Made by a program: the position numbers and the translations under genes. Of a stretch of 64,000 nucleotides of DNA, positions 1 to 64,000 are shown piece by piece. The notes under the pieces were generated by a model. The model ran no database searches, was not told where the DNA came from, and saw only the letters and a program-made list of their open reading frames with translations. This DNA is from Arcanobacterium sp. (lineage in GTDB: Bacteria; Actinomycetota; Actinomycetes; Actinomycetales; Actinomycetaceae). Numbering within the stretch: the first letter of the stretch is position 1; each line of letters starts with the position of its first letter. The stretch spans positions 124,001 through 188,000 of the forward strand of contig JALFSN010000001.1 of assembly GCA_022778805.1 (NCBI GenBank). Reading direction: 5' to 3'.

Positions 1-26
1 ATGAAATGTATGTGTATCTCATGCCT

Positions 27-70
27 ATGAATATGGGTGCCCGTACACATGCACGGACACCCATATTCAT
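27..70 (-). terminator. Long hairpin downstream of gap
   Basis: Two 18-base arms (27-44 and 53-70) flank an 8-base loop. They match at 17 of 18 positions, and the odd pair (bases 40/57) becomes G-U in minus-strand RNA but C-A in plus-strand RNA. The structure is therefore complete only in the gap transcript, which ends 23 bases upstream. No U-tract follows, so this would be a U-less actinobacterial-type terminator or an mRNA 3' stabiliser. That role is inferred. Confidence 0.7.
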
Positions 71-92
71 CATGCTTGAAGCTCTCTTACGC

Positions 93-1118
<1,026 letters not shown>

Positions 1119-1167
1119 CTATGCACATTCACTAACTACTGCGCGAGAAGAATCTCACGCCAGTCGA

Positions 1168-1191
1168 AAAGAGGCGACGAAATGCCTCTTT
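1168..1191 (-). terminator. Candidate terminator between whiA and gap
   Basis: An 8-bp perfect stem (AAAGAGGC / GCCTCTTT) with an 8-base loop lies in the whiA-gap intergenic region. In minus-strand RNA the right arm runs into UUUU, so it resembles a short intrinsic terminator for the whiA transcript. It could also be a leader structure of gap. Confidence 0.5.
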
Positions 1192-1298
1192 CTCGATCCG
1201 CAAACCATTTTACCGACAGATGAGCAATATTCACAGGACTAATGACTGTGAGCTAAGCCAAGCCGGTGTGACGTATACCGCCAAATATCTCCAGCGCT

Positions 1299-2282
1299 TC
1301 AGTCTCTGCGGTGCTCAGCGGCGGCCACGGCGTCAAGCGTATTGGGAATCCCCAGTTCCTCAGCGCGTTTGTCAGCCATCGTGTTGAGCCGCCGCAGTCG
1401 GCCGGCCACAGCGTCTTTCGTGGCTGGAGGGGTGAGACGCTCCCCTAATAAATTCAGGGAATCGTCGGGATAGTCAATGCGGAATTGTCCGGCCTGCCGC
1501 AGATTCTGGGGTACGTCGTCACCCAAAATTTCAAAAGCCCGCTTCACGCGGATCACCGCCACTACAGCAGCATCTGCGCTGCGACGCATATTAGCATCGT
1601 CAAAATTCGCCAAGCGATTAGCCGCTCCATGCACTTCTCGCTCAGTGCGCAGCTCTTCCCACTGTAAGACGGCATCGTTTGCCCCCATACGGGCAAGCAT
1701 CGCTGAAATCGCATCCCCCTCGCGAATATCCACTCGGTGAGCTCCACGCGATTCGCGAGCCCGATAGGGAATGTCCATGCGCCGCGCCAAACCTCCGATA
1801 GCGTACGCCGCCTCTAAGGATGGACACGTGACCTCCAGTGAAGCGTTTCTCCCTGGCTCCATGAGTGTGCCCCGCGCTAGGAACGCTCCACGCCACGCCG
1901 CTGCCGCATCAGCCTTGGAACCTCCCACGATGTGAGCAGCTAGGCCGCGCACTGGTCTCCCTTTCGCGTCCAGCAAGCCTACGCGCCGAGCGAAACGCTC
2001 CCCGTTCGTCGCCACTCGCAGCAGGTAGTGATTTCCGTGGCGCATGGAATTATTGACGGCAATCATCTGCGGATCAATCCGGAATACGGTATGCACCAGC
2101 TCCCACAGGTGCCGTGCCGCAGCTGGATGGGTGAGCTCTGCTTGCACAGCGACGACGCCCGCATTGATTTCAAGCCCGCCAGCAAAGCGAAACATAGTGG
2201 AAATTTCAGCCAGCATGGAGGAAGCCAGCTGCGGATATACCGAGCTCAGTTCGTCTTTTACAAGCACAGTTAATGCCGGCAT
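1299..2282 (-). CDS. whiA: WhiA sporulation/cell-division transcriptional regulator
   Basis: WhiA is a DNA-binding protein conserved in Gram-positive bacteria. It has a degenerate LAGLIDADG homing-endonuclease-like N-terminal part and a C-terminal helix-turn-helix. In Streptomyces it activates sporulation-septation genes; in non-sporulating actinobacteria it is linked to cell division. The 327-residue length is normal for the family. The conserved C-terminal part includes the stretch LNLLGERLTPPATKDAVAGR. It is the third gene of the run rapZ-yvcK-whiA, a hallmark order in actinobacteria and firmicutes. The ATG start at 2282 follows a GAAGGTGGTGGC purine stretch. Confidence 0.93.
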   Translation of the reverse strand: MPALTVLVKDELSSVYPQLASSMLAEISTMFRFAGGLEINAGVVAVQAELTHPAAARHLWELVHTVFRIDPQMIAVNNSMRHGNHYLLRVATNGERFARRVGLLDAKGRPVRGLAAHIVGGSKADAAAAWRGAFLARGTLMEPGRNASLEVTCPSLEAAYAIGGLARRMDIPYRARESRGAHRVDIREGDAISAMLARMGANDAVLQWEELRTEREVHGAANRLANFDDANMRRSADAAVVAVIRVKRAFEILGDDVPQNLRQAGQFRIDYPDDSLNLLGERLTPPATKDAVAGRLRRLNTMADKRAEELGIPNTLDAVAAAEHRRD

Positions 2283-2337
2283 GCCACCACCTTCTCTTCT
2301 GTGAGAAAAATACTGAAAACGTCTCGTCTGCGCAACT

Positions 2338-3297
2338 TCAGCGACTGTTTTCTAAGAAAATCCGACGATAAGCTGCCGCCAAATACAGCGGATCATGCCG
2401 AGCGCGATCGGCCGTGTCCGCCACCGGATGCGCTATCACGCGCGCGCCACACATAGCTGCAGCAGAGTGCAAAGGCTCCCAGGCCTGCACGGCATCCGGA
2501 TCGGCCAGCACGATGTCGATCGGTACATCAGGAGCCTGCTCGTGGAAAGAGAGCACGTGAGCTGCGGCGTCAAAGCGCACCGTTTCACTGTCTGACTGCA
2601 GGTTCAACACCATCATTTTTCTAGCTGTGGTGTTTTCTAAAGCCTCACGCAGCCGCGGCACCAGCAGATGCGGAACGATTGACGTAAACCATGAACCAGG
2701 GCCAAAAATTACCCAGTCTGCCGCGTCTATAGCCGCCAGCGCCTCTGGATACACCGGAGGATCCTCTGGCTCAATGCGAATACTGCGAATGAGAGCACGC
2801 GACTTTGCCACCGTGTTTTGCCCATAGAGCGTGATTGTGCCCCGCTCGCGATCATCGACGTCCGCTTCAATCTCCAAGGGCACTGCCGCCATCGGGATCA
2901 CGCGGCCGCGTACATCTAGGAGCTTTCCTACCCAATCAAGGCCAGTGACGCTGTCTCCGAGCAAGTCCCACAACCCCTCAATGAGCAGATTTCCCAGCGC
3001 ATGCCCGTTGAGCTCCCCTGCTGACGTGAAACGGTATTGCAAGACGTCGCGCCACGTCTGTCCCCATTCAGAGTCTTCGCACAAGGCTGAGAGCGCCATA
3101 CGCAGATCTCCTGGCGGCAAACCCCCAAGTTCTTTACGCAGACGGCCAGAGGAGCCTCCGTCATCGGCGACAGTGACGATCGCCGTGATCTGACGGGTGA
3201 TGAGTTTGAGCGCACAGAGCGAAGCGTAGAGCCCATGCCCACCGCCAAGCGCCACCACTTTCACTCCGTGAGCACCAATGGGAGATTGCATCTGCAT
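2338..3297 (-). CDS. yvcK: YvcK/CofD-like gluconeogenesis factor
   Basis: A 319-residue member of the CofD-like YvcK family. The N-terminal nucleotide-sugar binding motif GGGHGL is at about residues 18-23, followed by the conserved VTVADDGGSSGRLRKEL region. In Bacillus and Mycobacterium (CuvA) the family binds UDP-sugars and supports growth on gluconeogenic carbon and cell-wall homeostasis. It has no demonstrated transferase activity there. The gene lies two bases after the rapZ stop and is followed by whiA, which suggests one operon. The start at 3297 is supported by this close packing. Confidence 0.92.
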   Translation of the reverse strand: MQMQSPIGAHGVKVVALGGGHGLYASLCALKLITRQITAIVTVADDGGSSGRLRKELGGLPPGDLRMALSALCEDSEWGQTWRDVLQYRFTSAGELNGHALGNLLIEGLWDLLGDSVTGLDWVGKLLDVRGRVIPMAAVPLEIEADVDDRERGTITLYGQNTVAKSRALIRSIRIEPEDPPVYPEALAAIDAADWVIFGPGSWFTSIVPHLLVPRLREALENTTARKMMVLNLQSDSETVRFDAAAHVLSFHEQAPDVPIDIVLADPDAVQAWEPLHSAAAMCGARVIAHPVADTADRARHDPLYLAAAYRRIFLENSR

Positions 3298-3299
3298 CG

Positions 3300-4256
3300 C
3301 TACTCACGCCCTAAATCGCGGTGAGCGGTGTGCACGGAAAAACCGCGCTCGCGCAGCTGCCGAGATATCTCTTCAGCCATGGCCACAGAGCGGTGTTTTC
3401 CGCCGGTGCAGCCGATAGCAAGCGTCACATACGGCTTGAGTTCCCGCTGATATCCATCAATAATTCCCGCAAATAGGGCGGTGTACTGATCGGCAAAGTG
3501 CTGTGCGCCCGTCATCGACAGCACGAAATCTCGCACCGGCTTGTCTTTGCCCGTGAGGTGCCGCAGCTCCGTCACCCAGTATGGATTCGGTAGAAAACGC
3601 ATGTCAATCACGTTATCTGCATCCAGCGGAATGCCATATTTGAAGCCGAAGCTCATCACGGTGATATGCACCGGCATCACGCCGGAACTGGAGGCCAAAA
3701 AAGAGCGTATCTTCCGAGCCAAATCATGCACCGAAAGAGTGGTGGTGTCAATCGTCACATCCGCCCGCTGGCGCAGTTGCTCCAGCAGCGTGCGCTCTCG
3801 GGTAATGCCATCCATGAGCCGTCCATCGCCTTGGAGCGGATGCGGGCGGCGCACATTCTCGTAGCGCTTGACGAGTTCGGCGTCAGTAGCGTCGAGAAAC
3901 AGCACTCGATAAGCCACTTGTGCCTCGCTGAGCTCCTGCAGAGCCGCCGAGAGTTCGTCGAAGTACTCCCGAGAGCGCACATCCACAATGAGCGCCAGCT
4001 GAGTGACGCCGCCGCCAGAGCCCATCAGACCGATCATGGCTCGCATGAGTCGTGGCGGTAAGTTATCCACGACGTACCATCCGAGATCTTCGAGCGTCGT
4101 GCCAGCTCGTGAGCGACCTGCCCCGCTCATGCCGGTGATAATGAGCACTTCAGGCTTGTCGGGTTCCTGCTGCATCTGTTCGCCTGCTGCCCGATCAAGA
4201 GCTGTAATCCCGCGTGGGATAAGGCCAGTATCGTTGATGTTCGTCGGATCGCTCAT
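3300..4256 (-). CDS. rapZ: RapZ-family RNase adapter / P-loop nucleotide-binding protein
   Basis: A 318-residue protein with an N-terminal P-loop kinase-like domain and the C-terminal RapZ signature region ending in AIGCTGGKHRSVAMAEEI. The P-loop reads GMSGAGRS (about residues 42-49), close to the usual GxSGAGKS but with Arg replacing Lys. In E. coli RapZ guides RNase E to the small RNA GlmZ. In actinobacteria the partner is not settled, and the conserved link with yvcK and whiA points to envelope and nucleotide-sugar control. The unusual P-loop Arg could weaken ATP binding. Its upstream gap to uvrC is 175 bases. Confidence 0.92.
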   Translation of the reverse strand: MSDPTNINDTGLIPRGITALDRAAGEQMQQEPDKPEVLIITGMSGAGRSRAGTTLEDLGWYVVDNLPPRLMRAMIGLMGSGGGVTQLALIVDVRSREYFDELSAALQELSEAQVAYRVLFLDATDAELVKRYENVRRPHPLQGDGRLMDGITRERTLLEQLRQRADVTIDTTTLSVHDLARKIRSFLASSSGVMPVHITVMSFGFKYGIPLDADNVIDMRFLPNPYWVTELRHLTGKDKPVRDFVLSMTGAQHFADQYTALFAGIIDGYQRELKPYVTLAIGCTGGKHRSVAMAEEISRQLRERGFSVHTAHRDLGRE

Positions 4257-4431
4257 ACAGCTATTTTTCCACTTTTATCTTCGCTGTGCCCACCGTGGTC
4301 ACCACAGTTGCATTTGCCCATACTGCTACGCTGCCCTCTGCAACGACATCTCCACGGCAGCGAGCTACCTATATGCAGATCGTCAGCTGCCCACCGCAGT
4401 CATGCACAGATCACCAGCTGCTCGCCACACG

Positions 4432-6813
4432 TCACTGGCGCATATCGCTCCCCTGCCCATCTCGTGAGGACGCACCTTGTGGCGATTTTGCAGCTGCTTC
4501 CGTGGCTGTCTCAGCGCCCGTTTCTCCAGGAGCACCATTTTCAGGGGCTCCTTCAGGGGGGAAAGTAGCGAGAATGGTGCGCGCCATCGCCGGCCCGATT
4601 CCAGGCACGCCACACAGCTGTTCAAAGTTCGCTGCTTTTATTCGCGCGAGTGATCCAAATTTCTTCAGCAGCGCCTTTTGCTTCGTCGGTCCCAATCCTG
4701 GCACCGCATCCAGAGCAGAGCGCACCATTGCTTTCGAGCGCTTTTTGCGGTGGAACGTGATGGCGAAACGGTGCGATTCGTCGCGCACAAACTGCAGCAG
4801 ATGAAGGGCCGCGCTCTGCCGAGGCAGAATCAACGGAAATTCTTCTCCAGGCACCCACACTTCTTCCAGGCGCTTTGCTAATCCAATCACATACACGTCT
4901 ACACCCAGGGCATCAATCACCCGCTGCGCCGCATTGACCTGCGGAAGACCCCCATCGACGACGATGAGATCGGGGCGGTAAGCGAAGCGGTGCACGGCGT
5001 TTGATGCGTCGTCTGCGGTGAGTGCCCCCGAGTGAGCTTCTCGCTGATAATGCCCCTCATTGGCAGTACTGTCATAAGTGCTATGGCGGCTGCCCTCAGG
5101 ACTGTCCTGAGAGCTATTGCTATCCTCAAGGCTGTCATCAAGCTCAGCCTCTGTATCGCCTGCACCGTCATCACGCCTCTCACCGCAGCTGCCAACAGCC
5201 CCCATACCGCTGCTGCTACGCTCCCCATCGCGATCGTGGCCGTTATCAGCGCCAGTGCTCGTATCGGCCACACCAGCGGTCAGACGGCTCAGACGGCGGG
5301 TGAGTACTTCTGCCATTGCCGCAGTGTCGTCCGTAGCCCCCTCGCCGTTCTCGCCGCGAATGATAAAGCTGCGGTAGTCAGATTTTTTCGCCAGACCGTC
5401 TTCAAAGACCACCATACTGGCCACCTGATAGGTGCCTTGCGTATGGGAAATATCAAAGCATTCAATCCGCAGCGGCGCCCGCTCCATGCCCAGGCCGTCG
5501 CGCAGCTCTTCCAGAGCCTGTGAACGCACGGTGAGATCGCCCGAGCGCGCCAGCTTGTGCCGTTGCAACGCCTGCGCAGCATTGGTATGTACTGTAGCCA
5601 TAAGCTGGGCTTTTTGCCCGCGCTGTGGCACCTTGATGCGCACAACTCCACCGCGTAGATCGCTCAGCCACTGCTCTAGAGCTACGCGGCCGCTCGGTGG
5701 CGCAGGCAGCCAGATTTCGCGCGGAATCACATCAGTTTCGGTGTGCACGACGTCATCGACGTAGCGCGGAGCCACTTTCGCGGGGGCGCGCACTGCCGAG
5801 GGGGATGCATCCTCATGCGCGACCTTCTCATGCGTGATGCCAATTCCAGAAGCGGACACATCATGTGCGTGCGCCGCTGCAGCGCCGTCACCATAGACGT
5901 GTACCAGCAGATCTTCCAGAATCTGGCTCTCGCTAGTGTCGTCGATCTCACTCACCCATCCGCGCTGGCCACGAATTCTTCCCCCACGCACATAAAACAC
6001 CTGCACGCTGGCCTCTAGTTCGTCAAAGGCGAGCCCGAAAATATCGGCGTCCACGCTACTATCGAGCACGACGGCATTCTTCTGCGCCAGGGCTTTGAGA
6101 GCTGTGGCTTCATCGCGCAACCGAGCAGCTTGCTCAAATTTTTCTGCGCGGGCAGCCTCCAGCATCTGAGCAGTTTTCTGCGCTATCAGCGCACTCCCAT
6201 CCGAATCCAGAAAGCTGATGAGATCCCCGACCAGCTCACGGTGCTCCGCCGCGCTCACTCTCCCCACACAGGGAGCTACGCAGCGGTCAATATAGCCGTT
6301 GAGACACGGCCTGCCCGAACGCTGAGCTTGGTGAAACACACCCTTTGAGCACGAGCGTACCGGAAACACCTTCAGCAGCAGATCGACGGAATCGCGGATA
6401 GACCCCTTGGTATACGGGCCGTAATATTTATTTCCCTTTTTGTGAGCAGCGCGGGTGCCTAAAAGCCGCGGAAATTCTTCCGACGTAGTGACGGCGAGGT
6501 ACGGGTAGCTTTTGTCGTCACGAAAGATCACGTTGAATCTCGGAGAGAACTCCTTAATCCACTGGTATTCGAGGGTGAGAGCTGCACTCTCATTCGCCAC
6601 CACGACCCACACCACTCGCACGGCAGTAAAAACCATGGTGCGCGTGCGCGGGTGAAGTTTTTCCGGTGGCTGAAAATAATTCACGAGGCGAGAGCGCAGC
6701 GATTTTGCCTTGCCCACATAGATCACTCGATCGTCGGCGTCAATAAAGCGGTACACCCCTGGCTGTGCCGGAATGTCGCTAGTCTTCGGCCGATAGCTCT
6801 GCGGATCTGCCAT
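4432..6813 (-). CDS. uvrC: UvrABC system protein C, with long Ser/Asp-rich insertion
   Basis: UvrC makes both incisions during nucleotide excision repair. An N-terminal GIY-YIG nuclease domain (PGVYRF...IYVGKAKSLRSR) is followed by a Cys-rich region and a UVR domain (about residues 210-245). Next is an RNase H-like nuclease whose catalytic aspartates lie in ECFDISHT and IVVDGGLPQ. The protein ends with tandem helix-hairpin-helix motifs and a Gly/Ala/Glu-rich tail. At 793 residues it is longer than the usual 600-700. The extra length is mostly about 90 Ser/Asp/Gly/Glu-rich residues (about 514-604) between the two catalytic halves, plus a shorter insert near 310-345. The ATG at 6813 has a GGAG site six bases upstream and is preferred to an upstream TTG. 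Confidence 0.95.
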   Translation of the reverse strand: MADPQSYRPKTSDIPAQPGVYRFIDADDRVIYVGKAKSLRSRLVNYFQPPEKLHPRTRTMVFTAVRVVWVVVANESAALTLEYQWIKEFSPRFNVIFRDDKSYPYLAVTTSEEFPRLLGTRAAHKKGNKYYGPYTKGSIRDSVDLLLKVFPVRSCSKGVFHQAQRSGRPCLNGYIDRCVAPCVGRVSAAEHRELVGDLISFLDSDGSALIAQKTAQMLEAARAEKFEQAARLRDEATALKALAQKNAVVLDSSVDADIFGLAFDELEASVQVFYVRGGRIRGQRGWVSEIDDTSESQILEDLLVHVYGDGAAAAHAHDVSASGIGITHEKVAHEDASPSAVRAPAKVAPRYVDDVVHTETDVIPREIWLPAPPSGRVALEQWLSDLRGGVVRIKVPQRGQKAQLMATVHTNAAQALQRHKLARSGDLTVRSQALEELRDGLGMERAPLRIECFDISHTQGTYQVASMVVFEDGLAKKSDYRSFIIRGENGEGATDDTAAMAEVLTRRLSRLTAGVADTSTGADNGHDRDGERSSSGMGAVGSCGERRDDGAGDTEAELDDSLEDSNSSQDSPEGSRHSTYDSTANEGHYQREAHSGALTADDASNAVHRFAYRPDLIVVDGGLPQVNAAQRVIDALGVDVYVIGLAKRLEEVWVPGEEFPLILPRQSAALHLLQFVRDESHRFAITFHRKKRSKAMVRSALDAVPGLGPTKQKALLKKFGSLARIKAANFEQLCGVPGIGPAMARTILATFPPEGAPENGAPGETGAETATEAAAKSPQGASSRDGQGSDMRQ

Positions 6814-6958
6814 GATGCTCCATTCGATCAACGAGCGCTAGATGCCAGCTTTCGTGCGCTACACAGCGTTCATGCGTGACGGCGTTGGGTATGAGCGCCA
6901 GCATGCCGCTGCGCAGCTCAAACCACACAACCTGCACAGCTTGAGCAAGCGGCTCAGC

Positions 6959-9811
6959 TCACGCAGCTAGCACCTGCCTCAGATAGCGTCCAGTGTACGA
7001 TTCTGGCACCTGAGCTACCTGCTCAGGAGTGCCTTGAGCTATGACGCGCCCACCACCTTTGCCTCCCTCAGGGCCGAGGTCAATCACCCAATCGGCCGAT
7101 TTGATGACGTCGAGGTTGTGCTCGATCACAATCACGGTATTGCCTTTGTCAGTGAGTGCCTGCAGCACACCCAACAATTTTTTGACGTCGTCAAAATGCA
7201 AGCCGGTCGTAGGCTCATCGAGAATGTAGACGGTGCGTCCGCTGGAGCGCCGATGTAACTCAGAGGCCAGTTTCACGCGCTGGGCTTCGCCGCCGGAGAG
7301 CGTGGTAGCTGGCTGGCCGAGACGCACGTACCCCAGCCCAACGGCGTCAAGCACATCGAGATACTTCGTTATTCGCGGAATGTGTTCAAAAAATGGGCGC
7401 GCCTCAGAGATCGTCATATTCAACACTTCTGCGACGTTTTTCCCTTTGTAATGCACCTCTAAAGTCTCACGATTGTAGCGCGCACCGTGGCAGACCTCGC
7501 ATGGCACATATACATCGGGCAGAAAATTCATCTCAATCTTGATGGTGCCGTCTCCCTTGCACGCCTCGCAGCGCCCGCCTTTCACGTTGAAAGAGAACCG
7601 TCCTGGCCCGTATCCACGCACTTTTGCCTCAGGGGTAGCGGCAAACAGTTGCCGAATCGGATCCCACATACCGGTGTATGTGGCTGGATTCGAGCGCGGG
7701 GTACGCCCGATAGGACTTTGATCGACGTGCACCACTTTATCGAGATCACCGATACCGCTCACCCGCTTGTGCTTACCTGGCAAGTGGCGTGCCCCGTTGA
7801 GCTTGTTCGCCAACACCTGATAGAGCACCGAATTGACGAGCGACGATTTACCTGAGCCAGACACCCCCGTGACGGCGGTAAAGACGCCGATGGGGAAACT
7901 CACATCGACGCTGCGCAGGTTGTTCTCAGCAGCGCCCTCCACCGTAATCTGCTTCGTCTTATATGTGCGCCGACGCTTTTTCGGCACCGGTACGGAGAGT
8001 TTCCCGCTAATATACTGGCCGGTGATAGAGCGTTCGGCGTCCCCAATGCCTGCAGGAGGGCCGCTGTAGACTACCTCACCGCCGAATTCTCCAGCGCGCG
8101 GCCCAATGTCCACCAGCCAATCCGCTTCTCGGATTGTCTCTTCGTCATGCTCCACCACGATCAACGTATTGCCCAGATCGCGCAGATGCTTCAGAGCGTC
8201 GAGCAGCCGCTGGTTATCGCGCTGATGCAGCCCAATTGAGGGTTCGTCTAGCACGTAGAGCACGCCGACCAGCCCGCTGCCGATCTGAGTGGCGAGCCGG
8301 ATTCGCTGTGCTTCACCGCCGCTCAAGGTGCCCGCAGCTCGCGACAGCGTGAGGTAATCCAGCCCCACCGTCACCAAAAAGTTCAGCCGCTCCACAATCT
8401 CACGCAGCACCTGCGCAGCGATTTTTGCCTCTCGCTCACCGAGCTGGATCTGCGAGAGATACTCGTAGGCTTCATTAATCGGCAGATCGGTGAGCTGTGA
8501 GATGTTGAGTTCTCCCACTCGCACAGCGAGTACCTCCGGCTTGAGACGAGCTCCTTTACACACTGAACACGGCACGTCGCGCATAAAACCACCGTAGCGA
8601 TCTTTTTGCTGCTCAGATTCCGTCTCGTCAAATTTGCGCCGCACGTAGTGCAGGACTCCCTCAAAACCAGTGGAATAGGTACGTTCCCTCCCCCAGCGGT
8701 TGCGATACGTCATCTTCACGTTGAAATCGTGCCCGTTCAAGACGGCTGCTCGCGCCTGCTCAGGCAAGTCTCGCCACGGCGTCGTGAGACTGAAATCCAA
8801 CTGCTGCGCGAGTGATTCCAGACGGCGCATGAAATACTCCTTGCCCTGTGCACTCGCCGTCACGCTCCAGGGCACAATCGCTCCCTCACGAATAGACAGC
8901 GAATCATCGGGCACTACAAGATCTTCAGCCACCTCAGTGGTGTAGCCGATTCCATCGCAGGCCGGACATGCCCCATAAGGGGCGTTGAACGAGAACGTGC
9001 GCGGCTCAATCTCCTCTAGCTCTAAGGGATGATTATTCGGGCACGAACGCTTTTCTGAGAATCGCTGCTGCCGCTGTGGATCGCCCTCCTGCCGATCAAC
9101 AAAATCGGCTATCGTCAGTCCCCCCGTGAGCTGCAGTGCCGTCTCTACGGAATCATTGAGGCGGCTGCGCACACCCGCCCGAATGGCGATGCGATCCACG
9201 ACCACGGCAATGGTGTGTTTCTTCGTCTTGGCCAACGCCGGCACAGATTCGAGTCGCATCGGCTCGCCGTCAATAATTGCCCGCGAGTAGCCATCGCTGC
9301 GCAGCTGTTCCAGGACGTCGAGATGCTCGCCCTTGCGCCCGCGCACCACCGGAGCGAGAATCTGAATTTTGGTGCCCTCCGGCTCGTCCATGAGTCGATT
9401 CACAATCTGTTCTGCGCTCTGAGCTTCAATTTTGGCGCCGCACACCGGACAGTACTGGGTGCCTGCGCGCGCATAGAGCAGCCGGAGATAATCGTAAACT
9501 TCGGTGATGGTACCCACAGTTGATCGCGGATTCCGACTCGTCGACTTCTGATCGATAGCCACAGCTGGGGAAAGCCCCTCAATAAAATCGACGTCCGGCT
9601 TGTCCATTCGGCCGAGGAATTGGCGCGCATATGAGCTGAGCGATTCCACATAGCGACGCTGCCCCTCAGCAAAAATCGTATCGAATGCGAGAGATGATTT
9701 ACCCGAGCCAGACAGCCCAGTGAAGACCACCAGCTCATCACGCGGAATATCGAGGCTCACATTTTTGAGGTTGTGTTCGCGGGCGCCTTGAACATGAAGA
9801 GAATCGTGCAC
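6959..9811 (-). CDS. uvrA: UvrABC system protein A, damage-recognition ATPase
   Basis: UvrA dimerises, recognises bulky DNA lesions and loads UvrB. The 950-residue protein shows the duplicated ABC ATPase architecture. The first Walker A is GLSGSGKSS (about residues 34-42) and the second is GVSGSGKSS (about 640). Two LSGGEAQR signatures are present, with zinc fingers in CPVCG...CPACDG and CEACKGDG...CEVCHG. Length is typical. The start is a GTG at 9811 with only a weak ribosome site. It sits 146 bases upstream of uvrC on the same strand. With uvrB at 41-43 kb, the window holds the full excision-repair set. Confidence 0.97.
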
Positions 9812-9923
9812 GCAGCTAGCCTAGTCTGCCCCGGGCGCTCCCTCAATTTATGCTCGGGTGCGTGATGCTCTGCACGATACCGCAAATCATGCTGTGCCAT
9901 GCCTCGCACACTGCACATGCTCG

Positions 9924-9935
9924 TGGACATGTCCA
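9924..9935. promoter_or_regulatory. 12-bp perfect palindrome upstream of guaB1
   Basis: TGGACATGTCCA is a perfect palindrome about 80 bases before the guaB1 start, in the uvrA-guaB1 divergent region. It could be an operator for either gene. No regulator is identified and this role is inferred only from position. Confidence 0.3.
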
Positions 9936-10015
9936 TGGCTTATGTGCTTTTCGCCCTGCTTCACATGTTGATTGCTCCACATGCCAAAAATCACGTGACA
10001 GCATAGGATATATAG

Positions 10016-11461
<1,446 letters not shown>

Positions 11462-11521
11462 AGCGATGCACGTCAGAGAGAAGCAGCAGACGTGAGAGAA
11501 ACAGAAACAGTGAGGACACAA

Positions 11522-11803
11522 ATGAGCACCATCTTTGCCATACGGTACGTCTATGATCCGGAGCGCAGCGACGATCTCGCCCGCCTCCGGCCTGAGCATC
11601 GCACTTTCTTACGCACGTTGTACGATGACGGCGAACTCCTCGCCTCCGGCCCGCTGGGCGAGAATGAGGCGCTGATTATCATGGAAGCAGACAGCGCTGA
11701 CGCTGCTCTGGGGCTGCTCAATCCCGATCCTCTCCACCGAGCGGGAATCGTCGCTAGCCGCAGCGCTCACCGGTGGCAGCCAGTCATCGGACCGTGGGCG
11801 TAG
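11522..11803 (+). CDS. YciI-like protein
   Basis: A 93-residue protein of the YciI/YCII family (ferredoxin-like fold dimers of mostly unknown enzymatic role). Visible hallmarks are the N-terminal FAIRYVYDP strand, the conserved RPEHRTFLRTLYDDGELLASGP segment and the C-terminal HRW motif. The ATG at 11522 follows GTGAGGACACA, giving a usable ribosome site; an upstream in-frame ATG at 11492 lacks one. It lies 60 bases after guaB1 on the same strand and may be co-transcribed. It converges with sufT, with only 36 bases between. No specific substrate can be inferred. Confidence 0.8.
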   Translation: MSTIFAIRYVYDPERSDDLARLRPEHRTFLRTLYDDGELLASGPLGENEALIIMEADSADAALGLLNPDPLHRAGIVASRSAHRWQPVIGPWA

Positions 11804-11839
11804 ACGCGGAGACTGACTGATAGACAGTTTAGCCAGCCT

Positions 11840-12178
11840 TTAAACGTTGAAGCCGAGCGCCTGGAGTTGCTCGCGCCCTTCAGGCGTAATCCGATCAGGC
11901 CCCCACGGTGGCAGCCACACCCAGTTGATGCGGAAATCAGAGACGAGCCCATCCATAGCCATATGGCTTTGCTCTTCAATCATGTCCGTGAGCGGGCACG
12001 CCGCTGATGTGAGCGTCATGTCTACACTCACATCATGGCCATTAATCTCCACATTGTAGAGCAGGCCGAGATCGACCACATTTACTCCCAGCTCGGGATC
12101 AATCACATCTCGAAGTGCTTCTTTGACATCCTCTTCAGTGAGCGGTGCTACCTCTGGCAGCATTGGGTTCTCACTCAT
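11840..12178 (-). CDS. sufT: SufT-like MIP18/DUF59 Fe-S cluster assembly protein
   Basis: A 112-residue MIP18-family (DUF59) protein, the last gene of the suf operon. It shows the family's DPELGVNVVDLGLLY segment and the conserved Cys in TSAACPLTDMI. Family members, including the mycobacterial one at the end of the suf operon, help mature Fe-S proteins, possibly as carriers. The ATG at 12178 is preceded by AAGGAGAACAA, which decides the start over the longer reading. It lies about 100 bases after sufU. Confidence 0.9.
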   Translation of the reverse strand: MSENPMLPEVAPLTEEDVKEALRDVIDPELGVNVVDLGLLYNVEINGHDVSVDMTLTSAACPLTDMIEEQSHMAMDGLVSDFRINWVWLPPWGPDRITPEGREQLQALGFNV

Positions 12179-12280
12179 TTGTTCTCCTTCATTCGTGCGC
12201 CTGCGCAAAACGGCTGACGATCGCCGCCATTTTGAGGCGCTATACCGGCCAAACGCCTCCGATTGCTCCTCGCTTGACTG

Positions 12281-12742
12281 CTACTTACTGTCAGCCTGTA
12301 ACGCCTCATCAACGGCTTCACGCAACGCCATCCACCCCAAGAGCGCACATTTGATACGCGCCGGAAACTTAGAGACGCCGTGAAAAGCGGATGCATCTTC
12401 AAGCTGATCAGCGAGATCATCAGGCAACTCGCCTCCGCGCGAATCCATCATTGTACGAAAAGCATCATAGAGCTCATGCAAATCATCTACGCTCTTGCCC
12501 TCCAGCATATCGGTCATAATAGAAATTGACGCCTGCGAAATAGAGCACCCGTGACCGTTCCATTTAATGTCGGTCAGTCGTTCGCCGTCATCAGAGAGCT
12601 TCACCTGCATATCCACCTGATCTCCGCACGTGGGATTGACCTGGAAACTCTCTCCATCTGGCGCTGCTAAGGTGCCTTCGCCGTGCCGCTCACGCGCCGC
12701 GTCGAGAATAATCGCTTGATACATCTGTTCGAGATCACTCAT
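12281..12742 (-). CDS. sufU: SufU zinc-dependent sulfurtransferase
   Basis: SufU accepts persulfide sulfur from SufS and passes it to the SufBCD scaffold in Gram-positive bacteria. The 153-residue protein has the IscU-like fold signatures. The metal-binding Cys residues lie in NPTCGDQ, GHGCSISQ and IKCALLGW, with Asp in GDQ as the fourth ligand. Those residues and the position after sufS separate it from true IscU scaffolds. The ATG at 12742 has a GAGGAGACGTA site. It is separated from sufS by 32 bases. Confidence 0.94.
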   Translation of the reverse strand: MSDLEQMYQAIILDAARERHGEGTLAAPDGESFQVNPTCGDQVDMQVKLSDDGERLTDIKWNGHGCSISQASISIMTDMLEGKSVDDLHELYDAFRTMMDSRGGELPDDLADQLEDASAFHGVSKFPARIKCALLGWMALREAVDEALQADSK

Positions 12743-12774
12743 TACGTCTCCTCGGTTCACGCTCGTGTACTAGC

Positions 12775-14079
12775 CTACTGTGCTAGCCCGAAAAACTTTC
12801 TCACTCCTGATAGCGCATCGAGGAACTCATCTATTTCCTCACGGGTATTGTAGGGGGCAAGAGTCACACGGGTACTGGCAAAAACGTTGTACAGCTGATG
12901 GATGGGCTGGGCGCAGTGATGGCCGACGCGAACTGCAATTCCGGCGTCATCAAGCACCTGGCCGACATCGTGAGGATGCACCCCTGCCACGTCGAAAGCT
13001 ACCACGCCCACTCTGTCGGCAGTATCTGTGGGGCCGAGCACCCGAATTCCTGGGATCTGCACAATCTTCGGCAGGAGATACGCCGTCAAATCGCGTTCAT
13101 ATGCCTCCACGCGCTCCATCCCCACTGCACGGACATAATCCACAGCAGCGCTGAGTCCGACGGCCTGAGCTACTGGCTGACTGCCAGCCTCAAAGCGAGC
13201 TGGCGGATCGGCATACGTCGTGCCCTCCATCCGTACAATTTCGATCATAGAACCGCCGAAGAGGAACGGCGGCATAGCCCTGAGCAGTTCTCGCTTCCCG
13301 TACAGCGCCCCAATGCCTGTCGGACCATAGATTTTATGCCCACTGAGCACGGCAAAATCGACGTCGAGCGCTTTCACATCGAGCGGCATATGGGCCGCAC
13401 TCTGGCACGAATCCAGCACAATGAGAGCTCCGACGCTGCGCCCAAGAGCCACCAACTCGCGCACTGGACTCACTGCCCCCGTCACATTGGAGACGTGCGT
13501 AAACGTCAAAACTTTCGTGTGCTCATCAATGACGCCGGCAGCGCTGGCAAGGTCGATACGCCCATCGGCGTTCAGCTCTAGCCATCGAAACTCTGCTCCG
13601 GTACGCAGACACAGTTCTTGCCACGGAATGATGTTGGCGTGGTGCTCCACGCGCGTCGCCACAACGTTATCTCCAGGACGCAGCGTCAACCGCTCGGTGA
13701 GCTCCGCAGGCGCTCGCACGCTTTCCCCGCGCCCCGCGCTCACATTACCCAGCACATAGGCAATCTCATTGAGCGCTTCAGTAGAGTTTTTCGTCCACAC
13801 GATTTCATCTGGCTGTGCACCGATGAACCGTGCCACGTTCGCACGGGCATCTTCAAAAGCCATGGTGCTGGCCTCCGCCAGCTCGTGCGAGCCACGTGCC
13901 ACAGCTCCATTGAAATACGTCTCCTGACGCACGAGAGCATCAATGACCGCCTGTGGTTTCTGAGCTGTCGCTCCAGAATCGAGGTATATCAGTTGGTGTC
14001 CACCGCGCATCGTGCGTGAAAGAATGGGAAAGTCGTCGCGATCAAACAACGCCTCTTTACTCTCGCTCATAGCGCTCAT
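12775..14079 (-). CDS. sufS: SufS cysteine desulfurase
   Basis: A group II cysteine desulfurase that uses PLP to remove sulfur from cysteine for Fe-S assembly. The 434-residue protein has the PLP lysine in SGHKIYGP (about residue 249) and the short-loop catalytic Cys in RVGHHCAQP (about residue 389). A roughly ten-residue insertion-like segment (SAGRGESVRAPAELTERL) occurs near residue 120. Two ATGs, at 14079 and 14070, are plausible; the first lies after a purine-rich stretch. It follows sufC by 65 bases in the suf operon. Confidence 0.95.
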   Translation of the reverse strand: MSAMSESKEALFDRDDFPILSRTMRGGHQLIYLDSGATAQKPQAVIDALVRQETYFNGAVARGSHELAEASTMAFEDARANVARFIGAQPDEIVWTKNSTEALNEIAYVLGNVSAGRGESVRAPAELTERLTLRPGDNVVATRVEHHANIIPWQELCLRTGAEFRWLELNADGRIDLASAAGVIDEHTKVLTFTHVSNVTGAVSPVRELVALGRSVGALIVLDSCQSAAHMPLDVKALDVDFAVLSGHKIYGPTGIGALYGKRELLRAMPPFLFGGSMIEIVRMEGTTYADPPARFEAGSQPVAQAVGLSAAVDYVRAVGMERVEAYERDLTAYLLPKIVQIPGIRVLGPTDTADRVGVVAFDVAGVHPHDVGQVLDDAGIAVRVGHHCAQPIHQLYNVFASTRVTLAPYNTREEIDEFLDALSGVRKFFGLAQ

Positions 14080-14144
14080 TACCTGCCACTTTCTCCGCAA
14101 TCATCGTCAGCTTTCCGCTTCAGCTATGCACACCACCACACGGC

Positions 14145-14939
14145 TTACGCCGCGACAGTCTCCTGGAGTGTCGCTCGTTGCTGCGCCGCCTGCGCCTCAT
14201 ATTCTTCATAGCCGTGCTCTTCAAGCTGGTCAGCCAGCTCGGGGCCACCAGAGGTGACGACGTGCCCATCGACAAAGACATGCACAAATTGCGGCTTGAT
14301 ATAGCGCAGAATCCTGGTGTAATGCGTAATGAGTAGCACCCCGTTGCCAGTGTTCTCGTGCACGCGGTTCACTCCCTCGCTCACCAGGCGCAAGGCATCG
14401 ACGTCAAGACCTGAATCCGTCTCATCCAACACCGCAAATTTGGGTTTCAGAATCTCCATCTGCAGAATTTCGACGCGCTTTTTCTCGCCGCCAGAAAAGC
14501 CGACGTTTACATCTCGCTGAGCGAAATCATCGTCGATCTTGAGGTGCTTCATCGCTTCTTTTAGCTCTTTCATCCACGTGCGCAGCTTCGGTGCTTCGCC
14601 ATCGATGGCCGTCTTTGCGGTGCGCAAGAAGTTGTTCACTGATACGCCGGCCACTTCCACCGGATACTGCATCGCCAAAAATAATCCCGCTCTGGCTCGT
14701 TCATCGGCGGTGAGCGGTACCATATCGACGCCGTCAAGCAGAATCTGCCCGCCGGTGATCTGGTACTTGGGATGACCGGCAATAGAGTAGGCCAGTGTGC
14801 TCTTTCCAGAGCCATTCGGCCCCATAATGGCGTGGATCTCTCCATCGTTAATAGTGAGGTTCACTCCTTTGAGAATCTGCTTCGCCCCTTCGGGAGTTTC
14901 CACCTGCACGTGCAGATCAATGATTTCTAATTTCGACAT
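14145..14939 (-). CDS. sufC: SufC Fe-S assembly ATPase
   Basis: SufC is the ABC-type ATPase that energises the SufBC2D scaffold. The 264-residue sequence has Walker A GPNGSGKST (residues 40-48), the signature FSGGEKKR, Walker B (FAVLDETDSGLD) and a late His in LLITHYTRIL. Length is typical, with a short Ala/Gln-rich C-terminal tail. The ATG at 14939 is preceded by AAAGGACGAGCA. It lies about 105 bases after sufD, within the same minus-strand operon. Confidence 0.96.
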   Translation of the reverse strand: MSKLEIIDLHVQVETPEGAKQILKGVNLTINDGEIHAIMGPNGSGKSTLAYSIAGHPKYQITGGQILLDGVDMVPLTADERARAGLFLAMQYPVEVAGVSVNNFLRTAKTAIDGEAPKLRTWMKELKEAMKHLKIDDDFAQRDVNVGFSGGEKKRVEILQMEILKPKFAVLDETDSGLDVDALRLVSEGVNRVHENTGNGVLLITHYTRILRYIKPQFVHVFVDGHVVTSGGPELADQLEEHGYEEYEAQAAQQRATLQETVAA

Positions 14940-15044
14940 TGCTCGTCCTTTAGCGTCTCGTTGCTTTCACATTCGTATTCGTCAGTCATATTCGGCAGGC
15001 CATGCGCACATCGGTGCGTGCCTGTGCGCAGCTACTGTGCGCCG

Positions 15045-16376
15045 CTATCCCATATGCGCCACCGTATCGTCTTCATCTTCGTTCGCTGAGGCTGCACGGC
15101 CAATCTCGGCATCGGAAAAGCTCACCGGCGCACTGGGCACACCGGCTGGAGCATTGCCAGGCGCTCCCTGCCCGAGTTTGTCGAGCGTCGTTTCGATATG
15201 CGTCAGCAGTTTCTCCTGCACTGTGGGCACGCCGATCTGATTGATGAGTTCGGCAAAGAATCCCATGACGACCAGCCGGTGCGCCTCTTTTTCTGGGATT
15301 CCACGAGAGAGCAGATAGAAGAGCTGCTCATCGTCAAAGCGCCCAGTAGCTGAGGCGTGTCCAGCGCCTTCAATCTTGCCCGTCTCAATCTCCAAATTCG
15401 GCACGGAATCGGCGCGCGGGCCATCGCTGAGCACCAAATTGCGGTTGAGTTCATACGTGTTGATGCCCTCTGCCTCAGGGCGAATTAAGACGTCTCCGAC
15501 CCACACGGCGCGGGCGCCTTCGCCTTGCAAAGCCCCCTTATATAGAGCATTGGAACGGCACTGAGGCTGGTTGTGATCGACGTACAGGCGGTGTTCAAGA
15601 TGCTGGCCAGCATCCGCGAAATAGGCACCGAGAAGCTCGGCGTCCCCGCCAGTACCGGCGTAATCGAGCGCACTCGTCACCCGCACCACGGAGCCACCTA
15701 AACTCACCACAATGTGCTTGAGCGTGGCATCTGTGCCGAGGCGCATTCTAAAACTCAGCGCATGCAGTGCATCATCGTCCCAATCTTGGATGCTCACAAG
15801 CGTGAGATGAGCGCCATCTCCCACTCGTATTTCTACGCCCTCGGTGAGCGCAGCTGAGCCAGTGTGGGTGAGCAGTATCGTGCCACGGGAACGCTCACCG
15901 GCGTCAATGAGCATTTCAACCGCTCGCACAGAGGTATCATCCGCAAGCTGATGCCCATGCAGATGCACCGTGGCCTCACGTTCCAGCTCGGTATCAGCTG
16001 GCAGCGTCGCCACGTACGCATGCGGAGCGCCCTCCCAGGCGAGAGCTCCCAGCTGATCTTCCGGAGCCTGGAGCTTGCCCAGTCGCGCATCGTCACGCGC
16101 GACGGTCTCCAGAGCGATCCCATCGGCCGTGAGCGATACCCCTGCCTGATCGGCACAGCTGCTCCTTATCTGCTCCGCAGTCGTATCAAAAAACGGGCGC
16201 AGCCGACGTAGCGGAGCAAAACGCCACTCTTCGGTGCGGTTGCTCGGGCGCGAAAAATCCGCCACGTGAAAGCTCAGTGGCCGATCAGCGCGGCTCGCAG
16301 GCGATTTTGCGGCCACGTTGTTGGGATTCAGCGCCTGTGAATCCACCCGCGAATCTACTGGAATCTTCACTGCCAT
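15045..16376 (-). CDS. sufD: SufD Fe-S cluster scaffold subunit
   Basis: SufD pairs with SufB in the SufBC2D complex. The 443-residue protein carries the C-terminal SufB/SufD beta-helix core with the conserved GRFDDEQLFYLLSRGIPEKEAHRLVVMGFF segment. Compared with a typical ~400 residues, it has a roughly 45-residue Ala/Gly/Glu-rich tail after the conserved end. It starts three bases after the sufB stop, which indicates translational coupling. Confidence 0.94.
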   Translation of the reverse strand: MAVKIPVDSRVDSQALNPNNVAAKSPASRADRPLSFHVADFSRPSNRTEEWRFAPLRRLRPFFDTTAEQIRSSCADQAGVSLTADGIALETVARDDARLGKLQAPEDQLGALAWEGAPHAYVATLPADTELEREATVHLHGHQLADDTSVRAVEMLIDAGERSRGTILLTHTGSAALTEGVEIRVGDGAHLTLVSIQDWDDDALHALSFRMRLGTDATLKHIVVSLGGSVVRVTSALDYAGTGGDAELLGAYFADAGQHLEHRLYVDHNQPQCRSNALYKGALQGEGARAVWVGDVLIRPEAEGINTYELNRNLVLSDGPRADSVPNLEIETGKIEGAGHASATGRFDDEQLFYLLSRGIPEKEAHRLVVMGFFAELINQIGVPTVQEKLLTHIETTLDKLGQGAPGNAPAGVPSAPVSFSDAEIGRAASANEDEDDTVAHMG

Positions 16377-16379
16377 CGA

Positions 16380-17870
16380 TCAGCCCACCGATCCTTCCAT
16401 CTGCAGTTCAATAAGTCGGTTGAGTTCGAGTGCGTACTCCATAGGAAGCTCTCGCGCAATTGGTTCGACAAAACCGCGCACAATCATGGCCATTGCTTCC
16501 GTTTCACTCATTCCACGGCTCATCAGATAGAAGAGCTGATCCTCACTCACTTTGCTCACAGTGGCTTCGTGTCCGAGCTGCACATCGTCGGTGCGCACAT
16601 CCACATACGGATACGTATCTGAACGGGATATATCATCCACAAGCAGCGCATCGCAGACGACGTTCGCTTTTGCGTGCTCCGCTTTCGGCAGCACCTTCAC
16701 CAGCCCGCGATATGAGCTGCGCCCGCCACCGCGAGAGATGGATTTGCTCACGATTGAACTGGACGTGTGCGGAGCGAGATGCACCATCTTGGCTCCAGTA
16801 TCCTGATGCTGATCTTTGCCGGAAAAAGCGATAGAGAGTGCTTCGCCGCGGGCGTGATTTCCCACGAGCATACAGCACGGATATTTCATATTAGATTTTG
16901 AGCCGATATTGCCATCCACCCATTCCATCGTGCCGCCCGCCTCTACCACAGCGCGCTGAGTGACGAGATTGTAGACGTTGTTGCTCCAATTCTGGATCGT
17001 CGTGTAGCGCACACGAGCATTTTTGCCCACAAAGATTTCCACCACAGCCGCATGGAGCGAATCGCTCTTATAGATGGGAGCTGTGCAGCCTTCCACATAG
17101 TGAATATAAGAATCGTCGTCAGCAATGATGAGCGTGCGCTCAAACTGACCGAGATTTTCAGTATTCATGCGGAAGTACGCTTGCAACGGAATATCGACGT
17201 GTACCCCTTTCGGCACGTAGATAAAACTTCCGCCACTCCATACAGCAGTATTGAGAGCAGAAAACTTGTTATCTCCCAACGGCACCGCCTTAGCAAAGTA
17301 CTCTTGGAAAAGCTCTGGATACTCTCGCAAGCCCGAATCCGTATCGAGGAAAACTACTCCCTGCTTGGCCAGGTCTTCACGAATCTGGTGGTAGACCACC
17401 TCCGATTCGTACTGCGCCGCTACCCCTGCCACTAACCGTGCCTTTTCAGCTTCGGGAATCCCAAGTTTGTCGTAGGTGGCGCGGATATCATCGGGCAGGT
17501 CATCCCAGGAATTCGCCACTTGATCGGTGGGGCGCACGTAGTATTTCACGGAGTCGAAATCCACTGCGGAAAGATCGACACCCCAAGTGGGCATGGGACG
17601 GCGTTCAAAAGAGTCAAAGGCTTTGAGGCGCATATCCAGCATCCACTTTGGCTCTCCTTTAATGGAAGAAATCTCGCGGATCACATCTTCATCAAGCCCT
17701 CGCCGTGCTGTCTGCCCCGCAGCATCGCTATCATGCCAGCCATATGCATACCTCTGCCCCAGAGATTCAAGGGTTTCCTCTTGGCTGAGGGAGGGAGAAT
17801 CTAGTGCGGTGCGAGGCTTTTTTTCGTCCTCTGCCGCGTCCGCTCTCGGCCTTAGTGCAGGTTGAGTCAT
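16380..17870 (-). CDS. sufB: SufB Fe-S cluster scaffold subunit
   Basis: SufB is the core scaffold on which new clusters are built. The 496-residue protein shows the family's [20 protein letters not shown] and [19 protein letters not shown] stretches. It ends with the conserved region [24 protein letters not shown]. The first ~45 residues are low-complexity and variable. The start ATG at 17870 has an AAAGGAAAAC site. A 268-base gap separates it from sufR, so sufB may have a second promoter besides read-through from sufR. Confidence 0.96.
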
Positions 17871-18138
17871 GTTTTCCTTTCAGACGAGAGTGCTTTCACA
17901 CACCCATCTCATCGTGTTTCCTCTGTACGTTGCTTGTCTACACACATCTATCTACAACATTCATGCAGTGCCGTTCGCATCTATTATCGGCTGTGAGTGA
18001 CGACGGAGCTCACAGCCCGCGCTACAGCTCAGCAGCGCCCACTATCAGCCGTCATTCACAAGCAGAGCACCTCTATGCCTTGACTGCTTCATACGGCGGC
18101 TATCGCGAATCACGCTCTGCATAGTGCTCTATTATGCT

Positions 18139-18816
18139 TTACCGTGAGTGGCGCATCACCGGCATTCCTATGGGGATATTCGTGGTACATACATGTTCGC
18201 CTCCCGCGAGAGTAGCAAGCCGCTGAATCGGCACACCCAGTAGACGCGCAAAAGCCGCCGTCTCAGCTTCGCAAAATTCCGGAAAGTCAGAGGCCACATC
18301 CTGAACTGGGCAGTGTCCTTGGCACAGCTGCAGAGCCATGGTATTAGGGCCGCCACGCCGTAAAGTCGCCACATATCCATCACTGTTGAGAGCAGCGACA
18401 AGAGCGGCAGCTTTTTCTGCAGGAGTGCTTCCAGCAGCAGCGAGCACGTGTCCGTAGCGCTTTTCCAAAATCGCCACCCGCTGATTGACGAACTCATTGA
18501 TGGCGTCTTCACCCATACTGGCTTTCATAAAGTGCATAGCTTGAGCGGCCAAATCAGCGTAGGACTCTTTGAGTTCCCCTTGCCCTTTAGCAGTGGCCAC
18601 ATAGCGGCGAGAGGGGCGGCCACGACGTGTGGGAGCATTGGCATTCCCATCGTAGACCTTGATGAGGTTATTGCTCACGAGAGTTGAGATGTGACGCCGT
18701 ACAGCAGCTGGAGTGAGCACTAAAATTTTCGCCAATTCACTGGATGTAATCGGGCCGCGTTCTACGATGTATCGCAAGATCTGCTCACACGTGCCCAGAT
18801 CATTCATGTCCGCCAT
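18139..18816 (-). CDS. sufR: SufR-type Fe-S sensing repressor of the suf operon
   Basis: A 225-residue winged-helix regulator. The N-terminal HTH (residues about 8-55, ending in the arginine-rich RRGRPSRRYV wing) is followed by an effector domain. Cysteines at 165, 169, 182 and 210 match the Cys-rich C-terminus of SufR proteins, which bind a [4Fe-4S] cluster and repress suf when the cluster is present. It is the first gene of the suf operon, as in mycobacteria. A promoter-like element with an inverted repeat lies 75-103 bases upstream and would allow autoregulation. The ATG at 18816 has a GAGGTGAACG site. Confidence 0.9.
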   Translation of the reverse strand: MADMNDLGTCEQILRYIVERGPITSSELAKILVLTPAAVRRHISTLVSNNLIKVYDGNANAPTRRGRPSRRYVATAKGQGELKESYADLAAQAMHFMKASMGEDAINEFVNQRVAILEKRYGHVLAAAGSTPAEKAAALVAALNSDGYVATLRRGGPNTMALQLCQGHCPVQDVASDFPEFCEAETAAFARLLGVPIQRLATLAGGEHVCTTNIPIGMPVMRHSR

Positions 18817-18890
18817 CGTTCACCTCGATAAATCTCAGCGCTGATACAATGCTCAGCACTGTCCCATTCGGCAACTATCCTTTAAGAAAC

Positions 18891-18919
18891 ATTCTCGTAA
18901 CTAAATTAACTTTTAGCAA
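18891..18919 (-). promoter_or_regulatory. Candidate sufR promoter with SufR operator
   Basis: On the minus strand a -35-like TTGCTA (18919-18914) and a -10-like GAGAAT (18896-18891) are 17 bases apart. An inverted repeat, CTAAA-6-TTTAG (18901-18916), fills most of the spacer. Binding there would exclude polymerase, which fits autorepression by the downstream SufR. The assignment is inferred from spacing and position. Confidence 0.4.
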
Positions 18920-18977
18920 GTGGAGCGTGTCTTAAAGTCTGCAGCTGCCCGTCTGACGGCGTCATCCTCCCCCATTC

Positions 18978-19985
18978 TTACTTTAATGTGGCATACATAA
19001 TGGCTTTGATAGAGTGCATACGATTTTCAGCTTCGTCAAAGACTTTCGAGCGCTCGGAGCGGAATACCGCATCAGTCACTTCCATTTCAGCGAGACCAAA
19101 GCGGTCATAAATCTCCTTGCCGATCGTCGTACCCACATCGTGGAACGATGGCAGGCAGTGCAAAAAGATTGCCGATGGGCGCGCCATCTGCATCAACTCC
19201 GCCGTCACCTGATAGGGCTGTAGCAGCGCGATACGCTCTTCCCACAGTTGCGCCGGCTCCCCCATCGACACCCAGATATCCGTGTAGAGCACGTCGGCAT
19301 CAGCTGCCGCCGCCCGTGGGTCGGCCACGAGCTCGACTGAACCGCCACTGCTGCGAGCGAGACTCCGGCAGGTATCGACGAGCTGCGCATCTGGCCACAG
19401 TTGCTCTGGGCCGCAAGCGACATAGTGCAACCCCAGCTTGGCACACACAACCATCAGCGAATTGCTCACATTGTTGCGGCAGTCACCGAAAAACACGAGT
19501 TTCTTTCCGGCCACTGCGCCGCAGTGTTCCTGCACCGTGAGCATATCGGCAATCATCTGGGTGGGATGAAATTCATCCGTAAGCCCATTCCACACTGGCA
19601 CGCCGGCATGCTGCGCCAGTTCCTCCACAATATCTTGGCCAAAGCCGCGATATTCAATGCCGTCGTATATGCGCCCCAGCACTTTTGCGGTGTCTTCAAT
19701 CGACTCTTTAGCGCCCATCTGCGAGCTAGCCGGATCGAGATACGTCACACCCATGCCCAGATCGTAGCCAGCTACCTCAAACGAGCTGCGCGTGCGCGTA
19801 GACGTCTTTTCAAAGAGCAGGACGATGTTTTTACCCTCAAGATAGCGATGCGGAGTGCCGGAGTATTTGAGAGCTTTGAGCTGCGCCGAGAGATCAATGA
19901 GATAGCGAATTTCATCTGCCGTGAAATCTAAAAGTTTCAAAAAGCTGCGCCCGCTCAAACTCACGTCCACAGTGTTCATATCCAT
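18978..19985 (-). CDS. Ornithine carbamoyltransferase, isolated
   Basis: Catalyses carbamoyl phosphate plus ornithine to citrulline, or the reverse phosphorolysis in catabolic enzymes. The 335-residue protein shows the carbamoyl-phosphate motif STRTR (residues 62-66), the HPTQ motif in TDEFHPTQMIADML and the ornithine motif HCLP in FLHCLPSFHD. The sequence resembles the longer ArgF/ArcB type. No arginine biosynthesis, arginine deiminase or carbamate kinase gene is nearby, so the direction cannot be settled. It occupies the spot after the Nudix gene where relatives often carry xerD. The ATG at 19985 follows AGGGAG at 11 bases; another ATG is two codons later. A direct-repeat array lies upstream. 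Confidence 0.92.
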   Translation of the reverse strand: MDMNTVDVSLSGRSFLKLLDFTADEIRYLIDLSAQLKALKYSGTPHRYLEGKNIVLLFEKTSTRTRSSFEVAGYDLGMGVTYLDPASSQMGAKESIEDTAKVLGRIYDGIEYRGFGQDIVEELAQHAGVPVWNGLTDEFHPTQMIADMLTVQEHCGAVAGKKLVFFGDCRNNVSNSLMVVCAKLGLHYVACGPEQLWPDAQLVDTCRSLARSSGGSVELVADPRAAAADADVLYTDIWVSMGEPAQLWEERIALLQPYQVTAELMQMARPSAIFLHCLPSFHDVGTTIGKEIYDRFGLAEMEVTDAVFRSERSKVFDEAENRMHSIKAIMYATLK

Positions 19986-20097
19986 CGTGATCCACACTCC
20001 CTACACCTGTCTTCTTTTTTCGATCAGCGTATCATTTTGGCTGCATTTTGTGGCGTGCAGTGCGGCTACGCTCGATGCCGCCAAAGCCACGCGCGGC

Positions 20098-20150
20098 TGT
20101 ACCAAATGACCAAATGGCACTGTAGACTTGTACCAAATCTTGTACCAAAT
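20098..20150. repeat. Direct-repeat cluster upstream of the OTC gene
   Basis: The heptamer ACCAAAT occurs four times on the plus strand (20101, 20109, 20132 and 20144). Three copies extend to TGTACCAAAT, and two neighbouring ones are TTGTACCAAAT with a 12-base period. The array lies about 115-165 bases upstream of the OTC start and just after the Nudix stop. It looks like a multi-site operator, but no regulator is known from the window. Confidence 0.65.
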
Positions 20151-20190
20151 AGCACGGTGAGACTGCACTCAATGACGCTGTGCAGACCGC

Positions 20191-20823
20191 TCACGGAGAA
20201 ACGCGATCGTGGAGAAAATTGCGCGCAGCGAGCACCCCGAGCACCAGGCTGGGGCTGCGCAGATCTCTGCGAATGACGGCCTGATACACTTGCTCCAGTG
20301 GCCACCAGACGCTCACGATCTCCCGCTCTTCTGCCTCGCGCACAAAGTCTGAACCAGGAGCACCATCGCTCACGGCGCTGACACCCGTGGCAATGTAGAT
20401 ATCCAAATTCTCAGTAGAACACCCAGGAGACGAGAGGTAGCTCACTGCCTGATGCCATTGCGAAGCCTGCAGACCCGTCTCTTCAGCCAGCTCGCGCTGC
20501 GCCGCTGCCAGGCCAGACTCCCCCTCGTGATCGAGCAGTCCAGCTGGTATCTCCCACAGGAGTTGGCGCACCGGATGGCGGTATTGCCGAATGAGCAGAA
20601 TGTCCACCTCGCCAGCGCCGCCCGTGCGCAGCGCCACGATGCCCACGGCATTATCGTGACGAATGTATTGGCGCCGCGCTTGATCTCCCGCAGCAAATTC
20701 CACGGCGTCATCGACGACGGTGAAAATCGCGCCATGATACTCCACCCGCCGATCGAGCACAGCCACGTGCTCCGGCGCAGCTTCATCGCGCAAGATATAC
20801 CCGCCGCGCTGTTCATCACCCAT
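20191..20823 (-). CDS. Nudix hydrolase, ADP-ribose pyrophosphatase-like
   Basis: A 210-residue Nudix protein. The Nudix box runs from AGLLDHEGE through RELAEETGL, with one more residue between the Gly and the first Glu than the strict consensus, as is common in actinobacterial ADP-ribose pyrophosphatases. It likely cleaves ADP-ribose to AMP and ribose 5-phosphate. It lies downstream of pyrG on the same strand, matching the order pyrG-Nudix (Rv1699-Rv1700) in Mycobacterium. The start at 20823 (ATGGGTGATGAACAG) is the first reasonable one. Confidence 0.88.
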   Translation of the reverse strand: MGDEQRGGYILRDEAAPEHVAVLDRRVEYHGAIFTVVDDAVEFAAGDQARRQYIRHDNAVGIVALRTGGAGEVDILLIRQYRHPVRQLLWEIPAGLLDHEGESGLAAAQRELAEETGLQASQWHQAVSYLSSPGCSTENLDIYIATGVSAVSDGAPGSDFVREAEEREIVSVWWPLEQVYQAVIRRDLRSPSLVLGVLAARNFLHDRVSP

Positions 20824-20984
20824 CAGTCCACCTCATCACTTCTCATCCCGCCGTTCACGCCGTCCACTGTGCTCACGGCTACTCACCGCCCAGCTACCTG
20901 AAAGCTCACTCGCTCTGTTTCTCAGTCACGCTGCCCTACAGTTCAATCGCTCTGCCCTATAGCTCGGCGGCGTGAAAAGCACCG

Positions 20985-22673
20985 CTACTTGCGCGCCTGA
21001 TACTCCAGGGCGGCCGCAATCAGACCGGCAAAGAGCGGATGTGCCTTAGTGGGGCGGCTCTTGAACTCTGGATGCGCCTGAGTGGCGACGTAATACGGAT
21101 GCTGCGCACGATCTAGCTCCACAAACTCGACGAGCGTCCCATCTGGAGACGTCCCACTCACGTGCAGACCGACGCTCTCGAAGCGCTCCCGATAGGCCTG
21201 ATTCACCTCGTAACGATGCCGATGCCGCTCGCTCACCTCGCTCGTCCCGTAAGTCTGCGCCACGAGCGAATCCTCAGCCAACACTGCCGGATAAGCGCCC
21301 AGACGCATCGTTCCGCCCATATCTCCGCCACGATCCACATATTCGCGCTGCTCATCCATAGTGGCAACCACCGGATCAGGAGTCTGCGGATCAAATTCCG
21401 TAGAACTCGCCTCTGGTAGCGAGAGCAGATTGCGGGCTGCTTCAATGACCATGCACTGCAAGCCGAGGCAGATACCGAGCGTGGGAATCTGATGTTCGCG
21501 AGCATAGCGCAATGCTCCCACTTTGCCATCAATGCCGCGCACCCCAAAACCGCCTGGAACCAGCACTGCATCCACATCGGAGAGTTGGCCGTGCGCCCCC
21601 TCAGGACTCTCGCACTCATCGGCTGGCACCCATTTCACATTGACCTGAGTCTCATGCCGGAAACCGCCAGCTTTCAAGGCTTCTGCTACCGAGAGGTAGG
21701 CGTCGTGCAAATCCACATATTTGCCTACCAGAGCGACGCTCACCTGATGTTTCGGATGGCGCACTCGCTCCAGAAGCTGATTCCATTCGCCCCACTCCAC
21801 ATCGCGGAATGAGAGATTGAGCCGCCGAATGACGTACGCATCCAGACCTTCTTTGTGCAATGCCACCGGAATTTCGTAGATCGAACTGCGATCTTCGCAC
21901 TGAATGACTCCCTCGCGCTCCACATCGCACATGAGCGAAATTTTGTCTTTGATAGAATCGGGGAGGTCACGCTCACAGCGCAGCACAATAGCATCGGGTT
22001 GAATACCGATAGAGCGCAGCGAGGCTACCGAATGCTGGGTGGGCTTCGTTTTCAGTTCACCGCCTGCGGCGAGATATGGCACAAGCGAGACGTGTACAAA
22101 GAAGCAGTTCTCCCGTCCGAGAATTCGGCGCACTTGGCGGGCAGCCTCCAAAAATGGCTGCGATTCAATGTCTCCTACCGTACCGCCAATTTCAGTGATA
22201 ATGACGTCGGGCACCTGTCCATCCGCATCTGGCACAGCTTGGGCGCGCATCCTATCCATAATCTCATTCGTGATGTGCGGAATCACTTGTACACATTCGC
22301 CGAGATACTCGCCCGCACGCTCGCGGTTGAGCACGCTCAAATACACTTGCCCTGTCGTAGAGTTCGCGCTGCCAGTGAGATTCACGTCGAGAAAGCGTTC
22401 GTAGTGGCCGATGTCGAGATCCGTCTCAGCACCGTCATCCGTGACGAACACTTCACCGTGCTGAAAAGGATTCATCGTACCCGGATCGACATTGACGTAC
22501 GGGTCGAGTTTCTGCATGACGACGTGCAGCCCGCGTGAGCGGAGCAGCCGACCTAGCGATGACGCCGTCAGCCCTTTCCCGAGAGAACTCGCCACACCGC
22601 CGGTCACAAAAATATGTTTCGTTTTGAACTGCTGCTGCGCCGTATGCGCAGCCTGACTGAATGTTTCTACCAC
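20985..22673 (-). CDS. pyrG: CTP synthase
   Basis: CTP synthase aminates UTP to CTP using ATP and glutamine. The 562-residue protein has the N-terminal synthetase domain ([53 protein letters not shown]). The C-terminal class I glutamine amidotransferase domain has its nucleophile in LGICLGLQ and a late His/Glu pair (QAHPEF). The start is a GTG at 22673 without an obvious ribosome site; it gives the expected N-terminal extension before the conserved region. The gene lies in the conserved steA-steB-pyrG-Nudix order. Confidence 0.97.
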
Positions 22674-22777
22674 GGGGTTTCATTCTACTGCTGCGCAGGT
22701 GTTTTTACGTAGTCATTCACGGTGAGCGTGCCACAGATAACGCCCTCGAATATCGGGGTCTAAAGCTCTGCTTTCGT

Positions 22778-23740
22778 TCAGGAAGCCTTGGGAGCGGTGC
22801 GAATATCGCCGACGGTTGTGGTAGCCCCCATGCCCGTTCCCGCATCTATGCGCGTACCTGAGAGAGTGTTCGCTATGGCCACTGGCACGTTGAGACTTCC
22901 CAGGGCACTGGCAGGATTATCGACGGTAGAGGCCTTTGTCTTTTGTGTACGCAGCTGCGTGACGGCGTCTTCAGCAGAATTCGCTGCCCCTGCTACGACG
23001 AGATTCCCTTTGTTTGCCACTGTCTGAGCGATTTTCACAAGCATTGTCCGCGAGTAGTCCACTACCGCCTGAGCCTCAGTGTCCGTTTTCTTATCACCGC
23101 TCGCCTGGGGAGCGCTGGCATCTGGAGTCAGCAACAGTACGACGGTGGCCGCCGATGCCAGCTTCGTCGATTTCTCCAGCAGCGGGGTGTCCGACTCGCT
23201 CATCATTTCTGCGAGCGTGGCATTATTGGCTTCCCCCGTGCCTGATCGCGCCAGTTGGTTCAGCGCCGTTGCTAATGCAGTCTCAGCGTCTGCTCCCGCT
23301 TCCACGCCTTTCACGTATCCCGCGATCTGCTGAGCGAAGGCCGAGCGGTAGGAGCTGTGACGAGCGTCTGTCCATATGTCTGTGAGTCCCAGCACGGTAC
23401 TTACTTGTGCTCCAGCGAGCTTCAGCTTCGCCGTCACCGCACTATAGGTATCATCTGGCACTCCAGCTGCGCGGATGATGGCCACGCTCTGCCCAGTGAG
23501 AGTGTTTTTCAGCACGTGCGACGCCAGTGCTTGAAATGCTTGGTCATGCTTATCCAGCTCTTCCTGCGCCGCCGAATTCTGCTGCATCAGCTGTGCATTG
23601 GAATCACGCAGCGTGAGCGTCTCACTCGTCAGCGCATCACCAATGGCGTTTTGTAGTGGCCCTGCGCCGAGAATCACGCCCACGGAGAGAGCGATAAATA
23701 CCGAAATCAAAGAAACTATGTGGTATCGAAAATCAACCAT
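22778..23740 (-). CDS. steB: SteB/MctB-like membrane-anchored protein
   Basis: A 320-residue protein with an N-terminal membrane anchor (MVDFRYHIVSLISVFIALSVGVILGAG) followed by a coiled-coil-prone segment and an Ala/Thr-rich extracytoplasmic domain. It belongs to the family annotated as copper transporter MctB (Rv1698). In Corynebacterium the homologue SteB pairs with SteA in cell-envelope and cell-separation functions. Only one transmembrane segment is visible, so a transporter role by itself is doubtful. Its place directly after steA supports the SteAB assignment. The ATG at 23740 follows GAGGCGGATTCCA. Confidence 0.85.
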   Translation of the reverse strand: MVDFRYHIVSLISVFIALSVGVILGAGPLQNAIGDALTSETLTLRDSNAQLMQQNSAAQEELDKHDQAFQALASHVLKNTLTGQSVAIIRAAGVPDDTYSAVTAKLKLAGAQVSTVLGLTDIWTDARHSSYRSAFAQQIAGYVKGVEAGADAETALATALNQLARSGTGEANNATLAEMMSESDTPLLEKSTKLASAATVVLLLTPDASAPQASGDKKTDTEAQAVVDYSRTMLVKIAQTVANKGNLVVAGAANSAEDAVTQLRTQKTKASTVDNPASALGSLNVPVAIANTLSGTRIDAGTGMGATTTVGDIRTAPKAS

Positions 23741-23820
23741 TGGAATCCGCCTCACGATTACTGCCTCACACCTTCACCAGTTCTGGATGCACCCTGGACG
23801 GAGCAACCAGATGAACATCT

Positions 23821-25041
23821 CTAGAACACATTTCCCAGCCAGCTCGTGATCGCCGTCACCCATGAGCTGGCTATGCTCAACGTCACTCCTCCAGCTGCCG
23901 TAGCTATCATGGCACTTCCGATTGCCGCCACTCCTGCCAGTATAAAGAGAGCCAACTGCCAATTGGAGATGCGAGAACGGTACACATGGGCTAGCGCGTC
24001 GGCTGAGACGAGTTTAGCCCCTACACGCATGTGGGTCACGATTGCACAGACCATCCCCTGCCGTCCTCGATCTAATATCTCGCCGAAGGTGCGATAGCTG
24101 CCAACCATAACGATCACGTCTGCTCCGCATGCGTCAGCCAGCATGACGGCGCTGTCTTCACTCGTTCCCGCCGTCCGAAATACCACGTGCGGCAGACCCA
24201 GATCGTGCAGGCGCTTTTCGCCGTCAGCTCTCCCCTCTCGCGAACTACACACCACGAGTTCTGCCCCCGATGTGAGTGCTTTTTCCGAGACGGCGTCCAT
24301 GTCTCCCACAATGAGATCCAAGTGGTGTCCAGCCTCCAGTACGGCATCCGCGCCCGCATCCACTCCGATGATGATCGGCTGATACTCGCGGATATAGTGC
24401 CGCAGCGCCTTCAGCTCATCGCGGTAGTGGTAGCCCCGCATCACGATGAGTACTTGTCTGCCTGCGATATGTGCACGCACCTCGGGAATCCCCGCACCGT
24501 CCAAGATGAGAGCTTGTTCCGCATCGATGTAATCCATCATGTTTGAGGCGAGAGCTTTCAACTGCAGCGGCAATCCAGCCCGAGCCAGTTGGAGATTAGC
24601 GGCGTTGGATTCGGCGCTCTGCACTCGCCCTTGGGCGACGAGTTCCCCATCCACGGACACGTCACCGTCAGCGTTAATTGACACCTCGCTACCCTCAGGG
24701 ATGTCCATGACGTGAGAGCCAAGATTATCGACGAGCAGCACATCGGCACCGAGCAGCACTTCCGGCCCGAGATTTGGGTAACGTCCAGAGGTGGCTGGCG
24801 CCGCATCCAAAACTGCGCTCACACCAGTTTCAACGAGAGCTTGGGCACTGGCAGAGTCAATATCTGGATGATCGATAATCGCCACGCTTCCAGCTCGCAG
24901 CCTCCGTATGAGAGTGTGCGTATTGCGATCCACGTACGCCGTACCTCTCACCGCCTGCTGGGCGGTGAGAGCGCGCCTCTTCTTGCCAAACTTTGTGCTG
25001 AATTTTTTGCCGTAAAACGTCACTTCTTTATAGTGCCACAT
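23821..25041 (-). CDS. steA: SteA-like cytoplasmic-membrane protein with thiamin pyrophosphokinase-like fold
   Basis: A 406-residue protein of the Rv1697/SteA family. The middle carries a thiamin-pyrophosphokinase-like region (IGVDAGADAVLEAGHHLDLIVGDMDAVS). The C-terminus ends in hydrophobic helices (WQLALFILAGVAAIGSAMIATA and a second weaker one), so it is probably membrane-anchored. Enzymatic activity is unknown. The corynebacterial homologue works with SteB in envelope integrity and daughter-cell separation. The ATG at 25041 overlaps the recN stop by 14 bases, indicating translational coupling; an upstream in-frame reading is rejected because it lies within recN. Confidence 0.85.
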   Translation of the reverse strand: MWHYKEVTFYGKKFSTKFGKKRRALTAQQAVRGTAYVDRNTHTLIRRLRAGSVAIIDHPDIDSASAQALVETGVSAVLDAAPATSGRYPNLGPEVLLGADVLLVDNLGSHVMDIPEGSEVSINADGDVSVDGELVAQGRVQSAESNAANLQLARAGLPLQLKALASNMMDYIDAEQALILDGAGIPEVRAHIAGRQVLIVMRGYHYRDELKALRHYIREYQPIIIGVDAGADAVLEAGHHLDLIVGDMDAVSEKALTSGAELVVCSSREGRADGEKRLHDLGLPHVVFRTAGTSEDSAVMLADACGADVIVMVGSYRTFGEILDRGRQGMVCAIVTHMRVGAKLVSADALAHVYRSRISNWQLALFILAGVAAIGSAMIATAAGGVTLSIASSWVTAITSWLGNVF

Positions 25042-26725
25042 CGGCGCTGTGAAGAAGCTCAGCGGCGTGGGCGCGAGCCGCCGGCGATTCCACGTGTCCA
25101 GAGAGCATACGAGCAAGTTCTGCCTCCCGCTCATCTCCGCTGACGACGCGCACAGCCGTCATGGCACCAGTATCTGTGCTAGCTTTCTCCACCACGACCT
25201 GTTCCGAGGCAAAGGCGGCAACTTGCGCCAAGTGCGTGACGCAGAGCACCTGCGAATGCAGTGCGAGCTGAGCGAGCCGTTTCCCTACGGCCAGCGCAGA
25301 TTTTCCGCCAATTCCAGCATCTACCTCGTCGAAAATAAAGGTGTGGTCGGCAGCAGCTGCCCGCGCTGCCAAACTCACTTCAAGCGCCAGCATAATGCGG
25401 CTCATTTCGCCGCCAGAGGCGGTGTGCCCCAGCTCCATTGCCGGCGCTCCAGAATGGGGAGAAAGGAGGAACGACACGTCGTCTGCTCCCCATGAAGCCA
25501 GTTCACTCCGGTGATGGATATGCACCGAAAATGTGGCATCTTTCATGTAGAGTTCCGCCAATTCGCTGTTCACGGCAGCAGAGAGTTCCGCAGCTGCTGC
25601 CCTCCGTATATCCGTCAGAGTGCGGGCAGCAGCGGTTGCGTTCGCCGTGGCCTCGTCAAGCTGCTGATGCAGCTCCTGCCGGTGGGCATCCGGATCATCG
25701 AGTGCCGCGAGCTGGGTGCGCGCTCGCTCAGCTTCGCTGAGCATATCGGCCACGCTCATGCCCAGCTCCCGCTCCAGGTTCCGCAAAACTGCTCTGCGCG
25801 CGTGAATCTCTTCAAGGCGATCAGGATCAGCTTCCAGATTTTCCAGATTCGCCCCCAGCGCAGCGGAGATCTCCGCAAGAGTCCCATTCACCTCTATAAG
25901 CTGGTTGGCCAGCTCTATAAGCTCCGAATCCTGGGTGCGCTCCAGCGCGTGATATGCAGCATCTATCAGCTCCAGAGCGCCGCCCTCAGCCTCATTGCTG
26001 AGCGCCGTTTGCGCGCTCTGCATCGCCACGCGCAGCGCTTCCACATTGCTCAACCGCAGTGCTTGGGCTTTCAGCTGCTCGTCTTCACCCACGTACGGTT
26101 TGACGGCATCCACTTGTTTCACCAGCATCTGCATAGCCATGCGTTCAGTGACCATCGCCCTGGCGGCGCTGTCAAACTCTGCTAGCTCTTTCTCAAGGGC
26201 CTGCATCTGCTCCCAGGCTGCGCTGTAGTTCAGATATGCCACGTGAACAGATTCTCCAGCATAGGCATCGACGGCATGGCGCTGCTGAGTGGCAGAGCTG
26301 AGCCGGAGTTGATCTGACTGCCCATGCAGCGTGAGGATGTGTTTGGCTAACTCACTAAGTACATTCGAGGGTACAGATCGGCCTCCCACATAGGCGCGGG
26401 AACGCCCATGGCGGGGCACCTGCCGCGCCACAATAATGCTGACGTACCCAGGGTCTGCTTCCTCCACGTCTCCGCCTGCTTCGTGCACGATGCTCACTGC
26501 CGGAGAGCTCTGTGGCACGATGAAAGTTCCCTCGACGACGGCCTTTTCAGCGTCAGAGCGCACCCGCGCGCCGTCAGCTTTCGCTCCCATCAGCAGCTGT
26601 AGCGCCGTCACCGTCATCGTCTTGCCTGCGCCGGTCTCTCCGGTGAGCGCCGTCATTCCACGTTCAAAATTTACCTGAGCGTGCTCAATGACGCCCAGGT
26701 TCGAGATTCGCAATTCTTCAATCAT
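25028..26725 (-). CDS. recN: DNA repair protein RecN
   Basis: An SMC-like ATPase acting at double-strand breaks. The 565-residue protein has Walker A in LTGETGAGKTM (about residues 28-38), a long coiled-coil middle (about 150-370) and the C-terminal ABC signature in TASGGEMSRIMLALE. Walker B follows (HTFIFDEVDAGIGG), then the conserved VLCVTHLAQVAAFA. Length is normal. Its ATG overlaps the nadK stop as ATGA, so the two are coupled. Confidence 0.96.
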   Translation of the reverse strand: MIEELRISNLGVIEHAQVNFERGMTALTGETGAGKTMTVTALQLLMGAKADGARVRSDAEKAVVEGTFIVPQSSPAVSIVHEAGGDVEEADPGYVSIIVARQVPRHGRSRAYVGGRSVPSNVLSELAKHILTLHGQSDQLRLSSATQQRHAVDAYAGESVHVAYLNYSAAWEQMQALEKELAEFDSAARAMVTERMAMQMLVKQVDAVKPYVGEDEQLKAQALRLSNVEALRVAMQSAQTALSNEAEGGALELIDAAYHALERTQDSELIELANQLIEVNGTLAEISAALGANLENLEADPDRLEEIHARRAVLRNLERELGMSVADMLSEAERARTQLAALDDPDAHRQELHQQLDEATANATAAARTLTDIRRAAAAELSAAVNSELAELYMKDATFSVHIHHRSELASWGADDVSFLLSPHSGAPAMELGHTASGGEMSRIMLALEVSLAARAAAADHTFIFDEVDAGIGGKSALAVGKRLAQLALHSQVLCVTHLAQVAAFASEQVVVEKASTDTGAMTAVRVVSGDEREAELARMLSGHVESPAARAHAAELLHSADVAL

Positions 26726-27609
26726 CGTGCGCCTGCTTCAGCGTTTATCTGACTGCCGGCATTGTCGGCCGCCTGCTGTCCTCGCCATCCGTGTACCGGT
26801 AAATGGAGTTTTTTCACCAGCCGCTCAGAGAATGGAGCGTCTCCTAAACGCGCGAGCAGCACGGAATGCCGTCCTTTTTCCACATGCACAGACGATCCCT
26901 CAGGAGCGTTCATTTTTCTGCGCCCATCGCACCAAATGAGCGCGTCATCCGTACGGATTTGCACATCCAGCCACGAGTGCGGCCCGAGCACCATTGGCCG
27001 AGTAAACAGGGCATGAGCGGCAATCGGCGTGAGCACAATCGCTTCTACATCTGGCCACACAATCGGCCCGCCAGCTGAAAAATTGTATGCCGTGGAGCCA
27101 GTTGGCGTGGAGAGCAGCACAGTATCCGTCTTAAATGACGACACCGGCTCGCCATCTACCCCAATATCCGTCTCGATCATGCGTGAGCCTGAGCCTTTCT
27201 CGATAGAAGCCTCATTGAGCGCCCAACTGGTGACGGCAGTGCCGTCAGGACGATGCACGGTGACGTCGATCGTCATGCGCCGTTCCGTGGTCCACTCGCT
27301 GTGCACAATCGCTGAGACGACGTCTGCTTGCGAAGAGGGATCCACTTCTGCCAAAAAACCCACATGCCCATAGTTAATGCCGAGAATGGGTACATTCAAT
27401 CCACGCACCAGCTCTGCGGCTCTCAAGATCGTGCCGTCACCGCCGATCACCACCATGAGTTCCGGTTGATTGAGCGCCTCGGTGTCGGCGCGCGAATGCA
27501 CGATTCGCGCCTCCACACCCCGCACCCGTAAATCCTCGTGAAAGCTCTTCGCCAAAGCTGCCACGTCTGGCCGCCTTTCATGCGGAAGAATAGCAATCAC
27601 GCGGTTCAT
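26722..27609 (-). CDS. nadK: NAD kinase
   Basis: Phosphorylates NAD+ to NADP+, the only known route to NADP. The 295-residue protein has the diagnostic GGDGT motif (VVIGGDGTILRAAEL), the NE motif in ALNEASIEKG and the conserved TPTGSTAYNFSAGGP segment. The ATG at 27609 (MNRVIAIL) has GGGAGG seven bases upstream and is preferred over the longer reading. Three 13-base tandem repeats lie just upstream. The order tlyA-nadK-recN is conserved in actinobacteria. Confidence 0.95.
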   Translation of the reverse strand: MNRVIAILPHERRPDVAALAKSFHEDLRVRGVEARIVHSRADTEALNQPELMVVIGGDGTILRAAELVRGLNVPILGINYGHVGFLAEVDPSSQADVVSAIVHSEWTTERRMTIDVTVHRPDGTAVTSWALNEASIEKGSGSRMIETDIGVDGEPVSSFKTDTVLLSTPTGSTAYNFSAGGPIVWPDVEAIVLTPIAAHALFTRPMVLGPHSWLDVQIRTDDALIWCDGRRKMNAPEGSSVHVEKGRHSVLLARLGDAPFSERLVKKLHLPVHGWRGQQAADNAGSQINAEAGAR

Positions 27610-27630
27610 AGGCATGCCTCCCTGCTCGTC

Positions 27631-27663
27631 CCAGCTGTTCATTCCAGCTGCTCATTCCAGCTG
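27631..27663. repeat. Three 13-bp tandem repeats upstream of nadK
   Basis: CCAGCTG recurs exactly every 13 bases (27631, 27644 and 27657) within the unit CCAGCTGYTCATT. It lies 22-54 bases upstream of the nadK start, inside the tlyA-nadK gap, so copy-number change could alter leader or promoter spacing. Function is unknown. Confidence 0.6.
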
Positions 27664-27748
27664 CTTGTTTAGCCCTGCTTATCCTGATGCATGTCGCATC
27701 GTGATAGCAGCGCTCCGGCGTGGTTCATTCGCCCCACTGCCTCCAAGC

Positions 27749-28594
27749 TTAGTCGTATAACTTCGCCATGTTGACATGCGCCGCCGGCCCCGCAGCGATA
27801 GCAGCATCAATCGCCGCCGCCATCCCCTCAGCGAGCTGCGAGGGCGCGCCGCCGCGCAAGTGTACGAAATACTCAACATTGCCTGCTGGGCCTGGAAGTG
27901 GTGAAGGCGCCAAGGCCAGCGCACCTAAGCCAGCTGCGTCGGCTGCCTCCAGCACCTGCTTGATCGCTTGGGCATGCAGACGAGTATCGCGTACGACCCC
28001 GCCGGCTCCCACGGCATCTTTGCCCACTTCAAATTGTGGTTTCACCATGAGCAAATAATCCGCGTGGGCAGAGGCTGCTCGCGCCAGCGCCGGAATCACC
28101 AGCGTGAGCGAGATAAATGAAAGATCTGCCACGACGAGATCTGGAGCTGGAGCTACCACGGCCGGATCGAGAGTGCGCACATTTGTGCGCTCAATGACGC
28201 TCACGCGCGGATCTTCTCGCAGCCGCCACAGTAGCTGACCGTAGCCTACATCGACAGCGACGACGTGCTCCGCGCCCTTGCGCAACAGCACATCCGTGAA
28301 CCCTCCGGTCGATGCACCCGCATCGAGAGCTCGTACCCCCGCAATCCGCGGAGCGCGCTCTCCCAAATAATCCAGAGCACCGAGGAGTTTATATGCCCCC
28401 CGAGAGGCCCAATGCTCCGAATGGTCATCTTTGACGAGCACCGCTTGAGCAGGATTGATCTGGCGAGCTGGTTTCGAGACGGCGAAACCGTCCACGAAAA
28501 CTTTACCAGCGCGAATGAGCTCCTGTGCTTCAGCACGGGAACGCGCGAGATGCCGGCGTACAAGCTCAGCGTCGATACGAATGAGTTTTGCCAT
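27749..28594 (-). CDS. tlyA: TlyA-family rRNA 2'-O-methyltransferase
   Basis: A 281-residue protein with an N-terminal S4 RNA-binding domain (RIDAELVRRHLARSRAEAQELIRAGKVFVDG, residues about 6-36) and a C-terminal FtsJ-like SAM methyltransferase domain (motif I LDAGASTGGFTDVLL). Catalytic-type residues are seen in VADLSFISL and MVKPQFEVGK. In mycobacteria TlyA 2'-O-methylates 16S and 23S rRNA and its loss gives capreomycin resistance. It is the fourth gene of the syntenic TPR-HAD-small-tlyA block. Confidence 0.94.
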   Translation of the reverse strand: MAKLIRIDAELVRRHLARSRAEAQELIRAGKVFVDGFAVSKPARQINPAQAVLVKDDHSEHWASRGAYKLLGALDYLGERAPRIAGVRALDAGASTGGFTDVLLRKGAEHVVAVDVGYGQLLWRLREDPRVSVIERTNVRTLDPAVVAPAPDLVVADLSFISLTLVIPALARAASAHADYLLMVKPQFEVGKDAVGAGGVVRDTRLHAQAIKQVLEAADAAGLGALALAPSPLPGPAGNVEYFVHLRGGAPSQLAEGMAAAIDAAIAAGPAAHVNMAKLYD

Positions 28595-28698
28595 AGTGAC
28601 TCACATAGTTACTTACATGCCATTATCGTTGCACAGCCTCTGTGCACAGTTCTGCTACCTCTGCACGGCTGGCCTCGCATCATTTCAGTGGCGTCAGC

Positions 28699-28989
28699 TC
28701 ATAGCCGCGCCTGGCTCAGCTGACGCGCAAGTTCAGCGTGCACCGCTTCCAGCTCATTGATATGGGCATCGGCACTATCAGTTCCTACCATTTTAGCGCT
28801 GCTCTCGGTGCCAGAATCGTCTTGCTGGGCATCTGGCTGAGCTTCCGAATTGACGCTCGCCACAGCCGTTTCAATGCGATCGAGGACAGCCGTGACGGAG
28901 AGCGGAGCGTGCGGCTTTGGCCGCGCGTCCTTTTCTCCCTCACGTCTCGACGTGTCAGCGTCACTTTCAGACATGACAGCATCACTCAT
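28699..28989 (-). CDS. Small acidic hypothetical protein between HAD gene and tlyA
   Basis: A 96-residue protein rich in Ala, Asp, Ser and Glu, with a predicted helix near the C-terminus (INELEAVHAELARQLSQARL) and another in the middle (VTAVLDRIETAVASVN). The start overlaps the stop of the HAD gene as ATGA, which strongly supports it being translated. A small gene of unknown function is found at the same place in Mycobacterium (Rv1693). No function can be assigned. Confidence 0.75.
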   Translation of the reverse strand: MSDAVMSESDADTSRREGEKDARPKPHAPLSVTAVLDRIETAVASVNSEAQPDAQQDDSGTESSAKMVGTDSADAHINELEAVHAELARQLSQARL

Positions 28990-30128
28990 TCGCTATCCTC
29001 TCGCATGACTTCAAAATTTGGCAGGCGTACGGTGGCCGGATCCAGACGCCCAGCATCAGCCGCATCCCACAGTGCACATGTCACAGCGCGGTACAGATCG
29101 TGCGAAATCCGTACAGCATCTTCCGCAGCGTCTGCATCCCCTGCCACTGCTATGCTCACCGACTCGCCCTCAGTGCACATACGAAGCTCACCTGAGAAGA
29201 CAGCGGCACGTGCCCGCGCACATTCCCAGGCGCACACGCCGCTAGCGTGATCGTATTGAGGCGTGACAGCGGGCTGGGGCTTATTGACGTCTCGCAAGTC
29301 GATTCCGAGATATCGCGGGCGCTGCCCTACCGGCGCTAGCATGACGTCGCGCGCGCGGGCAACGCCGGTGAGGACGTGTAACGAGTCATACCCACCCGCG
29401 CAGGCACCGGCAATATCAGTATCGAGCCGATCTCCGATGGCGAGAGCACGTTGAGCATGGGCACGTTCAGCACCCATGCGATACATCGTAGGTTCGGGCT
29501 TACCGCAGTTGATCGGATGAGACCCAGTGGCGTGTTGAACGCAGGCCACAAATGAACCATTGCCAATCATGAGCCCACGCTCTTTGGGGATAGTGGCATC
29601 CATGTTTGTGGCGATATGAATCGCACCATGCTGATGAATCGCCAGCACTGCTTCCGATAGTTCAGCCCATGTGGCCTGTTCATTCAACCCTTGAATCACG
29701 GCGTCAGGAGCGTCGTCAGCACTCTCCACTACTATCAAAGGTGAATCCGCAAAGGCGGCGCGCAACCCTTCTGCCCCGACGAGCAGCACTTTGGCGTCCG
29801 GAGCGAGCAATCGTTCCGCCTCGTGGGCAGCTACCTGTGAAGAGTTGATGACGGCACCAGGATCTGTGGGGATGCCAATCTGTACGAGCTGCCTCGCCAC
29901 GACCTGTGGAGAGCGCCCAGAATTGTTGGTGAGGTACAGCGCTCGCACGCCGTGAGCTTTAGCAGCGGCGAGAGCCTCAGGAGCGTGCGGCGCAGCATAT
30001 GCGCCGACGTACGTCGTGCCGTCGAGATCGAGCAGCAGAGTGTCATACACCGTGCTCAATGCCTCGCTCTGCGCCAGATACTGCGGCTCTTCCTGGGCTG
30101 ACGAAGACTGCGCTGCGCGTGAGGTCAT
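28986..30128 (-). CDS. HAD-superfamily (IIA) phosphatase
   Basis: A 380-residue HAD-IIA hydrolase. The nucleophile motif DLDGTTYVG (about residues 34-42) is followed by the conserved LTNNSGRSP (motif II), a capping domain and motif IV in AIGDRLDTDIAGACAGGYDSLHVLTG. By family and position it corresponds to Rv1692, reported to dephosphorylate glycerol 3-phosphate in phospholipid recycling, but the substrate is not shown here. The C-terminal ~90 residues form an extra domain. It overlaps the TPR gene upstream and the small gene downstream through ATGA junctions. Confidence 0.9.
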   Translation of the reverse strand: MTSRAAQSSSAQEEPQYLAQSEALSTVYDTLLLDLDGTTYVGAYAAPHAPEALAAAKAHGVRALYLTNNSGRSPQVVARQLVQIGIPTDPGAVINSSQVAAHEAERLLAPDAKVLLVGAEGLRAAFADSPLIVVESADDAPDAVIQGLNEQATWAELSEAVLAIHQHGAIHIATNMDATIPKERGLMIGNGSFVACVQHATGSHPINCGKPEPTMYRMGAERAHAQRALAIGDRLDTDIAGACAGGYDSLHVLTGVARARDVMLAPVGQRPRYLGIDLRDVNKPQPAVTPQYDHASGVCAWECARARAAVFSGELRMCTEGESVSIAVAGDADAAEDAVRISHDLYRAVTCALWDAADAGRLDPATVRLPNFEVMREDSE

Positions 30129-31945
30129 CGCTGGCCCTCTCCCTCATCAGTGTGCTCACGATCAGCATCGTCTATATCCAGATCTGTTTGATCCAGATCT
30201 GCTTGGTTTGCATCGGCAAATTCTTCTCCCCACTCATCGGCATCGAAAGCGTCACCCAACTCTTCGCGTAGTTCGTCAAAGAGCGGCACCTGAGCTGATG
30301 CGGCAGCGTCCTCTGCACTCTCCGTGTGAGATGCGCTAACCTCCTCGGTATCGTCGTCATCATCGCCTGCTACGCCCGCTGTGTCCTCCACATCTGTGCC
30401 TTGCACGCCTGCGGCATTGGCAGTGATAGCGGCGTCAGCGGCATCATCTGCAGCACATTCTTGTACTTCGCCGTCAGCGTCGTCATCAACTGACTCTTCG
30501 TGTGCACCTTGCTCCTCATCGAAGTTGGAATCTGAAAGCGCATCTGCCTCTACTTCTTCCGCATCCTCTTCTGCATTCAGCTCTGGCTCTTCTACGATGT
30601 CGTCAAGCACGTCGTCCAGATCGAGGAGCATATCGGCGTCATCATCGCTGCCGTCATAGACTGGCTCCCACTGTGCACGGATAGCCTGCGCCTCATCCAT
30701 GCGCTCCAACTCTTCGAGCCGATCCGCTTTCACAAGTTCCACACGGGCAGCGAGTTCTGGCTCTAGATTCTCCACCAGAATTTTTTCCATCAGCTTCAAG
30801 CCACCCTCAGAATCTCCCAAGTCGGCTTTAACGCCAGAGGTGACGATGGCCAGTTCCACTTTTGCATCCGCATCGAGACGATCCATTGGAATCTCCGAAA
30901 TGAAACGCAGCGCTTTCTCGCTTCGCCCCAGTCCACGCTCGGAATCTGCCTCGATAGCCACGTGTGAATAGTCATTAGAGAATCGCCGATATGCGCGCAG
31001 CTCCGTGAGTGCCTCCGAGTAGCGCCCCGTCACGTACGCCGCTATTCCCACAGCTTCCCGCACAATGTCGATGCGGGCTGCTCGCGCATATGCTGCTTTT
31101 GCATGCTCATATGCCACTTCAGGATCGATATCCATCATTTCGCCAGCGTAGGCAAGGTGACGAGCCACAATATCCGCATTGGTCGCATTCAGGCCGCGCA
31201 AATGCTTATATGTGTCGGCAGGAAGCATATCTGCCGTAATAGACTCGGGAATTTCATACTGGAGTTCCTTGGCCCGAGCCCGCTTTGCTTCTCCCCCACG
31301 CACGTTGCGCATACCATCATCAGGGCGTTCTCCCTGCTTGTGGCTGTCGCTCCGGCGCTCATTGCGGTATCCGCGCCGCTCGTCATCCCCGCGATGCTCA
31401 TTGCGATACCCACCGTCACGGTATCCACGCCGATCGTCCGAACGACGGTAGCCACCCCGCGAATCATCACGCCCTTGATAGCCACCACGCCGGTCATCGC
31501 GACGCTCAAAACGCTCATCTCGACCGCGCTTTTCACTCCGCCGTTCATCCCGCCGGTCATCGCGGTATCCGCCACGGCGGTCATCCCGATCACGCGCTCC
31601 CCGCCGATCGTCGTCACGACTGCGGTATCCACGCCGCTCGTCATCACGCCCACGCTTTTCGCTCCACCGCTCATCACGGTATCCACGCCGATCATCCGAA
31701 CGACGCCCAGTGCGGTACCCGCCGTCACGGTATCCGCGCCGGTCATTATCAGAACGCCGATACGAATCACGCCCCTGATACCCGCCACGCCGATCATCTG
31801 AACGGCCACTATGCCATTGGCTGCTCTCCGAACGCCCAGATCGCTCGGAATCGTGAGAATTTGACGAATGAGAGCCGGAGGACTGTGAATGCCGCCGATC
31901 ATTGCGGTGAGAGTAATTCGATTCTGGATCGTTAAAAGTAGGCAT
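30125..31945 (-). CDS. TPR-like protein with Arg/Asp-rich repeat region and acidic tail
   Basis: A 606-residue three-part protein. Residues about 33-215 are a disordered, mixed-charge repeat built from units such as DDRRGYRDGGYR and DDRRGGYQGRD, very rich in Arg, Asp, Gly and Tyr. Residues about 215-435 form an alpha-helical TPR-like core corresponding in position to Rv1691. Residues about 436-606 are an Asp/Glu-rich tail. The start ATG at 31945 follows GAGGAATC; a longer reading adds 41 non-conserved residues. The HAD gene overlaps its stop. Function is unknown. The basic/aromatic repeats would suit RNA binding or phase separation, but that is only inference. Confidence 0.85.
   Translation of the reverse strand: MPTFNDPESNYSHRNDRRHSQSSGSHSSNSHDSERSGRSESSQWHSGRSDDRRGGYQGRDSYRRSDNDRRGYRDGGYRTGRRSDDRRGYRDERWSEKRGRDDERRGYRSRDDDRRGARDRDDRRGGYRDDRRDERRSEKRGRDERFERRDDRRGGYQGRDDSRGGYRRSDDRRGYRDGGYRNEHRGDDERRGYRNERRSDSHKQGERPDDGMRNVRGGEAKRARAKELQYEIPESITADMLPADTYKHLRGLNATNADIVARHLAYAGEMMDIDPEVAYEHAKAAYARAARIDIVREAVGIAAYVTGRYSEALTELRAYRRFSNDYSHVAIEADSERGLGRSEKALRFISEIPMDRLDADAKVELAIVTSGVKADLGDSEGGLKLMEKILVENLEPELAARVELVKADRLEELERMDEAQAIRAQWEPVYDGSDDDADMLLDLDDVLDDIVEEPELNAEEDAEEVEADALSDSNFDEEQGAHEESVDDDADGEVQECAADDAADAAITANAAGVQGTDVEDTAGVAGDDDDDTEEVSASHTESAEDAAASAQVPLFDELREELGDAFDADEWGEEFADANQADLDQTDLDIDDADREHTDEGEGQR
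31303..31849. repeat. Degenerate coding repeats of the Arg/Asp-rich region
   Basis: The DNA behind residues 33-215 of the TPR-like protein is internally repetitive, from short units up to a duplicated block. One protein segment from DDRRGGYQGRD through SDxDRRGYRDGGYR to DERRGYR recurs about 100 residues later, and SEKRGRD also occurs twice. The region stays in frame throughout, so expansion is constrained by translation. Confidence 0.8.
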
Positions 31946-32147
31946 GATTCCTCGCGGTTCAGTTGTAAATAAACAGGAAGCGCACAAGCTCACGCCTGTG
32001 CAAGAACAGACTAAGCATACCCGTTCAATGCCCTTTCGATAGCATGAGGTGAGGCGCTTCACCTTCATGAGGCCGAGTGGCGTTTGCGTCAGAGGAAAAT
32101 TTTGCCTAAACTTTCTTGCGTTGCCTCTGCGAGGCAGCGCGAATCAT

Positions 32148-32219
32148 TGGGGTATGGTGTAATTGGCAGCACGAGTGATTCTGGTTCATTTAGTCTAGGT
32201 TCGAGTCCTGGTACCCCAG
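32148..32219 (+). tRNA. tRNA-Gln (CTG anticodon)
   Basis: A 72-base cloverleaf: acceptor TGGGGTA pairs with TACCCCA, D-arm GTGT/GCAC, anticodon stem AGTGA/TCATT around loop TTCTGGT (anticodon CTG). The T-arm is CTAGG/CCTGG with TTCGAGT loop, and the discriminator is G. CCA is not encoded. It stands 44 bases before tRNA-Glu. Confidence 0.95.
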
Positions 32220-32263
32220 CGAGTTTGGCAGATGCCATCTCAGATGATACGATCATCGCCGAT

Positions 32264-32336
32264 GCCCCGCTCGTCTAGCGGCCTAGGACATCGCCCTCTC
32301 ACGGCGGTAACACCGGTTCAAATCCGGTGCGGGGTA
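32264..32336 (+). tRNA. tRNA-Glu (CTC anticodon)
   Basis: A 73-base cloverleaf: acceptor GCCCCGC with GCGGGGT, anticodon stem TCGCC/GGCGG around CTCTCAC (anticodon CTC). The T-arm is CCGG/CCGG with TTCAAAT loop, and the discriminator is A. Probably co-transcribed with the preceding tRNA-Gln. Confidence 0.95.
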
Positions 32337-32533
32337 CGAAATAGTTGCAGCGTACAGCTCATCGCGCACAGCTCAGCGTTTTGTAGACACAGGAGTTTGC
32401 AGACGTACGAATGAGCATGGGTGAACGAGCATAAATGAGCGGGTGCAGTACTCAAATTATGCGATGCTAGCGCTAGCTTAATAACCAGTGCCCAGTAATC
32501 TAGTGCCAAGCGCTGACTTACAGCCGACTTCCA

Positions 32534-32560
32534 CTAGTGCCTGCTTACAACCAGCACTAG
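32534..32560 (-). terminator. Weak hairpin at the phoR stop codon
   Basis: CTAGTGC and GCACTAG form a 7-bp stem with a 13-base loop that overlaps the phoR stop. A perfect 12-bp palindrome (32466-32477) and further AGTGCC copies lie beyond. Together they may end the pho/pst transcript, but no U-tract is present. Confidence 0.35.
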
Positions 32561-33906
32561 CTGAGAAAGGGAGAGGGGAAGCTCACAGTAATGCTCGTTC
32601 CCTCCCCTAGACCACTCACGAGCGAAATCTCAGCACCATGGACAGCAGCCACATGCTTCACAATGGAAAGGCCGAGGCCCGTGCCACCAGATTCCTTTGA
32701 ATGGCTCTTATCAACGCGATAGAAGCGCTCAAAAATCCGCTCGTGATCTTCCGGAGCAATGCCGATACCGTCATCGCTCACGCGCACTGCCGCCCTATCC
32801 ATCATGAGTCCCGCCCACACCTGCACCGAGCCGCCAGGGCGATTATATTTAATCGCATTGTCTACCAAGTTGGACAGCATCTCATCGAGCAGACGCTCTT
32901 GCCCCCGTACTACGGAGCGTTCTCCAGCTAATTCGAGATGGATACCATTAGCGTGCGCCGTAGGGCTCAGTCGCATCACGACGGTGTGTGCCACATTGAG
33001 CAAATCTACGTCTTCACGTGCGAGGAGCTGTTGCGATTCTTCGGCTTCATCGAGGTGAGACAGAGCAATGATATCGCTGATGAGCGAGAGCAACCGGCTC
33101 GATTCTTGATAAATTCGATCGGCAAAATCTGGCACGTCCTCATCTTTAGCGACGCCATCACGAATGAGTTCCGCATAGCCAGATATTGAGGTGAGTGGAG
33201 TTTTTAACTCATGGCTCACGTTGGCAGAGAATTCGCGTCTGCTCTGCGCAGCGAGCTCTTTCGTGTGGTTTTGCTCGCTGAGGCGCTCTAATAGTGGGTG
33301 AAATTCTGGATAGATATCCTGGCGCAAGGGGTGGTCAAGATCGATCTGTGCCAAGGGCTTCACCAGTGCCTGAGACTGTTGGCGCGCCACCACAAAAGCC
33401 AGGGCAAACAGTACGAGACCTACCACGATAAGGACGGGCAGACCTGCCAGCAGCCCGCTATAGACGCTCTGCACTGGCCGACTCACGCGAATCACGTCCC
33501 CATCAGGAAGCTCCCGCGCAAAATACAGCAGATCCTCGCTGGCCGTAGCCGAGTGGCGGATGCCAGTGCCATCTCCCGATTCTAAAGCTGAGCGAATCTC
33601 CGGACGGTCGGCGTGATTGCCGAGCGTGCTCGCCTCATAGAGCGAATCGAATAGCACCGTGCCATCATGAGCGACGAAAGTGACACGTGGAATATCACTC
33701 TCTTGTGAATACCTCGTCAGTATGTCTACTTGTTCTGCCTGCGAATGCCCTGCCACCGTCGTAGCAATCAGCGTGACTTCATCGCTGAGCATCTCTTCCG
33801 TTGAACGCTTCAACTGCCCATAGTAGAGCGCGATGACGCTCACGTAGGTGAGAATCAGAGCTGCGGCTATGATCGCCGTCATCGACAATAAAATTTTACG
33901 CTGCAT
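32557..33906 (-). CDS. phoR: PhoR-like sensor histidine kinase
   Basis: A 449-residue membrane kinase. Transmembrane helices span about 5-29 and 152-174, with an extracytoplasmic loop between them. The phosphorylated His is at 232 in FSANVSHELKTPLTS. N-box (LVDNAIKYNRPGG), G1 (VSDDGIGI), F and G2 (GGTGLGLSIVKH) boxes are all present. Its place after phoP and the pst genes indicates phosphate-starvation signalling (PhoR/SenX3 type). It begins 15 bases after the phoP stop. Confidence 0.93.
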   Translation of the reverse strand: MQRKILLSMTAIIAAALILTYVSVIALYYGQLKRSTEEMLSDEVTLIATTVAGHSQAEQVDILTRYSQESDIPRVTFVAHDGTVLFDSLYEASTLGNHADRPEIRSALESGDGTGIRHSATASEDLLYFARELPDGDVIRVSRPVQSVYSGLLAGLPVLIVVGLVLFALAFVVARQQSQALVKPLAQIDLDHPLRQDIYPEFHPLLERLSEQNHTKELAAQSRREFSANVSHELKTPLTSISGYAELIRDGVAKDEDVPDFADRIYQESSRLLSLISDIIALSHLDEAEESQQLLAREDVDLLNVAHTVVMRLSPTAHANGIHLELAGERSVVRGQERLLDEMLSNLVDNAIKYNRPGGSVQVWAGLMMDRAAVRVSDDGIGIAPEDHERIFERFYRVDKSHSKESGGTGLGLSIVKHVAAVHGAEISLVSGLGEGTSITVSFPSPFLS

Positions 33907-33921
33907 CGTAGGGAGCCTCGC

Positions 33922-34641
33922 TCAGTGTGTGGCAGGCACCGTCGAGAGCTTATATCCAACCCCGCGCACCGTCTGGATATAGCTCGCTGCCGCCTCGTTC
34001 ACATCTCCGAGCTTTTTGCGCAACATCCGAATGTGTACATCGACTGTGCGGGTAGCTCCATGAAAGGTGTATCCCCACACTTCGTCAAGCAGATGGTCGC
34101 GGGAGAGCAAGATATTCTCATTACGCATCAGCTCCTCCAGCAAATCAAACTCTTTCAATGTAAGATCCAGCTGTTCTCCGGCCACTTTCGCCGTGTGCTG
34201 CAAGACGTCAAGACTAATCACTCCCACATTTAGCTGAGCATCGGTGCTTGAGAGTAACGGCGTACTGCGGCGCAAAACGGCACGGACGCGCGAGACTAAT
34301 TCCATCATTCCGAAAGGCTTTGTCACATAATCGTCAGCCCCTAGATCCAGAGCTTCCACTTTGTCATACTCGGCGTCCTTCGCCGTCACCATAATGACGG
34401 GGATTAGATGAGTGGCCGTTTTTGCTTTCAAACGTTTCAAAATACTAATGCCATCAGTGCCTGGGAGCATCACGTCCAGCAGCACCAGATCTGGAAGAGT
34501 CTGTGCAACCTGAGCCCAAAAATCACTGGCGTCTGCACATCCGTGAGCGTCAAAACCAGTAGAAGCGAGCGTGTAGACTACCAGATCTCGAATGTTGCGA
34601 TCATCCTCGACAAAATAAATCACCTCTCTATTATCCATCAT
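33922..34641 (-). CDS. phoP: PhoP/RegX3-like OmpR-family response regulator
   Basis: A 239-residue regulator with a receiver domain (acidic pair VEDD, phospho-Asp about 56 in LVLLDVMLPG, Lys in VTKPF) and a C-terminal winged helix (VWGYTFHGATRTVDVHIRMLRKKLG). By context it controls the pst operon in response to phosphate. Adjacent ATG ATG codons at 34641 and 34638 are equally possible, with a GGAG upstream. A 196-base gap separates it from phoU, so it may have its own promoter as well. Confidence 0.92.
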   Translation of the reverse strand: MMDNREVIYFVEDDRNIRDLVVYTLASTGFDAHGCADASDFWAQVAQTLPDLVLLDVMLPGTDGISILKRLKAKTATHLIPVIMVTAKDAEYDKVEALDLGADDYVTKPFGMMELVSRVRAVLRRSTPLLSSTDAQLNVGVISLDVLQHTAKVAGEQLDLTLKEFDLLEELMRNENILLSRDHLLDEVWGYTFHGATRTVDVHIRMLRKKLGDVNEAAASYIQTVRGVGYKLSTVPATH

Positions 34642-34837
34642 CGAGAGCGCTCCGCGGTATTGACGATGTCGATATACTGCCAGGTATGCTGCGAAGCACA
34701 GACGCATTGCACACTGTGGATGCACTGCGGGGCGTGCGCTCGCAGCACACTATCGCCATCACAAACGGGAGTCCGAACGCCGCATTTATTCAGCGAAGTG
34801 TACCTGGGCAACATTTTCAAGGAGTTCACGTGGCCTC

Positions 34838-35548
34838 TCACTCCGATTTCGTATCAAGACGGCCTGCGTGCACACCCGTGATAGAAAAAGCTACCCATTC
34901 AGCGACGTTTGTGGCATGATCTCCAATGCGCTCCAGATATTTGGCAATCATCATGAGGTCAATCGCAGTTTCTGCCTCGTCCGATGTTTCTACAAGATCG
35001 TCGTCGCGCTCGTCTGGGCGATGCTGAGCTGATGTGACAATAAAATCAATCAGTTCACTACGTATCCGCACGAAGAGAGCATCCACAGCCGTGTCGCTTT
35101 GTAAAACGGCCGAGCTGAGTGCCAAATCTCGATCAACATATGCCGAGAGTGCATCAGCCACCATGCGCGCCACCCGATCCGACATCTCAAGAATTTTCGG
35201 GAATTCAGCTGCTCCCTCCATCTCCGAGGTGAGCACGATCTCTGCAATATCGGCAGCTTGATCCCCAATACGTTCCAGATCGGTAATCATTTTGAGCGCT
35301 GCAGAAATCTGGCGCAGATCACGAGCCACTGGCTGCTGCTGCAAAAGCAGTTTCATACACAGGTGCTCAATATCGCGTTCTGCCTGATCAATCTGTGCAT
35401 CAGCGCGAATCACTTCACGTGCCGTCTCGCTATTGCCAGTGGCCAGCGCGGTGGCGGCACTGGTGATAGCCAGTTCGCACAGTTTACCCATCGCCGTCAT
35501 TTGGCGGTTCAAATCTTTGAGCTGTCGGTCAAATCTGTTGCGTACCAT
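34838..35548 (-). CDS. phoU: Phosphate transport regulator PhoU
   Basis: A 236-residue all-alpha protein with two repeats of the PhoU domain (conserved DLRQISAALKMITDLERIGDQA and MIAKYLERIGDHATNVAEW). PhoU links the Pst transporter to the PhoR kinase and represses the response when phosphate is ample. The ATG at 35548 has a GGAGGACATCAT site and lies 17 bases after the pstB stop. Confidence 0.95.
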   Translation of the reverse strand: MVRNRFDRQLKDLNRQMTAMGKLCELAITSAATALATGNSETAREVIRADAQIDQAERDIEHLCMKLLLQQQPVARDLRQISAALKMITDLERIGDQAADIAEIVLTSEMEGAAEFPKILEMSDRVARMVADALSAYVDRDLALSSAVLQSDTAVDALFVRIRSELIDFIVTSAQHRPDERDDDLVETSDEAETAIDLMMIAKYLERIGDHATNVAEWVAFSITGVHAGRLDTKSE

Positions 35549-35565
35549 ATGATGTCCTCCGCACA

Positions 35566-36318
35566 TCAGCTAAAACGACCGGTGATGTAGTCTTCCGTGC
35601 GCTTGTCTGCAGGCACCGAAAAAAGCGTCTCGGTATTGTTGTATTCAATGAGATCACCCAGCAGGAAGAACGCCGTATTATCGGCAATTCTGCTCGCCTG
35701 CTGCATATTGTGAGTGACAATCACAATCGTGTAGTTTTTGACCAAATCCGCGATGAGATCCTCGATTTTTGACGTTGAAATGGGGTCGAGAGCCGACGTC
35801 GGTTCATCCATCAAAATCACATCTGGTTCCATCGCCAGGGCGCGCGCAATACACAGACGCTGCTGCTGCCCACCAGAAAGTCCCAGCGCACTTTTATGAA
35901 GCCGATCTTTGAGCTCATCCCAAATCGCCGCTTGTCGCAGCGAGCGCTCCACAATTTCCTCTAAGTCTTTCTTTTTGCGAATTCCGTTCACGCGCGGCCC
36001 ATAAGCGACGTTGTCGAACACCGTTTTAGGAAACGGGTTGGGCTGTTGGAAGACCATCCCCACCCGTTTCCGCAGCGCTATAGGATCAATCTCTTTGAAG
36101 ATGTCTGCCCCATCGAGCGTCACTGTGCCGTCAATCTTCACGCCTTTATCCAGATCGTGCATCCGGTTAAGCACTTTCAGATACGTCGATTTTCCACATC
36201 CCGACGGTCCGATAAAAGCGGTGATTTTATTGGCTTCAATATCGAGATTAATCCCTTTCAACGCCTCGAAATCACCATAGTACAGATGCAAGTCTCGGGT
36301 GGAAAACTTAATTGTCAT
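35566..36318 (-). CDS. pstB: Phosphate ABC transporter ATP-binding protein PstB
   Basis: A 250-residue ABC ATPase. Walker A is GPSGCGKST (residues 37-45), the signature [16 protein letters not shown], and Walker [15 protein letters not shown]. The ATG at 36318 lies inside the end of pstA (11-base overlap), indicating coupled translation; longer readings run through pstA. Confidence 0.97.
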
Positions 36319-37408
36319 AGTCTGAGCTTCTCCTTGATTGACCGTGTGCACCGGGACGCTGTGCATCGTTAGGCGGCACGTGTACGGATGATGGCACAGC
36401 TGCCTCTTTCTTGCTGCTCGCTTTTTTATCGACCAGTCCGGATTGCCGTGCGTGCACACGCTTCGTAATAGTATTGACGGCAACCGAGAAGAACAGTGCA
36501 ATCAGTACCAAAATGGCGGCAGTAAAAGCGGCATTGGCGTTGGAATCAAATCCTAAAAATGGGATCTGGCCGGTGGTTCGTCTAATCCACACGTGCACTG
36601 CGAGCGTCTCTCCAGAGCGGAAAAAATTGAGCGGTGAATTTGCATAGAGCGGATTCCAGTTGCTCCAGTCAATAGCGGTACCCTGACCAGACGTCATCAG
36701 TAGCGCAGCAGCTTCACCAAATGCCCGTTGAGCTGCAAGCATCACTCCGGTGACGACGTGCGGCAGCCCCGCTGGCACGAGCACCCGAATAATCGTGCGC
36801 CAGTGGGTAGCCCCTAAAGCTGCCGACCCATAGGCCATCGCTCGCGGTACCGAGCGGATAGCCGCTTCAGTTTCGGTGGTGACGAGCGGCAGGTTCAAGA
36901 TTGACACGGCGAGCGCACCAGCCAAGATATTTGCCTTGAGCTCCACCAGATAAACGAACGCCATGTATCCAAAAAGCCCCACGACGATTGAGGGCAGCGA
37001 ACTCAACGATTCAATAGCCACGCGAATGAACGCCGTCAGCTTATTATCCGGAGCATATTCCGCCATATAGATGCCCGCTGGTAGTCCTAGCCCCACTGAC
37101 ACGATCAGCGAGAGAAGCACAAGGTAGAGCGTATTGAAAATTTGGTTGCCAATTCCCATCGGCCCGAATGAGAGCACCCCTGGATAGTAACTTGCCAGAC
37201 CGGTAATCACGATGTAGGCGGCCAGAGCCACAATCAACACTAGAAAGAATCCACCAATTGCGGTGAATACTCCGGTCATTATCCTGTCGATCCGCTTAGC
37301 GCGGGCGATGCGGTGCTGGAGACGCGCGTCGATTATCACCGCGTCGCTCGGAGGACGGCTCACCTCATCAGAGAGGCTAGCCGCAGCTAATATACTCGTG
37401 CCATTCAC
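36308..37408 (-). CDS. pstA: Phosphate ABC transporter permease PstA
   Basis: A 366-residue inner-membrane permease with about six transmembrane helices and the conserved EAA-type loop ([31 protein letters not shown]). The GTG start at 37408 shares bases with the pstC stop (GTGA) and has GGAGACGATCGCA upstream. Compared with the family it has an extra hydrophilic N-terminus of about 45 residues. It also has a Lys/Ser/Pro-rich C-terminal tail of about 45 residues. Confidence 0.93.
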
Positions 37409-38328
37409 TGCGATCGTCTCCTTGAAATGACGTGGATGATCAGGATGCAGAGCATAGAGATGAGGAAGAGCACCAGAGCGAGAGTCCACAGTGCAGCCTT
37501 AAATTCACTTCCCTCAGCAGCTTCTTGCATATCAGCCGTCATAGCCGTCGTGAGTGTTGATGTACCATTCAAGATAGTGGCGGCAAATGCCTTCGTTTTA
37601 CCAATCACCATTGCCACTGCGAGAGCTTCCCCAAAAGCGCGCGCTAAGCCCAGAATAATCCCCGTGAAAATTCCTACCTTCGCCGCTGGCAGCACCACTC
37701 GATAGATCACTTGCCATCTAGTGGATCCCAGTCCGTAGGCGCCTATGCGGTAGTCGTCGGGCACAGCTCGCATCGCATCTGCTGAAACAGTAGTGATCGT
37801 TGGAAAAATCATCACTGCCAAGACGATGCTGGCAGCGAGGACGGATTCACCCGTGAGCCCTTTGCTCTCATCCTTAAAGAGGCGAAGCAACACCGTCATT
37901 CCCACCCAGCCGTATACCACGGAGGGAATTCCTAGAAAGAGCTCCACGGCTGGACGGAAGAGCTTATCCCCGATTCTGGGAGCAATTTCCGTGAGAAATA
38001 CCGCCGCACCGAGCGAGAAGGGCAAGGCGATGGCCAAGGCAACGCCACAGACGTAGAGCGACCCAACGATGTAGACGGCAGCGCCTACCTGGCCTCGCTC
38101 CGTCCCATCTGGAGCTTGGCTGGGATTAAACTCAGCTGACGTCAAAAACTCTCGAATAGAGTGTCCAAATACGGTGAATGTAGCTGATCCTTGCACTACC
38201 AAAAAGGCTGCAATCGTCACGGTAATAGCAATCAGAGAAACGCCGCAGATCCACACTAAGTGACTGCTGATGCGGTCGATGACCTTGGCGCGAACTGCGG
38301 CGTTTCTATGCGTCAATGTTGTATCCAT
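37405..38328 (-). CDS. pstC: Phosphate ABC transporter permease PstC
   Basis: A 307-residue permease with about six membrane helices and the loop AYGLGSTRWQVIYRVVLPAAKVGIFTG that docks on PstB. The ATG at 38328 is chosen; a GTG five codons earlier is possible and neither has a strong ribosome site. It starts 24 bases after pstS and ends in a GTGA overlap with pstA. Confidence 0.93.
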   Translation of the reverse strand: MDTTLTHRNAAVRAKVIDRISSHLVWICGVSLIAITVTIAAFLVVQGSATFTVFGHSIREFLTSAEFNPSQAPDGTERGQVGAAVYIVGSLYVCGVALAIALPFSLGAAVFLTEIAPRIGDKLFRPAVELFLGIPSVVYGWVGMTVLLRLFKDESKGLTGESVLAASIVLAVMIFPTITTVSADAMRAVPDDYRIGAYGLGSTRWQVIYRVVLPAAKVGIFTGIILGLARAFGEALAVAMVIGKTKAFAATILNGTSTLTTAMTADMQEAAEGSEFKAALWTLALVLFLISMLCILIIHVISRRRSQ

Positions 38329-38352
38329 TGATCTAGACTTCACTGATCGATA

Positions 38353-39264
38353 TCAATTAGTGTGACTTGCCTTGGCTTTATCACTGAGCTTGCTCGCCAC
38401 GCCATATCCCATCTTTTCCACTGTCGGCGCAAACTGATCGCTGAGCATATAGTCCAAGAAAGCCTTGGTTGGCCCTTCTGGCTCACCGTTGGTGTACATA
38501 TGCTCATACGTCCACACTGGGTAGCTACCGTTGTAGGCATTCTCAAGTGTGGGTTCAACACCATTGATGCCTACGGACGCCACTTTGCTATTCCCCGCAC
38601 TGTACGAGAGCGCCACATAGCCAATAGCGCCCTTATTGTCTTGTATCTTCTGAATCAGCGTGCCAGAGTCATCAGTCTCTTGGCTCTGATTGTTGGCCTC
38701 TTCAGCTCCATTCAACGCATACTTTTTGAAAGTCGCACGCGTTCCCGACGACGTGGGGCGAGTGATCAGCACGATAGGCAGATCAGGGCCACTGACCTCT
38801 TTCCAGTTTTTCGCCTTACCTGTGAAAATCGAGACGAGCTGATCTGTCGTGAGATTCTTGACCCCCAGCTGCGCATTCACCACGGGAGACATGACCGAGA
38901 TGGCCACCTGGTGATCAACGAGGGCTTTCGCCTGATCGGGCTGCAATTTTTCATCGGCAAAGACGTCCGAATTACCAATATCAACGGTCTTATCTGAAAC
39001 CTGCTTGAGCCCCGTTCCAGAACCACCACCCTGTACGTCTACCGTAACGTTAGGATTTTTAGCACTAAATTCTTGGGCAGCTGCCTGTACGAGTGGCTGA
39101 AAGGCCGTCGCGCCGGCGGCTTTCACGTTTCCAGAGAGCGAAGAAGTGGCGCTCTCACTCGCACTTCCAGCTTGATCTTTGGCTGGAGCATTGCTGCACG
39201 CGCCCATCAGCGATAGCGCCATAACCCCAGTGACGAGAAGTGTGCCAAGTTTTCTGATACGCAT
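38353..39264 (-). CDS. pstS: Phosphate-binding lipoprotein PstS
   Basis: A 303-residue lipoprotein. The signal peptide (MRIRKLGTLLVTGVMALSL) ends in a lipobox MGAC, followed by a Ser/Ala-rich linker. The PBP-like domain has phosphate-binding motifs GATAFQPLV, GGGSGTGLKQV and TRPTSSGTR. It captures phosphate outside the membrane for PstCAB. The start at 39264 is set by the signal peptide. Promoter and candidate regulatory repeats lie upstream at about 39365-39383. Confidence 0.95.
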   Translation of the reverse strand: MRIRKLGTLLVTGVMALSLMGACSNAPAKDQAGSASESATSSLSGNVKAAGATAFQPLVQAAAQEFSAKNPNVTVDVQGGGSGTGLKQVSDKTVDIGNSDVFADEKLQPDQAKALVDHQVAISVMSPVVNAQLGVKNLTTDQLVSIFTGKAKNWKEVSGPDLPIVLITRPTSSGTRATFKKYALNGAEEANNQSQETDDSGTLIQKIQDNKGAIGYVALSYSAGNSKVASVGINGVEPTLENAYNGSYPVWTYEHMYTNGEPEGPTKAFLDYMLSDQFAPTVEKMGYGVASKLSDKAKASHTN

Positions 39265-39364
39265 TGATCGCGTTTCCTTTCCAAGGGTCATCTTCGTCGC
39301 GTTATAGCTCGTGACCCTCAGCTGCAACTGTAGAGAACACGTGTAAAGGCACACTGAGGCGTAT

Positions 39365-39383
39365 GTTAAGTAAACGTAAAACG
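39365..39383. promoter_or_regulatory. Candidate PHO-type direct repeat upstream of pstS
   Basis: GTAAAC and GTAAAAC follow one another on the plus strand in GTTAAGTAAACGTAAAACG, about 100 bases before the pstS start. PhoP-family proteins bind tandem half-sites, so this is a candidate, but it does not clearly match the Streptomyces or mycobacterial consensus. Confidence 0.25.
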
Positions 39384-39482
39384 CGCCTCGTTTCGGTGTT
39401 AGCTGATACACAGCCCCCTACTGAGGTACGCGGTATGACACAAGAGCAAGATAATTATCACGAAAACTTGCCACATGAGCCG

Positions 39483-40547
39483 TCACTCATGGAGATCATT
39501 TTTTCGCCGCTGAGAACCGATGAGCGAAGCTACGACGGTGAGCACAATCGCTACGATAATGAAGCTCACAGAGAAAATAATCGTGGGCTCTGGAATCATG
39601 TGCAACAGACCGTAACCATGAAAAGCGTGGAGCAACAGTTTCACCCCAATAAAGCCGAGAATTGCCGCCAGGCCAAAGTTGAGATAGACGAGGCGCTCCA
39701 AAAGCCCGTCCACCAGGAAGAAGAGCTGACGCAGTCCCAACAGTGCAAAAGCATTAGATCCAAAGACCAAGAACGGTTCGTGCGTGAGCCCAAAAATCGC
39801 TGGGATAGAGTCTAAGGCAAACATGAGATCAATGGTGCCAATAGAGACGATACATACTGCAAGCGGGGTGAGCCACAGTTTGCGTTCACGCTTGAGCACC
39901 AGTTTATCGCCCACAAACTCCGGCGTCACTGGAAAAACTTTATTGACAAGACGGGTGACGGCGTTCGGGCGATATTCTTCTTCTGCTTCTGCTTCGCCGC
40001 CGTCCGTGCGCACTTCAGCAACGGCGTCAAGCACCTGTTTCACGGCTGTATACAGCATCCACAAACCGAAGATGAAAAACACCCACACAAAGCGTTGCAC
40101 GAGTGCAGCGCCCACCATAATGAAGATAAAGCGCAACACCAGGGCAATAATGATGCCATACATCAACACTTTCTGCTGATAGATTCGCGGAATCTTGAAA
40201 GCGGCAATAATCATGATAAACACGAAGATGTTGTCGAGCGAGAGCGAATACTCCGTGATATACCCAGCGAGAAATTCAGTGGCGAAAGTCGCTCCGTGGC
40301 GAATGAATGTGAGCACGGCAAAAATGAGTGCGAGACTCATATATATTGCCGTCCACATCGTCGCCTCGCGGATAGTCGGCTCGTGTGCTTTGCGCACATG
40401 CCCGAAGAGGTCAAAGAGAATAAGACCGACCACCACGACGGCGAGCACCACCCACTCCCATGGGTAGACGTGCATATTGCCACTGTTTGCTGGAGCACCA
40501 GCTGCCATTGATGCCTGGACTGATGCTACTATGCCGCTCTTTGACAT
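39483..40547 (-). CDS. TerC-family membrane protein (Mn2+ exporter type)
   Basis: A 354-residue TerC-family protein with about nine membrane helices. It shows the conserved acidic motifs in YSLSLDNIFVFIM and IDLMFALDSIPAIFG, which are thought to bind metal. TerC relatives such as Alx and MeeF/MeeY export manganese. The preceding Mn2+-type riboswitch supports that role over tellurite resistance. A cytoplasmic Glu-rich loop (GGEAEAEEEY) lies mid-protein. The ATG at 40547 has a strong AGGAGG site. Confidence 0.9.
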   Translation of the reverse strand: MSKSGIVASVQASMAAGAPANSGNMHVYPWEWVVLAVVVVGLILFDLFGHVRKAHEPTIREATMWTAIYMSLALIFAVLTFIRHGATFATEFLAGYITEYSLSLDNIFVFIMIIAAFKIPRIYQQKVLMYGIIIALVLRFIFIMVGAALVQRFVWVFFIFGLWMLYTAVKQVLDAVAEVRTDGGEAEAEEEYRPNAVTRLVNKVFPVTPEFVGDKLVLKRERKLWLTPLAVCIVSIGTIDLMFALDSIPAIFGLTHEPFLVFGSNAFALLGLRQLFFLVDGLLERLVYLNFGLAAILGFIGVKLLLHAFHGYGLLHMIPEPTIIFSVSFIIVAIVLTVVASLIGSQRRKNDLHE

Positions 40548-40579
40548 AAAACCTCCTGCGCCAAGATTGTGCTTGATCA

Positions 40580-40688
40580 CCGAAGGTCTCTCTCCGCCTG
40601 CAGGGCAGGCCTCGATCCGAGTATGCGGACTTCGCTCGCATCACTGTGGTGACGAACCGATATTGGGTGGAAATACTCCCCTTCGCCC
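40580..40688 (-). ncRNA. yybP-ykoY (manganese) riboswitch upstream of terC
   Basis: On the minus strand the leader of the TerC gene starts with GAAGGGGAGTA (40684-40674), continues with the conserved TCGTCA (about 40655), and closes with GAGACCTTC (about 40590-40582). GAAGG pairs with CCTTC as stem P1. These elements and their order match the yybP-ykoY aptamer, a Mn2+ sensor that commonly controls TerC/YkoY exporters. It ends about 32 bases before the start codon, so translational control is likely. The other ~225 bases up to uvrB hold only promoter-like sequence. Confidence 0.85.
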
Positions 40689-40913
40689 GCTCATTTTAGT
40701 TGATGCCCGCTCGCCAAACGAACCTACCTCACTGTGCTCTGCGCCATGTTGAGCGCTGCTACTACACAACGTCCATACGCAGCAGACGGATGGTGTAAAG
40801 AGTACTACGCCGCGCACTATCCACGTGGAGAAGAGCACACGAGAACTCCACTACGCTCACTGCCGCAGCATAGCGCGAGCTACAATCGCGTAATCGCACT
40901 GCGTGAGCCACCA

Positions 40914-43025
40914 TCACTGAGAGTCGTGAATGGCTCGAAGCTCTCGCTTGACGTCTTTAATCTCATCGCGCAGCCGCGCTGCAAGCTCGAATTGCAATTG
41001 CTCGGCTGCCGTGTGCATCTGAGCCGTCAAATCGGCGAGTAGCTCATCGATAGCCTGACCGTCATACGCCTGATGCGATACGTGCTGATCGTGAGGCGCT
41101 TTCTGAGAGCCACGCTCGGCGCGGCCAGCGCCTGCCCCAGAGTATCCAGCGCCCTGGCGATAGCCTCCCTCCAGCAGCTGGGCAGTGCTGACGTCTTCAC
41201 GCATGAGCATATCGGTGACGTCGGCAATTTTTTTGCGCAGCGGCTGCGGGTCAATGCCGTGCTCAGCGTTGTATGCGATCTGTTTAGCTCTACGTCGATT
41301 CGTCTCGTCAATCGCCTGCCGCATATTCGGCGTAATCGTATCGGCATACATATGCACCTCACCAGAGACATTGCGGGCAGCGCGGCCAATGGTCTGGATA
41401 AGGCTCGTCGTACTGCGCAAAAATCCCTGCTTATCGGCGTCAAGAATGGCCACGAGGCTCACCTCGGGCAGATCCAAGCCCTCACGCAAGAGGTTAATCC
41501 CCACAAGCACATCAAATTTCCCTTGGCGCAATTCGCGCAGTAGTTCCACTCGCCGCAAGGTATCGACGTCACTGTGCAAATATTCCACTCGCACGCCACG
41601 CTCAGCCATATACTCAGTGAGATCTTCTGCCATTTTCTTCGTGAGCGTCGTGACGAGTACCCGTTCGTTGCGCTCCGCACGCTCGCGTACTTGCTCAAGC
41701 AGATCATCAATCTGTCCCTCAGTGGGTTTCACGATCACTTTGGGATCAATCAGGCCAGTGGGGCGAATGATTTGTTCCACCACCCCGTCGGCTTTGCTCA
41801 GCTCATAAGGACCAGGTGTGGCAGACAGATAGACAGTTTGACCAATGCGCTCCAGAAATTCATCCCACTTGAGCGGACGGTTGTCCAATGCGCTCGGCAG
41901 CCGGAATCCATACTCCACCAGCGTGCGCTTGCGGCTCATATCTCCCTCATACATCGCACCAATCTGCGGTACGGTGACGTGCGATTCGTCGATCACCAGC
42001 AGAAAGTCATCGGGAAAATAGTCAAGTAAGGTATTCGGCGGTGTGCCCTGAGCGCGTCCGTCAATATGGCGAGAGTAGTTTTCAATGCCGGCACACGAGC
42101 CCACATTGCGCAACATTTCTAGATCGTACGTCGTACGCATTTCCAAACGTTGCGCCTCAAGTAGCTTGCCTCGGTCTCGGAAATACTGCAGCTGATCGTG
42201 CAGCTCTGCTTCAATACCAGCCATTGCTCGTGCCATACGCTCTGGCCCTGCCACGTAATGGCTAGCTGGAAAGACGTGCGCATGATCCGTTTCTCTGATG
42301 ACGTCGCCAGTGAGCGGGTGGAGATAGCTCAAGGCGTCGATTTCGTCACCAAAGAATTCAATCCGAATCGCTAACTCTTCATACACCGGAATAATGTCTA
42401 CGGTATCTCCGCGCACTCGGAATGTGCCGCGTGTGAAAGCCATATCATTGCGAGTGTATTGCATGGCGACGAAGCGCTTCAGCAGTTCGCCGCGCTCAAT
42501 GGCCTGCCCCACTTCCAGACGCACCATACGATCGACGTATTCTTGTGGAGTGCCCAAGCCGTAGATACAACTCACGCTGGCTACCACCACTGTGTCGCGG
42601 CGAGTGAGCAACGAATTTGTAGCAGAGTGACGCAGCCGTTCCACTTCGTCGTTGATGGAGCTGTCTTTTTCAATGTATGTGTCGGTCTGTGGCACGTACG
42701 CTTCCGGCTGATAATAGTCGTAGTAGCTCACGAAGTATTCCACTGCATTGTGTGGGAGCAGCTCGCGAAATTCAGCGGCCATCTGGGCAGCAAGCGTTTT
42801 ATTTGGCTCCAGAATCAGCGTGGGGCGCTGCACCTGCTCAATCAGCCACGCGGTCGTTGCCGATTTACCAGTACCGGTGGCACCGAGCAGGACGATATCC
42901 TTTTCACCGTCAGAGATCCGCTGTGCCAATTCCTCAATAGCGTGGGGTTGATCCCCGCTGGGATGATACTGGGAGATCACTTCAAAAGGGGCTTCAGCGC
43001 GCACTAAATCAGTGACAGGCCGCAT
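40914..43025 (-). CDS. uvrB: UvrABC system protein B
   Basis: The damage-verifying helicase-like component of excision repair. The 703-residue protein has Walker A GATGTGKS, the beta-hairpin region [21 protein letters not shown], helicase motifs including IDESHVT and QTIGRAARN, and a C-terminal UVR motif. A low-complexity Gly/Ala/His stretch of about 40 residues precedes the UVR motif. The ATG start at 43025 fits the family N-terminus ([14 protein letters not shown]). Confidence 0.97.
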
Positions 43026-43241
43026 CTGCTAGTACCTCGCAATCGTGTTTCACTTTGTCGTGCAGCAGCGTGTACTGCAGCGCGGATACTGCTCAATTAT
43101 CCAAACGCTCATCCAACTATAGCTGCTCACGCACGCATGCCACAGTGGGAAAAGGCATCACCACACCCTACCCTTGCGCAGGATTCTCCCTCAAGCTCGC
43201 GTCTCTATCAGTATTATGCCTACCAGCTACCCTCAATCCAG

Positions 43242-43859
43242 CTACTCCCAATCGCCGATGCGCTCATCCCACAGCTTGTTTACACGGCGTTTCAGATCGG
43301 AGAGGGAACCGTCGTTACGAATCACCACATCAGCCATTTTTCTCCGCTCGTCGTCACTCGGCTGATTGGCAATGCGCGCCCGTGCTTCTTCCACCGTCAT
43401 GCCACGCGTAGAAGCGAGCCGATCAATACGCATCTCCTCCGGCGCCTCCACCACAAGCACGAGATCACAGTGATCTCGCAGCGCGGCACTAGCTGAATCA
43501 GGATCAATCAAAGGTAAGTCGTGCACTAGCACCCCCGCGGGATTGCTGTTCATCAACTCTGTGGCACGCTTCGCTGCCAGCGCCCACACTCGCGGATGTG
43601 TAATCTCATTGAGCACAGCCAGTTCTTTCGGATCGCTAAAGACTTCATCTGCCAGCGCCAGCCTATTGAGCGTGCCATCGGCATTGAGCACCGCTGCACC
43701 CCAGTGTTGCTCAATTTCCTCCAGCGCCGGCTCCCCTAATTGCACTACCTCACGCGCCAGTTCATCGTAGTCAATCACTGATGCTCCACGATGAGCCAAT
43801 ATCTGAGCCACCGCGCTTTTGCCAGAGCCAATTCCTCCGGTGAGTACGATCTGATACAT
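43242..43859 (-). CDS. coaE: Dephospho-CoA kinase
   Basis: Catalyses the last step of coenzyme A synthesis. The 205-residue protein has the P-loop GGIGSGKS (about residues 7-14), ASVIDYDELAREVV and the conserved LVLVVEAPEEMRIDRL. The ATG at 43859 has a GGAGGTGCAGG site; upstream codons are not conserved. The order rpsA-coaE-uvrB matches mycobacteria. Confidence 0.95.
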   Translation of the reverse strand: MYQIVLTGGIGSGKSAVAQILAHRGASVIDYDELAREVVQLGEPALEEIEQHWGAAVLNADGTLNRLALADEVFSDPKELAVLNEITHPRVWALAAKRATELMNSNPAGVLVHDLPLIDPDSASAALRDHCDLVLVVEAPEEMRIDRLASTRGMTVEEARARIANQPSDDERRKMADVVIRNDGSLSDLKRRVNKLWDERIGDWE

Positions 43860-44225
43860 CCTGCACCTCCTGCTAACGTCGAACCTGACCAGCACCCTAA
43901 AGTGACAGAATCAGGCATTCTGCGTATCCGATGTACCTAGTCTACCTGCTCAAACGCAAAATTGTGTGACAAGAGACACAACTTCTGGGCTGTCCTGCTG
44001 TTCGCCGCTCAGCCTTTCTCTTGTACAACATCGTATGATTGCCGGTCCATACAGCTCAGTGCAAGAATTCTCTCTGGCATACCTGCTGAGCATACTTGTG
44101 CCCGATGAAAGAGACTCAAACAGTCAGCTTTCATCGGGCACAAACATATTCACTATTCATGCGTACTCATTCGCCGCGACATACTGCCTAACTCTTATAG
44201 CGAGCTGACACACAGCGTATGAGCA
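43860..44225. other. Gene-free region between coaE and rpsA
   Basis: 366 bases without a credible gene. It contains the long perfect hairpin at 44096-44143 and the coaE promoter region. An 80-codon plus-strand reading frame here crosses the hairpin and has no homology signature, so it is not called. Confidence 0.6.
44096..44143 (-). terminator. 16-bp perfect hairpin downstream of rpsA
   Basis: TTGTGCCCGATGAAAG (44096-44111) pairs perfectly with 44128-44143. The 16-base loop contains a small inner stem (GACT/AGTC). It lies 83 bases after the rpsA stop. No U-tract follows on either strand, so it fits a U-less terminator or RNA-stabilising stem. Confidence 0.7.
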
Positions 44226-45704
44226 TCAGTTATTCGTAAGTTTTTCACGCAAGGCAGCGAGAGCTTCATCGGAAGCGAGCGTACCGGAAGCGGCATTCCC
44301 TGACGAATAGTTATCCGGAATTTCCTCTTCAGAGCTGGAGCTCGCTACGACGGCCTCCGCCTTCGCGGCAGCGGCGTCATCCTCCAGCGCCTTAGCGACC
44401 TGAGCTTTGTGAGCCTGCCAACGAGCTTCGGCAGCGGCGTAATCCGCCTCCCAAGCAGCCTGATTCTCTTCGTAACCCTCTATCCACTCATTCGTCTCAG
44501 GATCGAAGCCTTCAGGATACTTGTAATTGCCGTTCTCGTCATACTCAGCTTTCATGCCATAGAGCGACGGATCGAAGTCTTCAGAATTCGGATCCACACC
44601 CTCATTAGCCTGCTTGAGCGAGAGGGAAATACGACGACGATCGAGATCAATATCAATGACCTTCACGAAGGCGTCATCTCCCACATGCACGACCTGCTCA
44701 GGAGAATCGATGTGGCGCATAGCCAGCTCAGAGATGTGTACCAAGCCCTCAATGCCATCTTCCACACGCACGAATGCGCCGAATGGCACGATCTTCGTGA
44801 CCTTGCCTGGCACTACTTGACCGATGGAATGCTGACGAGCGAACGCCTGCCACGGATCTTCCTGCGTAGCCTTGAGCGAGAGGCTCACGCGCTCACGATC
44901 GAGATCCACGTCGAGCACCTCCACCGTGACGTGCTGACCAACCTCAACCACTTCACTCGGATGGTCAATGTGCTTCCATGAAAGCTCAGAGACGTGCACC
45001 AGACCGTCCACACCGCCGAGGTCTACGAACGCACCAAAGTTCACAATGCTGGAGATGACCCCCTCACGCACCTGTCCCTTCGCCAGCTGACCAAGGAACG
45101 TCGTACGGACTTCGCTCTGAGTCTGCTCCAGCCATGCGCGGCGGCTGAGCACCACGTTGTTGCGATTCTTATCGAGTTCAATAATCTTTGATTCGAGTTC
45201 TTTACCAATGTAGGGCTGCAGATCACGCACGCGGCGCATCTCCACGAGCGAGGCAGGTAGGAAGCCACGCAGGCCGATATCAACGATCAGGCCACCTTTG
45301 ACGACCTCGATGACGGTGCCCGTCACGACGCCGTCTGCTTCCTTCACTTTCTCAATCTCAGCCCATGCACGCTCGTACTGTGCACGCTTCTTGGAGAGCA
45401 TGAGGCGACCGTCTTTATCCTCTTTCTGAGTGACAAGCGCCTCAATATGGTCACCAACTTTAACGACGTCTTCTGGATCAACATCGTGCTTGATGGAGAG
45501 TTCCTTCGAAGGGATAACGCCCTCCGTCTTGTAGCCAATATCGAGAAGCACTTCATCCCGATCGACTTTTACAACAGTGCCTTCCACGATATCGCCATCG
45601 TTGAAGTACTTAATGGTCTTATCGACAGCGGCAAGAATATCTTCTTCACTGCCGATGTCGTTCACTGCGACCTCCGGATAGGAGGAGGATTTTATTTCGG
45701 ACAT
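44226..45704 (-). CDS. rpsA: 30S ribosomal protein S1
   Basis: A 492-residue protein with four S1 RNA-binding domains (beginning about residues 35, 120, 205 and 290; for example GDIVEGTVVKVDRDEVLLDIGYKTEGVIPSKEL). The tail is acidic and Ala/Glu-rich. Four domains and this length are typical of actinobacterial RpsA. It helps load mRNAs on the ribosome. The ATG at 45704 has GGAG only at a long distance. A long hairpin follows it. Confidence 0.96.
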   Translation of the reverse strand: MSEIKSSSYPEVAVNDIGSEEDILAAVDKTIKYFNDGDIVEGTVVKVDRDEVLLDIGYKTEGVIPSKELSIKHDVDPEDVVKVGDHIEALVTQKEDKDGRLMLSKKRAQYERAWAEIEKVKEADGVVTGTVIEVVKGGLIVDIGLRGFLPASLVEMRRVRDLQPYIGKELESKIIELDKNRNNVVLSRRAWLEQTQSEVRTTFLGQLAKGQVREGVISSIVNFGAFVDLGGVDGLVHVSELSWKHIDHPSEVVEVGQHVTVEVLDVDLDRERVSLSLKATQEDPWQAFARQHSIGQVVPGKVTKIVPFGAFVRVEDGIEGLVHISELAMRHIDSPEQVVHVGDDAFVKVIDIDLDRRRISLSLKQANEGVDPNSEDFDPSLYGMKAEYDENGNYKYPEGFDPETNEWIEGYEENQAAWEADYAAAEARWQAHKAQVAKALEDDAAAAKAEAVVASSSSEEEIPDNYSSGNAASGTLASDEALAALREKLTNN

Positions 45705-45864
45705 AGAGTTGGTGACTCCGTTACGGATATAACTAGTTCTGACATGGACATTGTCTGCAGTGAGCGCACCATGCCTGCGAGCATAGAGCTATCCCTGCAC
45801 ACAAATGCTCAGTCTACGGCGTCATAGAGCGCAAAAGCAAACGTGTCACCTCTGCGACTCCGCC

Positions 45865-48687
45865 TCAGTGAGCAGCGTCGCGCCAGGAACGTCCAATGCC
45901 GATTCCCACTGTGAGGGGCACCGACAGCTCTGGCCAGGCTCCTCCCATTTCGCGTTCGACGATCTGCCGCACCTGCTCCACTTCACTGGCGAGAACTTCA
46001 AGCACCAATTCATCGTGTACTTGTAGCAGCACTCGTGATCGCACACCCGCCTGAGCGAGAGCGTGCTCCACGTGCACCATGGCAATTTTGATGATGTCTG
46101 CTGCAGATCCCTGAATCGGAGCATTGAGCGCCATACGTTCAGCAGCTTCACGCACCTGCCGGTTCGTGCTGGTGAGCTCTGGAAGGTATCGCCGCCGGCC
46201 GAGAATCGTCTGCGTATATCCATCACGCCGCGCCTGCGCCACTAAACCGTCAAGATATTTTTTCACAGTGCCGAAACGTGAAAAGTAGCCATCCATGAGC
46301 GCTTGCGCCTCCGGCACTGAAATGTGCAACTGACTGGAGAGGCCATAGGCTGATAGCCCGTAGACGAGGCCATAACTCATCGCTTTAATGCGGGAACGCT
46401 GCGCTGGCGAGACATCCTCCTCTGGCACGGAAAACACTTTCGCAGCCACATACCGATGCAGATCCGCACCTGCACGAAACGCGTCAATCAGCTCAGTATC
46501 CGCTGAAAGGTGAGCCATCAGCCGCATTTCAATCTGCGAATAGTCTGCCGTCATCAGATAATCGAATCCTTCGCCTGGCACGAATACTCCGCGAATCTGC
46601 AGCCCCTCTTCCGTGCGGGCATGAATGTTTTGCAAATTGGGATCAGTGGAGCTCAAGCGCCCCGTAGCCGCCACTGCCTGCTGATAAGTGGTGTGAATTC
46701 GTCCATCAGCATGGATAGTTTTTTCCAACCCCTCCACCGATTGCAACAGCTTAATAGCGTCACGGTGTTCGAGCAGTGCGCTGAGAAACTGCTGCCCAAT
46801 CTGTGCCTGAGTATCCTCACGCGGCGCGATAGCAATCAAGAGTTGCGAGAGCGCATCAGCGTTGGTGGTATATCCAGACTTAATTTTCTTCGTCGGCGGC
46901 AAACCCAGGTCTTCAAAGAGCACTTTCTGCAACTGCTTGGGGCTGGCCAGATTCACAGAATTATCACCGATAGCTTCGTGTGCAAGCCGCGCCGCCATAT
47001 TCACCCGTGCCTCAAAATCTGCGCGCAGCTGATCGAGCTGGTTTCGATCGATGGCAATTCCGCGATTTTCCATCTCGAACAGCACCTGAGTGACCATCAG
47101 CTCCAATGCGATGAGTTGGTCTGAATGCGGCTGGGTGCTCAGTTGCTGCGCCAAGGCATCGTGTAAATCGAGCACCGCTAAGGCATAGCGAGCCAGATAT
47201 TCTCCTGGAAATTCTGGGCTGGATCCGGCGTCATCTCCACCATGTATATCCAGCGCTAAGATGCCTTGCGCATCGCCGCCGCCTGCAGCTTCACTCTGCC
47301 TCTCGGAGCTATCAAGGCTCTCAATGTCTATCCCCACGTAGCGCCGCACCAAATCAGCTACGTCATACTCGCGCTGATCTGGATGGAGCAGATAGGCCTC
47401 AAGCTCGGTATCAGCAATTACGCCGGCCATTGTCGCTCCAATGCCCACTGTGGCGTGATAGAGCGCTTTTACTCCGTGACCGATTTTGTGCATATGCTCA
47501 TCAGCGAGCCAGCTGGAAAAATCCTCTCGGGTGTGCTCGCGGTCTTCGCAGTCAGCTAGGTAAACGCCGCCATCGTCAGCTGCAATAGCGAAAGCTTGCA
47601 CGCTGCCGCGCCCAGGGCGCGTGTCTCCCTCAATCGCCACAGCATAGGGGCCAGGGTGAGCTGCACTGAATGCCAAGAGCCCGCCGTCATCTTCTCGCGC
47701 ACGCACGACCTGCATTACCCGCGCAGCAGACTCTTCTTCTGCTACTTCCCCATCTCGTGCCGCCAGCTCCGAGCCAGCTCGCACTGGCAGCTCGGCGAGC
47801 ACCCGCGAGCGTAGGGCTTGAAAATCAAGGGTGTCGAACAGCGCATGCATCGCCGTCACATCTACCCCCATAGGCACGAATGCATCCATATCATCACCAA
47901 TGGGTAAGTCTCGCACCAGCTGATTGAGTTGTCTATTGAGCCGCACTTGCTCCATATGATCGCGCAGCGACTGTCCAGCTTTACTGGTCAAATCGTCGGC
48001 GTGAGCCAGCAGCTCCGGCAACGTGCCATACTGGGTGATCCACTTGGCTGCGGTTTTGGGTCCCACTCCAGGCACGCCCGGGATGTTATCCGCTTTTTCA
48101 CCCACGAGAGCTGCCACGTCTTCATATCTATCGGGGTAGACACCGGTGCGTTCATACACTTTCTCTGGGGTCATCTCAATCATCTGCGATCGCGGCATCG
48201 GATAGAGCACAGTGACGGCGTTATTAACCAGTTGATAGGAATCTTTGTCTCCAGAAGCTAGATAGACGCGCATACCCGTGGCGGCGGCTTTCGTTGATAG
48301 GGTGGCCACAATATCGTCCGCCTCAAAATCGTCATAGGTGAGCCAGGCAATGCCCAGGACGTTCAGCACCTCTTGGATGATTCCGATTTGCCCCTTAAAT
48401 TCTTCGGGCGTGGCCGCTCGTCCGCCTTTGTACTCGCCATACATGCGGGTGCGAAACGTACCCCCTGGTAAATCGAAAGCTACTGCGATATGCGTGGGCG
48501 CATAGTCTTTCACCATCCGGAGCAGTGTGTTCGTGAAACCGTGGACGGCATTTGTATATTGCCCCTGAGGCGTGCGGAAAGAATCAGCGCTCAGAGCGAA
48601 AAATGCGCGAAAGGCCATCGAGTGCCCATCGACGAGCAGCAGCCGTTGCCCGCTCGTCTGCCCGCTACGATCATTGCTTGTACTCAC
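45865..48687 (-). CDS. polA: DNA polymerase I
   Basis: A 940-residue family A polymerase with three parts: an N-terminal 5'-nuclease (LLLVDGHSMAFRAFFAL; FDLPGGTFRTRMYGEYKGGR), a middle exonuclease-like domain and the C-terminal polymerase. The polymerase motifs are A (MTADYSQIEMRLMAHLS), B (RIKAMSYGLVYGLSAYGL) and C (QVHDELVLEV). The middle domain lacks the expected DxE at motif I (AVAIEGD instead), so proofreading is probably absent, as in other actinobacteria. The start is a GTG. Direct repeats lie 49-79 bases upstream. Confidence 0.96.
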   Translation of the reverse strand: MSTSNDRSGQTSGQRLLLVDGHSMAFRAFFALSADSFRTPQGQYTNAVHGFTNTLLRMVKDYAPTHIAVAFDLPGGTFRTRMYGEYKGGRAATPEEFKGQIGIIQEVLNVLGIAWLTYDDFEADDIVATLSTKAAATGMRVYLASGDKDSYQLVNNAVTVLYPMPRSQMIEMTPEKVYERTGVYPDRYEDVAALVGEKADNIPGVPGVGPKTAAKWITQYGTLPELLAHADDLTSKAGQSLRDHMEQVRLNRQLNQLVRDLPIGDDMDAFVPMGVDVTAMHALFDTLDFQALRSRVLAELPVRAGSELAARDGEVAEEESAARVMQVVRAREDDGGLLAFSAAHPGPYAVAIEGDTRPGRGSVQAFAIAADDGGVYLADCEDREHTREDFSSWLADEHMHKIGHGVKALYHATVGIGATMAGVIADTELEAYLLHPDQREYDVADLVRRYVGIDIESLDSSERQSEAAGGGDAQGILALDIHGGDDAGSSPEFPGEYLARYALAVLDLHDALAQQLSTQPHSDQLIALELMVTQVLFEMENRGIAIDRNQLDQLRADFEARVNMAARLAHEAIGDNSVNLASPKQLQKVLFEDLGLPPTKKIKSGYTTNADALSQLLIAIAPREDTQAQIGQQFLSALLEHRDAIKLLQSVEGLEKTIHADGRIHTTYQQAVAATGRLSSTDPNLQNIHARTEEGLQIRGVFVPGEGFDYLMTADYSQIEMRLMAHLSADTELIDAFRAGADLHRYVAAKVFSVPEEDVSPAQRSRIKAMSYGLVYGLSAYGLSSQLHISVPEAQALMDGYFSRFGTVKKYLDGLVAQARRDGYTQTILGRRRYLPELTSTNRQVREAAERMALNAPIQGSAADIIKIAMVHVEHALAQAGVRSRVLLQVHDELVLEVLASEVEQVRQIVEREMGGAWPELSVPLTVGIGIGRSWRDAAH

Positions 48688-48735
48688 GGCTCTAGCCTAG
48701 CAAAGAGCCTCAGCTGGAGCTGAGCTCGGGGTCTA

Positions 48736-48766
48736 TTTCGGAGTGCAGCAACACTTTCGGAGTGCA
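48736..48766. repeat. 12-bp direct repeat upstream of polA
   Basis: TTTCGGAGTGCA occurs at 48736-48747 and 48755-48766, a 19-base period, both followed by (A/G)CA-like sequence. It lies in the polA 5' region, where a promoter is expected. A GTGAC-GTCAC palindrome is at 48822-48834. Function unknown. Confidence 0.5.
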
Positions 48767-48933
48767 ACAGCATATGCGACACATGGCTGAAAAAATTCGA
48801 GCACCGATGCTGCACCAGCAGGTGACGAGGTCACACTAAGTGACAGGATAACGCCACGCGGAATAACATGTACCTTCACGAGGTACTCAACTATCACAAA
48901 TCAAAGGAATTGGAACAGCTCAGTACGACCCAC

Positions 48934-50235
48934 CTATATATTCGACGTTAAATCCACTTTCACTGCCCCAAGATCAGGAGCATCCCCACGGGTATTGCCA
49001 AAATGTGCAGAGTTCATTCCTGCATGAAGCTTGACAGTCACGTGCGCAGTGGCAAAGCCGGAGCTAAATGATCCTGTACTGAGGTTCTTGAGCGTAAAGA
49101 AATCACCGTTCACGCGCACTTGAAGATCTCGTGGCACTCCACTGCGGTATTCAATAGCGAGCGAGTAGTAGCCATCTTCTGGGGCATATATATTGGTGAG
49201 CGTCACGCCATTTCCCTCACCACCGACCCAACGCGTTGTACCGTGATCGGCTCGGGTAACACCTAGCATTACGCCGTCTGCACTACGAATCAAGGCTCCA
49301 CGTTCTGGTATATACTGATACGCACGTATGTAGTCCACTTCAAATATCTTTGGGTAAGGGATAGAGGAATCAAACGGACCAGTCCAAGATTTTTCCTCAC
49401 GTTTTTCATAGATCCCCAGATACATCAGCATAGGATAATCAGGCGACATTCGCGATGAAAACCTCTCCGTTCCATCCACAAAAACCTTCGTACCAGTGGG
49501 CGTCCAGTCAAAACCATACGTATGAAAATCTTCAGACAAATCAGTACCCGTAGAAATTTTTGACGTGCGAGGGAAGAGATGCCGCCAGTCTCCCCACGGA
49601 TGTATGGCAGCTTGTGCGACTGAAGCATGATTCCGACCGAGAATTTCGAAAATATCAAACTCCCCGTTTTGCCGGCTGACGCCCGAATCGCCATCAGGAA
49701 GATCTTGGTTCGCACCCGTCATCCACCATGCACTGTGCAAACCGCCTCCACGAGCAGCCTTAGCGCGTACTTCAAAGTATCCATATTTTTGAAGATGCCC
49801 ACGAAATGGGGTGGTCTGGCGAGCAATACTGCCGTAGTTCGTCCATTTATGTAGGTAATCACGTTGGTATGTCTGAAGCGAAGAAACTCTTGTTGAACCG
49901 TCATGATCCGGATCCCATGCGATACTGTCCTCATCAATACGCAGTTTCAACGTGCCACCGCTCACTTCGTAGCGCGCTTTGGTACCTGGCGATGTCGACC
50001 AGTGCGGTAAATAATAGTTAGTGAAAAGCAAAGTATTCACATCCGCCCCGTTGAACTCATCGGAGGCCGTCAATATCATCCCTTCGCGGTGTGGCGAAGC
50101 AGGATCAATGACGCTTTCTACTGGAGGAACACTTTGATTTTGTTCTCCTGCAGCTTGTTCTCCTGCAGCTGCCGCTCCACCCATTGCTGCTGCAAGGGCG
50201 ACGATAAGAATAATGGCAATCATCTTCAGCTTCAT
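48934..50235 (-). CDS. Secreted GH16 endo-glycosidase with C-terminal carbohydrate-binding-like domain
   Basis: A 433-residue secreted glycoside hydrolase. The signal peptide spans about 1-24, followed by a Gln/Glu-rich linker. A GH16 jelly-roll domain spans about 50-310. Its active site NGEFDIFE places the nucleophile Glu at 192, Asp at 194 and acid/base Glu at 197, the ExDxxE form of laminarinase, agarase, porphyranase and kappa-carrageenase branches. Residues about 315-433 form a beta-sandwich resembling CBM35/CBM6 modules. No cell-wall anchor is visible. It is the last gene of the ABC/GH36 operon, seven bases after GH36. The substrate (beta-glucan or beta-galactan) cannot be fixed from sequence. 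Confidence 0.88.
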   Translation of the reverse strand: MKLKMIAIILIVALAAAMGGAAAAGEQAAGEQNQSVPPVESVIDPASPHREGMILTASDEFNGADVNTLLFTNYYLPHWSTSPGTKARYEVSGGTLKLRIDEDSIAWDPDHDGSTRVSSLQTYQRDYLHKWTNYGSIARQTTPFRGHLQKYGYFEVRAKAARGGGLHSAWWMTGANQDLPDGDSGVSRQNGEFDIFEILGRNHASVAQAAIHPWGDWRHLFPRTSKISTGTDLSEDFHTYGFDWTPTGTKVFVDGTERFSSRMSPDYPMLMYLGIYEKREEKSWTGPFDSSIPYPKIFEVDYIRAYQYIPERGALIRSADGVMLGVTRADHGTTRWVGGEGNGVTLTNIYAPEDGYYSLAIEYRSGVPRDLQVRVNGDFFTLKNLSTGSFSSGFATAHVTVKLHAGMNSAHFGNTRGDAPDLGAVKVDLTSNI

Positions 50236-50242
50236 AACGTTC

Positions 50243-51784
50243 TCACTTCACCAAAAGACGGTCAGAAATACGACCAGTCGAGTTGAGGTAGGGGGCGAAA
50301 TCGATGCTTTTCCCATTGATGCGGTAGATATAGCGGGCACTGCGTTCAATGACTGGGTGCTCACGAGCAGCACGAATCCACGCCTGCACACGTTCTCGCT
50401 CTGCAGGATCAAGCCACGATACAGGGTCAGAGCATTGAGCAAACCTGCACACTAGCGCTACGTCAGCAGTGAGAGCATTCACTTCAGGCGACAAGAGCGA
50501 GCCGCGCGTGCGAAAGAAAGCCACGTCGGGATCGACATCAATGAGCGGGTAGAGCCATGTGCGTGAGAGTGAATTGCGGATTGCATTGAGCACGGATGGC
50601 CCTGTGGGATCTTTGATCCGCTCCGTATTATCCCAATACGGAGCGGTATCTGGGCCAACTCTCACACCATCAAGCACGCCAAGAGAGGCGTTCATCACGG
50701 CTCCTGAACCGAGCAGATACACCTCGTCTCCAACCGCGTCACGAATAGTCTCAAGCCCTAGGCGATACGCTTGTTCGCGATCCATCCCGCTCGACCGCTG
50801 CGCAGCAATCGCTCCAGCATAGAGGAAATCGAGTTTGAACATGTCGATTCCCCAACCAGCAATCTCACTCATGGTGTGTGCAAGCCACTCGTGGGCCATG
50901 GGGAGAGAAAGATCAAGTCCATAGTAATTGCGTCCCCAATTAAATCCTGCCAGGGCAAGATTTCCATCTTCATCGTGCAAAAAAAGCTCAGGGTATTTTT
51001 GCACCACCGGAGCATCTGGCATCGCAATAAATGGTGAAATCCATAGCCCAGCTTTCATTCCATGATCGTGGATTCGAGAAGCGAGATCTGCTATGCCACG
51101 GGAAAACTTTTCGTTCGCTCGCCAGTCTCCAATAGTTTTTTCCCAACCGTCATCAATTTGGATTGTTCCATAACCTAAGCGCTCAGCTTCAGCAGTTTCA
51201 TCCGTAATAATGCTGTCAGTAATCTCTTCAAACCAGGAATACCACGAGGACCAAATCGGGCCGAGAAATTCGAGTGCACGCAAGGGAGAACGCACTTTGC
51301 GAGTCTCTGCAATCGCCGTCGTGTATGCCTCGAACGTCTCTATTTCCGGCCCTTCTGCAACAAACCAACGAGCGTCCGCACTGGAACTAGATGCTTCAAT
51401 GCTCCCTGCTGCGACGCGCAAAATTGGAGAATTTCCCTCTAATATGCCAACCAGAAGTACTCTGCCAGAATCAGATTCGACGGCGGTGAGCATATATGAA
51501 AGATGATCCGTTTCGCTATCAGTCGCTGCGTCTTCTGCAGTCAGCGTGCGCTGCGGTTTATCCCACACGCGCCACGGTTCACGCTGCACATCCCACCAGC
51601 GAGTTGATGACCACGAAGTCCACCCATGGCGAAGGAAATGAGAGCCAAATGGATGAGATACGGTGAGGCTTGAACCGCTAGCCTCGTATGCCTTCACACG
51701 AGTATTGTGTGAGGTGACGGCGCCAGAAAGGGGGCTCACTCTCGCGCCAATGGTGAGTCTGCCTGAGTCAGTGTCAATAATCAT
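50243..51784 (-). CDS. GH36 alpha-galactosidase, short bacterial type
   Basis: A 513-residue cytoplasmic enzyme without signal peptide, similar in size and layout to the Thermotoga GH36 alpha-galactosidase rather than the ~730-residue type. The N-terminal beta-sandwich is followed by a barrel with IQIDDGW and the nucleophile Asp about 319 in FKLDFLYAG. The acid/base Asp is about 379 in RVGPDTAPYW. The 60-residue spacing equals that recalled for the Thermotoga enzyme. It would remove terminal alpha-galactose from imported oligosaccharides. The ATG at 51784 has AGGA seven bases upstream. A perfect hairpin separates it from the binding-protein gene. Confidence 0.9.
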   Translation of the reverse strand: MIIDTDSGRLTIGARVSPLSGAVTSHNTRVKAYEASGSSLTVSHPFGSHFLRHGWTSWSSTRWWDVQREPWRVWDKPQRTLTAEDAATDSETDHLSYMLTAVESDSGRVLLVGILEGNSPILRVAAGSIEASSSSADARWFVAEGPEIETFEAYTTAIAETRKVRSPLRALEFLGPIWSSWYSWFEEITDSIITDETAEAERLGYGTIQIDDGWEKTIGDWRANEKFSRGIADLASRIHDHGMKAGLWISPFIAMPDAPVVQKYPELFLHDEDGNLALAGFNWGRNYYGLDLSLPMAHEWLAHTMSEIAGWGIDMFKLDFLYAGAIAAQRSSGMDREQAYRLGLETIRDAVGDEVYLLGSGAVMNASLGVLDGVRVGPDTAPYWDNTERIKDPTGPSVLNAIRNSLSRTWLYPLIDVDPDVAFFRTRGSLLSPEVNALTADVALVCRFAQCSDPVSWLDPAERERVQAWIRAAREHPVIERSARYIYRINGKSIDFAPYLNSTGRISDRLLVK

Positions 51785-51812
51785 CGCTTTTCCTACAAGG
51801 AGAGACTGATCA

Positions 51813-51843
51813 GTGGGGCGACTGGAGCTTCCAGTCGCCCCAC
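51813..51843 (-). terminator. 14-bp perfect intra-operon hairpin after the binding-protein gene
   Basis: GTGGGGCGACTGGA (51813-51826) pairs perfectly with 51830-51843 around a 3-base loop, between the binding-protein gene and GH36. No U-tract follows. Such stems commonly protect the abundant binding-protein mRNA and lower expression of downstream genes. Some transcription must pass, because GH36 has no obvious promoter of its own. Confidence 0.65.
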
Positions 51844-51899
51844 GTAGTGACTGCAAAAAGAATCACTGGAATTTGAAAAGATTCACATCGTGCGCATTC

Positions 51900-53264
51900 T
51901 TATTTCTTAGTGGAAAGAAGTGCATTCACTTTTGTGTTGAGTTCGGGCAAAGCCTGAGCAGGATTAGCCTTGAGCTGCTCGATATTGTCAAACACCACCT
52001 GCGCTTCTGAAGCGATCTCATTGGCCTTGTCCGTAATCGGATAATAGGCGAGATTCTTTGGGTTTTGAGCAATATCAAGGAATGCAGAAACATCCACACC
52101 CTTATCTTTGTGAGTCTGTGCCGCCTTCTGCGAGAACTCAATCATTGAGGGGAAAACGATCGCATCCTGTGCGACGATCGACTGGCATTTATCCGAGGTG
52201 AGGAATTTAATCCACTGATAAGCCCCTTCTGGGTTCTTTGCCTGCTTCGTAATAGATGGAGCCAGACCGTTGATGATGGTCTTTTGCCCTGCCGGACCAA
52301 CTGGAAGCGGTGCAAATGCAAACTTATTGTTTGTCGAGGATGACCACAGGTTAATACGCCATGAGCCGTCAGGAATCAGGGCGGCTTTGCCCTGCTCCAT
52401 CATTGGCTCCAGCCCTAGCGGCCCTGCGATATCAAGCGGAGTGACGTATCCTGCCTCAATCTGTTTCTGCCACCAAGAAATCGTTTCAATAAGCTTAGGA
52501 TCACTCATCTTGTATTCAGTGCCGAAAGGATTCTTGTCTAGGTACTCGAAGCCATTAGCTAACGCCAGCCATGACCACTGTCCTTGACCAACGATTCCGC
52601 CACCCTGTTCAAGACCCCAGCCGTAAACAGCTACTTTCGTTTTGTCAAAGCCCGCTTCATCGCCACGTTTGCCATTCTGATCAACACTCAGATGAGCAAT
52701 CAACTTGCCGAACGTTCCACCATCAGTTGGGTTCCAGGTGAGGTTCTTCAAATCTTCAGCTTTATATCCGGCATCAGCGGCCATCTTCGTGTTGTACACC
52801 AGAGCAATCGTGTCCCAATCTTGCGGAATGCCATAACGCTTTCCATCTTTCACCCATAGATCCGCGAGCTCTCCGGTGTACTTCGAGAAATCGACGTCCC
52901 CATCTTTCATATACGCATTCAAATCCAGAAGTTGACCTTTACCCGCAAGCTCTGGATAGTACTGCACATGGTTGGTAATGACGTCAGGTGCCGTGCCAGA
53001 CACGAGGTCAGTTGTGAGGTTGGTCCAATAGTCGTCCCATCCTTGCTGTTCAATCTTGATCTTAATTCCGCTCTCTTTTTCAAAAGCGTCCGCGCACTTC
53101 TGATAGGTGGGCTGCTGCCCTGGATCCCACAAGCGATACGTAACCTCTTTGGAATGCTCACTATCACCTTTGGCTGCACCAGAAATCGACGTACCATTTC
53201 CGCACGCAGCTAAAACCATTGTTGCTGCAGCAGCACAAGCAACAATTTTCCATTTTCCTGCCAT
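51900..53264 (-). CDS. Sugar ABC transporter substrate-binding lipoprotein
   Basis: A 454-residue family 1 extracellular solute-binding protein. The signal peptide ends in the lipobox VLAAC, then comes a Ser/Gly linker and the typical YRLWDPGQQPTYQKCADAFEKESGIKIKIEQQGWDDYWTNL start of the mature fold. Aromatic residues are frequent, as in oligosaccharide binders. The ATG at 53264 has AAAGGAAAAAAG upstream and is chosen over the longer reading. It follows two permease genes; no ATPase is encoded, so a shared MsmK-like ATPase elsewhere must energise it. Confidence 0.93.
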   Translation of the reverse strand: MAGKWKIVACAAAATMVLAACGNGTSISGAAKGDSEHSKEVTYRLWDPGQQPTYQKCADAFEKESGIKIKIEQQGWDDYWTNLTTDLVSGTAPDVITNHVQYYPELAGKGQLLDLNAYMKDGDVDFSKYTGELADLWVKDGKRYGIPQDWDTIALVYNTKMAADAGYKAEDLKNLTWNPTDGGTFGKLIAHLSVDQNGKRGDEAGFDKTKVAVYGWGLEQGGGIVGQGQWSWLALANGFEYLDKNPFGTEYKMSDPKLIETISWWQKQIEAGYVTPLDIAGPLGLEPMMEQGKAALIPDGSWRINLWSSSTNNKFAFAPLPVGPAGQKTIINGLAPSITKQAKNPEGAYQWIKFLTSDKCQSIVAQDAIVFPSMIEFSQKAAQTHKDKGVDVSAFLDIAQNPKNLAYYPITDKANEIASEAQVVFDNIEQLKANPAQALPELNTKVNALLSTKK

Positions 53265-53329
53265 CTTTTTTCCTTTCGACATCATCGTCGGTTAACAGAT
53301 ATTTTCTGGAGTTAAACGTACTGGGATTC

Positions 53330-54217
53330 TCATTTCGCCGCCGTCAGCCCTAATGAATTCACGAGTTTACGGCCAAAGATGAGAAGTAAAATAAACATCG
53401 GAATGATCTGCAAAGTGGCTGCAGCCATCAAACCTGCCCAATCTGGGCGAGTAGACGGAGAGGACTGCGCAAACACGGATAGTGCCACGTTCAGTAACCG
53501 CACATTCTCAGCTTTTGCGATGAGCTGCGGCCACAGGTACTCATTCCAACCGAATACCGCTTGAATGATCGCAAGGGTGGTAATCGGCGCCGAGCACATT
53601 GGCACAATCATCTTTGTAAATACGGTCCAACGCGATGCTCCATCGAGTGCTGCAGCTTCTTCAACCTCACGCGGAAGCGACAACATAAACTGACGCAAGA
53701 AGAAAATCCCGAAAGGACAGATTAAGGCATACGGCGCTAGTAAGCCTTGGAATGTATTAATCCATGCCAGCGAATCCATCAAAACAAAGTTTGGCAAAGC
53801 GACAAAGATCGGCGGAATCATCAGAGCCGTTAAAAGTATGACGAAGATAGTATCGCGACCGCGGAAATGTAAACGAGATAGCGCATAGGCAGCCATCGTC
53901 GAAGTCAGCACTTGCGCAGCTACCAAAATGGCAACGAAAATCAGTGAATTGCGCATGTAGAGCCAGAAGTTAATCGTTGCAGCAGTCCCTCCAGCAGCAA
54001 TATTTTCCTCGGCCGTCGTCATTCCCAAAACGCGTTCAAAGTTAATGAGCGTTGGATGTTCAGGAATCGGTGAATAATTTCCCGAGAAAATCTCTGCATT
54101 GGGAGTCAAGGCCGTGCGTAAAGCCCATAGCAGCGGCGTCACGGTGACGAGAATGAGCAAAATCAACAATCCCCAGCCTGCAATTTTTTGGGGCGAATAT
54201 TTCCCTGTCCGTTTCAT
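53330..54217 (-). CDS. Sugar ABC transporter permease, MalG type
   Basis: A 295-residue permease with six predicted membrane helices and the EAA loop EEAAALDGASRWTVFTKMIVPMCSAP that contacts the ATPase. The C-terminal hydrophilic end is typical of MalG partners. It starts 14 bases after the MalF-type gene. Confidence 0.93.
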   Translation of the reverse strand: MKRTGKYSPQKIAGWGLLILLILVTVTPLLWALRTALTPNAEIFSGNYSPIPEHPTLINFERVLGMTTAEENIAAGGTAATINFWLYMRNSLIFVAILVAAQVLTSTMAAYALSRLHFRGRDTIFVILLTALMIPPIFVALPNFVLMDSLAWINTFQGLLAPYALICPFGIFFLRQFMLSLPREVEEAAALDGASRWTVFTKMIVPMCSAPITTLAIIQAVFGWNEYLWPQLIAKAENVRLLNVALSVFAQSSPSTRPDWAGLMAAATLQIIPMFILLLIFGRKLVNSLGLTAAK

Positions 54218-54231
54218 GTATCTCTAACCCC

Positions 54232-55194
54232 CTAGACCATATCTGACTCGTTTGAGCGCGCTAACGTGAGTTGAATGAGCGTCGCCACAACCAGCACCAG
54301 CATCAACACCACAGCCATCGCCGAGGCATAGCCCATATCGAACTGTTCGAAGGCTTTCTGATAGATATACAGATAGATCACGCGCGTCGAGTTTCCAGGC
54401 CCACCACTCGTCGCCACAGAGACTGTGTCGAAAATCTGGAAAGAACCGATCATCGACACCACCATGACCATGACCAAAATTGGCCGTAGAAGCGGCAGAG
54501 TGACGTACCGGAAAGTTTGCCACGCCGAGGCCCCCTCGGTCTCCGCCGCCTCATAAAGCATCGTTGGAATCGTCTGCATTCCGGCAAAGAGAAGAAGACC
54601 CGTGTATCCCATATTTCGCCACGAATTCACCAATGCCACTGTGTAAATTGCCAGATCCGAATTTCCGTAGAATGAGATTGGCCCTACCCCGAGATAACCA
54701 ATCACATGATTGAGCAATCCCACCGTAGGATCGAGAATAAAGAGCGTGATCGCCGCAATGGTGACGTTCGGAACCAGCCACGGGAGTAAAAGAGTGGAGC
54801 GGACAAGCACTGATTTCGACACCCGCTGCATTAAAACCGCAATGACAAGCCCCAGAATCATCTGCGTCGTAATATTGACAACCACATAAATCACGGTGAC
54901 CTTGATGGCATTCAAAAAAGTGTCATCATGGAACATTCGCGTGTAGTTTTCAAACCCCACCCAGTGAGCTTCTTCAAGGAGGTTCCAGTCGGTGAACGAC
55001 ATACGGATTCCTTGAATAATGGGCCATAGGTAGAAAATGACAAAACCGAGCACGGATGGAAGCAGGAAGAACAAGGCCGCACGAGCGTCACGTCTCCTGC
55101 GGGCTTTACTTCCCACAGGAGTCCCTCTCACGTGACCTGTCGAATAGACGTCACGTCGTTTCTCCACCTTCTCGGCATCATCGAGATGCATCAT
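54232..55194 (-). CDS. Sugar ABC transporter permease, MalF type
   Basis: A 320-residue permease with six membrane helices. The Lys/Arg-rich N-terminus is followed by a first helix (AALFFLLPSVLGFVIFYLWP), and the EAA loop is YEAAETEGASAWQTFRYVTLPLLRP. It is the first gene of the five-gene operon. The ATG at 55194 has AGGGAAGCA upstream. Its promoter region contains the repeat array at 55227-55299 and is shared with the divergent ROK gene. Confidence 0.93.
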   Translation of the reverse strand: MMHLDDAEKVEKRRDVYSTGHVRGTPVGSKARRRRDARAALFFLLPSVLGFVIFYLWPIIQGIRMSFTDWNLLEEAHWVGFENYTRMFHDDTFLNAIKVTVIYVVVNITTQMILGLVIAVLMQRVSKSVLVRSTLLLPWLVPNVTIAAITLFILDPTVGLLNHVIGYLGVGPISFYGNSDLAIYTVALVNSWRNMGYTGLLLFAGMQTIPTMLYEAAETEGASAWQTFRYVTLPLLRPILVMVMVVSMIGSFQIFDTVSVATSGGPGNSTRVIYLYIYQKAFEQFDMGYASAMAVVLMLVLVVATLIQLTLARSNESDMV

Positions 55195-55226
55195 TGCTTC
55201 CCTTTCTATGCTTGTGGCTCTTTCAC

Positions 55227-55299
55227 CGTCATTGCGCACCATTACGCATGACTGTGTGTCATCGCACGTCATTGCGCATCGTCAATGCGTTATTGCGTC
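55227..55299. repeat. Degenerate GTCATTGCGCA repeat array between sugar operon and ROK gene
   Basis: About six copies of a GTCATTGCGCA-like unit lie here: CGTCATTGCGCA at 55227-55238, CATTACGCATG at 55240, GTCATCGCACG at 55258, an identical CGTCATTGCGCA at 55267-55278, GTCAATGCGTT at 55281 and ATTGCGTC at 55292. They sit between the operon start codon and the ROK promoter, downstream of the likely operon promoter. This suits an operator array, but the binding protein is not known. Confidence 0.6.
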
Positions 55300-55366
55300 T
55301 CAAACAGTGAGTGAATTTGCCATACAGATATTATTAAGTTACTTTCTTATATATGTCAAACAGTGA
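55300..55366. repeat. TCAAACAGTGA direct repeats flanking the ROK promoter
   Basis: Identical 11-mers lie at 55300-55310 and 55356-55366. The first sits at the expected -35 of the ROK gene (a -10-like TATTAT is at 55329-55334). The second begins three bases into its coding sequence. This layout suits autorepression by the ROK protein. The half-site TCAAAC resembles XylR-type operators. Inferred. Confidence 0.5.
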
Positions 55367-56549
55367 AAAACTTTCGCACGGTGCGTCACGACGGGTACAG
55401 CGCAGAGTTAATCTACTCAACACTTATTCCCAGCTTTCAACAGAGCCACAGACAATTAGCGAAATTGCAAGCAGCATCGCGGTTTCACGTCCTGCGGTCG
55501 AAGCAATCATCGCTGACCTCGATTCCCTCGGTTGGATCTCTCAGCTGCCGCCTGATAACGCTTTTGGCCGGCCAGCAACGCGCTGGGCTCTCAATCCATC
55601 CGTTATTCACGTACTTGGTCTCGATATTGGCGCCCATCACTGCACCGCTGTCGTTGCTGACTTAGCCGGAACAGTGCACGGTGAAAACACGCAATCGCTT
55701 CAGCAAGACCTCCCCGCTACTGATCGACTTGCTGCCGCGACTGCTGTCGGGAAAACAGTTCTCAAACAAGCACAGCTCACATACGATGACATAACCCTCA
55801 TTTGTGTTGCTTCTCCAGGAGCGATAGACGCCGGAACAGTGACCTACTTTGGTGGCAATGGCATGCCTGGATGGGAGGGCACCAACATCACAAATGGCAT
55901 AGCGTCTCTCACTGGATGCGCCACACTTGCTGCGGGCGACTGCGCCCTCGGCGCGCTCGGTGAATCATGGCTAGGCGCAGCCGCCGGCCATGCGGACGTT
56001 GTGTATCTACTATCAGGGCAAAGAACTGGCGCCGCGGCTATTATCGATGGGCACGTACACCACGGCCACCTGGGCAGCGCCGGCCTCATTGGCGAACTTA
56101 ACCCCTTGCATTGGAAAGACATCGAAAGCAGCGAATTCTCACGAGGTGCCTATGGGCAGCCCAACCCCGACCGTGAACGCATCTTCCTCGACGCGAAAAA
56201 CGGCGATGCCATAGCACAGCAAGCCGTAGAAACTTTCGCGGATTACCTATCCCTGGGCGCTGCCGCCATGGTTCTCGCGCTAGGCCCCTCGCACCTCGTC
56301 ATCGGCGGAACATATTCGGCATACTCCGAACTTTTCCTTGATCGCTTTACCGCTCAGCTCTCCCGATGGTGCCCTGTGATGCCGGAAGTATCCGTTTCCG
56401 CGCTCGGACGTCATGCCATCAGTCTCGGTGCTGTACGTTACGGACTTGATTCTCTCACACAATCACTTAATGCATTCGTACGATCTTCTGACATTTTCCC
56501 ATCAGTCGAAGGATTCCGTGCTCTCTACCGTCCACACAGTCACAAATAG
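55353..56549 (+). CDS. ROK-family transcriptional regulator of the ABC/GH operon
   Basis: A 398-residue ROK repressor. The N-terminal winged helix is at about residues 20-75 (ISEIASSIAVSRPAVEAIIADLDSLGWI), followed by an actin-like sugar-binding domain (LGLDIGAHHCTAVVADLAG; CVASPGAIDAG). The usual Cys-rich zinc motif seen in many ROK proteins is not evident, where the second ROK protein in this window has it. It is divergent from the sugar operon and probably controls it. The ATG at 55353 has no ribosome site and a very short predicted leader, so near-leaderless translation is possible. Confidence 0.9.
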   Translation: MSNSEKLSHGASRRVQRRVNLLNTYSQLSTEPQTISEIASSIAVSRPAVEAIIADLDSLGWISQLPPDNAFGRPATRWALNPSVIHVLGLDIGAHHCTAVVADLAGTVHGENTQSLQQDLPATDRLAAATAVGKTVLKQAQLTYDDITLICVASPGAIDAGTVTYFGGNGMPGWEGTNITNGIASLTGCATLAAGDCALGALGESWLGAAAGHADVVYLLSGQRTGAAAIIDGHVHHGHLGSAGLIGELNPLHWKDIESSEFSRGAYGQPNPDRERIFLDAKNGDAIAQQAVETFADYLSLGAAAMVLALGPSHLVIGGTYSAYSELFLDRFTAQLSRWCPVMPEVSVSALGRHAISLGAVRYGLDSLTQSLNAFVRSSDIFPSVEGFRALYRPHSHK

Positions 56550-56668
56550 TGCCACGGCAATGCATTGAGGAACAGCAGTGCCATTCAAACAGTTGCAGTT
56601 CAGGCAACCATGGCAACATCTCGTCTCGCCTGACCGATGAGATCGCTTCCGCTACGCACTGCGCGGAT

Positions 56669-58213
56669 CTACGCGCTCCGCGGGCGCAGCTGGGCGCGCA
56701 CCTGCGGCTGCATAATATCCGCGGCTGGCCGCCCCGAGCGCAGCAGCCGCGCCATTGCCACCATATCGGGCTTAATCGTCTCATAGAAATGTTTATATCC
56801 CGCGCACAGATAGTTGAGTGCGCGCTCAGAGTGCTCAACCTGCCTACTGTGCCCAGCCTGCCCAGCTGCGCAATTCTCACTGCCCGCACCCGCTCCGCCA
56901 CCAGCGGGCACAGTCACAAACCGATCTTTCGGGCAGCCTCCATTGCAAAAGCGGCGAACGGAACATCCCCTACACTGTTCGGGCAGTAAGACATTTTTTT
57001 TCTTGGCAAACTCTTTCATCCGAGGAGTGTTTACCAACTCTTGAAACGTCTGCGGCGCAGAAGAATGGCCAGCCACATTGCCCAGCAGCCACTCTGGCTC
57101 CACCCAGTGATCGCAGACGTAGACGTCGCCATTAAATTCCATCGCCACATTATTTCCACACTCAGGAGCGTGCACACACACACTCGCTTGCCCAAACATG
57201 GCCGCCAGCGCCGCATCGAAATCCTGCACGAACACTCGCCCTACGTCAGCCGTGATCCATTCGTCGAACACCTCGCACAGAAAAGTCCCGTAGGAATGCG
57301 GATCGACGCTCCGTGAGGTGACGGCGTTGCCACGTTGCCGATAGAGCAGTGCCCCTCGCTCCCCTTCTGCCGAGCCGTTCTCCCCTGCCTTTCTGGCCTT
57401 TCCCACAGCAGCACGCCAGCCTTTTTCCGCCTGCGCAAGATCGGCTTCTTCCACGCGCTCAACGATCGGAATGAACTGAATAAACTCGGCACCGAGCGTA
57501 TCGCGGAAGTAGCGATAGACCTCCCGCGGATGATCTTGATTGGCGGCGTGTACCGTGCACAGAATATTGCATCGCACCCCCGCCTTACGCAGTAATTCCC
57601 ACCCACGCACCACCTGAGCGTGGCTTCCGCGTCCCGCCCGATTGACGCGAAAACGATCATGCATCGGCTCTGGCCCGTCAATGGAGACGCCCACGAGGAA
57701 ATCGTGGCGCGCAAAGAAATCTGCCCACTGTTGCGTAATCAGCGTGCCATTGGTTTGAAGTGCGTGGTGAATGATTTGGTTTGGCCGGCGCAGGCGCTGT
57801 GCCATCTGCACTGCACTGGCAAAGAAATCGATGCCGCGCAGCGTCGGCTCTCCTCCCTGCCACAAAAACGTGACGTCGCCATCTGGATGTGCATCCAAAA
57901 ATGCGCGGATATAACGCTCAAGCACCTGCTCGCTCATCTGCTGCTGGCGATGATTGTAGAGCAACTCTTTAGAAAGGAAAAAGCAATAGGAGCAGTCGAG
58001 ATTACACGCTGATCCGGTGGGCTTCGTGACGACGGAGAGCGGAACGTGGCGCGGGAGACCTCTCCTTTTCACGCCGCCGACACTCATGCCGTTTGCACTG
58101 GCGCTGCTTGCACTCACGCTGCTTATACCGCCAGTGCGATCACTGCCTGTACTATCAGCGCGCTTTGCCTCGCGAGCGGCGCGCGAAGAGTCTTCCTGCG
58201 AATTCATCTCCAT
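56669..58213 (-). CDS. Anaerobic sulfatase-maturating radical SAM enzyme
   Basis: anSME converts the sulfatase active-site Cys to formylglycine without oxygen. The 514-residue protein has the radical SAM motif CNLDCSYC (Cys70, 74 and 77) and conserved WQGGEPTLRG. The SIDGP segment carries the likely base Asp. The SPASM domain has many Cys (CVHAPECGNNV...YVCDHW...CRGCSVRRFCNGGCPKDRF). A hydrophilic N-terminal extension of about 45 residues precedes the core. Two starts, two codons apart, are possible. It is last in the operon MFS-sulfatase-ROK-maturase and converges with the plus-strand ROK gene. Confidence 0.93.
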   Translation of the reverse strand: MEMNSQEDSSRAAREAKRADSTGSDRTGGISSVSASSASANGMSVGGVKRRGLPRHVPLSVVTKPTGSACNLDCSYCFFLSKELLYNHRQQQMSEQVLERYIRAFLDAHPDGDVTFLWQGGEPTLRGIDFFASAVQMAQRLRRPNQIIHHALQTNGTLITQQWADFFARHDFLVGVSIDGPEPMHDRFRVNRAGRGSHAQVVRGWELLRKAGVRCNILCTVHAANQDHPREVYRYFRDTLGAEFIQFIPIVERVEEADLAQAEKGWRAAVGKARKAGENGSAEGERGALLYRQRGNAVTSRSVDPHSYGTFLCEVFDEWITADVGRVFVQDFDAALAAMFGQASVCVHAPECGNNVAMEFNGDVYVCDHWVEPEWLLGNVAGHSSAPQTFQELVNTPRMKEFAKKKNVLLPEQCRGCSVRRFCNGGCPKDRFVTVPAGGGAGAGSENCAAGQAGHSRQVEHSERALNYLCAGYKHFYETIKPDMVAMARLLRSGRPAADIMQPQVRAQLRPRSA

Positions 58214-58367
58214 CTTCTCCCTGCTGCCACATCATCTCTCTATTCATGCGCGTCACTATGCTAATGCGTGCCGCAGCAGCAATCATCTCCATCCAGAAGC
58301 ATCTACGCAGAGCTCTCAGCTAAGAGAGATTCTCCTGGCGAGAACTTCAGGCGAGAAAGGGACACCA

Positions 58368-59519
58368 CTAGGCTGGATAGCCTTCCATACCTGATTCAGT
58401 ATCACTCTCATCGACGGCGTAATTGGCCGCCAGCGCTGCACCCAGAGCTGAACCGATTTTCCCGAGACTCGCTTTTTGCACCGTCACGATCTCATGAAAC
58501 ATCGGAGAGAGTGAATCGAGGATAGCTTTGCGCAACAGTTGCGGAAAATCAGGAATAGCATCGACCACTTCTCCAGCACAGAGCACTACCTGGGGACTGG
58601 CAGTGAGCACGAGCGATGCGAGTACGTTGCCCACCATGCTCACGGCACGTTCAATAGCTGTGCAAGCGCGTTTATCATGGCGTGCATACGCAGCGCCTAG
58701 TTGCGCGAGATGCGGCACTCCCGCAGCTTCGCACAGCGCGCGTGATGAGGCCACTGTCTCCAAGCATCCCGTGCCACCGCAATAGCACGGATCCGTGAGC
58801 CCACTCACGTGCACATGGCCGAGTTCACCTGCATATCCGGCTTGTCCGTGCGTAATTTGATCGGAGATCACCACACAGCACCCCAGACCCGCGCCGAAGC
58901 GCACATACACGTAGCTCCCGTATCCTTTGCTAGCTCCCCAACCATTCTCGCCAATGGCAGCTAGCCGCACAGTGTTCTCCACTAAGGTTGGAGCGTTCCA
59001 GCGTCGTTCAATAACTGTGCGCACCTCGTCAAGCACCTGTGAGTACTCCGGAGAATCCGTCCCGAGCGGCACCGGAATCCCAACACCCACTCTGGAGATA
59101 TCCTGCATCTGCACATGCTGCCGCTCAGCAGTGCTATAGAGCATGTCACTGGTACATTTCAGCGGCTCATGCCACCCCTGAAAATCGTCGATGTCGAGCG
59201 TCACTGTGGCTAATACGTCGTAATGCCGATTCAAGACGACGGCACAGCAGCTAGAGCGAGAGATCTCGATACCTACGCGATACCCCACCTGGCTATTGAA
59301 ATGTAACCGTTCCACAGGGCGCCCACGCGAGCCGGCAGATTCCTTAACCGATGAGATAAAGGCGCCCTCAGCTGCTATCTCGTCAATGGCTCGTCCCAAC
59401 GACGTGCGGGAGACATCGAGCCATTCGCACAGTTCCTGGCGCGTGGCATCGCCCACGGCGAGTTCTCCAATCACGAGATCGGAGAGCCGTGGGCGAAGCG
59501 GACGCATGACGTAATCCAT
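58368..59519 (-). CDS. ROK-family transcriptional regulator of the sulfatase operon
   Basis: A 383-residue ROK protein with an N-terminal HTH (RQELCEWLDVSRTSLGRAIDEIAAEGAF) and a ROK domain. The glucokinase-like GVGIPVPLG, ELGHVHV and the zinc motif CYCGGTGCLE are all present. It probably represses the sulfatase operon and is released by a sugar ligand. It begins 18 bases after the sulfatase stop with only a weak ribosome site; an ATG four codons later is possible. Bifidobacterial sulfatase clusters are also recalled to contain ROK regulators. Confidence 0.9.
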   Translation of the reverse strand: MDYVMRPLRPRLSDLVIGELAVGDATRQELCEWLDVSRTSLGRAIDEIAAEGAFISSVKESAGSRGRPVERLHFNSQVGYRVGIEISRSSCCAVVLNRHYDVLATVTLDIDDFQGWHEPLKCTSDMLYSTAERQHVQMQDISRVGVGIPVPLGTDSPEYSQVLDEVRTVIERRWNAPTLVENTVRLAAIGENGWGASKGYGSYVYVRFGAGLGCCVVISDQITHGQAGYAGELGHVHVSGLTDPCYCGGTGCLETVASSRALCEAAGVPHLAQLGAAYARHDKRACTAIERAVSMVGNVLASLVLTASPQVVLCAGEVVDAIPDFPQLLRKAILDSLSPMFHEIVTVQKASLGKIGSALGAALAANYAVDESDTESGMEGYPA

Positions 59520-59537
59520 ACAGCACCACTAGCAGTA

Positions 59538-61076
59538 CTAGTCGAACTTCACTTCGTCGAGATCGGAACGAGCCGTATTGACCAGTGGAACATCGAAATC
59601 AACCATCGCCGCCATCCACTTTGCAAAGGAGTGATCCCCACGCTGGCGCAGTTGCCGATAGAGCTCCGTAGCTAAATCTCGGCGTACGGCGTCATACACA
59701 GGCACGGTGTAGACGTTGTTGATCTCCCCAGGGTCTTTACGCAGATCATAAAGCTCATTGATCGATTCCGGAGAAATAATGAGCTTGTAATCACGGGTGC
59801 GGATCATGCGCTGCTGCAGTGGGAAGTGGTGCCCGTGGAATTCGCACACGATATTCTCACGCCAACCAGGTACGTCTTTCCCACGGGTGAGATCCACAAT
59901 CGAGCGGCCATCTTCCACGAGGCTGGTGTCGATGCCTGCTACGTCGAGAATCGTAGCGGGGATATCGAGGATAGATACGAATGCATCAGACTGCCCCACT
60001 GTGGAGACCCCAGGAATATGAGCAATAAACGGCACTCGATAAATGTCGTCATACATGGCGGGGCCTTTGTCGTTCAGCCGGTGAGATCCCGTGAATTCTC
60101 CGTGATCAGCGCTGAAGAATACTGCCGTGTCGTCCAAGATTCCAAGCTCTTCTGCCACTTTCATAATGCGGCCAATCTCAAAATCAATCATGGAGACGTA
60201 TCCCCAATACACGGCGATGAGTTTCTTCCACTGCTCTACGCTGAAATCTGACGTGGACCAGTAGGTGGCATAATTTTGCTGTACCTGTGGCTTGCCGATC
60301 AGTGAGTCCGCAAAGTTGTCCGGTAGCTCCACCACATCAGGATCGATGAGGTCAAACCATTCGTCGGGCAGGAAGTAGGGCAAATGCGGTCCGAAGAAAT
60401 GCACTTCCAGATTGAATGGCTGCTTGTGTTCTTTCCAGTCTGCCGCATATTCGCGCAATTTCTCAATAGCCCGATCGGCGAGGAAACGCTCAAACGTGGC
60501 CTCTTCCGGTTGATAGAGTCGGGCGGCGATAATGTGCCCATCGCGGTTGCCAGGGAGCTTTCCGCGGTAGACGTCGTGAGCTCGCACTGGAGGCAGATTA
60601 TTTTCTTCCAGCCAGGCTACGTACTTCTCGTTCGCCACCGGATTTTCAGCTCCCCAGTAGGAATCGTCATCCATGCCAAACTTATCTGGCAGATTTCTGC
60701 CACAGTGGTATTTGCCTACAATGCCGACGTTGTATCCGTGATCGCGCAGCTCCTGAGTGTACGTCCACGAGCCCAGCGGAATCGCCGTCTGATAGGCGAT
60801 ATTCCATTCATCATTCGCCACGACCTTGTGCTTGAACGGATACTTGCCAGTCAAGAGCGACGAACGAGCAGGTGTACATATTGCCGTGGGGGTATACGCA
60901 TTGGTGAAGGCAAAACCGTTGTTGCCCATGCGATCCAGATTCGGTGTCTGCACATAGGGATTCCCCAGGCACCCGATGGTGTCGATGCGGTGCTGATCCG
61001 TCATGATATTGAGGATATTGCGCACATTATCAGGGATACTGCGCTCTTTCGCGGCTACCGCGTTTTCTTGCGACAT
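59538..61076 (-). CDS. Cys-type sulfatase
   Basis: A 512-residue S1-family arylsulfatase-like enzyme. The activation motif CTPARSS has the Cys at residue 67 that becomes formylglycine. The N-terminal NIMTDQHRIDTIG carries metal-binding Asp, and a later FFSADHGEFTGSHRL completes the metal site. No signal peptide is seen, so it acts in the cytoplasm on an imported sulfated sugar. The ATG at 61076 follows AAAGGAGAAAAA. The neighbouring maturase is needed for activity. Which sulfate ester it cleaves is unknown. Confidence 0.93.
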   Translation of the reverse strand: MSQENAVAAKERSIPDNVRNILNIMTDQHRIDTIGCLGNPYVQTPNLDRMGNNGFAFTNAYTPTAICTPARSSLLTGKYPFKHKVVANDEWNIAYQTAIPLGSWTYTQELRDHGYNVGIVGKYHCGRNLPDKFGMDDDSYWGAENPVANEKYVAWLEENNLPPVRAHDVYRGKLPGNRDGHIIAARLYQPEEATFERFLADRAIEKLREYAADWKEHKQPFNLEVHFFGPHLPYFLPDEWFDLIDPDVVELPDNFADSLIGKPQVQQNYATYWSTSDFSVEQWKKLIAVYWGYVSMIDFEIGRIMKVAEELGILDDTAVFFSADHGEFTGSHRLNDKGPAMYDDIYRVPFIAHIPGVSTVGQSDAFVSILDIPATILDVAGIDTSLVEDGRSIVDLTRGKDVPGWRENIVCEFHGHHFPLQQRMIRTRDYKLIISPESINELYDLRKDPGEINNVYTVPVYDAVRRDLATELYRQLRQRGDHSFAKWMAAMVDFDVPLVNTARSDLDEVKFD

Positions 61077-61111
61077 TTTTTCTCCTTTGAAAATTGCTGT
61101 CATGGTGTGTG

Positions 61112-62551
61112 CTAGTCGCCCATTTCTTCCAAGCTCTTTCCAGCTGTCTCCTTGACGAAGAGACCTGTGAAGATGACGGCGAGGACCCCGAACACGAAGA
61201 AGATCCAGTAAACTCCGGCCGGCGACCAGTTCACTAAGAACGGGAACAGCAGTACGACGATGAAGTTCACAAGGAAGTCAGTACCCGAGGCAATCGACAT
61301 GGCACCACCACGGATCTCATTCGGGAACATCTCTCCCATCATGATAGAGAAGATCGGCCCCCATGACGAGGTAAAGCCCAGCAAGAAGAGGCACAGTGCG
61401 CCTACCGCAAACCATCCGAGCACTGGAGCCTGCGTGAGATCAACGCCATTCTCACCGTGCGGAGCGATAGTGAAGACAGTGGCGACAATGCCGAGAGCCA
61501 CAAAGATCAACCCTCCACCGTACATCAGCATGCGCTTACGTCCTACGCGATCGACGAGCAAAATGCCAGCGGTGACGCCGATGATCTTAAATACCGACAG
61601 AATCAGCGTCTGCTGGAAGCTAGAATTCTCACTGAAACCTACTGCCTGGAAGAGCATATTGGAGTAGAAGAAAATTCCGTTCGTACCGGTGAGTTGCTGG
61701 AAAGCTGCAATTGCTGCTCCCACGAGCACCAGCCCGCGCCACTTGGAACCCATAATCTGAATGATGCCCATTTTGACGACTTCGTTAGCACCGAACGAGG
61801 CTCGAATTGCATCTATAGAGGCGTCGAGATCTTGCTCAGCACTAACTTTTTCCAAGATTTCTTTCGCTTCGGCGTCACGCCCCACAGAGACTAGGTACCG
61901 AGGAGATTCAGGGATGATCGCCGTGAGAATCATGAATGCGAGAGATGGAATGAGCAGGCACAGGAACATCCACTGCCACGCTTTGAGCCCCAGCGCAGCG
62001 ACGGCGTCAGAGCCACCAGCCGCATGCGAGACAGAGAAGTTAATAATGGCAGCGAAGAGGAGACCCAAAATGATGGCGAGCTGACGGAAACCAATAAGAC
62101 GCCCGCGAATATCCGCTGGGGCAATCTCCGCGACGTACCCAGGCGCGACGGTTGTGGCGGCTCCGAAGCCGATACCGCCGATCACGCGGCAGGCAATCAG
62201 GAAGAAATAACCGCCCAGCACTGGAGAAAAAGCTCCGAAAATAGCTTCAAAAAGCAAGAATGGCCCAACCAGCATCAGCGTGGTTTTGCGCCCGATTTTA
62301 TCGGAGATGCGTCCGGCGAAGATGGCACCGATAAAGCCGCCAATAATGCCTGCTGCTCCGGCCACGCCTGCAGCGACTGGCCCGAGCTTAAAATCCGAGC
62401 CTACAGCAGCAATAGCACCGTTGAGCACCATTCCTTCAAAGCCATAGAAGAATGGACCAAGAGTAGCAATGAGAGCAAATAGTGTAGCTCTTCGTCGTGC
62501 TTGTATCTGCACTAAACTGAGACGAGATTTATCTACAGCAACGGTCGGCAT
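61112..62551 (-). CDS. MFS sugar porter
   Basis: A 479-residue major facilitator of the sugar porter family with about 12 membrane helices. Family motifs are GRISDKIGRKTTLML (loop 2-3), PESPRYLV (after helix 6) and DRVGRKRMLMYGG (loop 8-9). As the first gene of the sulfatase operon it probably imports the sulfated substrate, as the MFS protein AtsT does in Bifidobacterium breve. The ATG at 62551 has a strong AGGAGGAAAATA site; a longer reading adds 44 unrelated residues. Confidence 0.92.
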   Translation of the reverse strand: MPTVAVDKSRLSLVQIQARRRATLFALIATLGPFFYGFEGMVLNGAIAAVGSDFKLGPVAAGVAGAAGIIGGFIGAIFAGRISDKIGRKTTLMLVGPFLLFEAIFGAFSPVLGGYFFLIACRVIGGIGFGAATTVAPGYVAEIAPADIRGRLIGFRQLAIILGLLFAAIINFSVSHAAGGSDAVAALGLKAWQWMFLCLLIPSLAFMILTAIIPESPRYLVSVGRDAEAKEILEKVSAEQDLDASIDAIRASFGANEVVKMGIIQIMGSKWRGLVLVGAAIAAFQQLTGTNGIFFYSNMLFQAVGFSENSSFQQTLILSVFKIIGVTAGILLVDRVGRKRMLMYGGGLIFVALGIVATVFTIAPHGENGVDLTQAPVLGWFAVGALCLFLLGFTSSWGPIFSIMMGEMFPNEIRGGAMSIASGTDFLVNFIVVLLFPFLVNWSPAGVYWIFFVFGVLAVIFTGLFVKETAGKSLEEMGD

Positions 62552-62879
62552 TATTTTCCTCCTTGAATTGCCGAGTACACGTGGAACAATGCTTCGAGCT
62601 GGGAAATGCGTTGCCTTCCGGCGAATCTTCCCACACATCGAGCGACTGTTGATGCCATTGTAAAAAAGAGGAATTATGCCCAAATTTCTGGATATATAAC
62701 AGTTTGATAACGATATATGTGCTTAGAGTAACGCTGTGTTCAGGCACATCTCCGCACCTCGGGGCGGCGCCCAGCGACGCTCTGTGGGCGCCGATGCGCG
62801 CAGTCGCCCTATGGCATGGCGCGCGTCACTGTAGAACACCATCGAATATGCCCCACGCACCTTAGATGCCTCATGCACC
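62552..62879. other. Gene-free promoter region upstream of the sulfatase operon
   Basis: 328 bases with no gene. On the minus strand an AT-rich promoter-like stretch lies near 62691-62720 and contains TCAAACTGTTA (62707-62697). That is 9 of 11 identical to the TCAAACAGTGA repeats of the other ROK gene. A GC-rich hairpin near 62765-62793 follows pdtaR. Confidence 0.5.
62765..62793 (-). terminator. GC-rich hairpin downstream of pdtaR
   Basis: CGGCGCCC and GGGCGCCG form an 8-bp perfect stem with a 13-base loop, 87 bases after the pdtaR stop. No U-tract is present. A U-less terminator is inferred. Confidence 0.45.
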
Positions 62880-63515
62880 TTAGCCCATTTGCTCAATGAC
62901 GGCGTCAGCCACTTCACGCATCGTAAGGCGGCGATCCATTGATGTCTTTTGAATCCAGCGAAATGCTTCCGGCTCTGTGAAGCCCATTTTCTCTTGCAGC
63001 AGCCCTTTAGCGCGATCCACGACTTTACGTGTGCCAAATTTGTCGGCAAGCCCCTGCACTTCTTTCTCAAGGGAGAGAATTTCTTCATTGCGAGAGAGTG
63101 CGATTTCAATGGCCGGAATCAGATTGCTCGGGGTAAAAGGTTTGACCACGTAGGCCATTGCTCCGGCATCGCGAGCTCGCGCCACCAGATCATCTTGTGA
63201 ATAGGCCGTCAGCATTACGATTGCGCAGCGGCGCTCATGGAGAATCTGCTCAGCGGCGGTGATACCGTCAATCCCTGGCATTTTCACGTCCATCACGATC
63301 AGCGCCGGCTTCAACTCACGAGCCTGCTCAATGCCCTCTTCTCCACTCGCAGCTTCGCCTACCACGGTAAAACCAGCATCTTCTAGCGTCTCGACAATAT
63401 CGAGGCGGATCAGCGCCTCATCTTCGACGACGAGAGTGCGCACAGCAGCGCGATCAGTTGAATCCACAAGCTTCTCCGGTAGGAATCCATCATCAGATGT
63501 TTTGACAGCCATCAT
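62880..63515 (-). CDS. pdtaR: PdtaR-like response regulator with ANTAR RNA-binding domain
   Basis: A 211-residue regulator. The receiver domain has VVEDEALIRLDI, phospho-Asp76 (VMDVKMPG) and VVKPF. The C-terminal ANTAR domain (residues about 150-205; KVVDRAKGLLQEKMGFTEPEAFRWIQKTSMDRRLTMREVADAVI) binds paired RNA hairpins and prevents transcription termination. The mycobacterial PdtaR answers to the kinase PdtaS, which is not in this window. Two adjacent ATGs (63515 and 63512) are possible. Short tandem repeats lie upstream. Confidence 0.92.
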   Translation of the reverse strand: MMAVKTSDDGFLPEKLVDSTDRAAVRTLVVEDEALIRLDIVETLEDAGFTVVGEAASGEEGIEQARELKPALIVMDVKMPGIDGITAAEQILHERRCAIVMLTAYSQDDLVARARDAGAMAYVVKPFTPSNLIPAIEIALSRNEEILSLEKEVQGLADKFGTRKVVDRAKGLLQEKMGFTEPEAFRWIQKTSMDRRLTMREVADAVIEQMG

Positions 63516-63543
63516 TGGTCTCCATCTTGATTAGTTATGTATT

Positions 63544-63593
63544 TTGCACAAATATCTTGCACAAACTACCTCGAAAAAAGTATCCGAAAAAAG
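63544..63593. repeat. Two 13-bp-period repeats upstream of pdtaR
   Basis: TTGCACAAA occurs at 63544-63552 and 63557-63565, and CGAAAAAAG at 63572-63580 and 63585-63593. Both pairs have a period of exactly 13 bases. They lie 29-78 bases upstream of pdtaR, where its promoter should be. Confidence 0.6.
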
Positions 63594-63767
63594 CATATCT
63601 CATGGGCAGGCAAAGCGCAGACTCCCGCGCGGAGCTGGGCAAATAGAAAATCTGGCGGATGCATGGCGGGCCAGTATCTGTTCCCCAGCCCTGGCATGAT
63701 CGTGCGGCAACCAGCAAAATGTCGACGTTCACCGCACACACTAGCGGTAGTACCAGTGAATCATCGG

Positions 63768-63850
63768 TGCTCCGAGAGGGACTCGAACCCTCACGCTTTG
63801 TGGGCGCAGCATTTTGAGTGCTGTGTGTCTACCAATTCCACCATCGGAGC
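63768..63850 (-). tRNA. tRNA-Leu (CAA anticodon)
   Basis: An 83-base class II tRNA on the minus strand: acceptor GCTCCGA with TCGGAGC, D-arm TGGTGGAATTGGTAGACA, and anticodon stem CAGCA/TGCTG around CTCAAAA (anticodon CAA). It has a long variable arm and a GAGGGTTCGAGTCCCTC T-arm. CCA is not encoded. Confidence 0.93.
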
Positions 63851-64000
63851 GAACACTGCTCTGCTAGTGTATAGGGTTGCGCAGTCAGCTACAAATCGCC
63901 GGCACCTGCAATGCACAATGCCGATCGTGCTGCTGGCTACTGGGCGAGTGCCGCGAGTTATTCATCGCTCCCGCCACCTGTGTGCCGATTCTGCGCCAAT

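Follow-up and report, generated by a model that had tools for sequence, protein, structure and literature searches.

Several described systems resemble parts of the locus considered here. Within glycoside hydrolase family 16, subfamily GH16_8 occurs, according to an excerpt of Viborg 2019 (PMC6827312), in both Firmicutes and Actinobacteria, has one endo-beta-1,4-galactosidase that has been characterized, and shows a CBM32 in about 75% of its sequences. The enzyme EndoGalC of Clostridium perfringens digests the alpha-Gal epitope, as stated in excerpts of the relevant literature (PMC4009860), and the excerpted report on Ruminococcus gnavus ATCC 29149 describes a GH36 enzyme that is upregulated on mucin (PMC3808388). 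As to sulfated sugars, the ats2 region of Bifidobacterium breve UCC2003 (Bbr_0849, 0851-0853) is described in an excerpted account as a cluster of genes for a NagC/XylR-type regulator, a sugar transport protein, a sulfatase (atsA2) and an arylsulfatase regulator (atsB2) (PMC5144078).

Genes that resemble parts of these systems meet in the window analysed here, a stretch of 64,000 nucleotides (contig positions 124001-188000) from the 1.99 Mb genome of an Arcanobacterium-group member of the Actinomycetaceae (labelled G000), in which polA and pdtaR are held apart by 14.2 kb of sugar genes. The original prediction had placed a glycan-use island of about 14 kb in this gap, and, with regard to gene content, it was borne out: all ten reported genes lie where they were expected, and searches with Pfam and NCBIfam confirmed the families of the secreted GH16, the cytoplasmic GH36, the ABC importer, the two ROK regulators, the MFS porter, and the Cys-type sulfatase with its radical-SAM maturase (Table 1). 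The identities of polA, rpsA, coaE and uvrB on one flank were verified as well, and the other flank is a response regulator-ANTAR protein, i.e. pdtaR-like. The importer had rightly been described as devoid of an ATPase, since none of the ten genes encodes one; one MalK/UgpC-type ATPase gene was found elsewhere in the genome. Likewise, no integrase, transposase or other mobile-element gene was found among the ten block proteins in a Pfam scan that covered these proteins and not the smaller ORFs. Neither direct nor inverted border repeats of at least 9 bp occur between the ends of the 7.9 kb insert described below or between those of the whole block, and the ends of the corresponding block in the closest relative share no direct repeat of at least 9 bp (direct repeats alone having been tested there). 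Within these limits, none of the hallmarks of an integrative mobile element, namely, an integrase or transposase, attachment repeats and a target duplication, was observed. The tRNA-Leu (CAA) gene, considered as a potential integration site, lies beyond pdtaR, outside the block and not at its border.

Table 1. Features of the sugar-gene block (positions refer to the window)
Feature	Position	Strand	Basis
GH16, endo-beta-galactosidase-like	48934..50235	-	PF00722; signal-peptide-like N-terminus by eye; EFDIFE motif; CBM35-like C-terminus
GH36 alpha-galactosidase	50243..51856	-	Pfam Melibiase; no signal peptide by eye (cytoplasmic)
Sugar-binding protein (SBP) of ABC importer	51900..53285	-	SBP_bac_8/SBP_bac_1 (Pfam)
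ABC permease, MalG/UgpE type	53330..54217	-	BPD_transp_1 (Pfam); NCBIfam scores below cut-offs
ABC permease, MalF/UgpA type (permF)	54232..55194	-	Pfam, NCBIfam; longest ORF extends to 55272, start 55194 favoured by Shine-Dalgarno (by eye)
Promoter TTGACA-N17-TAATAAT, probable ROK1 operator, facing the ABC-GH36-GH16 operon	55330..55359	-	Alignment, pattern and promoter scans
ROK1, ROK-family regulator, divergent	55353..56549	+	Pfam, NCBIfam
anSME, radical-SAM sulfatase maturase	56669..58213	-	TIGR03942, 418 bits vs cut-off 349
ROK2, ROK-family regulator	58368..59519	-	Pfam, NCBIfam
Cys-type sulfatase	59538..61103	-	PF00884; CTPAR motif by eye; no signal peptide by eye
MFS sugar porter	61112..62551	-	TIGR00879 above cut-off; start chosen by Shine-Dalgarno common to G002
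Module A extent	48748..56679	.	DNA between polA and anSME without counterpart in G002 (blastn)

What did not hold was the view of the block as a single island. The closest relative, G002 (pdtaR 96% and uvrB 94% identical), holds the distal half alone, and therefore two modules have to be distinguished: module A (7.9 kb), which comprises ROK1, the two permeases, the binding protein, GH36 and GH16, and module B, arranged as MFS-sulfatase-ROK2-anSME. When the window is compared with G002 at the DNA level, the match extends through polA to 48747 and resumes at 56680, within the last part of the anSME gene; the only genes at this site in G002 are those for anSME, ROK2, the sulfatase and the MFS porter (70, 85, 96 and 87% identical, respectively). 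In G005, the same place is occupied by ROK and GH20 genes (Pfam), two permease genes (tblastn) and a binding-protein gene (by eye). In our view, the block consists of two sugar modules that are stacked in one gap and probably differ in age, module A being apparently recent and module B older. Recombination through polA, which is 79% identical to its G002 counterpart as compared to 98% for rpsA, was considered and rejected: two polA segments show 76.7% and 76.8% DNA identity, with no gradient toward the insert.

The two modules also differ in composition. Against a background of 100 ORFs of at least 250 amino acids, called mechanically on 188.7 kb of sequence from this genome, five of the six genes of module A rank no higher than the 6th GC3 percentile, with permF at the 60th; the mean GC3 of the module is 0.513, and both this mean and the codon score fall under those of all 60 contiguous six-gene background blocks. 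Module A is, accordingly, compositionally foreign to its own genome. The four genes of module B occupy GC3 percentiles 37-84, and the GC3 and codon score of this module are within the range of its 76 four-gene background blocks. Among the loci that carry related genes, the median GC3 of ORFs is 0.46 in g33, a third genus (L161), 0.515 in A. pluranimalium (L048) and 0.54 in L035, whereas the four measured loci of Actinotignum and Trueperella range from 0.67 to 0.87. Since the locus of A. pluranimalium, a member of the same genus, and the g33 locus are both as low as module A, composition names no donor, and the notion of a g33-like donor was abandoned.

A tree built on the concatenation of four module A proteins, with 18 genomes represented, groups the window copy with those of Trueperella, g33 and Actinotignum at a support of 100/100, as the first branch of this group (92/94 for the rest), while the copies of A. 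pluranimalium (G009) and G005 are sisters (100/99) within a separate clade. The uvrB tree places G000 with G002, its deeper branches being weak; no match for uvrB was found in G005. The best identities of module A proteins elsewhere are 87% for the permease, 79% for the binding protein, 62% for GH36 and 67% for GH16, and the tree of GH16 resolves little. Absence from the nearest relative, atypical composition and a phylogeny discordant with uvrB, whose reference tree is weak at depth, thus all come together in module A and support its foreign origin, although neither the tree nor the identities name the donor. Module B is present in G002 and ordinary in composition, and a sulfatase tree built by a quick method mixes genera with weak support. 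The prediction that the block was inserted rather than ancestral is hence supported for module A and less clear for module B. Taken by itself, the module A tree would also fit an ancestral module lost by the relatives, given that the genera are close in uvrB (83-86%) and the backbone is weak.

A comparison of the polA-pdtaR interval across relatives, as suggested along with the prediction, puts both modules in perspective. The gap is shorter than 0.7 kb in seven of the nine other same-genus genomes; it is much wider in G002 (6.8 kb) and G005 (6.5 kb). It had been reasoned that the block would prove ancestral if all close relatives carried the same genes at this place with ordinary codon use; module A departs from this picture on both counts, whereas module B does have ordinary codon use, but its genes occupy the site in only one of the nine genomes (G002). 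In the wider family, a draw of 141 genomes (which left G003 outside) yielded 136 measurable gaps, 14 of them extrapolated from partial polA hits, after G127 (two contigs), G151 and G216 (no polA match), G160 (no pdtaR match) and G147 (neither) had been dropped; the gap is below 1.5 kb in 118 genomes, 1.5-4 kb in 6 and at least 4 kb in 12. The long gaps examined outside the clade contain other genes, namely, ABC genes in g39 (five loci alike at the DNA level, Pfam having been applied to one ORF), genes for oligopeptide transport in G108, and a GH116-LacI-ABC set in G201 (a listing that leaves out G021), which lends no support to the idea of a family-wide hotspot for sugar genes.

As for the function of module A, the best solved structure for its GH16 is 1UPS (E 9.3e-39, residues 45-309), with the next match at 3.6e-10, a lead of 94 bits; with a profile of 10 sequences, the values are 1.4e-49 versus 5.6e-16, a lead of 111 bits, and beta-glucanase structures score far below. 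The ExDxxE motif of the GH16 domain is present, E192, D194 and E197 being invariant in all 10 aligned sequences. Among solved GH16 enzymes, the closest is thus the C. perfringens endo-beta-galactosidase that releases GlcNAc-alpha-1,4-Gal. Judging from the literature cited above, the 1UPS enzyme appears to be the one placed in GH16_8, and the window enzyme would then be a GH16_8-like endo-beta-galactosidase. In the profile search, its C-terminus matches 2wz8, presumably a CBM35, with E 4.4e-5; the C-terminus alone has no Pfam match and weak PDB matches (best E 0.005). The top structure for GH36 is the alpha-galactosidase 6LCJ (E 5.1e-95), and the melibiase domain retains, by comparison with 6LCJ, both Asp motifs, KLDFLYA and RVGPD.APYWDN, which we take to be the catalytic motifs of GH36.

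The two enzymes are linked in the genomes. The GH16 (at E 1e-60 or better) is found in 12 of the 213 family genomes, all of them among the 53 that have the GH36, and each of the 12 GH16 genes lies within 5.5 kb of a GH36 gene (hypergeometric 2e-8 for the co-occurrence, a value that ignores kinship and, the genomes being related, overstates independence). Outside these 12, the GH36 of L050 has a distant GH16 (32%) in its vicinity, and that of L047 is adjoined by two short GH16 fragments. In A. sanguinis, a galactokinase gene and a galT-like gene adjoin the module; the window genome also encodes a galactokinase. As far as can be judged from these likenesses, module A probably combines a secreted endo-acting enzyme, which liberates a short alpha-galactosyl sugar, with an importer and an alpha-galactosidase in the cytoplasm, and serves the use of host glycans. 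Some sugar ABC importers use a shared ATPase of the MsmK/MsiK type. Because EndoGalC digests the alpha-Gal epitope, we prefer Gal-alpha-1,3-Gal as the candidate sugar. A GH36 alpha-galactosidase should not cleave GlcNAc-alpha-1,4-Gal, the disaccharide released by the nearest characterized GH16, which itself speaks against Gal-alpha-Gal. In addition, 41 of the 53 genomes with GH36 are without this GH16, so that the importer and GH36 may form a core used for other alpha-galactosides.

The region between permF and ROK1 has its own conserved element. Alignment of 12 such regions (that of the window and 11 others) yields a common block of 30 columns with a mean column identity of 0.89, versus 0.74 for the next block, which, when read toward the importer, has the form TTGACA-N17-TAATAAT with a conserved spacer of fixed length; the site overlaps the start of ROK1. 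It takes first place among 13 sites in a promoter scan (11 of 12 positions), even though the scan overall finds no more sites than in shuffled sequences. The pattern was derived from this same alignment. With as many as 3 mismatches allowed, it has a single occurrence in the entire genome; with as many as 5 substitutions, it is found in 14 of the 20 named GH36 loci, which include near-duplicates, and is absent from L037, L042, L044, L045, L047 (which has the same gene arrangement) and L049, and shuffled loci gave no match in 2.96 Mb. A divergent ROK gene together with a conserved intergenic site is what would be expected of a ROK-regulated operon, and the site at 55330-55359 is likely to be the operator of ROK1.

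Module B brings together an MFS porter, a Cys-type sulfatase, anSME and a ROK regulator, the gene content of an ats2-type set. Relatives of its sulfatase (E 1e-90 or better) occur in 46 of the 213 family genomes. The reported substrate of B. breve AtsA2 is GlcNAc-6-sulfate; the window sulfatase found no match in the one B. breve MAG searched, and its nearest structures range from carrageenan to mucin sulfatases, a variety from which the substrate cannot be told. Six aligned sequences upstream of the ats MFS gene revealed no convincing conserved operator.

The history of the locus can be envisaged as follows. In this lineage, a gap that is short in most of the family would have been filled with sugar genes in no fewer than two steps. 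In the first, an ats-type module, shared with G002, would have provided for MFS import of a sulfated sugar, its processing by a cytoplasmic sulfatase activated by anSME, and control by ROK2. In the second, a self-contained cassette of ROK1, promoter-operator, ABC importer, GH36 and GH16, from a source related to the Trueperella, Actinotignum and g33 copies yet outside the sampled genomes, would have been added between polA and that module. The secreted GH16, kept near its substrate by the CBM35-like domain, would cut an internal beta-galactosyl bond and free Gal-alpha-Gal, most likely the Gal-alpha-1,3-Gal of the alpha-Gal epitope; the importer, driven by the shared MalK-type ATPase, would take up the disaccharide, and the cytoplasmic GH36 would split it, yielding galactose that feeds the Leloir pathway. 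ROK1 would bind the spacer of the single promoter and be released when the sugar is present. We consider this account as a whole, two-step gain, alpha-Gal function and ROK1 switch together, moderately likely. Of its elements, the gene content, the site, the two layers, the affinity of module A to copies from other genera, the conservation of the promoter and the GH16-GH36 linkage were observed directly; the substrate, the binding of ROK1, the choice of ATPase, and the order and route of the gains are proposals. Further observations go against the account: the ordinary GC3 of permF, the lack of border repeats of at least 9 bp that would hint at a mechanism, and the low GC3 shared by the A. pluranimalium locus.

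The origin of module A could also be explained without another genus, as an old family heritage that was lost in the relatives and relocated here within the genome. Relatives of GH36 in 53 of 213 family genomes, the position of the window copy as the first branch of its clade, the equally low GC3 in A. pluranimalium, and the closeness of uvrB to Trueperella (85%) and Actinotignum (83%), nearly that to the same-genus G009 (86%), would all suit this explanation; however, G002 and G005 are without this subtype, that of G005 and G009 being a different one, and neither the GC3 nor the codon score of module A falls within the range of the 60 background blocks of its own genome, so that we regard such a heritage as unlikely. 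Still less credible is the arrival of the whole 14 kb at once followed by the loss of the proximal half in G002, a course of events suggested by the adjacency of the two halves at one site but at odds with the differing composition and nearest relatives of the modules, as well as with G005, where the module-A-type set and the ats set are on separate contigs (C12 and C40).

With regard to the substrate, the GH16-ABC-GH36 set might act on another glycan, be it mucin capped by GlcNAc-alpha-1,4-Gal, Gal-alpha-1,4-Gal, or dietary alpha-galactosides, with the GH16 acting on a beta-galactan or beta-glucan. Both the product of the nearest characterized enzyme and the genomes that have GH36 without this GH16 lend weight to this possibility, which is nevertheless weakened by the location of all 12 GH16 genes near an alpha-galactosidase gene, by the galK/galT-like genes adjoining the module in A. 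sanguinis, and by the far lower scores of beta-glucanase structures; we consider it a serious contender, if a less than even one. Retaining Gal-alpha-1,3-Gal as the preferred candidate, we would put forward, as a tentative proposal that may well prove incorrect, that the Actinomycetaceae possess a transferable, self-regulated alpha-Gal cassette for the Gal-alpha-1,3-Gal of non-primate mammalian glycans, and that the gap in one clade of the Arcanobacterium group is an integrase-free exchange site at which cassettes for host glycans are swapped between species. The locus offers a directly testable model for the use of host glycans as food by animal-associated Actinomycetaceae, among which are opportunistic pathogens, and it illustrates a chromosomal gap that holds a different set of sugar genes in each of three genomes, with no visible mobile element; if the GH16 indeed releases Gal-alpha-Gal, actinobacterial enzymes would join the small group of those that remove the alpha-Gal epitope. 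No description of the cassette was found in the titles and abstract openings of the literature searched, which covered few subscription papers and so provides weak evidence of absence.

Set against the described systems, the window GH16 resembles EndoBGalGnGa of C. perfringens (1UPS), its best structural match over residues 45-309, but, unlike the genes of EndoBGalGnGa and EndoGalC, its gene is linked to those of an importer and an intracellular GH36, and, whereas a CBM32 is reported for most GH16_8 enzymes, it has a CBM35-like C-terminus. The importer is similar to those of the MsmK/MsiK type in having two permeases and a binding protein with the ATPase elsewhere, although the pairing with that ATPase is a conjecture in the case of the window. 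The combination of an endo-beta-galactosidase outside the cell with an intracellular GH36 is shared with R. gnavus ATCC 29149, where the endo-enzyme belongs to GH98 and not to GH16, and for which the excerpted text does not state that the genes are placed in one operon (PMC3808388). Module B has the same gene set as ats2 of B. breve UCC2003, as compared by gene content and not by sequence, but differs in the order MFS-sulfatase-ROK-anSME and in that nagA and nagB are not among the ten genes. The parts of the locus are, therefore, of known kinds; the cassette itself and the differing content of the gap among three related genomes are new.

At the polA-side border of module A (the set comprising ROK1, the ABC importer, GH36 and GH16), where the similarity to the closest relative, G002, ends, the 11-bp repeat TTCGGAGTGCA is present twice; a partner of this repeat was sought at the other border of the module and was not found. 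Within the module, a 30-bp promoter-operator block, containing a putative operator, overlaps the start codon of the regulator gene ROK1, and its conservation across genera is far above that of the flanking DNA. The sulfatase maturase gene anSME shows 70% overall identity to its G002 counterpart, the sulfatase 96%; the anSME difference consists mostly of long insertions of skewed composition.

Outside the window, module A is adjoined by a galactokinase gene and one galT-like gene in Actinotignum sanguinis (L031), and in Actinomyces mediterranea (L047) GH36 is neighboured by two short GH16 fragments, apparently a decayed copy. At module A, the matches given by L038, a contig labelled Tissierella sp., are nearly equal to those of Varibaculum loci, and this record may be misnamed or mixed.

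The polA-pdtaR gap has other fillings: in the same-genus genome G005 (L052), the equivalent gap holds a GH20-ROK-ABC set, and in the family genome G201 (L179), the neighbours of polA are a GH116-like gene, a LacI regulator gene and a gene for a sugar-binding protein, pdtaR being 28.5 kb away.

Coordinates of the features discussed
Feature	Sequence	Positions
11-bp repeat, two copies	window	48737-48766
Promoter-operator block	window	55330-55359
anSME	window	56669-58213
Galactokinase and galT-like genes beside module A	L031	1427-5301
GH16 fragments	L047	11600-11778
GH20-ROK-ABC set	L052	2601-8755
Genes adjoining polA, G201	L179	1211-7683
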